Shown piece by piece: positions 1-32,209 of a stretch of DNA of 32,209 nt. The number at the start of each line of letters is the position of its first letter. The stretch's first letter is position 1. This DNA comes from Comamonadaceae bacterium (GTDB taxonomy: Bacteria; Pseudomonadota; Gammaproteobacteria; Burkholderiales; Burkholderiaceae_C), in contig JAAOZX010000402.1 of the NCBI GenBank assembly GCA_012274225.1, positions 1 through 32,209 on the forward strand, written 5' to 3'. The notes under the pieces are model-generated. The model had not been told where the DNA came from and searched no databases. It was given only the letters and a program-made list of their open reading frames with translations. The position numbers and the translations under genes were made by a program.

Positions 1-344
1 CCGTTCTGGAAGCAGTTGCCGAAGAAGATCTCGCCGAATGTGGGCGCGATCACGCAGCGGATGCCCAGGCCGGCCACCGCCCACACCGCCATTTCGCGCG
101 AACTGCCGCAGCCGAAGTTCTCGCCGGCGACGAGGATACCGGCACCGCGGAACGGCGCGCGATGCAGCACGAAGTCACTCCGCTCGCTACCGTCCGCGGC
201 GAAGCGCTCGGTCTCGAAGGCCCAGCGGCCCAGCTCGGCGCGCGGGGTGCGAACGCAGCGTTCGACCCGAATGATGCGGTCGGTGTCGACATGGGCGAAG
301 GGAAAGGGTGCGGCGACCGCGCGCAGCACTTCGAATTTCTCCAT
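1..344 (-). CDS. LeuD-like 3-isopropylmalate dehydratase small subunit family protein (3' end truncated by window edge)
   Basis: Minus-strand translation from 344: [33 protein letters not shown]...[46 protein letters not shown]; the [11 protein letters not shown] motif is typical of LeuD/aconitase swivel domains. Confidence 0.9.
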
Positions 345-345
345 C

Positions 346-1746
346 TCACCCGCTCCTGACGTCGACGATCGCACCGGCGACCGCGGCGGCTGCCGCCATC
401 TCGGGGCTGGCCAGGTGGGTGCGCGCCCCGGGGCCCTGGCGTCCGACGAAATTGCGGTTGGACGTCGACACGCAGCGTTGGCCATCGCCCACCAGCTCGC
501 CATTGGCGCCGACGCACATCGAGCAGCCCGGCTCGCGCCATTGGGCTCCGGCCGCGCGGAAGATCCGGTCCAGGCCTTCGGCTTCGGCCTCCCACCTGGT
601 ACGGACCGACCCCGGCACCACCCAGGCTTCCACATGGCCAGCCACCTTGCGGCCTTGCAGGATGCGCGCGGCGCGCCGCAGGTCCGGCAGCCGCGAGTTG
701 CTGCATGAGCCGATGAACACGCGGTCGATGCGGGTTCCGGCGATGGGCTGGCCGGCTTCCAGCCCCATGTAGGCCAGGGCCTCGGTCCATGATTTCCGAT
801 GCATTTCGTCGGGTGCCCGTCGCGGGTCGGGTATGCGCTGGTCGATGCCCACCACCTGCTCGGGGCTGGTGCCCCAGGTGACCTGCGGCGCCAGCCGGCT
901 GCAATCGATGGTGACCTCGCCATCGCAGGGCGCCCCCGCGTCGCTGGCGAGCGAACGCCAATACGCGACGGCTTCGTCCCAGAGAACGCCCGCCGGCGCG
1001 TGCGCCCGGCCGGCCAGCCAGGCGAACGTGGTGTCGTCGGGAGCGATCATCCCGACCTTGGCACCGCATTCGATCGCCAGGTTGGACATCGTCATGCGGC
1101 CTTCCATGTCGAGCGCACGCACCGCGTCTCCGGTGTATTCGAGCGCGCAGCCGGTGGCGCCGGCCGTGCCGATACGACCGACAAGCGCCAGGATCATGTC
1201 CTTGGCGGACACGCCCGCGGACAAGGCGCCGCTGAACTCGACCCGCAGGGTGCGGGGCCGGCGCTGCGGCAGGGTCTGGGTGGCCAGCACGTGCGCGATC
1301 TCCGTGGCGCCGATGCCGAACGCGATCGCGCCGAGCGCACCGTTGGTGCAGGTGTGGCTGTCGCCGCACACCACGGTGAGGCCGGGCAGCGACACGCCCA
1401 GTTCGGGCGCCATCACATGCACGATGCCCTGGCCCTCCTGGCCGACGTCGTAAAGGCGCACACCCGTCGCCAGTGCCTGCTCGCGCAGCAGGGCGATCAG
1501 GTCGTTGGCCCGGGCCGCGCTGCCGCCGGTGCGGCCCGGCGTCGTCGCGACCAGGTGGTCGGGCGTGGCGAAGGTCAGCTCCGGATTGCGGACCGCCAGG
1601 CCCCGGCGCAGTACCTGCGCAATGGCGTCACCGCCGCCGAGGTCGTGCAGCAAATGGCGGTCGATGTGCAGCAGGTCGACGCCGGGCGCCAGCGTCTCCA
1701 CCACGTGTTCGTCCCAGACCTTGTCGAACAGGGTCCGCGCGTTCAT
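346..1746 (-). CDS. LeuC-like 3-isopropylmalate dehydratase large subunit / aconitase-superfamily hydratase
   Basis: 466 aa; [40 protein letters not shown] (Fe-S cysteines) and [12 protein letters not shown] motifs. Confidence 0.93.
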
Positions 1747-2633
1747 TGCGCGTACTTCTTCTCGAACGCCCAGACGTCCTCGAACCCGACCAGCTCATGC
1801 AACTTCTTCATGTCGTAGTAGGGCACCGGCGTGCCCGCGGTGGTGCCGTTGGCGGTGAGCCAGGCCAACGCGCTTTCCATCGCGGCACAGGCCGCCTGCA
1901 TCAGCACGCCGGGCCAGATCGCCAGCGAGAAACCCAGTTGCTTCAGCCGCGCGGCGCTCAGCTCGGGCGAGCGGCCGGTGGGCACCATGTTGGCGATGAG
2001 CCAGGCGCCGCAGCCGGCCAGTTCGGCGCCGATGCGCTTGAATTCGTCCTCGCTTTCCGGCGACTCGATGAAGATGATGTCGGCACCGGCCTTGGCGAAA
2101 GCCTTGCCGCGCGCGATGGCTTCGTCAAGGCCATGCGCGGTGCGCGCGTCGGTGCGGGCGATGACCAGAAAGTCCTTGCTGCGGCGCGAGTCCACCGCCA
2201 CCTCGATGCGCCGCAGCGCATCGGCCAGCGGCACCACGCGCCGGTTGGGCGTGTGGCCGCATTTCTCGGGCGACTCCTGGTCTTCCAGCTGGATCGCCTG
2301 GACTCCGGCCTCCTCGTAGCCGCGCACCGTGTGCCGGATGTTGATGAGGCCGCCGAAACCGGTGTCGGCGTCCGCGATCAGCGGCTTGCGGGTGCCGTGA
2401 GCGATGGCGCGAGCCCGGCCTTGCATGTCGGTGAAACCGGCCAGGCCGGCGTCGGGCTGGCCCAGATGCGAGGCGGAGACGCCGTAGCCGGTCATGTACA
2501 GCGCGGCGAAGTCCATGCGGTCGGCGATCTTCGCGCCGAACATTTCATAGACGCCGGGCGCGAGGACGAATTCGCCGCGCTCCAGGATGGCGCGCAGGGT
2601 GCCGGGAGCGGCTGGGCAAGTGGCTGTCGTCAT
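1743..2633 (-). CDS. Isocitrate lyase / PEP mutase superfamily protein (oxaloacetate decarboxylase / methylisocitrate lyase-like)
   Basis: 296 aa; LAPGVYEMFGAKIADRMDFAALYMTGYGVSAS, PLIADADTGFGG, QLEDQESPEKCGH; ATGA 4-nt overlap with the start of the LeuC-like gene. Confidence 0.9.
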   Translation of the reverse strand: MTTATCPAAPGTLRAILERGEFVLAPGVYEMFGAKIADRMDFAALYMTGYGVSASHLGQPDAGLAGFTDMQGRARAIAHGTRKPLIADADTGFGGLINIRHTVRGYEEAGVQAIQLEDQESPEKCGHTPNRRVVPLADALRRIEVAVDSRRSKDFLVIARTDARTAHGLDEAIARGKAFAKAGADIIFIESPESEDEFKRIGAELAGCGAWLIANMVPTGRSPELSAARLKQLGFSLAIWPGVLMQAACAAMESALAWLTANGTTAGTPVPYYDMKKLHELVGFEDVWAFEKKYAQ

Positions 2634-2799
2634 GGATGTCCTCCGTCAATGTCGGGTGCCGCAAGTCATCATAGGGGAGGGAACCGAGGCCGTCGTATGA
2701 GGAAAGTTCGCATCCGATGTTTGTCCTGATCACCAAATGAAACAGCGCTGAACTTTGCGGCCGCATGCGGGTCGGTGTTGTTGCATAAGTGGGGACTGT

Positions 2800-2997
2800 A
2801 TGGTCAGTGCAAGATGGGCCGTCTATCTGATGATCGCAATATTGGCCACTGTGGCACTGGCATGCCTGGTGGCGCTGAGCACGGAAAGGACGGACCCCGA
2901 GATGGTTCGTGCCGTCCCGCGTTCACCGGCAGCGCAATCGGCCAGTGCGCCCGCGAGCCGGCGTGATGCCGCGGCGACCGCTCACCCGCGCAGCTAG
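2800..2997 (+). CDS. Small single-pass membrane protein, hypothetical
   Basis: MVSARWAVYLMIAILATVALACLVALSTERTDPEMVRAVPRS...; one hydrophobic N-terminal helix followed by an Ala/Pro/Ser-rich tail. Confidence 0.4.
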   Translation: MVSARWAVYLMIAILATVALACLVALSTERTDPEMVRAVPRSPAAQSASAPASRRDAAATAHPRS

Positions 2998-3055
2998 CCC
3001 GGTCGCGCCTCCGGGGCGGCTACAGTCCGGTGATGCACTCCCGAATTCCGATCTC

Positions 3056-3433
3056 ATGGCGGGAATGAAAGACCGCAACGCCGACCGCGGCGGCCTGGTG
3101 TATTCCACCGACGCCGGCCGCATGTGCCCCCATTGCCGCCGTCCCGTGGCCAGCTGCGCCTGCGCAACAACCCGGCGCGCGACGCCGGCGTCCGATGGCG
3201 TCGTGCGGGTCTCGCGCGAAACCAAGGGCCGCGGCGGCAAGGCCGTGACGCTGGTCAAGGGCCTGGACCTGGAGCCAGCGGCCTTGCTCAAGCTGGCGCA
3301 GCAGCTCAAGGCGGCTTGCGGATCGGGCGGTACGGTCAAGGATGGCGTGATCGAACTGCAGGGCGAGCATCGCGATCGCGCCATCGAACTGTTGGCGGCG
3401 CAAGGCCACAACGTGAAGCGGGCCGGGGGCTGA
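3056..3433 (+). CDS. SUI1/eIF1-like translation factor family protein (YciH-like)
   Basis: GLVYSTDAGRMCPHCRRPVASCAC...VVRVSRETKGRGGKAVTLVKGLDL...LKAACGSGGTVKDGVIELQGEHRDRAIELLAAQGHNVKRAGG; typical YciH/SUI1 pattern with an N-terminal CxxC. Confidence 0.92.
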   Translation: MAGMKDRNADRGGLVYSTDAGRMCPHCRRPVASCACATTRRATPASDGVVRVSRETKGRGGKAVTLVKGLDLEPAALLKLAQQLKAACGSGGTVKDGVIELQGEHRDRAIELLAAQGHNVKRAGG

Positions 3434-3440
3434 TCGCACG

Positions 3441-3656
3441 ATGGACGCGCAATCCCTGCAACTGCTGGTCACGCGCGAGATGCCCTATGGCAAATACAAG
3501 GGGCGGCTGCTGGCCGACCTGCCGGGGAACTACCTGAACTGGTTCGCGCGCGAAGGCTTCCCGTCGGGCGAACTCGGTCGATTGCTGGCGCTGATGCACG
3601 AGGTCGACCACAACGGCCTCAAACCCCTGCTCGAGCGACTGCGCAAGCGTCCCTGA
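3441..3656 (+). CDS. DUF3820-like small protein
   Basis: 71 aa; TREMPYGKYKGRLLADLPGNYLNWFAREGFPSGELGRLLALMHEVDHNGL. Confidence 0.85.
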   Translation: MDAQSLQLLVTREMPYGKYKGRLLADLPGNYLNWFAREGFPSGELGRLLALMHEVDHNGLKPLLERLRKRP

Positions 3657-3753
3657 GTTCGGGCACGCCGCGCCGCCAGCTGCGGCAGCGGCCCCGCAAG
3701 CCCGGCCTTATGATGGCCCGCTGCAAAACAGCAGATTGCCCTCCCGGAACGCC

Positions 3754-4431
3754 ATGAACAACCCGACCGCCCGAATCGCGTTGATCCATGCCACCGCACT
3801 GGCGGTCGAGCCCATTGGTGCGGCGTTCGGCCGGCATTGGCCGCAGGCGCAACGCATGAATCTGCTGGACGACAGCCTCTCGGTCGACCTGGCGCAGGCC
3901 GCCAGGCTCGATCCGGCGATGGTGCGGCGCTTCGTTGACCTGGCACGTTATGCGCGACGTACCGGCTGTGACGGCATCCTGTTCACCTGTTCGGCCTTCG
4001 GTCCGGCGATCGAGGCGGCCGCCGCGGCTGTCGACGTGCCCACCTTCAAGCCCAACGCGGCGATGTTCGACGAGGCCCTGGCGCGCTGCCCCCAAGGCGG
4101 CACGCTGGGTCTGGTAGCCACCTTCGAGCCCTCGCTGGCGACCATGGCCGTTGAACTGATGGACAAGGCGCGGCAACGGGGTGCCCGCGTCGAGTTGCGC
4201 ACCGCGTTCGCGGTTGAAGCGATGCAGGATCTGGCGCAGGGACGCGCGGCGCAGCACCACCAGAAGATCGCCGCGGTGGCCCGTACCCTGGGCGATTGCG
4301 ATGTCGTGATGCTCGCGCAGTTTTCCATGGCGGCTGCCGCGCCGATCGTGCAGGCCGGATTGGCCTGTCCCGTGCTCAGCAGCCCCGATTGCGCCGTGCT
4401 GGCGCTGCGAAAGCGGATTGACCATGTCTGA
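3754..4431 (+). CDS. Aspartate/glutamate racemase family protein
   Basis: MNNPTARIALIHATALAVEPIGAAFGRHWPQ...CDGILFTCSAFGPAIEAA...LGLVATFEPSLATM...CPVLSSPDCAVLAL; two catalytic-Cys contexts as in Asp/Glu racemase-like folds. Confidence 0.82.
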   Translation: MNNPTARIALIHATALAVEPIGAAFGRHWPQAQRMNLLDDSLSVDLAQAARLDPAMVRRFVDLARYARRTGCDGILFTCSAFGPAIEAAAAAVDVPTFKPNAAMFDEALARCPQGGTLGLVATFEPSLATMAVELMDKARQRGARVELRTAFAVEAMQDLAQGRAAQHHQKIAAVARTLGDCDVVMLAQFSMAAAAPIVQAGLACPVLSSPDCAVLALRKRIDHV

Positions 4432-5503
4432 GACCCGCGTTCACTACGAACCGCTGCGGCTGTTCATCGTCACGGCGCTGGAGCGGCTGGGCCTGCCGCA
4501 CGCCGACGCGGCCGTCGTCGGCGACTTGATGGCGCAGGCGGAACTGCAGGGTTCGGACGGCCACGGCGTGATCCGCTTGTTGCCCTATGCCCGGCGCATC
4601 CGGGCCGGCGGCATCAACCTCAAGCCCCGGATCCAGGTGGTGCAGGAACGCCCGGCGATGGCCTTGCTCGATGGCGACAACGGCATGGGCCACCTGGTGA
4701 TGCAGCGCGCCGCCGACATGGCGGTGGCCAAGGCGCGGACCTGCGGCATCGGCTGGGTCGGCTCGCGCCTGAGCAACCACGCCGGGCCGGCTTCGCTCTA
4801 CGCCCGCATGCCGCTGGCGCACGACATGATCGGGCTGTACTTCGCCGTCGGCAACGCCAACCACCTGCCGCCCTGGGGCGGCCTGGACATGTTGCTGTCG
4901 ACCAATCCGATCGCGGTGGCGGTGCCGGCCGGTTCCGAGCCGCCGGTGGTGCTGGACATGGCGACTACTGTGGCAGCGTACGGCAAGGTCAAGGCGAAGG
5001 CGCAGCGCGGCGAGAGCATGCCGCTGGGCTGGATGATCGACCGGCTGGGACAGCCGCTCACCGATCCCAAGCGCGCCGGGGAAGGCTTCCTGCTGCCCAT
5101 CGGCGGCTACAAGGGCTACGGCCTGGCGCTCATCGTCGGATTGCTGGCCGGCACGCTCAATGGCGCCGCGATGGGCCGGGACGTGATCGACTTCAACCAG
5201 GACGACACCAGCGTCACCAACACCGGCCAGGCCGTGATGGCGATCGACGTTGCCGCATTCGGCGATGTGGCGGATTTCAAGGCCCGGGTCGACCGGCTGG
5301 TGCGCGACCTGCGCTCGGGCGAGCGCATGCCCGGCGTCGACCGCATCTGGTTGCCGGGCGAACAAAGCCACGAACGCCGGGCCGCCAACCTGCGCGACGG
5401 CGTCGCTTTGCCGCCGGCATTGCTGAAGCAACTGGACGCTTTCGCGGTGGAGGTCGGCATGGCGCCGCTGGCGAGGACAGTCACAACCAAGGAGACGACA
5501 TGA
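4424..5503 (+). CDS. Ldh family (malate/L-lactate/ureidoglycolate-type) NAD(P)-dependent oxidoreductase
   Basis: HGVIRLLPYARRIRAGGINLKP, LDGDNGMGHLVMQRA, GIGWVGSRLSNHAGPASLYA, STNPIAVAVPAG, GGYKGYGLALIVGLLAGTLNGA. Confidence 0.92.
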   Translation: MSETRVHYEPLRLFIVTALERLGLPHADAAVVGDLMAQAELQGSDGHGVIRLLPYARRIRAGGINLKPRIQVVQERPAMALLDGDNGMGHLVMQRAADMAVAKARTCGIGWVGSRLSNHAGPASLYARMPLAHDMIGLYFAVGNANHLPPWGGLDMLLSTNPIAVAVPAGSEPPVVLDMATTVAAYGKVKAKAQRGESMPLGWMIDRLGQPLTDPKRAGEGFLLPIGGYKGYGLALIVGLLAGTLNGAAMGRDVIDFNQDDTSVTNTGQAVMAIDVAAFGDVADFKARVDRLVRDLRSGERMPGVDRIWLPGEQSHERRAANLRDGVALPPALLKQLDAFAVEVGMAPLARTVTTKETT

Positions 5504-6480
5504 CATCACGCCGCGCCATTGCGCTGGGCCTCGCCGGATTGCTGTGCAGTGCGCTCGCGACAGCGCAGCCGGCGCCCGGGGGCTATCCGAACAAACCGAT
5601 CCGCATGATCGTGCCGCTGGCCGCGGGCAGCGCCGTGGACAACGCCGCCCGCATCCTGGCCGAGAAGATGGGCCGCAACATGGGGCAATCGATCGTCATC
5701 GAGAACATGCCGGGCGCCGCCGGCCTGATCGGCACCGACCGGGTGGCCAAGGCCGCCCCTGACGGCTACACGCTGGGTGGCTTCAACGACAGCATCATGA
5801 CGATGCTGCCCAACCTGCAGCCCAAGATGCCCTGGGACATCCTGCGCGATTTCGAGGCGGTGTCGCTGGTGGCCACGGTGGAATGGGGCCTGGTGGTGCC
5901 CGCCGACTCCCCGCTGCGCAGCGCGGCCGACCTGGTCGCTGCCGCGCGCAGGGAGCCCGGCAAGATCAATTACGGCTCGGGCGGCAACGGCAGCCCGCAG
6001 CACATCGCCATGGCTCTGTTTGCGTCGCAGGCCGGCGTGCAGATGACCCATGTGCCGTACAAGGGCGCGACCCAGGCCGCGATGGGCGTGGCCGGCAACG
6101 AGGTGCAGGCCTCGTTCCAGGGCATCGCGACAGTCAATTCCCTGGTGCACTCGGGCAAGGTGCGGCTGATCGGCGTCACCACGCCGCAGCGCATGCCGCA
6201 GTTTCCCGAGGTGCCCACCGTGTCCCAGTCCGGCCTGCCGGGCTTCGAATTCAATTCGTGGTTTGCCGTGATGGTGCCGGCCGGCACGCCCCGGCCCATC
6301 GTGGACATCCTGCATGCGGAAATCACGAAAGCGCTGGCCGATCGTGAAGTGCGCGAAAAACTCAAAGTCCAGGGGCTTACGCCGCGCGGGACTTCACCCG
6401 ATGAACTGGCGCGGGACATGCGCGCGCAGTACGCGCGCTATGGACAATTGATCAAGCAGGCGGGGATTACGGCCGACTGA
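5500..6480 (+). CDS. Bug-family tripartite tricarboxylate transporter substrate-binding protein
   Basis: Signal peptide then YPNKPIRMIVPLAAGSAVDNAARILAEKMGRNMGQSIVIENMPGAAGLIGTDRVAKAAPDGYTL; ATGA overlap with upstream gene. Confidence 0.95.
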   Translation: MTSRRAIALGLAGLLCSALATAQPAPGGYPNKPIRMIVPLAAGSAVDNAARILAEKMGRNMGQSIVIENMPGAAGLIGTDRVAKAAPDGYTLGGFNDSIMTMLPNLQPKMPWDILRDFEAVSLVATVEWGLVVPADSPLRSAADLVAAARREPGKINYGSGGNGSPQHIAMALFASQAGVQMTHVPYKGATQAAMGVAGNEVQASFQGIATVNSLVHSGKVRLIGVTTPQRMPQFPEVPTVSQSGLPGFEFNSWFAVMVPAGTPRPIVDILHAEITKALADREVREKLKVQGLTPRGTSPDELARDMRAQYARYGQLIKQAGITAD

Positions 6481-6604
6481 GCGCACCGGCGCCCCGCAGG
6501 ACCCCGGTTTCGCCTGGATTTGCGGCGGGCTGGCGAAAGTACCGTGTTGGCGTTGCCCGACGCTCCTGAGCAATCGTCCACGCCTGTCGTGATCTTTTGG
6601 CGCG

Positions 6605-7327
6605 TCAGGAACGGCCGCTGGAAGGATCGCGTTCGAGCGGTTGCGGCTCGGTTTTCAGGTACATCGGCTCGGTCGCATCGCCGCCGCCGCGCCTGGAGTT
6701 GAGTTCGAGTTCGGCGTCGCGCACCGCGAACAGCCGCTCCAGGTCGGCCTTGACGTCGTCGTCTTCTTCCTCGGCGGCGCTCTTGCCCTTGCGCGGTGCC
6801 GTGTCGCCGATGCGCACGGGCCCCGCGATCACGTCGCCTGAGCCACCTTCCAGCTCGGCGGCGACGCTGTCCGGATCATCCGGACGCTGCTCGGCGGTCC
6901 AGATGCCCGGGTGCGGCATGGGCGGGCACAAGGATTCGTCAGGCAGGCTGAACTGCCAGGAAATGCCCATCAGCCACTGCGCGGCCAGCGGGTCGAACGC
7001 CAGCACCCGCACGATGAGGGCGTTCTGCAGCGCCACGGCATGGGTCAGCAGCCGCGGGTCCCAGTGCCGGATGACCAGCCGCCAATGGATGCCCGGCTCG
7101 CGCCCGCGCGAGGTGGCCAGCAGCATCTCGGCGCCGATCCAGGTCGTCGGGATGCCATGCCGGTTCAGCGTATTGCGCAGCACCACCCGCAGCAGTTCGC
7201 GCCGGGTGGTCGAGTCGGACGCAGCGTTCCTGGAAGGCGGCGAGGTCGCCGGGGACAGCATCGAATGGGTTTTCGACGTCGAGTTCGGTCCCTTGGTGGT
7301 GCCGAATATCTGCCTTAGAAAACTCAT
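6605..7327 (-). CDS. Conserved-looking hypothetical protein with acidic low-complexity linker
   Basis: 240 aa; TTRRELLRVVLRNTLNRHGIPTTWIGAEMLLATSRGREPGIHWRLVIRHWDPRL...; no recognised catalytic motif; C-terminal AAEEEDDDVKADLERLF. Confidence 0.75.
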   Translation of the reverse strand: MSFLRQIFGTTKGPNSTSKTHSMLSPATSPPSRNAASDSTTRRELLRVVLRNTLNRHGIPTTWIGAEMLLATSRGREPGIHWRLVIRHWDPRLLTHAVALQNALIVRVLAFDPLAAQWLMGISWQFSLPDESLCPPMPHPGIWTAEQRPDDPDSVAAELEGGSGDVIAGPVRIGDTAPRKGKSAAEEEDDDVKADLERLFAVRDAELELNSRRGGGDATEPMYLKTEPQPLERDPSSGRS

Positions 7328-7463
7328 GGCTTTCCCTCGTTCCGCGAGACCAAGCGGGCTCGGCGCATCAATGCTATTGTTGGGTATCGTAACAAAATGT
7401 CAGTGTTCCTGCTGAGGCATGATGCTTATACGACCATGAGCAACATCCGCAGGGCGCAGGCCG

Positions 7464-9287
7464 TTGCTCAGTGAATCGAGTCTACAGACAAAGGTGAAAA
7501 CAATAAACCCGGGCGAGGGCAAGGCAGAACTGCCGCGGCGCTGGCGCGACGTCTGGCGCCGGCTGGGCCGGCTAGGGCTCCTGCTAGGGGTCGCGGGCTG
7601 GGCCTTGCTCGCCGCCGCCCAGCCGGAGCCCCAGCGCGGCTGGCCGGACCGGGACCAGGCGGTCCGCTACTGGGCCGATCGGAGCGGCACGGCAACGCTC
7701 GACGAGGCGCGGGCGGCTTTCCGGGCCGGGCAGGGCACTCCGGTCACGCCGCACCAGATCATGCCGCTGGGGGGTGATCGGGCGGTCTGGTATCAACTTG
7801 ACCTCTCGGCGGTGAGTTCGCCGGTGCGCGCCGTTCTCACCGTGCCGGTGCCCGGCATCGACAAGGTCGAGTTGTACCGGCCCGACGGCAAGGGTGGCTG
7901 GTGGAGACAACGCAGTGGCGACTCGCTGCCGGTGGCGCAGTGGCCGATCCGCTACCTCTACCCCGCGTTCGTCTTCACGGTGAATCCGGGCGAGGCGCAA
8001 GGGTCCACCTACATGATGGTGCAGCACGGGCACCCGATCGCGGCCGATATCGAGCTGTCGGACTCTATGGATTTGGACGAGACCAGCAAGGCGTGGCACC
8101 TGGTGCTGGGCGCCTATGTGGGCGTGATCGTGCTCGTGGTGCTTCTGAGCATCGCCCACGCCGTGTTCTGGCGCGACCCTATCCATCTCTATTACGCCAT
8201 CCACGTCATCCTGATTGCACTGGCCATGCTGGCGTTGACGGGCATGGCGGGCGAGTACCTGTGGCCCCGCAGTCCGCGGTGGAACGACATCGCATCGGCG
8301 GTGCTGCCGGCGGCGGCGCTGGGCTGGCTCGGCTTGCTGGTGCGCGAGCTGGTAGCCGAGCGCGGCCGGCAGGTCCTGTCGTGGCTCCTGCTGGCCCAGG
8401 TCTGCCTCAGCGCGATGTTCGTGGTGGCTTTTCTGACGCTGGGCCGCGAGCCGGTCTTCTTCTCCCACAACCTGCACTTACTGGCGAGCTTCGCACTGTT
8501 CCTGGGCGTGTCCGCCTGGTACGCGCTGCGGCGGCCGCAGGTCGGCCTGTGGGTGCTGGCGGGCCTCGCGCTGCTCGCGGCGGGCGCGATCCTCACGGTG
8601 CTGCGCAATCTGGGTTTCGAGCTGGCCGGCTTTGCCAGCCAGTACGCGCTGCTGGTTGGCGGCGCGCTGGAAGTGCCGCTGCTGCTGGCGGGCCTGTATT
8701 TCCGCGGACGCGAGCGCCGCGACAACCGGCTGCGGGTCGACGCGCTGGCCCGCACCGATCCGCTCACCGGCGTGGGCAGCCACCGCGTGCTGATCGATCA
8801 GCTTGAGCACCTGCTGGAACGGAGTCGCCGCGACCCCCTGTCCGGCGCGGTGCTGCGGGTGCATGTCGGCAACCTCGACACCCTCGTCGAGGAATATGGC
8901 CGCGAAGCGGCGGAGGCGGCCATGGTGCGGGCAGCCGAGTGCGTGGCCACCGAGGCCCGCGAAGGCGACACCGTGGCGCGCGATCGCGTCGGCGATCTGG
9001 TGCTCCTGCTCGATGGCCGCGTGACACGCGACCAGGCGACCGCAGCAGGGCGAAACATCATCGCGCGTGGTCTTAAGTTCTCGGGCCGGTTGCCGCCAGG
9101 TGTTACCCTGGCCTTGCACGTTGCCGGCGCGTGCGCGCCGCTGCCCACAGGCAACGGGCAGGCGCTTCTGGGTACACTGGGACAGGTGCTGCAAGACATC
9201 GCGCGAGACCCGAGCGGGCGGGCCCTGCGGATCCTGAGGCCCCCCGAGGTCGCCGAGCCGGAGAACCTGAGCCGCGAGCGTGGTTGA
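7464..9287 (+). CDS. 7TM-DISM sensor protein with degenerate C-terminal GGDEF-like domain
   Basis: N-terminal signal/TM, DISMED2-like extracellular domain, about 7 TM helices (LVLGAYVGVIVLVVLLSIAHAVFW...), then RTDPLTGVGSHRVLIDQLEHLL...VARDRVGDLVLLLDG. Start codon uncertain (TTG 7464 or a downstream GTG). Confidence 0.8.
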   Translation: MLSESSLQTKVKTINPGEGKAELPRRWRDVWRRLGRLGLLLGVAGWALLAAAQPEPQRGWPDRDQAVRYWADRSGTATLDEARAAFRAGQGTPVTPHQIMPLGGDRAVWYQLDLSAVSSPVRAVLTVPVPGIDKVELYRPDGKGGWWRQRSGDSLPVAQWPIRYLYPAFVFTVNPGEAQGSTYMMVQHGHPIAADIELSDSMDLDETSKAWHLVLGAYVGVIVLVVLLSIAHAVFWRDPIHLYYAIHVILIALAMLALTGMAGEYLWPRSPRWNDIASAVLPAAALGWLGLLVRELVAERGRQVLSWLLLAQVCLSAMFVVAFLTLGREPVFFSHNLHLLASFALFLGVSAWYALRRPQVGLWVLAGLALLAAGAILTVLRNLGFELAGFASQYALLVGGALEVPLLLAGLYFRGRERRDNRLRVDALARTDPLTGVGSHRVLIDQLEHLLERSRRDPLSGAVLRVHVGNLDTLVEEYGREAAEAAMVRAAECVATEAREGDTVARDRVGDLVLLLDGRVTRDQATAAGRNIIARGLKFSGRLPPGVTLALHVAGACAPLPTGNGQALLGTLGQVLQDIARDPSGRALRILRPPEVAEPENLSRERG

Positions 9288-9357
9288 CATTTCCACGGGG
9301 TCGAAATTGACACCTGATGCACTCGCGTCGATGATTTGCGAAGATTGAACTTCCAAC

Positions 9358-9948
9358 ATGTCAACTGACAAGAACAAGCCCGACAAGGACAAAAGACCGC
9401 GCGGCATGCGCGGGCTTGACGAGCCTTACATCCGGGGCGATGTGCTGCCCAGCCCGGTGGCCATCGAGATGAATTCGGAATCGGCCTGGGACATGTGGAA
9501 GGAAGCCCACGCCGCGCATGAAGCCAAATTCGCGGACACCGCGCCGATGTCGGTGACGACGCTGCCGGGGGATCCGAACTACGCCGCAACCGAACCTGCC
9601 AGCCTGGGTGCCGAAGTGGGCGTGGGTCCCGGCGAAGCGCCGCCGGGCGCCGCCAAGGCCAAGCCGCCGACGGTGGACGACGCGATGCTGGAGGCGCGCA
9701 AGAACAATCGCGTGTGTCCGATTCCGGCGCGCTGGCAGGAGCTGTACCAGATGCTGCCGGATCGCAAGACCCACCAGCCGACCCCGCCGCTGGTCGGCGC
9801 TTCGTGGGGCGCGACGCCGTCTATTTCCAAACGCATGTGCTTGCGCGAGCACCTGGAATGGGCCGAGTCCAAGGGCACCCTGGACCCGGTGTTGGCGTTC
9901 CTGAAGCGACTCCCCGAAGGGGAGTGGCATCACATGGGCGACGGCTAG
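9358..9948 (+). CDS. Hypothetical protein
   Basis: 196 aa; MSTDKNKPDKDKRPRGMRGLDEPYIRGDVLPSPVAIEMNSESAWDMWKEA...CPIPARWQELYQMLPDRKTHQPTPPLVGASWGATPSISKRMCLREHLEWAESKGTLDPVLAFLKRLPEGEWHHMGDG. Confidence 0.75.
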   Translation: MSTDKNKPDKDKRPRGMRGLDEPYIRGDVLPSPVAIEMNSESAWDMWKEAHAAHEAKFADTAPMSVTTLPGDPNYAATEPASLGAEVGVGPGEAPPGAAKAKPPTVDDAMLEARKNNRVCPIPARWQELYQMLPDRKTHQPTPPLVGASWGATPSISKRMCLREHLEWAESKGTLDPVLAFLKRLPEGEWHHMGDG

Positions 9949-9951
9949 CGA

Positions 9952-9982
9952 AACTCTCAAATCGCTAGGCGATTTGAGAGTT
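9952..9982. terminator. Perfect 14-bp inverted repeat, stem-loop immediately 3' of the stop codon (structured 3' end; no T-tract)
   Basis: AACTCTCAAATCGC-TAG-GCGATTTGAGAGTT, beginning 3 nt after the stop codon at 9946-9948. Confidence 0.6.
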
Positions 9983-10079
9983 GGCTTGAACGGTGCGGAC
10001 AGGGTTGGTCACCGAGAAGGAACTGTCGGCCAACGCTGCCGGGCATTGACCCGGCGGGCGTCACGCCGTCGATTCGTGA

Positions 10080-10901
10080 TCAAAGCCCCAGCTCGGGCAG
10101 CCGCGGCTTCCAGAAATCGGCACCCGGCAGCGGACCGGTTCCCGCGGCCGCGTTGTCGCGCATGTGTTCGGGGCTCGAAGTGCCGGGGATCACGCAGGTC
10201 ACGGCCGGCTGCGACAGCACGAACTTCAGCAGCAACTGATTCCAGCTGGCACACCCGATTTCCTGAGCCCAGCCGGGCAGCGGCTGCTGGCGCAAGGCCT
10301 TCAGCACCTTGCCGCCGCCGAAGGGCAGGTTGATCAACACCGCGATGCCGCGCTCGGCGGCCAGCGGCAACAGGCGCCGCTCGGCATTGCGATCTGCGAT
10401 GGAATAGTTGAACTGCACGAAATCGAGCGTCTCGGCGCGCATCACCTGTTCGAGTTCGGGATGGGCCGAATCGGTGTAGTGGGTCATCCCGATGTAGGAG
10501 ATGCGGCCCGCAGCCTTCCAGTCGCGCAGCGTCGCCAGGTGGGTGCGCCAGTCCTGCAGGTTGTGCACCTGCATCAGGTCGATGTGCGTGGTGCGCAGCA
10601 GGGTCATCGAGCGCTCCATCTGCTCGATGCCGGCGCGCTGTCCGCTGATCCAGACCTTGGTAGCCAGGAAGGCTCGCTCGTGCGCGGCGGCCTGCTCGAG
10701 CAATTCGCCGACCACCTGCTCGGCGCTTCCGTACATCGGCGAGCTGTCGACCACGCTGCCGCCGCTGTCGAACAGGGCCGACAGCACCTGAGCGCGCTGC
10801 GGCTTTTCGTGCGGCTTGCCGCCGACGTCGAAGCCGAGCCAGGTGCCGCAACCGATGACGGGAAGGCGTGCGCCGGTGGAAGGAATCGCTCGGGTGTCCA
10901 T
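10080..10901 (-). CDS. Aldo/keto reductase
   Basis: MDTRAIPSTGARLPVIGCGTWLGFD...SALFDSGGSVVDSSPMYGSAEQVVGELL...LATKVWISG...IDLMQVHNLQDW...SYIGMTHY; AKR fold motifs. Confidence 0.88.
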   Translation of the reverse strand: MDTRAIPSTGARLPVIGCGTWLGFDVGGKPHEKPQRAQVLSALFDSGGSVVDSSPMYGSAEQVVGELLEQAAAHERAFLATKVWISGQRAGIEQMERSMTLLRTTHIDLMQVHNLQDWRTHLATLRDWKAAGRISYIGMTHYTDSAHPELEQVMRAETLDFVQFNYSIADRNAERRLLPLAAERGIAVLINLPFGGGKVLKALRQQPLPGWAQEIGCASWNQLLLKFVLSQPAVTCVIPGTSSPEHMRDNAAAGTGPLPGADFWKPRLPELGL

Positions 10902-11002
10902 GATTCGACGATAAGCTGCGAGCCGCCGGCGCGCAAGGTCAGCCGCGCCTGCTCCGCGGGCCGCAGCCGGTGGCACGGCAGCCGCAGGCGTTACCATCGC
11001 GC

Positions 11003-11359
11003 ATGAAAAAGACATTCCAGCTCGCTATCGAAGGCAAGAATCGCGACCGGGTCGTGGATGCGGTGAAGCACGAGATCCGCAAGTATGTGAAGCGCGAGCG
11101 CCGGCGCGATCTCGCCGCGGGTGTCGATTTCCTGGACTTCGACTGCCGCTTCGGCCTGGCGCCGGAGAGCGCCGAGGCCGTGCACCTGAACAGCTTGATT
11201 CCCGCGATCGATGCCGCGGTGAAGGAAGGCGCGGCCAGTTGCTACGTGGAGATCCTGGCCAAGCCGGGCCATCGCATCGCCAGGACCCCAGCAGACGCGG
11301 CCGGTGGCGATGCGTCGGAAGGCCAGGCGTCCGCTCCACCGACCGAAGCCGATCTCTAG
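11003..11359 (+). CDS. DUF6172-like conserved protein
   Basis: MKKTFQLAIEGKNRDRVVDAVKHEIRKYVKRERRRDLAAGVDFLDFDCRFGLAPESAEAVHLNSLIPAIDAAVKEGAASCYVEILAKPGHR. Confidence 0.75.
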   Translation: MKKTFQLAIEGKNRDRVVDAVKHEIRKYVKRERRRDLAAGVDFLDFDCRFGLAPESAEAVHLNSLIPAIDAAVKEGAASCYVEILAKPGHRIARTPADAAGGDASEGQASAPPTEADL

Positions 11360-12621
11360 GTTTTTGGCATTCGCGCCGCCGCGGCGCGCAACTTGTCTTT
11401 TTTGCTCGGGCGCTTGCCCTTGATGCCACCGGTGCCGGCCGGCGCGCTCGTCGGCGCCCCAGCCGCCGCTTCGGATTCGATCGGTTCAAAGCCCACCACC
11501 TGCTCACGCGGCAGGCTCAGGTCCTGGCGCTTTTCGATCAGCCGGAAGTGCGCCTCGCTGCCTGCGGTGACGAAACTCACCGCCATGCCGCTGGCGCCGG
11601 CGCGCCCGGTGCGGCCGATCCGGTGCACGTAATCGACCGCCGAGCGCGGCAGGTCGTAGTTGACCACCACCGCCAGTTGCTCGATGTCGATGCCGCGCGA
11701 CGCCAGGTCGGTGGTGACCAGCACATCCCACTGGCCGTTCTTGAATTCGGTGAGCACCTGCTGGCGCGCGCCCTGGCTCATGTCGCCGTGGAATGGCGAC
11801 GCGAAGATACCGGCCTGGTGCAGTTTCCAGGCGACGTGCTGGGCGGCGTAGCGCGTCGCGACGAACACCAGAACCCGTTCCCAGTGATTCCCGGTGATCA
11901 GGTGGCGGAGCAGTTCTGTGCGGCGCTTCTCGTCGACCTGGATCACGCGTTGGGCGATGGCGGGCTCATTCGCCGGCGTTGCGGGCACGTCCACGCGCAA
12001 CGGGTCGCGCAGCAGGGCGTCGGCCAGTTCCTGCACCGCGGGCGGAAACGTCGCCGAGAAGAACAGGCTTTGCCGTTTTGGTGGTACCAGCCACAGCACG
12101 CGGTGCAATTCTTCGGTGAAACCCAGGTCCAGCAGGCGGTCGGCTTCGTCGAGCACCAGCATTTCGACCGAAGACAGGCGCACGGCGTTTTGCTGCACCA
12201 GATCGAGCAGGCGCCCGGGGGTGGCCACCACCACGTCGGCGCCGCCGCGGAGCTGCATCATCTGCGGATTGATGGACACACCGCCGAACACCACCGCCAC
12301 TTTCAACCTCGGTGAACCGGCCAGCGGCTGCGCCAGCCGGCGCATGACTTCGCCGACCTGCGCGGCCAGCTCGCGGGTGGGCACCAGGATCAGCGCGCGA
12401 GTGCGGCGCGGCTGCTGGTGCGGGCCGGCCTGCAAGCGTTGCAGGATCGGCAGCGCGAACGCGGCCGTCTTGCCGGAGCCGGTCTGCGCGCAACCCTGGA
12501 CGTCCGCGCCGCGCAGGATGGCGGGGATGGCCTGCGCCTGGATCGGCGTCGGCGTGACGAAGCCGAGTTCGGCGGCGGCGCGAACCAGGGCAGGCGAAAG
12601 GCCGAGCGATGAGAAGGGCAT
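11356..12621 (-). CDS. DEAD-box ATP-dependent RNA helicase, RhlE-like
   Basis: GFVTPTPIQAQAIPAIL, AQTGSGKT, LVLDEADRLLDLGF, SATFPP, VATRYAAQHVAWKL, YDLPRSAVDYVHRIGRTGRAG. Confidence 0.96.
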   Translation of the reverse strand: MPFSSLGLSPALVRAAAELGFVTPTPIQAQAIPAILRGADVQGCAQTGSGKTAAFALPILQRLQAGPHQQPRRTRALILVPTRELAAQVGEVMRRLAQPLAGSPRLKVAVVFGGVSINPQMMQLRGGADVVVATPGRLLDLVQQNAVRLSSVEMLVLDEADRLLDLGFTEELHRVLWLVPPKRQSLFFSATFPPAVQELADALLRDPLRVDVPATPANEPAIAQRVIQVDEKRRTELLRHLITGNHWERVLVFVATRYAAQHVAWKLHQAGIFASPFHGDMSQGARQQVLTEFKNGQWDVLVTTDLASRGIDIEQLAVVVNYDLPRSAVDYVHRIGRTGRAGASGMAVSFVTAGSEAHFRLIEKRQDLSLPREQVVGFEPIESEAAAGAPTSAPAGTGGIKGKRPSKKDKLRAAAARMPKT

Positions 12622-12664
12622 GAGGCGGCCCAGTGTAGCGTCGCCTCGCTATCGAGTCCGGCAT

Positions 12665-13504
12665 TCAGCGCAGGTCCGGGACCAGCGGCACTTCGCCAGG
12701 CGAACGTGACGCCGCCGGGTCCGCGAGTTCCGTGGCCAGTCCCTCCACGTGGCAAGTCCGGATCGGCTCGGGCTTGCCCTTGACCTCGGCAGCGGGCATC
12801 GGCCGGAGACGAAAGCCATCGTCGAGGGCGGCGCGGATTTCCTCGGTGATCAGCAGGTCGACCTGGAACCTGCCGGTCAGCCCTTCGACTCGCGAGGCCA
12901 CGTTGACGGGGTCGCCCGAGACCTGGAACTTGAAGAGGCCGCCCGCGCCCATGACGCCCGCCACCACCTCGCCGCTGTGGATGCCGATGCCGAAGCGCAA
13001 TTCGGGCAGGCCCTGCGCCCGCAGCGTCACGTTGTAGCTGGCCAGCTCGGCCCGCATTTCCAGCGCCGCCAGCACCGCGTCGCGCGCCTGCCAGGGGTTG
13101 GACTCGAGGGCGCCAAACAGGGCCAGCAAGCCATCGCCGGCCAGCTCATTGATGTGGCCGTGATGGCGCGACACCGCTTCATTCATGCGGTGGAAATAGC
13201 CGTTCAGCATGGTGACGGTCACGCCCGGATCGAGACGATCGCACAGGGCCGTGAAGCCGCGCAGGTCGGCGAACATGATCGTCACGCGGCGCCGCTCCGG
13301 TGCAAAGGCGCCGGTGGCGTCCGTGAGCCGGTCCACGATCTGGGGCGGGGCAAACTTCTCGAACTGGAGCTCCAGATGCTCCAGTTTCGCGTCCGCAACA
13401 CCCAGCAGCCTTTCCAGCTGAGCCAGTCGGCGGCGGTCCAGCCAGCGGCCGATGGCCAGCGCGGCGATGACGATCACCGCTGCGGTCCAGACCAGGGCGG
13501 TCAT
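12665..13504 (-). CDS. Class III adenylate/guanylate cyclase with single N-terminal TM segment
   Basis: MTALVWTAAVIVIAALAIGRWLDRR...; VTIMFADLRGFTALCDRLDP, ELAGDGLLALFGALE, FGIGIHSGEVVAGVMG, FQVSGDPVNVASRVEGL. Longer in-frame ORF upstream to 14461 is antisense/out-of-frame noise. Confidence 0.92.
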   Translation of the reverse strand: MTALVWTAAVIVIAALAIGRWLDRRRLAQLERLLGVADAKLEHLELQFEKFAPPQIVDRLTDATGAFAPERRRVTIMFADLRGFTALCDRLDPGVTVTMLNGYFHRMNEAVSRHHGHINELAGDGLLALFGALESNPWQARDAVLAALEMRAELASYNVTLRAQGLPELRFGIGIHSGEVVAGVMGAGGLFKFQVSGDPVNVASRVEGLTGRFQVDLLITEEIRAALDDGFRLRPMPAAEVKGKPEPIRTCHVEGLATELADPAASRSPGEVPLVPDLR

Positions 13505-14595
13505 TCGACCAACATGGCCAGCCGGACCGTCGAATTCGCCAATGCGGCCACCCCGATCGCTTCCAGCAGTGCCGCATCGCCGATCGCCGCCCCGAGCTGC
13601 CGGGTCAGCGGTTGGATCTTCCCGGTCTCGTAGTACACCGTATCGCGCGCCCAGGCGAGCAAACCGGATTGCTGCGGGGCGAGTCCCTTCCATTGCAGCG
13701 TCGACAGGGCGGTTTCGATTTCGCCCTCGTCCAGGCCCTCCCGGGCCAGCACATTGAACGCCTCCTTCTCGCACAACGAGCAGCCGAGCGTGCGCGCCAC
13801 GACCGCGAACATCAGCGCCTTGGTGGGAACCGTGAGGACATCGGACGCGAAGGCGTCCTGCAGCATGGAGCGCATGACCCGGTAGGCCGGCAATTGCGCA
13901 AGCGGCGCAATGACCGGCGCGAACCCACCGCTCGTCAGGTCCAAACCCTGGGGCGGCGGTTGCGGCGAGTCCCGCCGGCGGATACGGCCAAGTGCCTCGA
14001 CGATGGGGGCGGCCAGCCCCATCAGCCGCCCCATGAAACCGTCGGCCATCCGCTCGAAGCCCGCTTCGGGCGGGCTGGCGATCAACGTCGCCACGCGGTT
14101 GTAGAAGCAGCAGATCGCGACCGCGAACGCCATCTCGTTGACGGCCAGTGTCGAATAGCCGATGTCGATGAGCTTGTCCCGCTCCTGGCGGGGCGGTCGC
14201 GGCCGGGATCGCGCCAGGTTGCGGTAGAAGTCGATGCAGGCGCGCTCCCGTTCCTCGAGTTCGGCCATCTGCACATCGCGCTCGAGGCGACTGATGAACG
14301 ATTCCGAATACCCGAGGATCTTCATGTACGCGCGGTTGGCGCCGTAGCAATACCGGCAGGAATTTTCCTGGGCCGTCACCAGCGCGCAGATGACGTACAG
14401 CCGTTGCGGCATCGCGCTCGGACGGTAGTTCAACACGCTGAAGCCAGCCTCGCGCACCCATGGGCTTGGCGCGATCCGGCGATCGACCTCGCCGACGCGG
14501 CCGCCTCGACGCTTGACCTCAGCTTCCCAGGCCGGATCGGGCCGCGCGGGCAAGATGGGATCACTCCACTTGATTTCATGCAGTGCCAAGGCCAT
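13501..14595 (-). CDS. AhpD-like / carboxymuconolactone decarboxylase-family protein, two-domain, two CxxC motifs
   Basis: MALALHEIKWSDPILPARPDPAWE...ALVTAQENSCRYCYGANRAYMKILGYSE... and second half FAVVARTLGCSLCEKEAFNVLAREGLDEGEIE; 4-nt ATGA overlap with the downstream cyclase. Confidence 0.8.
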   Translation of the reverse strand: MALALHEIKWSDPILPARPDPAWEAEVKRRGGRVGEVDRRIAPSPWVREAGFSVLNYRPSAMPQRLYVICALVTAQENSCRYCYGANRAYMKILGYSESFISRLERDVQMAELEERERACIDFYRNLARSRPRPPRQERDKLIDIGYSTLAVNEMAFAVAICCFYNRVATLIASPPEAGFERMADGFMGRLMGLAAPIVEALGRIRRRDSPQPPPQGLDLTSGGFAPVIAPLAQLPAYRVMRSMLQDAFASDVLTVPTKALMFAVVARTLGCSLCEKEAFNVLAREGLDEGEIETALSTLQWKGLAPQQSGLLAWARDTVYYETGKIQPLTRQLGAAIGDAALLEAIGVAALANSTVRLAMLVE

Positions 14596-14886
14596 CGATT
14601 GCTCCTTGTGTTTTCCGGGCTGACGCACCACCATACAATCACAACGTTGTTCGCGCCCGACTCGCTTCCAGTTCGCGCCGGTCGGCTACTTTACCCTCGC
14701 AAGCCTCCGAATGTCTTGGTGGGCGATTGCTGCACCGATCAAGCTCATCGTCGCCAGCAGCCCGGCCAGCGCAGGCGCAAGCTCGGCGGTACTGCGAGCA
14801 GTCGGCCGACGGCAGGCCGAACTTGCAGAGCGCCCCCGGTCCCGGTTGCGGCGTAGGTCGGGTCGAGCGCCCATGGTGGCGATGGC

Positions 14887-16056
14887 TCAGGTCGTTGCGC
14901 TTGCCGCACGCGCAGGGGCGAGGAGCCGTGCCGGCGACAACATGTCCGCCGTCAATCCGAAATCGGCGATGCGCTGCGGCAGCGGCAGCCCGCGCGCCAG
15001 CGCCGCGCTGGCCTCGCCCATCGCCGCCGAGGTCTGGATGCCGTACCCGCCCTGCGCCGCCATCCAGAAGAAACCCGGCGCCCGCGGATCGAAACCGCCG
15101 ACCAGGTCGCCGTCGGCGACAAAGGAGCGCAGCCCGGCCCAGGTGCGGGTGGGACGGCGGATCGTGAGCGTGGTCATGGCCTCGATGCGGTGGATCGCCA
15201 GCGCGATGTCCATCTCCTCGGGCTGCACGTCGTGCGGCTCGACCGGATCGGCATTGGCAGGCGAGCCCAGCAACATGCCGGCGTCGGGCTTGAAGTACCA
15301 GTCCTCGTCCACGCCGATCGCCATGGGCCAGCGCGCGATGTCCATGCCTGCGGGCGGCGCGAAGATGAAGGCGGAGCGCCGGCGCGGCTGCAAGCCGATG
15401 CCGGGCAGGCCGGCCAGTCGCCCGACCTCATCGGCCCAGGCCCCGGCGGCATTGAGCACCACCGGCGCTTCGTACCAGTGGCCGCCCGCCTGCACCCGCC
15501 AGACCGGGCCCTGGTGCCGTAGCGCGGTGACGCCGGCATCGCAGACCAGCGTGCCGCCGGCGCGGCGCATGCCGCGCAGGTAGCCCTGGTGGAGCGCATG
15601 CACGTCCATGTCCAACGCGTCGGTCTCGAGCACCGAGCCTGCCACCTTGGCGGGCCGCAGCACGGGGATCTGCGTGCAGGTCTGCGCCGCGCTCAGCTGG
15701 TGCGCTTTCGCCCCGATGCCGCGCAGCACCTGCCAGTGCCGCTCCAGCCCGTCCTCCTGTCCCGGCGAGGCCACCATCATTGCGCCGCGCGGTGTGAGCA
15801 GGGGGTAATCGCTGAAGCCTTCGGGTGGGTGTTCCAGGAAGGCCCGGCTGGCCATGGTCAGGGCGCGCACCTGCGGCGTGCCATAGCTTTCCATGAAGAG
15901 GGCGGCGGAGCGGCCGGTGGAGTGATACCCCGGCTGCGGCTCGCGCTCCAGCAGGATGACGCTGCCGTGAGGCGCCAGCCAGTGGCCGGCGGCGGCACCG
16001 GCGATGCCGCCGCCGAGAACGAGGAAGTCGGCCTGGCGGGCCGCGGGAGCTGCCAT
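14887..16056 (-). CDS. FAD-dependent oxidoreductase (DAO family; D-arginine-dehydrogenase-like)
   Basis: MAAPAARQADFLVLGGGIAGAAAGHWLAPHGSVILLEREPQPGYHSTGRSAALFMESYGTPQVRAL...VVLNAAGAWADEVGRLAG...RPTRTWAGLRSFVADGDLVGGFDPRAPGFFWMAAQGGYGIQTSAAMGEA. Confidence 0.92.
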   Translation of the reverse strand: MAAPAARQADFLVLGGGIAGAAAGHWLAPHGSVILLEREPQPGYHSTGRSAALFMESYGTPQVRALTMASRAFLEHPPEGFSDYPLLTPRGAMMVASPGQEDGLERHWQVLRGIGAKAHQLSAAQTCTQIPVLRPAKVAGSVLETDALDMDVHALHQGYLRGMRRAGGTLVCDAGVTALRHQGPVWRVQAGGHWYEAPVVLNAAGAWADEVGRLAGLPGIGLQPRRRSAFIFAPPAGMDIARWPMAIGVDEDWYFKPDAGMLLGSPANADPVEPHDVQPEEMDIALAIHRIEAMTTLTIRRPTRTWAGLRSFVADGDLVGGFDPRAPGFFWMAAQGGYGIQTSAAMGEASAALARGLPLPQRIADFGLTADMLSPARLLAPARAASATT

Positions 16057-16129
16057 GTGCGGGTCCTGGCGATCGCGGCCGGAACAGCCACGGTTTCTGG
16101 GGTGAGGATGCGCCGCAGTGTAATGACAA

Positions 16130-16147
16130 ATTTGCGGATACGCAAAT
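16130..16147. promoter_or_regulatory. Perfect palindromic operator candidate 1
   Basis: ATTTGCG-GATA-CGCAAAT (7-bp perfect arms, 4-nt spacer) in the divergent intergenic region. Confidence 0.6.
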
Positions 16148-16193
16148 CCATTTGACGTCCCGCCTTTGCAGGCGTTAGGCTTCGTTGCTTGCA

Positions 16194-16211
16194 ATTTGCG
16201 TTTGCGCAATT
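16194..16211. promoter_or_regulatory. Near-palindromic operator candidate 2
   Basis: ATTTGCG-TTTG-CGCAATT, same arm and spacer geometry as 16130-16147, exactly 64 bp downstream. Confidence 0.55.
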
Positions 16212-16246
16212 TACCGACCGGCGTGCAAGCGCGTCACAAGGATCGC

Positions 16247-17011
16247 ATGGCAGCATCGAAAAGACCCGGGGCCGGCTCGCGCGGCATCGCCAACACACTG
16301 GACCGCGCCACCTTCGGCAAGCGCCTGCGCTCGGCGCGCAAGCAGTTCGGCTGGACGCTGGCGCGGCTGGCGGCGTTGTCCGGCGTCTCCATCACCACCA
16401 TTTCGCGCGCCGAACGAGGGCAACTGGCGTTGAGCTACGAGAAGTTCTCGGCGCTGGGACGGGCGCTGCGCATGGACATGGGGTCGATGTTCGCCGAAGC
16501 CGGCGTGCCGGCCAAGCCGTTCGCCGGGCCGGTGCTCACCCGCTCGGGCGAAGGCGTGGTCTATCGCGGCCTGGCCTTTTCCTACGAATTCCTCGGTACG
16601 TCGGCAGTGGGCAAGCAGATGAGCCCGGTCCTGGGCACGGTGCACGCGCGACGCGTCGAGGGGCCCGAAGATTACGCCCGCCATCCGGGCGAAGAGTTCG
16701 TCTACGTGCTGAGCGGCAGCATCGACGTTCATTTCGACGACGGCGAGATGATCCACCTGCAACGCGGCGACTCGCTGTACTTCGACAGCCGCATCGGCCA
16801 TGCGTATGTCTCGGTCAGCCGGCAACTGGCACGGGTGATCGGTGTCATCACCAGCGAAAGCAGCATGATGCGGATGGCTCGGGAGGGCGAGACCGCCGGC
16901 GCATTGCCGGCGCCGGTGGAGCTCAGCGCCGCGCGTGCGGTGCGTGAACGTCGCGCGACCGGCGGGATGACGACGAAAGTCCGTGCCCGCGCAAAGGCCG
17001 CCTCGCGTTAA
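16247..17011 (+). CDS. XRE-family HTH transcriptional regulator with C-terminal cupin domain
   Basis: FGKRLRSARKQFGWTLARLAALSGVSITTISRAERGQLALSYEKFSALGRAL...HPGEEFVYVLSGSIDVHFDDGEMIHLQRGDSLYFDSRIGHAYVS. Confidence 0.93.
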   Translation: MAASKRPGAGSRGIANTLDRATFGKRLRSARKQFGWTLARLAALSGVSITTISRAERGQLALSYEKFSALGRALRMDMGSMFAEAGVPAKPFAGPVLTRSGEGVVYRGLAFSYEFLGTSAVGKQMSPVLGTVHARRVEGPEDYARHPGEEFVYVLSGSIDVHFDDGEMIHLQRGDSLYFDSRIGHAYVSVSRQLARVIGVITSESSMMRMAREGETAGALPAPVELSAARAVRERRATGGMTTKVRARAKAASR

Positions 17012-17035
17012 GCTCCGGGCCCAGGAGATAACCCC

Positions 17036-18037
17036 ATGCAATACCGCCAGCTCGGCAAGAGCAACCTTCGCGTCTCCGCCCTGTGCCTGGGCACCATGAT
17101 GTTCGCCGACCAGACCGCGCTCGAAGAGGCGCGCGCCATCGTCGAGGACGCGCGCACGCAGGGCGTCAACTTCATCGACACCGCCGACGTCTACGGCATG
17201 GGCGCTTGCGAATCCATGGTGGGCGAGTTGCTCAAAGGCCAGCGCCATGAATGGGTGTTGGCCACCAAGCTGGGCAACAACCTGTCCAGGCGCGTCAACG
17301 AAGGGCATTTCTCGCGCACCTGGATGCTGCGCGAAACCGAGGACAGCCTGCAACGGCTGCAAACCGATCACGTCGACATCCTCTACCTGCACCGCGACTT
17401 CAATGGCATGGACCTGGAAGAGCCGTTGCGGGCCCTGGATGCGCTGCTGGCCGCCGGCAAGATCCGGTACTGGGGCGTTTCCAACTTCGCCGGTTGGCGC
17501 ATCGCGGAAACGATGCGGCTGGCCGGACAACTCGGAATGCCCGGGCCGGTGGTCTGCCAGCCCTACTACAACCTGCTCAATCGCATGCCGGAGGTCGAGG
17601 TGTTGCCGGCGTGCGATCACTACGGCATCGGCGTCGTGCCCTACAGTCCGGTCGCGCGCGGCGTGTTGACCGGCAAGTACGCCCCGGGGCAACCCGCCCC
17701 CGCGGACACCCGAGTCGGGCGCGGCGACGCCCGTGCCAAGGAGACGGAGTTCCGCGAGGAGTCGCTGAAGATTGCGCAGCAACTCAAGGCGCATGTGCAG
17801 GCCAAAGGCGTCGCCCTGGCCCAGTTCGCCACTGCCTGGGTGCTGGCGCATCGCGCCGTCAGCTCGGTCATCGCCGGTCCGCGCACGCTGGCGCAATGGC
17901 AGGACTACCGGCCGGCCCTCGACTGCGTGGTCACAGCAGAGGACGAGGCCCTGGTCGATTCGTTGGTGGCGCCCGGTCATCCCTCCACGCCGGGCTACAA
18001 CGACCCGCAGTACCCACTGCATCCGCGCCGTCGCTGA
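17036..18037 (+). CDS. Aldo/keto reductase
   Basis: MQYRQLGKSNLRVSALCLGTMMFADQTALEEA...NFIDTADVYGMGACESMVGELLKG...VLATKLGNN...VDILYLHRDF...IRYWGVSNFAGW...GVVPYSPVARGVLTGKY. Confidence 0.95.
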   Translation: MQYRQLGKSNLRVSALCLGTMMFADQTALEEARAIVEDARTQGVNFIDTADVYGMGACESMVGELLKGQRHEWVLATKLGNNLSRRVNEGHFSRTWMLRETEDSLQRLQTDHVDILYLHRDFNGMDLEEPLRALDALLAAGKIRYWGVSNFAGWRIAETMRLAGQLGMPGPVVCQPYYNLLNRMPEVEVLPACDHYGIGVVPYSPVARGVLTGKYAPGQPAPADTRVGRGDARAKETEFREESLKIAQQLKAHVQAKGVALAQFATAWVLAHRAVSSVIAGPRTLAQWQDYRPALDCVVTAEDEALVDSLVAPGHPSTPGYNDPQYPLHPRRR

Positions 18038-18215
18038 GCCAGGCGGTTGCCGTTCCCCGGCAGCGCGGCATTGACCGACGCCGGAGTGATCGGTTGCAAC
18101 ACATCCTCAGGCGTTCCTGTCCTACAGCGCGGCCGCACAGGCCGAGCGAGCCTTGAGTCCGGGTTATCGGGTTCCCTCAACCGGGCCCCCCGACCTTCAT
18201 TCAAAGGAAATCGCC

Positions 18216-18665
18216 ATGTTCAGAAAGATTTTTCTCGCCACCGTGGTCGCCGCGTCCTGCGGTACGGCGCCCCTGATCGCATCCGCGGCCCAGCGTGCCA
18301 TCGTGATCACCCAGGCGCCGCCGGCGCCGCGTGAGGAGGCGATTCCCGCGCCGCGCCGCGGCCAGGAATGGGGTCCGGGTCACTGGGCCTGGCGCCACGG
18401 TGAACACGTCTGGGTGACCGGCCACTGGATGCACGAGCGCCGCGGCCAGCACTGGGTGGCCGACCGCTGGGTCGAGCACGACGGCCGCTGGACGCTGCAG
18501 GCGGGCCATTGGGAACGCGGCATGCGCGACCAGGCCCGTATGGACGGCCGCGATGATGCCCAGCACATGGGCAATCGCGGCGATATGGGGCGGATGCGCG
18601 ACCGCGACGGTGACGGTGTACCCAATCGCGCCGACAGTCACCCCAATAACCCCAACAAGTACTGA
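18216..18665 (+). CDS. Exported WxxGxW (YXWGXW)-repeat protein with C-terminal DxDxDG-type tail
   Basis: Signal peptide MFRKIFLATVVAASCGTAPLIASAA; WGPGHWAWRHGEHVWVTGHWMHERRGQHWVADRWVEHDGRWTLQAGHWERG; DRDGDGVPNRADSHPNNPNKY. Confidence 0.85.
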   Translation: MFRKIFLATVVAASCGTAPLIASAAQRAIVITQAPPAPREEAIPAPRRGQEWGPGHWAWRHGEHVWVTGHWMHERRGQHWVADRWVEHDGRWTLQAGHWERGMRDQARMDGRDDAQHMGNRGDMGRMRDRDGDGVPNRADSHPNNPNKY

Positions 18666-18686
18666 GGTTGAGCGCCTGGCGTCGGG

Positions 18687-19292
18687 CTAACCGGACTTCG
18701 CCAGGCCCAGGGCGTGGAACACGCGGACAGCGGCGTAAGCGTCGTTGGCCGCGTAGACCAGTTGCGCTTCGGTCAGTCGCGGATTCGCCCAGTTCGATGT
18801 GGTTGCCTTGCGCGACTTGATGAAGCGCCGGTTGAACAGCACGGCGACGGCGCCCTTGACGCCCATGTCCTTGCGATAGCCGCGTTCGCGAAACACCACA
18901 TTGAGTTCGAGCACGTCCGACGGCTCGACACCCAGTTTTTCGATGATCCGCCTGCGATCGTCGCCCAGGCCGAAACCGGCCTTGACCACACCGCGCACGG
19001 CAAGCAATTCAGCCACCACCGCGCGGCAGGCAGTGTCATGCAGCTGGAACACCCAGGCCTTGTTCAGCGTGGCCAGTTGCACCACGTGCGGGCCTTCCGA
19101 CACCTGGTCCTTGAAGAACGTGGGCTTGGATTCGGTGTCGAAGCCCCAGACGGCTTCGCGCCCAAGCTCTTCCCGCGCGCCATGGGCCTGCTGCGCCGTG
19201 GCCACCAGCGCGATCCGGTCCAGGCCGAGCCGGTCGAACGGCTCCAGGAGCGCGATCTGTTCCTTGTCCGGCGTTGCGTGGCGTGTGTTCAT
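18687..19292 (-). CDS. 3'-5' exonuclease (RNase D / WRN-exonuclease-like DEDD family)
   Basis: AVWGFDTESKPTFFKDQ...HVVQLATLNKAWVFQLHD...VKAGFGLGDDRRRI...VLELNVVF...NWANPRLTEAQLVYAANDAYAAVRVFHAL. Confidence 0.9.
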   Translation of the reverse strand: MNTRHATPDKEQIALLEPFDRLGLDRIALVATAQQAHGAREELGREAVWGFDTESKPTFFKDQVSEGPHVVQLATLNKAWVFQLHDTACRAVVAELLAVRGVVKAGFGLGDDRRRIIEKLGVEPSDVLELNVVFRERGYRKDMGVKGAVAVLFNRRFIKSRKATTSNWANPRLTEAQLVYAANDAYAAVRVFHALGLAKSG

Positions 19293-19361
19293 GGATGGAG
19301 CGCAGGATAACCCGCGCCCGATGCCGGCGCGGGCCGCTGGTCATAATCGGCAGCGTTTCCC

Positions 19362-19661
19362 ATGAGCTATTCCCTGACCCTTTACGAACCCGACGTCACC
19401 GACGCCCAGCGGCGCGAGGCCGAACAGCGCTTTCGCGATGCGCTGGAGCAAACGCTGGGTGACGCTGTCCTGGTGGCACCGGTGTACCGGGCCTACCAGC
19501 GCATCGTGGCGACCTACGGCGAGACGCCCGATCCGGACAGCCTCAGCGACGCCGAGCGCGCCATCTTCGAGCAGTGGCAGGCCGCCGAAACTGCGGCCGT
19601 GGCCGCCGCCTTCGGGCCGAACCGCTACATGGGCGATGCCATGTACGAGATCAAGTTGTAG
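19362..19661 (+). CDS. Hypothetical protein
   Basis: 99 aa; MSYSLTLYEPDVTDAQRREAEQRFRDALEQTLGDAVLVAPVYRAYQRIVATYGETPDPDSLSDAERAIFEQWQAAETAAVAAAFGPNRYMGDAMYEIKL. Confidence 0.7.
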   Translation: MSYSLTLYEPDVTDAQRREAEQRFRDALEQTLGDAVLVAPVYRAYQRIVATYGETPDPDSLSDAERAIFEQWQAAETAAVAAAFGPNRYMGDAMYEIKL

Positions 19662-19735
19662 GGCGTCGCCGCCGGTCCGGCCGCACTTGCCGCCACCGTC
19701 AACGAGCGCGCAAACGCAAGTGTCGTGCGATCGAA

Positions 19736-21184
19736 TCAATACGGCACCGCGAAACCGTTGCGCCCGGCAGCGATGCGCACGGCCGTTGGCGTTCCGTCCA
19801 CGACCTGCGCGGTCAACGACACGCTGGCGCCGGGCACCAGCAGGCCGCGGTCGGCGGGCTTGAAACTCACGATCGGCGTGCCGGCCGGCACCACGATCGT
19901 CTTCTCGCCGTCCTGGTACCGGACCTGCAGCTTGCGGCCCTCGGGCGCGGCCGCCTCGCCCGTCACGGTCGCGTTGGTCATGGTGGCGTCCGGCAACAGG
20001 TCGAATGGCCGGAATCCTTCGCCGACCCCGCGCGCCGACTCCGGGAATACCGTCACGGCAATCGCGCGCTGCGAGCCGTCCGCCTGCGGCAGGGCGCCGA
20101 CGCCAACGAAACTGCCGGCGCGAATCTCGGACAATTCGACCGGATAGACCTCTCTCACTACCGGCTGGGCCGCCAGTGCCAGTTCGATCAATTCGCCGCT
20201 GCGAGTCTTCAGGACGATGGTGCCGGCCGTGACCGACTGCAGCGTTCCGCGCAGACGCCGCGCCGGCGATGCCTGGGACTGCGTCGCGGTGACGCCCAGG
20301 GCGGCCTTGAAGAAAGCGACAGTGCGCGCCCAAGCCAGCTTGGCGGCGGGCGCGTCGTAGCGCGGCGTGGTGTCGTTGTTGAATCCATGCTGGGTGCCGG
20401 GATAGCGGTAGGCCGTGTACCTCACGCCAGCGGCCTTCAGCGCGGCTTCGTAGGCCGGCCAGGCCGCATTGATGCGCTCGTCGACCTCGGCCTGCTGGAT
20501 CAACAGCGGTGCCTTCACCTTCGCCGCTTCGGCCGGCGCCGGCGTGTTGCCGTAGAACGGCACGCCGGCATCGAGATCCGGCAGGCGGATCGCCAGCTGG
20601 TGGACGATTCCGCCGCCGTAACAGAAGCCGACGACGCCCAGCCGGCCGGTGGCGTCGGGCCGCGATTTCAACCAGCGGGCCGCCGCCAGGAAGTCCTCCA
20701 TGGCCTTGCCCTGGTCCAGTGTGCCGAACAGCTCACGCGCCTTGTCCTCGTCGCCGGGATAGCCGCCCACCGGCGTCAAGGCGTCCGGCGCGAACGCCAT
20801 GAAGCCGTCCAGCGCCAGCCGGCGAGCGATGTCCTCGATGTGGGGATTGAGGCCGCGGTTCTCGTGGATCACCAGCACGGCGGGCAGCTTGCCCGTGCCG
20901 GCGGCAGCCGGCCGCGCGAGATAGCCTTTGACGCTGCCATTGCCGGCAGGCGACGGATAGCCGGTTCGCTCGGTCTTCAGGCGCGGATCGCCCGGAGGCA
21001 CCTGCTGGCCGGCCGCGAAGTCGGGACTCAGGGCGGCAAGCAGGCCCGCCGCCGTGAGGCCCGCCTTGGCGAATTTCTGCGCCTGGGCCAGAAAGCCGCG
21101 CCGGTCCAGGTTGCCATGCACGTAGGCGTCGAAAAGGATCAGCAGTTCCTGGTCGAAATCGTGGGCAGTGAGGCGTGGCGGCAT
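19736..21184 (-). CDS. Dienelactone hydrolase family protein with additional C-terminal beta-rich domain
   Basis: LPAVLVIHENRGLNPHIEDIARRLALDGFMAFAPDAL, RLGVVGFCYGGG (nucleophile Cys), GTQHGFNN; then a roughly 180-aa C-terminal extension LRGTLQSVTAGTIVLKTRSGELIELAL.... Confidence 0.9.
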   Translation of the reverse strand: MPPRLTAHDFDQELLILFDAYVHGNLDRRGFLAQAQKFAKAGLTAAGLLAALSPDFAAGQQVPPGDPRLKTERTGYPSPAGNGSVKGYLARPAAAGTGKLPAVLVIHENRGLNPHIEDIARRLALDGFMAFAPDALTPVGGYPGDEDKARELFGTLDQGKAMEDFLAAARWLKSRPDATGRLGVVGFCYGGGIVHQLAIRLPDLDAGVPFYGNTPAPAEAAKVKAPLLIQQAEVDERINAAWPAYEAALKAAGVRYTAYRYPGTQHGFNNDTTPRYDAPAAKLAWARTVAFFKAALGVTATQSQASPARRLRGTLQSVTAGTIVLKTRSGELIELALAAQPVVREVYPVELSEIRAGSFVGVGALPQADGSQRAIAVTVFPESARGVGEGFRPFDLLPDATMTNATVTGEAAAPEGRKLQVRYQDGEKTIVVPAGTPIVSFKPADRGLLVPGASVSLTAQVVDGTPTAVRIAAGRNGFAVPY

Positions 21185-21259
21185 GGGCGCTCCCTTCAAT
21201 GACCGCGCAGCATAAGCCAGCCGGAAGATTTCTGCGGGCGAAGGCTGCAATCGCCGCGT

Positions 21260-22495
21260 TCAAGGCGCGGTGCGCGGCGCTGGCAGGAATCGGAAAGCAA
21301 GCGTTCCCAGGGCCACCAGCGCGGCCGTCGCCAGCAGCACCGAGGTGTAGGGATCGACGCCGGCCGCATGGGCCACGGTGGCGGCCACCCCGGTCAGCCA
21401 CTGCACGAGGGCGACACCGAGGAACATGGCCATGGTGAAGACGGCCATCGCGCGGCCGGTCAGCGCTTCCGGGTAGGCGCCGCGCACGTCCGCGTACTGC
21501 CAGACGATGAACCCGGTCAGAAACCCGATCACCAGCGTCGTCGCGATGCCCACGGCCGGCTCGTGCACCAACGCCAGCACGGCGAAAGCTGCGGCCATTG
21601 CCAGGCTGAAGCCCACGATGCGGGGCCGGCGCCTCGCGCCAGCGGGGTCGAGCCGGCCGAACACCGGCGGACCGAGCAGCGAAACCGCGGACACGGCCAA
21701 TGCCACGTTGCCGCTTTGCAGCAGCGAGAAGCCGTAGCGCTCGATCAGCAGCGGCCCCAGCCAGAGGCCGCGCAGCGTGATGAACGAGGCGTAGGTCACG
21801 CCGCCCAGCGCCACGATGCCCCAGGTCTGTGGCATGGCGAAGAGGGCCGCCGATTGACGCAGGGCCCCCATCATGCTGGACCGCTGGCCCTGGCGCGGGT
21901 TGGCCGGTTCGCGCACGAAGGCGAAGATAACCAGCCAGGCCAGCGCCGAACCGGCCGCGAGCACCATGAAGCCGGTGCGCCAGGAACTGACTTTCACCAC
22001 CCAGGCCAGCGGCGTGCCGGTGATCAGCATGCCCAGGCCGCCGATCCCCAGCACCATGCCGGACACCGATGCGAACTGCGCCGCTTCGAAGCGGCGCGCG
22101 ATGAAAACGGTGCAGACCAGGAACGCCGGCGCGCAGCCGATGCCGATCAGCGCCTGCCCGAGCACCGCCAGCGCATACGTGGGCGCGAGCGCCGACAGCA
22201 CGGCACCGACGATGGTCAGCGGAAAGGCGGCCAGCACCGTGCGCCGCACGCCGTGAAAGTCGATGCCGATTCCCATCAGCAACTGCAGCGCGCCGAAGCT
22301 GAAGTGAAATACGCCGGCGAACAGGCCCAGTTGCTGGGCCGACAGGCCGAAGTCGCGCTGCAACTGGTTGGCCATCATGGCCGGGACGGTGCGGTAGGCC
22401 TGGCTCAGCGAAAAGGCGGTGGCCAGCGCGAACAGCATGCCCCATGCCGCGCGCGAAGAGATCTGGCCGGCGGCGGGGACTGCGGCACCGTGCAT
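21260..22495 (-). CDS. MFS transporter
   Basis: AAWGMLFALATAFSLSQAYRTVPAMMANQLQRDFGLSAQQLGLFAGVFHFSFGALQLLMGIGIDFHGVRRTVLAAF...; start at 22495 or 22531 (the latter overlaps the upstream gene). Confidence 0.9.
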   Translation of the reverse strand: MHGAAVPAAGQISSRAAWGMLFALATAFSLSQAYRTVPAMMANQLQRDFGLSAQQLGLFAGVFHFSFGALQLLMGIGIDFHGVRRTVLAAFPLTIVGAVLSALAPTYALAVLGQALIGIGCAPAFLVCTVFIARRFEAAQFASVSGMVLGIGGLGMLITGTPLAWVVKVSSWRTGFMVLAAGSALAWLVIFAFVREPANPRQGQRSSMMGALRQSAALFAMPQTWGIVALGGVTYASFITLRGLWLGPLLIERYGFSLLQSGNVALAVSAVSLLGPPVFGRLDPAGARRRPRIVGFSLAMAAAFAVLALVHEPAVGIATTLVIGFLTGFIVWQYADVRGAYPEALTGRAMAVFTMAMFLGVALVQWLTGVAATVAHAAGVDPYTSVLLATAALVALGTLAFRFLPAPRTAP

Positions 22496-22505
22496 CGACG
22501 GTGCT

Positions 22506-23504
22506 TCAGGCGGTCTTGGCGAGGCCTTCACGCACCTGCGCCGTGATTTCGTAGGAGCGCAGCCGTGCGGCGGGATCGAACATCTGGGAGGCGATCATCA
22601 GCTCGTTCGCGCCGGTGCGCTCGATGAACTCCTTCAGCCCCTGGCGCACCGTGGCGGGCGAGCCGATGGTGGCGCAGGACAGCACGCTGTCGAGCAGCGC
22701 GCGTTCGGCCGGGCCCACGCTCTCGCGATAGCCCGGGCGCGGCGCCGGCAGCTTGGCGGGCCGGCCGCTGCGCAGGTTGACGAAGGCCTGCTGCATCGAG
22801 GTGGCCCGGATCTGCGCTTCCTCGTCGCTGTCGGCGGCGAACACGTTGAAGCCCAGCATCACGTAGGGCTTGGCCAGATGCACCGAAGCCTTGAAGGTGT
22901 CGCGGTACAGCGCGATCGCCTGCATCATCTGGGCCGGTGCGAAATGCGAGGCAAAGGCATACGGCAGGCCGAGCATCGCCGCGAGCTGGGCGCCGAACAG
23001 GCTGGAACCCAGGATCCAGACCGGGACCTTGGCGCCGGTGCCGGGCACGGCCCGGATGCGCTGGCGCGGCTGGTCCGACAGCAGGTCCATCAGTTCCACC
23101 ACGTCGCGCGGAAACTCGTCCGCGTCGCTCAACAGGTTGCGGCGCAGGGCTTGCGCGGTGGCCTGGTCGGAGCCCGGCGCGCGGCCCAGTCCCAGGTCGA
23201 TGCGGCCGGGGTAGAGCGCCTCCAGCGTGCCGAACTGTTCGGCGATCACAAGCGGCGAATGATTGGGCAGCATGATGCCGCCGGCGCCGACGCGGATGGT
23301 GCGGGTCCCGCCGGCAACGTGGCCGATCAACACGGCGGTAGCGGCGCTGGCGATGCCGGGCATGCCGTGGTGCTCGGCCAGCCAATAGCGGTTGTAGCCC
23401 CAGCGCTCGGCATGCTGGGCCAGGGACAGCGTGTTGCGAAACGACTGGGGCGCATCGCTGCCTTCGGTGATCGGGGAGAGGTCGAGGACGGAAAAGGGAA
23501 TCAT
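22506..23504 (-). CDS. LLM class flavin-dependent oxidoreductase (luciferase-like monooxygenase)
   Basis: [113 protein letters not shown]. Confidence 0.95.
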
Positions 23505-23567
23505 GGTGATCAGGTGGGGGCGTCGTCGGCCGCTGCAAGCTCAGCCTCACCCCGGTATGCTGGGTCG

Positions 23568-24749
23568 ATGAGCATAGCCGTTCCGCGCCGGATCCTGCCC
23601 GTGATCGTCCTGTCGCAGTTCGCCGGAACCTCGCTCTGGTTCGCCGTCAACGCCGTGATGCCTGATCTGCAGCGAGCCTGGGGCCTGCCCGCCGCGGCCG
23701 TTGGCATGCTCACTTCGGTGGTGCAACTGGGCTTCGTGGCCGGCACCCTGGTGTTCGCGCTGCTGATGCTGGCGGACCGGTTCCGGCCCCAGCGGGTATT
23801 CCTGGTCTGTGCGTTGCTGGCCGCCGCGCTCAATGCCTGCGTGGTGTTGGCGCCGGGGCGGTTCGACCTGTTGCTGGTCCTGCGGTTCGGCGTGGGGTTT
23901 CTGCTGGCCGGGATCTACCCGGTCGGAATGAAAATCGCCGCCAGCTGGTACCGGCAGCGGCTGGGTGCGGTGATGGGTGTGCTGATCGGGGCACTGGTGC
24001 TGGGCACGGCACTGCCGCATGGCCTGCGGGCGCTGGCCGGCGATGGCGCCGCGGCGGCCGGCGACCTGCCGCCTTGGCAGTGGGTGGTGCTGGGCGTGTC
24101 GGCGCTGGCGGCCTTGGGCGGTATCGCGACGGCCTGGCTGGTGCCGGTCAATCCCGATGCCGTCGCCGGCGCGCGCATGACGCCCAGGGCGTTGGCGCTG
24201 ATCTGGTCGGACCGGCGGCTGCGCGCCTCGGTGTTCGGCTACTTCGGCCACATGTGGGAGCTGTATGCCTTCTACGTGCTGGTGCCGCTGGTGCTGGCCA
24301 CCCGGATCAGCGGCACCGCCGTCAGCGCGGCAGCGTTCTGGGCAATCGCGGCGGGCTTTGCCGGCTGCGTTGCCGGCGGACTGCTGGTGCGGCGCTTCGG
24401 CAGTGCCAGCGTGGCCCAGTTCCAGCTCGCCACCAGTGCTGCCTGCTGCCTGGCCGCGCCGCTGATGCTGGCCGCGCCGTTGCCGCTGTTCATGGTCTGG
24501 CTGTTGCTGTGGGGAACCACCGTGGTCGGCGATTCACCGCAGTTCTCGACCTTGACCGCGCAGAACTCGCCGCCCGCCGTCGTCGGCAGCGTGCTCACCT
24601 TCACCAACTGCATCGGCTTCGCGATCTCGGTGGTGAGCATCGAGCTGTTCGTGCGTGCGGCTCAGGTCTGGCCGCTGGCGGCGTTGCTCCCCGGACTGGC
24701 GCTCGGGCCGCTGGTGGGCCTGTGGATGCTCAGGCCGCTGCTACGGTGA
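23568..24749 (+). CDS. MFS transporter
   Basis: [61 protein letters not shown]...; multiple TM helices, about 394 codons. Confidence 0.93.
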
Positions 24750-24752
24750 GTT

Positions 24753-25013
24753 CACTCTGAAAATCGCGCGGGCGATTTTCGGAGTGGTTCTGGTCAGCGC
24801 GATGAGGACCGGCAAAGCCGGATACTCACCGCGAGGGCGACTGCGCTCCATGTTATTGCGCGCAGTCGATGTGCCACTGCGTGGGACCATCGCATCGTGG
24901 ACCGCGCGGAGCATCGCGCAGCGCGGTCTCTCTTGTGGGCAGGATCCGGCTCTGCCGGTCCTGGCCACACCGTTCAAACCAACTCGGAAAATCGCTCAGC
25001 GATTTTCCGAGTT
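24753..25013. repeat. Mirror-symmetric array of seven stem-loops (compound inverted repeat) between convergent genes
   Basis: Seven consecutive hairpins read directly: 24753-24786, 24798-24833, 24838-24868, 24867-24897, 24900-24928, 24934-24969, 24981-25013; pairs 1/7, 2/6 and 3/5 are mutually related inverted copies centred near 24883. Confidence 0.75.
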
Positions 25014-25452
25014 AACGCGCGACGAGCACCGGCACCGGCGAGTGGGCAACCACCTGCGCGGCCACGCTTCCCAGCATCAGCCGGCTGATTCCGGTGCGGC
25101 CGTGCGAACCCACCACCACCAGGTCGGCATGGCTTTCCTGGGCCATGTCAACGATGCCGCGCATGGCGGTCACATCCTCTACCAGCCGCACTTCGAGGTC
25201 CACCGGCGGCTCGGAACGCTTGCACAGCGCCTCGACCTTGGCATGGGCCTGCGCGGCATGTTGCTGCGCCGCGGACATGTAGGCCTGGAAACCCATGGGA
25301 TTGGTTTCGCCGATTCCCAGGTAGGGGTATGGGTCCACCACATACAGCGCGGTGAGTTTGGCGTGGTGGATGCGGGCGAGTCCGACGGCCAGGGTGGCCG
25401 CGTGTTCGGACGCCGCGGAACCGTCGGTGCCCAGGAGGATGTGCTTGAACAT
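25012..25452 (-). CDS. Universal stress protein (UspA family)
   Basis: MFKHILLGTDGSAASEHAATLAVGLARIHHAKLTALYVVDPYPYLG...HADLVVVGSHGRTGISRLMLGSVAAQVVAHSPVPVLVAR. Confidence 0.96.
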   Translation of the reverse strand: MFKHILLGTDGSAASEHAATLAVGLARIHHAKLTALYVVDPYPYLGIGETNPMGFQAYMSAAQQHAAQAHAKVEALCKRSEPPVDLEVRLVEDVTAMRGIVDMAQESHADLVVVGSHGRTGISRLMLGSVAAQVVAHSPVPVLVAR

Positions 25453-25626
25453 GGAAAGCCTCGAGAGGAGTTGGCAGGTACGCCGGTAGCCATCGTGCGA
25501 CCGTGCGGCCCCGACCCCATTGACTTTGGTCAAGCGCCGGGCAGTTGGCCAACCCTACAGTCAAAGCGCCCTGCGTCTTGCCGTCCGCGGCTTGCGGCGC
25601 TACGCTCAGCCCAAGGCAGGACCCCC

Positions 25627-26178
25627 ATGAAGCCGAATGATCCGCTGCAGCAACCGGTCGACATGGCCACGCCGCTGAACAGGTTCTCGCAGTGCCACGC
25701 CGGCATCGCGAGGCAGCTGCAAGCGCTGACTGACCTTCCCCGGCTGCTGGAGGCCGCGGCACGGGCGCGCGAAGTCGCCACCCGCACCGTCGCGGTATTG
25801 AAGGGCGGGGTGCTCGAACACCATGCCGAGGAGGAGCGCGACCTGTTTCCCACCGTGTTGCGCAGCGCCGTTGCGGGCGAGGAACGCGACTGCGTGCAGG
25901 TCATGGTCCATCGGCTCACCGCCGAACATCGCGAACTCGAGGCGCTCTGGAAGAAGCTGGAACCGGCCGTCAGGGACGCGGCGCGCGGCAAGCCGGCCGT
26001 GCTGGACGCCGGCGTGGCCGCGGAGCTGGCGCAGCGTTACCTGGCCCACGCGCACTACGAGGAGGAGTCGTTTCTGCCGCTGGCCGATACCATCCTGCGG
26101 CGCAATGGCGACGACATGGCCGAGCTCGGCCTTTTGCTGCACCTGCGGCATGCGCCGCGGCCGATCGGCTACCTCTGA
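25627..26178 (+). CDS. Hemerythrin HHE domain-containing protein
   Basis: NRFSQCHAGIARQLQALTDL...LKGGVLEHHAEEERDLFPTVLR...VHRLTAEHRELEALWKKLE...YLAHAHYEEESFLPLAD. Confidence 0.9.
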   Translation: MKPNDPLQQPVDMATPLNRFSQCHAGIARQLQALTDLPRLLEAAARAREVATRTVAVLKGGVLEHHAEEERDLFPTVLRSAVAGEERDCVQVMVHRLTAEHRELEALWKKLEPAVRDAARGKPAVLDAGVAAELAQRYLAHAHYEEESFLPLADTILRRNGDDMAELGLLLHLRHAPRPIGYL

Positions 26179-26202
26179 ACGCGCCGCGCCGCCGTGCGCG
26201 CG

Positions 26203-26952
26203 CTACGACTGGCGGCGTCCCACCAGCACCGGCTGGTCCCGGTACCACTCGGGCATCATTGACTTGAGGTTGGCGATCTTGGGCCGGTCGAACGCCGCAA
26301 TGTACGGTGAATCCGGGTGCAGCGTCGCATAGTCCTGGTGATAGTCCTCGGCCGGATAGAAACCGTTCAGGGGCGCGAGCTGGGTGACGATCTTGCGCGG
26401 GAACACCTTCGCAGCGTCCAGCTGCGCGATGTAGCGCTGCGCCACATCCTGCTGCTTTGCATCCGAGTAGAAGATCGCCGAACGGTATTGCGGGCCGGCG
26501 TCGGGTCCCTGGCGATTGAGCTGGGTCGGGTCGTGCGCGATCGAGAAGTAAATTTGCAGCAACTTGCCGTAGCTGATCCGGCTGGGGTCCCATTTCACCT
26601 GCACCGCTTCAGCATGACCGGTGGTGCCGCTGCCAACCGTCTCGTAATGAGCCGAGGCCGCGGGACCGCCCGCATAGCCCGAGACGGCGCCGAGCACGCC
26701 CTGCGTGTGCTGGAACACCGCCTGCACGCCCCAGAAGCAGCCGCCGGCAAAGACGACGCTTTGCACCGCGCCGGGTGCCGCCGGTTGCGGGTCGAACGCG
26801 GGCGGCGGCAGCTTCACCGCCGGCTCCGCGGCGGCGCCAGGCGCCAGATAGGCAGCGGCCACGACCACCAGGCCAGCCGCGAGCGCAAGCAGCTTGCCGG
26901 AAACCAGGCCGGTGGCCTGGGCGGGGCGCCGAGTGGGACGATCTGTGTTCAT
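26203..26952 (-). CDS. msrA: Peptide-methionine (S)-S-oxide reductase MsrA, membrane-anchored or exported
   Basis: N-terminal hydrophobic segment LLALAAGLVVVAAAYLAPGAAA; VVFAGGCFWGVQAVFQHTQGVLGAVSGYAGG, AEAVQVKWDPSRISYGKLLQIYFSIAHDPTQLNRQGPDAGPQYRSAIFY. Confidence 0.95.
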   Translation of the reverse strand: MNTDRPTRRPAQATGLVSGKLLALAAGLVVVAAAYLAPGAAAEPAVKLPPPAFDPQPAAPGAVQSVVFAGGCFWGVQAVFQHTQGVLGAVSGYAGGPAASAHYETVGSGTTGHAEAVQVKWDPSRISYGKLLQIYFSIAHDPTQLNRQGPDAGPQYRSAIFYSDAKQQDVAQRYIAQLDAAKVFPRKIVTQLAPLNGFYPAEDYHQDYATLHPDSPYIAAFDRPKIANLKSMMPEWYRDQPVLVGRRQS

Positions 26953-27073
26953 GTTCGCCTTGCCGTTGAGCCTGTGCGTTCCGCAGGCCATCCAGGATAC
27001 AAGCTCAGGACGCTGTGCCGACCGCGCCGTGCAAAGTCCCCGCTCGCGTGACAAGATTGAGCCGGAGGATCGC

Positions 27074-27526
27074 ATGACCCCAACTGCATCCGTCCGTTCA
27101 CTCGCCGTCCTGACGGTCCTGGTTGCTGCACTGACCGGCGGTTGCGGCGCCGCGCCCGACGATTCCCCCACGGAGCAGATCCAGGACCAGCTGGTGGGCA
27201 CCTGGCTGCGCGAGTACCAGGACGAAGCCACGGTGGTGCGCCGGATCCTGGTGCTCGAGCCTGGCGGTTCGTTTCTCGAAAAATCGACTGTCACCAATGG
27301 CGAGACCGTGGTGGCCGGGCACGAGGGCGAGGGCGTATGGCTGTTCGATGGCACGAATCTCAAGCGCCACTATCGGCGAATGGACGGGCGTGCGCCGTCG
27401 GCTCCGATCGTGCCTTTCGCCACTTTCGCCGTGCGCTTTTCATCGCACAACGAGTTCGTCGGCGTGGACAACGTCCACAAGATCGAAGTGCGCTACCGGC
27501 GCGTGGCCGATGGCACCGTGCCTTAG
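27074..27526 (+). CDS. Putative lipoprotein, hypothetical
   Basis: Signal peptide with lipobox VLVAALTGGC; TWLREYQDEATVVRRILVLEPGGSFLEKSTVTNGETVVAGHEGEGVWLFDGTNLKRHY (lipocalin-like beta pattern). Confidence 0.75.
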   Translation: MTPTASVRSLAVLTVLVAALTGGCGAAPDDSPTEQIQDQLVGTWLREYQDEATVVRRILVLEPGGSFLEKSTVTNGETVVAGHEGEGVWLFDGTNLKRHYRRMDGRAPSAPIVPFATFAVRFSSHNEFVGVDNVHKIEVRYRRVADGTVP

Positions 27527-27637
27527 GTCGTTCGCGGCCGATCGGTGGATGCCGACCCCGACCGTCGGTGCCTGCCGACAGGGGCAGCGGCCATGGGCGC
27601 TACATTCGGTTATCGCTTCCACGAGGGCCTGGCCATC

Positions 27638-28696
27638 ATGCGATCCATCGAAAACTTGCGTCGCCTCTGGCCGGCGCCGTTGTCGGCACTACTCGCCGCG
27701 CTCGCCATGACAGCCGCACCGCTGCCGGCATCCGCAAAACGGCCCTCACCGGGGCCGCACCAACCCATCGCCGTCGTACCCGTGTCCGCGGACCCGACGG
27801 CGCAAATGGAGCGCCTCAATTCGGACGACGCGGTGCCGGTGCTGGCGGCCGGCTCGCGTGGCGCAGCCGTTGTGCGCGCCCAGATCCTGCTCGACCGGTT
27901 CTGGTTCTCACCCGGCGAGATCGACGGCCAGTTCAGCACCCACATGGCGCGGGCGGTGTCCGCATTCCAATTGTCGCGGGGTCTCCCGACCACCTCCAGG
28001 GTCGACAGCGCCACCTGGGCCGCGCTGCAGGAAGGCCAGGGGGCTGCTTTCGCGACTTATGCCCTGACCGAGCAGGACCAAGGTCCCTACACCCGATTGC
28101 CGGCTGACCCGATGGAGAAGGCCAAGCTGCCGGCGCTGGGCTACCAATCGGTTGAGGAAGCCCTGGGCGAACGCTTCCACATGAGCCCCAGGCTGCTGGT
28201 CGACCTGAACCGCGGCCGGCCGCTGCGCGCGGGGGCGCAGATCATCGTCGCCGACGTGGGCAAGCCCGACGCGCCAGCCCCGCATGCGACCTCGGTTCGC
28301 ATCGACAAATCAGACAAGATGCTTTATGTGATGGGCGAGGGCAACCGACTGCTGGCTGCCTTTCCGGTCAGCTTCGGTGGGCGGCGCGATCCCTTGCCGC
28401 TGGGCCGCCTGAAGATCACGAGCGAGGTGATGAACCCGGACTTCACCTATGACCCGCAACTGTTGAAGACGGCCAGGTCCACCGACAGCAAGGTCCGGTT
28501 GCCGCCCGGCCCCAACAACCCGGTCGGCGTCATGTGGCTGGGGCTGAGCAAGCCGCACTGGGGCATTCACGGCACCAGCGAACCCTCCAGAATGGCCCGT
28601 GCCGACACCAACGGCTGCGTGCGCATGACGAATTGGGACGTGATGCGGCTCGGGACACTGGTCAAGCCGGGCCTCGCGGTGGACGTGCAAGGCTGA
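27638..28696 (+). CDS. L,D-transpeptidase (YkuD) with N-terminal peptidoglycan-binding-like domain
   Basis: Signal peptide; AAVVRAQILLDRFWFSPGEIDGQFSTHMARAVSAFQLSRGLP; catalytic region GIHGTSEPSRMARADTNGCVRMTNWDVMRLGTLV. Confidence 0.93.
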   Translation: MRSIENLRRLWPAPLSALLAALAMTAAPLPASAKRPSPGPHQPIAVVPVSADPTAQMERLNSDDAVPVLAAGSRGAAVVRAQILLDRFWFSPGEIDGQFSTHMARAVSAFQLSRGLPTTSRVDSATWAALQEGQGAAFATYALTEQDQGPYTRLPADPMEKAKLPALGYQSVEEALGERFHMSPRLLVDLNRGRPLRAGAQIIVADVGKPDAPAPHATSVRIDKSDKMLYVMGEGNRLLAAFPVSFGGRRDPLPLGRLKITSEVMNPDFTYDPQLLKTARSTDSKVRLPPGPNNPVGVMWLGLSKPHWGIHGTSEPSRMARADTNGCVRMTNWDVMRLGTLVKPGLAVDVQG

Positions 28697-28700
28697 ACCC

Positions 28701-29336
28701 GTGCATCGGAATCGCAACGGCACGTTCGCAAAGCACGGGTTGGGCCCCGGCTGGCTTGCAGCCTGTGCAGCCCTGACAGCGGCCTTGTCCGGTGCGTGCC
28801 AGGGCCAGGAAAGCCGTGCCATTGGCCCGAGAGGGAAGGAGAGCGCGGGCATTGAGGCCGCGGCGTCAACCGATGACGGCGCAGCCCTGCTCGCGGCCCG
28901 GCCATTGATGCTGCCGGTCGAAGGCGTGGCGCCATCGGCCCTGGTCGATACCTTCAATGAGGGGCGGCCCGGCCATCGCCACGAAGCGATCGACATCCTG
29001 GCGCGCCGAGGCAGCCGTGTGTACGCAGTCGACGACGGGAAGCTGGTCAAGCTGTTCACCAGCGTGCCGGGCGGCCTCACGTTGTACCAGTTCGATCCCG
29101 ACGGCAACCTGGCCTACTACTACGCGCACCTGGATCGTTATGCCGACGGCCTGAAGGAAGGCATGCCGCTGCGCCGGGGCGACCTGATTGGCTACGTCGG
29201 CAGTACCGGCAACGCCGCGGTCGAAGCGCCGCACCTGCATTTCGCGGTGTTCCGGTTGGGCCCTCAGCGTCAGTGGTGGAAGGGCCAGCCCATCAATCCG
29301 TACCCCGCCCTGCTGCGCGCCCGTCCGGCGGGCTGA
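28701..29336 (+). CDS. M23 family metallopeptidase
   Basis: GHRHEAIDILARRGSRVYAVDDGKLVKLFTSVPGGLTLYQFDPDGNLAYYYAHLDRYADGLKEGMPLRRGDLIGYVGSTGNAAVEAPHLHFAVF (HxxxD and HLHF metal motifs). Confidence 0.93.
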   Translation: MHRNRNGTFAKHGLGPGWLAACAALTAALSGACQGQESRAIGPRGKESAGIEAAASTDDGAALLAARPLMLPVEGVAPSALVDTFNEGRPGHRHEAIDILARRGSRVYAVDDGKLVKLFTSVPGGLTLYQFDPDGNLAYYYAHLDRYADGLKEGMPLRRGDLIGYVGSTGNAAVEAPHLHFAVFRLGPQRQWWKGQPINPYPALLRARPAG

Positions 29337-30558
29337 GGGCCGTCTGGGCCATGGGGTAGCGCCGGGCCAGTTCGAGGTACAGCAGTGCGCCGACGACGAG
29401 CGAGCCGGCAGCGATCTCCAGCGACAGTGCAAAGCCCCGGGCCGGCGTGCCGCTGCGGGCGATGAGCATGGCCGCCAGTGGCGGGCCGGCGATCTGGCCG
29501 ACACCGTACATGGCCGTCAGCAGGCCCATCAGGCCGGTTGGCGACGCCGGCCGCAGGCGCCGCGCCTCGCGCATGGCAAAGAAGGTGATGGTGGTGAAGG
29601 GCAGGCCCAGCAGCAGGCTGCCCGCGACGAAGCCGGCCAGGGTGGGGCGCACGGTGCTGGCCGCGACGCCGGCGCTTTGCATGGCGTAGCAGGCCGCCAG
29701 CAGGTAGCGCAGATCGCCCGCGAACCGTATCCGGGTGGCCAGCAGCGCCCCGGCGACCACGGCGGCGCCGAAGATTGGCCAGAACAGGTCGAGCCAGGCC
29801 GAGCCGGGCAAGGCTTGGCGCGCGATCACCGGCAGGAAGGTGGCGGTGATGATGTAGCCGAAGCCAGCCAGGCCATAGGCCACCGTCAGCAATGTCATTT
29901 CGACGCCGCTACCTCCTGGCGCAGCGGTGGGTGCCGCCGTCGAACTCACGGCCTGGGCCGCAGGATCGTCCCGCGCGAAGACCGGCCACACCAGAGCGCT
30001 GAGCAGCGTTGCCAACACGCCGAACAGGAGCCAGCCGGCGGCGGCGGACTGGTGCCAATGGACCATCGCACCGGCCAGCAGGCCGCTGGCCACGATGCCG
30101 CCGCCGGGACCGGCATACATCAGCCCGCCAAGTGCCATGGCATCGCAGCGCGCCAGTTGGGCCAGGCACCATCCGGAGGTATAGAGAAAGACCACAGCGC
30201 TGGCCACGCCGGCGGCAAACCGCAGCAAAGGCCACAAGCCCGGCGATTGCAGGGCCATGCCCAGGGTCAACAGGCTGGTGGCGGCGAGTCCGGCCCGGAC
30301 CAGGGCCGGGCTGTCCAGCGCGGGCAGGGTCGTGAAGCGGCGCCACAACCAGGGTTGCAGGGTGCACAGCAGCGCGCCCAGCAGGTAGCCGAAGTAGTTG
30401 GCACTGGCCAGCCAGCTCGCGCCGGGCAGGTCGACCACGCCGTCGGCCAGCATCATCGGCAGCAGCGGGGTGAATGCGAACCGGCCGATGCCCATGGCCA
30501 CGGCCAGCGACACCATGCCGGCGAGGGCGACGGGGATGGGCTTGGAACTGGGATTCAT
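29293..30558 (-). CDS. YbfB/YjiJ-type MFS transporter
   Basis: MNPSSKPIPVALAGMVSLAVAMGIGRFAFTPLLPMMLADGVVDLPGASWLASANYFGYLLGALL; typical of YbfB/YjiJ MFS proteins. Confidence 0.92.
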   Translation of the reverse strand: MNPSSKPIPVALAGMVSLAVAMGIGRFAFTPLLPMMLADGVVDLPGASWLASANYFGYLLGALLCTLQPWLWRRFTTLPALDSPALVRAGLAATSLLTLGMALQSPGLWPLLRFAAGVASAVVFLYTSGWCLAQLARCDAMALGGLMYAGPGGGIVASGLLAGAMVHWHQSAAAGWLLFGVLATLLSALVWPVFARDDPAAQAVSSTAAPTAAPGGSGVEMTLLTVAYGLAGFGYIITATFLPVIARQALPGSAWLDLFWPIFGAAVVAGALLATRIRFAGDLRYLLAACYAMQSAGVAASTVRPTLAGFVAGSLLLGLPFTTITFFAMREARRLRPASPTGLMGLLTAMYGVGQIAGPPLAAMLIARSGTPARGFALSLEIAAGSLVVGALLYLELARRYPMAQTALSPPDGRAAGRGTD

Positions 30559-30677
30559 GAAGCAAGCGCCGCGACGCGGTCGCTGCGGCAAGGCGCATCG
30601 TACTTGCCCAACCGGATACCCGGCACTAACATCGGCTGCAGCCCGACCGTGCCGGCGGGAACAACCTGGAGCACTGC

Positions 30678-31298
30678 ATGCCGTACCTGATTGCCTCGGT
30701 CGAAGGCGTCGAAATCAAGAAGATCGACCTGCAGAAGGACCGCACCACGCTGGGCCGCCATGCGGACAATGACATCGTGTTCGACAACATGGTGGTGAGC
30801 GGCCACCACTGCGTGTTCGACCTGAAGGGCCTGGCCGATGTGTTCGTGGAGGACCTGAACAGCACCAACGGCACCTACATCAACGGCAAGATGGTCAAAC
30901 GCCAGCGGCTGCACGACGGCGAGGTCATCGCGATCGGCAATTTCCGCGTCCGTTTCCACGCGGGATCGTCCAAGACGCTGGACTTTTCGGGGACCACCGC
31001 CATGCAGCTCGGCCCGGACGGCCAGGCGCCGCAGCTCAAGGCGTTCTTCAAGGTGGTCAACGGCTCGTCGGCCGGCCTGGAAATGCCGGTGCTCAAGGCC
31101 GTGAGCACCTTCGGCAAGCCGGGCGTGTCGGTGGTGGCGGTCTCGCACCGGCGCGACGGCTTCTATGTGGCGCACCTCGACGGCGACGACAAGCCGACCC
31201 TCAACGGCGACCGGCTCGGCGACAAGCCGGTGATGCTGGCCGATCACGACCTGCTGGAGATCAGCGGCACGCAGATGCTGTTCCTGCTGAGGGATTAG
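30678..31298 (+). CDS. FHA domain protein (canonical N-terminal FHA plus second FHA-like C-terminal half)
   Basis: RTTLGRHADNDIVFDNMVVSGHHCVFDL...VEDLNSTNGTYINGKMVKRQRLHDGEVIAIGNFRVRF; C-terminal half VSHRRDGFYVAHLDGDDKPTLNGDRLGDKPVMLADHDLLEISGTQMLFLL. Confidence 0.93.
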   Translation: MPYLIASVEGVEIKKIDLQKDRTTLGRHADNDIVFDNMVVSGHHCVFDLKGLADVFVEDLNSTNGTYINGKMVKRQRLHDGEVIAIGNFRVRFHAGSSKTLDFSGTTAMQLGPDGQAPQLKAFFKVVNGSSAGLEMPVLKAVSTFGKPGVSVVAVSHRRDGFYVAHLDGDDKPTLNGDRLGDKPVMLADHDLLEISGTQMLFLLRD

Positions 31299-31437
31299 CC
31301 GGCTGCGCAATGCGACCCCGAACCGGCCGGTCGATGGCGGACTCATCCGCTGCGGCGCCGGCGGTGCATCTTGAACCGCCGGGCAGGGGACCGGCCGGTG
31401 CCCTTGTATTCGATGCGCACAGCCCCAGATTCCAGGC

Positions 31438-31752
31438 ATGAAAACATCTTCCGTCACCCTCAACAAGAACCTGGCGCTGCTGGCCCAGGTTCTCGAGCGG
31501 CTGGAGCAGGGCGGACGCGCGATCGATGCCGATCAGTACCGCATGCTGGTCAGCCGGATCACCGACGAGCTCAAGGCCACGCCGCGCGATGCGGGGCTCG
31601 ATGCCGTGCTGGAAGAGTTCCCCACGATGAGCGAGCTGTACGAGAACCTCAACTACGAGCACGCGGGCCTTTGCCGTTCGGCGCTCGAATCCGGCCTGGC
31701 CGCGGAAGCCGCCGCGTGCTCGGCGATCGCCGTGGCCCGGCGCGCGGCCTGA
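31438..31752 (+). CDS. Small hypothetical protein (predicted helical)
   Basis: MKTSSVTLNKNLALLAQVLERLEQGGRAIDADQYRMLVSRITDELKATPRDAGLDAVLEEFPTMSELYENLNYEHAGLCRSALESGLAAEAAACSAIAVARRAA; closely followed by the thioredoxin. Confidence 0.75.
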   Translation: MKTSSVTLNKNLALLAQVLERLEQGGRAIDADQYRMLVSRITDELKATPRDAGLDAVLEEFPTMSELYENLNYEHAGLCRSALESGLAAEAAACSAIAVARRAA

Positions 31753-31763
31753 AGGAGCCCATC

Positions 31764-32209
<446 letters not shown>

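Follow-up and report, generated by a model that had tools for sequence, protein, structure and literature searches.

What is the mirror-symmetric set of seven stem-loops that lies between two convergent genes in the window (the whole stretch of DNA analysed, 32,209 nt)? The first-pass annotation described it as a seven-hairpin element that looks like an inverted duplication. All seven stem-loops were found where that annotation had put them. Nevertheless, the repeated entity is smaller: 24751-25015 consists of two copies, tail to tail, of a dispersed unit that measures about 117 nt and has three hairpins and a variable fourth; a spacer carrying H4 lies between the two copies. The mirror symmetry of the seven hairpins arises because the region consists of two inverted copies of one unit. 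The features are as follows, R1 being the covariance model of the 117-nt unit.

23568-24749, + strand: MFS transporter, host gene of the first unit (Pfam PF07690, E 2.9e-25)
24751-24868, + strand: first unit (H1-H2-H3), in sense behind the MFS gene (R1, 118.1 bits, E 7.2e-23)
24753-24786, + strand: H1, hypervariable stem with ATCGC/GCGAT core and A/T tract; the MFS stop codon is 3 nt before it
24798-24833, + strand: H2, covarying stem topped by the conserved apex CCGGC-AAA-GCCGG
24838-24868, + strand: H3, GACYGCGC stem; two inner pairs covary within its conserved 13-nt apex
24869-24898, no strand: 30-nt spacer with H4 (GTGCCACTGCGTGG box), from by-eye sequence alignment
24899-25015, - strand: second unit, inverted, in sense behind the USP gene (R1, 126.3 bits, E 1.1e-24)
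24900-24928, - strand: H5, the H3 of the second unit
24934-24969, - strand: H6, the H2 of the second unit
24981-25013, - strand: H7, the H1 of the second unit, whose TTAACTC edge provides the USP stop codon TAA
25012-25452, - strand: universal stress protein (USP), host gene of the second unit (Pfam PF00582, E 2.9e-34)
9949-10057, + strand: decayed third unit, seen in sequence and hairpin (R1, 30.1 bits, E 0.0024)

The MFS coding sequence stops at 24749 and that of USP at 25012-25014, with the TAA at the edge of H7. The two arms of the pair are different subtypes, and the entire pair recurs in the host genome on contigs C135 (82% identical) and C236 (77%) when compared over the length of the pair. 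A purely local inverted duplication is therefore ruled out; whole pairs have been copied. Boxes GTGCCRCTGCGYGG or GTGCCGCTAGCGG, related to H4, are found 3' of H3 in many single units by by-eye alignment, the GTGCCRCTGCGYGG box at this position being the H4 of the window. In the decayed unit at 9949-10057, H1 (AACTCTCAAATCGCTAGGCGATTTGAGAGTT) is intact and directly 3' of the stop of the gene at 9358-9948, and H2 and H3 have decayed.

The RNA minimum free energy of 24740-25025 is -160.5 kcal/mol on the forward strand (z -9.25) and -146.1 on the reverse (z -8.53), and none of 200 dinucleotide shuffles folded as stably, which bears out the folding excess expected for both strands. When only local pairs were allowed, 24750-25016 gave the seven hairpins (-140.9 forward, -132.8 reverse). 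The unrestricted fold of the same segment (-151.9 and -144.3) retained H1 and H7 and paired H2-H3 with H5-H6 over the symmetry axis. Local and cross-axis pairing are thus two competing folds of the window pair.

The order within the unit is H1, the linker GGTCTGATCAG, H2 with its variable stem and CCGGC-AAA-GCCGG apex, a short linker, and H3, which has a GACCGCGC stem and the apex TGC-RY-GTT-RY-TCC with two covarying inner pairs. In a structure-blind MAFFT alignment of 49 units, double compensatory changes were present in 34 of the 42 pairs. When 111 distinct units were aligned to the model, compensatory changes appeared in 41/42 pairs, with 991 double changes and 95.5% of the cells paired, a level reached by 0/500 shuffles, and the covariation score fell six-fold when the partners were slid by one column. 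The structure of the unit is conserved while its sequence drifts, and the covariation is overwhelming; selection on structure, proposed from the single locus, is supported.

The kind of mismatch tolerated in these stems may bear on which strand folds. G·U is rare (76 of 4576 cells), and A·C mismatches exceed it in the covariance model columns of H2 (45 vs 10) and H3 (42 vs 12, one dubious column dropped). Native terminators show the opposite, with 7 G·U and 0 A·C (Fisher P 0.003 on the symmetric count, for cells that are not independent). Because an A·C of the sense strand corresponds to a G·T of its complement, selection or repair may act on the opposite strand in its folded form, as happens in single-strand transposition. 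The excess of A·C over G·U argues that the selected form is not the sense RNA alone, because selection acting purely on a sense-RNA hairpin should give the reverse.

These data bear on two readings of the structure. A free-standing structured non-coding RNA, or a small RNA family derived from 3' UTRs, would fit the excellent covariation and the conserved H3 apex, but the wobble bias is on the wrong strand for it, no promoter-like site was found, Rfam holds no family for the unit (microRNA matches were below threshold only) and the position of the units is bound to the stops of host genes. This reading, raised by the first-pass annotation as a structured RNA of its own, is very improbable. Binding of gyrase and IHF has been proposed for the BIMEs of E. 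coli, and a DNA-level element, in which the unit would be a binding site for these or other nucleoid proteins at gene ends, could account for stems conserved without wobble, the long-range cruciform-type fold of the pair and the location at gene 3' ends. It leaves unexplained the strict sense orientation and the 0-7 nt offset from the stop described below, and no protein is known to bind the units, so we consider it improbable, although less so than the free-standing RNA.

Similar copies, expected by the first-pass annotation in the host and its relatives, are indeed present, as a dispersed BIME-like repeat. R1 found about 38 confident units in this 4.17-Mb Ramlibacter assembly, and BLAST placed the unit, single or paired, at about 40 places in the host genome. 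Contigs C344, C159 and C137 of this genome start within units, which suggests that assembly breaks at the repeat and that there are at least as many copies as counted. Four other Ramlibacter genomes carry 7-18 units each. At E < 1e-4, R1 detected the unit in 9 of 301 genomes of the family and 3 of 200 of the order, counts that both include this genome and that are lower bounds owing to strict filters. True copies were also found by an exact-pattern scan in Caenimonas, Xenophilus, Ideonella, Rubrivivax and other Burkholderiales. Most units are single; the tail-to-tail pairs have gaps of 28-48 nt and are 77-82% identical over the whole pair, and one genome (G030) has seven such pairs among its 18 units. 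A search of a plasmid collection returned chance matches only, and the literature search found no description of the unit, in Ramlibacter or otherwise.

For dispersed palindromes, the preference for gene 3' ends is usually a loose one; the placement of this unit is much more precise. With genes called by a simple purpose-made codon-usage caller, the unit starts within 8 nt of a same-strand stop codon in 73 of 108 cases (68%), against a null of 3.4% of intergenic positions (P 7e-80, a nominal value since units are not independent). The same holds for 54 of the 69 single units taken alone. Of the 30 units that score best in this genome, 28 stand behind a same-strand stop, within -20 to +4. At the junctions, H1 begins 0-7 nt past the stop, or the TTAACTC edge provides the TAA. 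In Ramlibacter, a comparable hairpin occurs at only 11 of 372 other gene ends, some of these being stray H1s. Stop-adjacency also holds in Ideonella, Rubrivivax, Xenophilus and Caenimonas. Exceptions occur in G030, where several pairs have only one stop-adjacent member and a few units have no adjacent stop; units at four loci of that genome (L371, L390, L394 and L398) are away from same-strand stops. The link to gene 3' ends seen in the first-pass annotation is supported, and the abutment on stop codons is absent from that annotation, which was based on a single locus.

The host genes are mutually unrelated and include groEL, prs, ahpC, rho, typA, ffh, a pilT/pilU-family gene, an ABC transporter ATPase, response regulators, an acyl-CoA ligase and others. 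Since the unit lies just past the stops of unrelated genes, it looks like a gene-end add-on that spreads. Many units are between genes of the same direction, and some are within operons (ahpC-ahpF, thiolase-acyl-CoA dehydrogenase).

Empty sites in the relative G005 show what these gene ends look like without the unit. There, 18 host genes were found, 16 of them without a unit. In 14 of these 16 the stop falls on the same codon in both species, which puts the unit at a natural gene end. The gap between the thiolase and acyl-CoA dehydrogenase genes is 4 nt in G005 and holds a full unit in this genome (L196/L272). At two further loci (L185/L271 and L181/L288) the unit lies between the stop and the native terminator as a clean insertion, and native terminators are often still present downstream of the unit. 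The typA and pilT/pilU-family genes carry it in both species (L195/L275 and L198/L277), with compensatory changes in the H1 stems despite 92% identity of the coding sequence. Occupancy varies between species, and therefore no host gene seems to need the unit. Between its USP and MFS genes, G005 has a small membrane-protein-like ORF (L215, ~2030-2320) in the place of the element; the window lacks this ORF.

Two other accounts of H1 were considered. A supply of stop codons that truncates the host genes was rejected for the 14/16 orthologues and is true for two loci (L189 and L193). H1 as the native terminator, with H2-H3 as the sole insert, does not hold in general: a hairpin of this kind is rare at other gene ends, and the empty sites of G005 have no H1.

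Taken as a family, the three-hairpin units have thus been inserted into pre-existing gene ends, in sense and 0-7 nt past the stop. Our main reading, to which we give a probability of about 0.5, is that two inverted copies of a dispersed, non-autonomous hairpin element form a BIME-like pair here, and that this element supplies the 3' untranslated region (3' UTR) of its host genes and has a role at the mRNA end. The element would settle directly past a stop codon and would be transcribed within the host mRNA, where its hairpins may block 3'-5' exonucleases; copies with an A/T tract in H1 or H2 could also help intrinsic termination. The pair in the window would equip both convergent genes, MFS and USP, with such a 3' end. 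The weakest step is the spread of the element, which might occur as single-stranded hairpin DNA; this would explain the near-perfect Watson-Crick stems and the bias of wobble to the strand opposite the mRNA. Sense orientation, stop offset, retained downstream terminators and operon positions all point to a 3'-UTR element. Judging from sequence, the likeliest effect of the unit would be mRNA stabilisation or assisted termination.

A stronger role in termination is possible, though we find it less probable than the 3'-UTR element. According to this explanation, the unit is a mobile intrinsic terminator in which H1 and H2 end transcription, and a pair does so from both sides as a barrier to colliding convergent transcription. 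Four or more T are present in the H1 3' arms of 72 of 111 units and in the H2 3' arms of 13, groEL copies can have a T-tract hairpin in the H2 slot, and B. subtilis, whose transcription runs ahead of translation (runaway transcription), is a known case of short distances from stop to terminator (PMC7858274). Those terminators resemble the unit in having a hairpin a few nt past the stop codon, but they are ordinary per-gene terminators that form no related repeat family, unlike the unit (PMC7858274). The terminator scan called neither H1 nor H7 of the window, whose copies have weak tails, and native terminators often remaining downstream also speak against this role. Units in operons cannot be strong terminators there, and a collision barrier could not be a general role, since single units predominate and many units separate genes of the same direction.

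It is somewhat more doubtful that the unit is simply a selfish hairpin element of single-stranded DNA. An HUH enzyme, for instance the resident RAYT-like Y1 transposase, would then mobilise it in trans, with stop-adjacency reflecting target choice or tolerance and no gain for the host. Patchy occupancy between species, the copying of whole pairs and the near-perfect stems with A·C above G·U, the bias that folding of the strand opposite the mRNA should give, are all consistent with it, as is the presence of one RAYT-like gene in nearly every Ramlibacter. However, R1 detected no unit in 22 Ramlibacter RAYT-like neighbourhoods, RAYTs also occur in congeners without BLAST-detectable units, the GTAG edge tag and target-site duplication are both absent, and random tolerated insertion would not give 68% of units within 8 nt of a stop. 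The RAYT-like Y1 transposase itself (~240 aa; L256 and others) is usually present in one copy in the Ramlibacter genomes searched, irrespective of the number of units.

Among known elements, the unit belongs with the BIMEs as a strongly structured dispersed element, and its attachment to stop codons is unusually precise. REP/BIME sequences of E. coli, Pseudomonas and others are likewise palindromes scattered between genes, close to 3' ends, and occur alone or as inverted pairs; some GTAG REPs provide the TAG stop codon of flanking ORFs (PMC3733652), which may be taken as the nearest precedent for the stop-adjacency of the unit. The REP/BIME likeness suggested by the first-pass annotation stands for BIME composites, since inverted units are copied as such, and fails for the REP definition. 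A REP is a single hairpin of 20-40 bp, whereas the unit has 117 nt and three different hairpins; it also differs from REP/BIME in its strict sense orientation 0-7 nt past stops and in its tens of copies, not hundreds. GTAG/CTAC was present at the edges of only 12 of 111 units, and CGTC is absent from the consensus edges. A RAYT gene flanked by the repeat, a further REP trait, has no counterpart in the unit-free RAYT-like neighbourhoods. The alternative of a MITE found no support: a single unit has no end-to-end terminal inverted repeats, which only composite pairs have, and direct repeats of 5-8 nt around units are no commoner than expected. An integron attC site was rejected, as its boxes RYYYAAC and GTTRRRY occurred together in 1 of 111 units.

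ERIC of Yersinia and NEMIS/Correia of Neisseria resemble the unit as small non-autonomous dispersed elements. They are transcribed with flanking genes and processed as RNA. Each consists of one long imperfect palindrome and duplicates a TA target, a feature not seen at the units. The closest named betaproteobacterial repeat is BRE, a small intergenic repeat of Betaproteobacteria, including Comamonadaceae, with up to 29 copies per genome; it has 75-91 bp, ~69% GC in Bordetella, tandem variable-number arrays and some copies inside ORFs (PMC3110155). The unit, with 117 nt, mostly 50-65% GC and single or tail-to-tail copies, differs from this description of BRE in size, GC content and arrangement. 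Bor, Ype and Efa are also stem-loop repeats; in the portion of the source available, Ype and Efa are preferentially near CDS 3' ends, intergenic stem-loops generally favour the 50 bp past stop codons, Bor measures 26-30 bp, and that portion reports neither a three-hairpin unit nor a precise stop offset for the three (PMC1590033).

A sister element was found in another Burkholderiales family (G430, G506 and G038; L342-L370). Its H1 core, AAGTACAAACCTACTT, has ~50 near-exact copies in G430, where the reversed control pattern has 0. It shares the H2 apex of the Ramlibacter unit, lies 3' of groEL and other genes, and has hairpins -7 to +7 nt from the stop in 20 of 26 cases. Thus, the layout is older or more general than the Ramlibacter family. 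A tentative and rather unlikely generalisation would be a class of mobile elements that recognises ORF ends: three-hairpin cassettes in sense behind unrelated stops, for which the folded strand under selection or repair would be the complement of the mRNA and whose sister families would have arisen convergently in separate Burkholderiales families. A stop offset of 0-7 nt in a single orientation at dozens of unrelated genes, in at least two sequence-distinct sister families, would mean either that insertion senses where a reading frame ends or that the terminating ribosome is needed for the function. Close relatives with empty sites permit a before/after comparison of gene expression, and the stems, hypervariable yet near-perfect, lend themselves to studying how palindromes in bacteria are kept perfect.

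The 3' regions of groEL, compared in 20 cases within Ramlibacter, show a native state formed by the stop, a short spacer and an intrinsic terminator. A full unit is present in 5 of the 20 and a partial one in at least 3; at these sites, the native T-tract terminator occupies the H2 slot, with H1 upstream and H3, if present, downstream. Since some forms have H1 and the native terminator without H3, the modules can occur apart. In one groEL 3' region (L333, genome G013), the order is H1, native terminator, linker-H2-H3, with the terminator splitting the modules.
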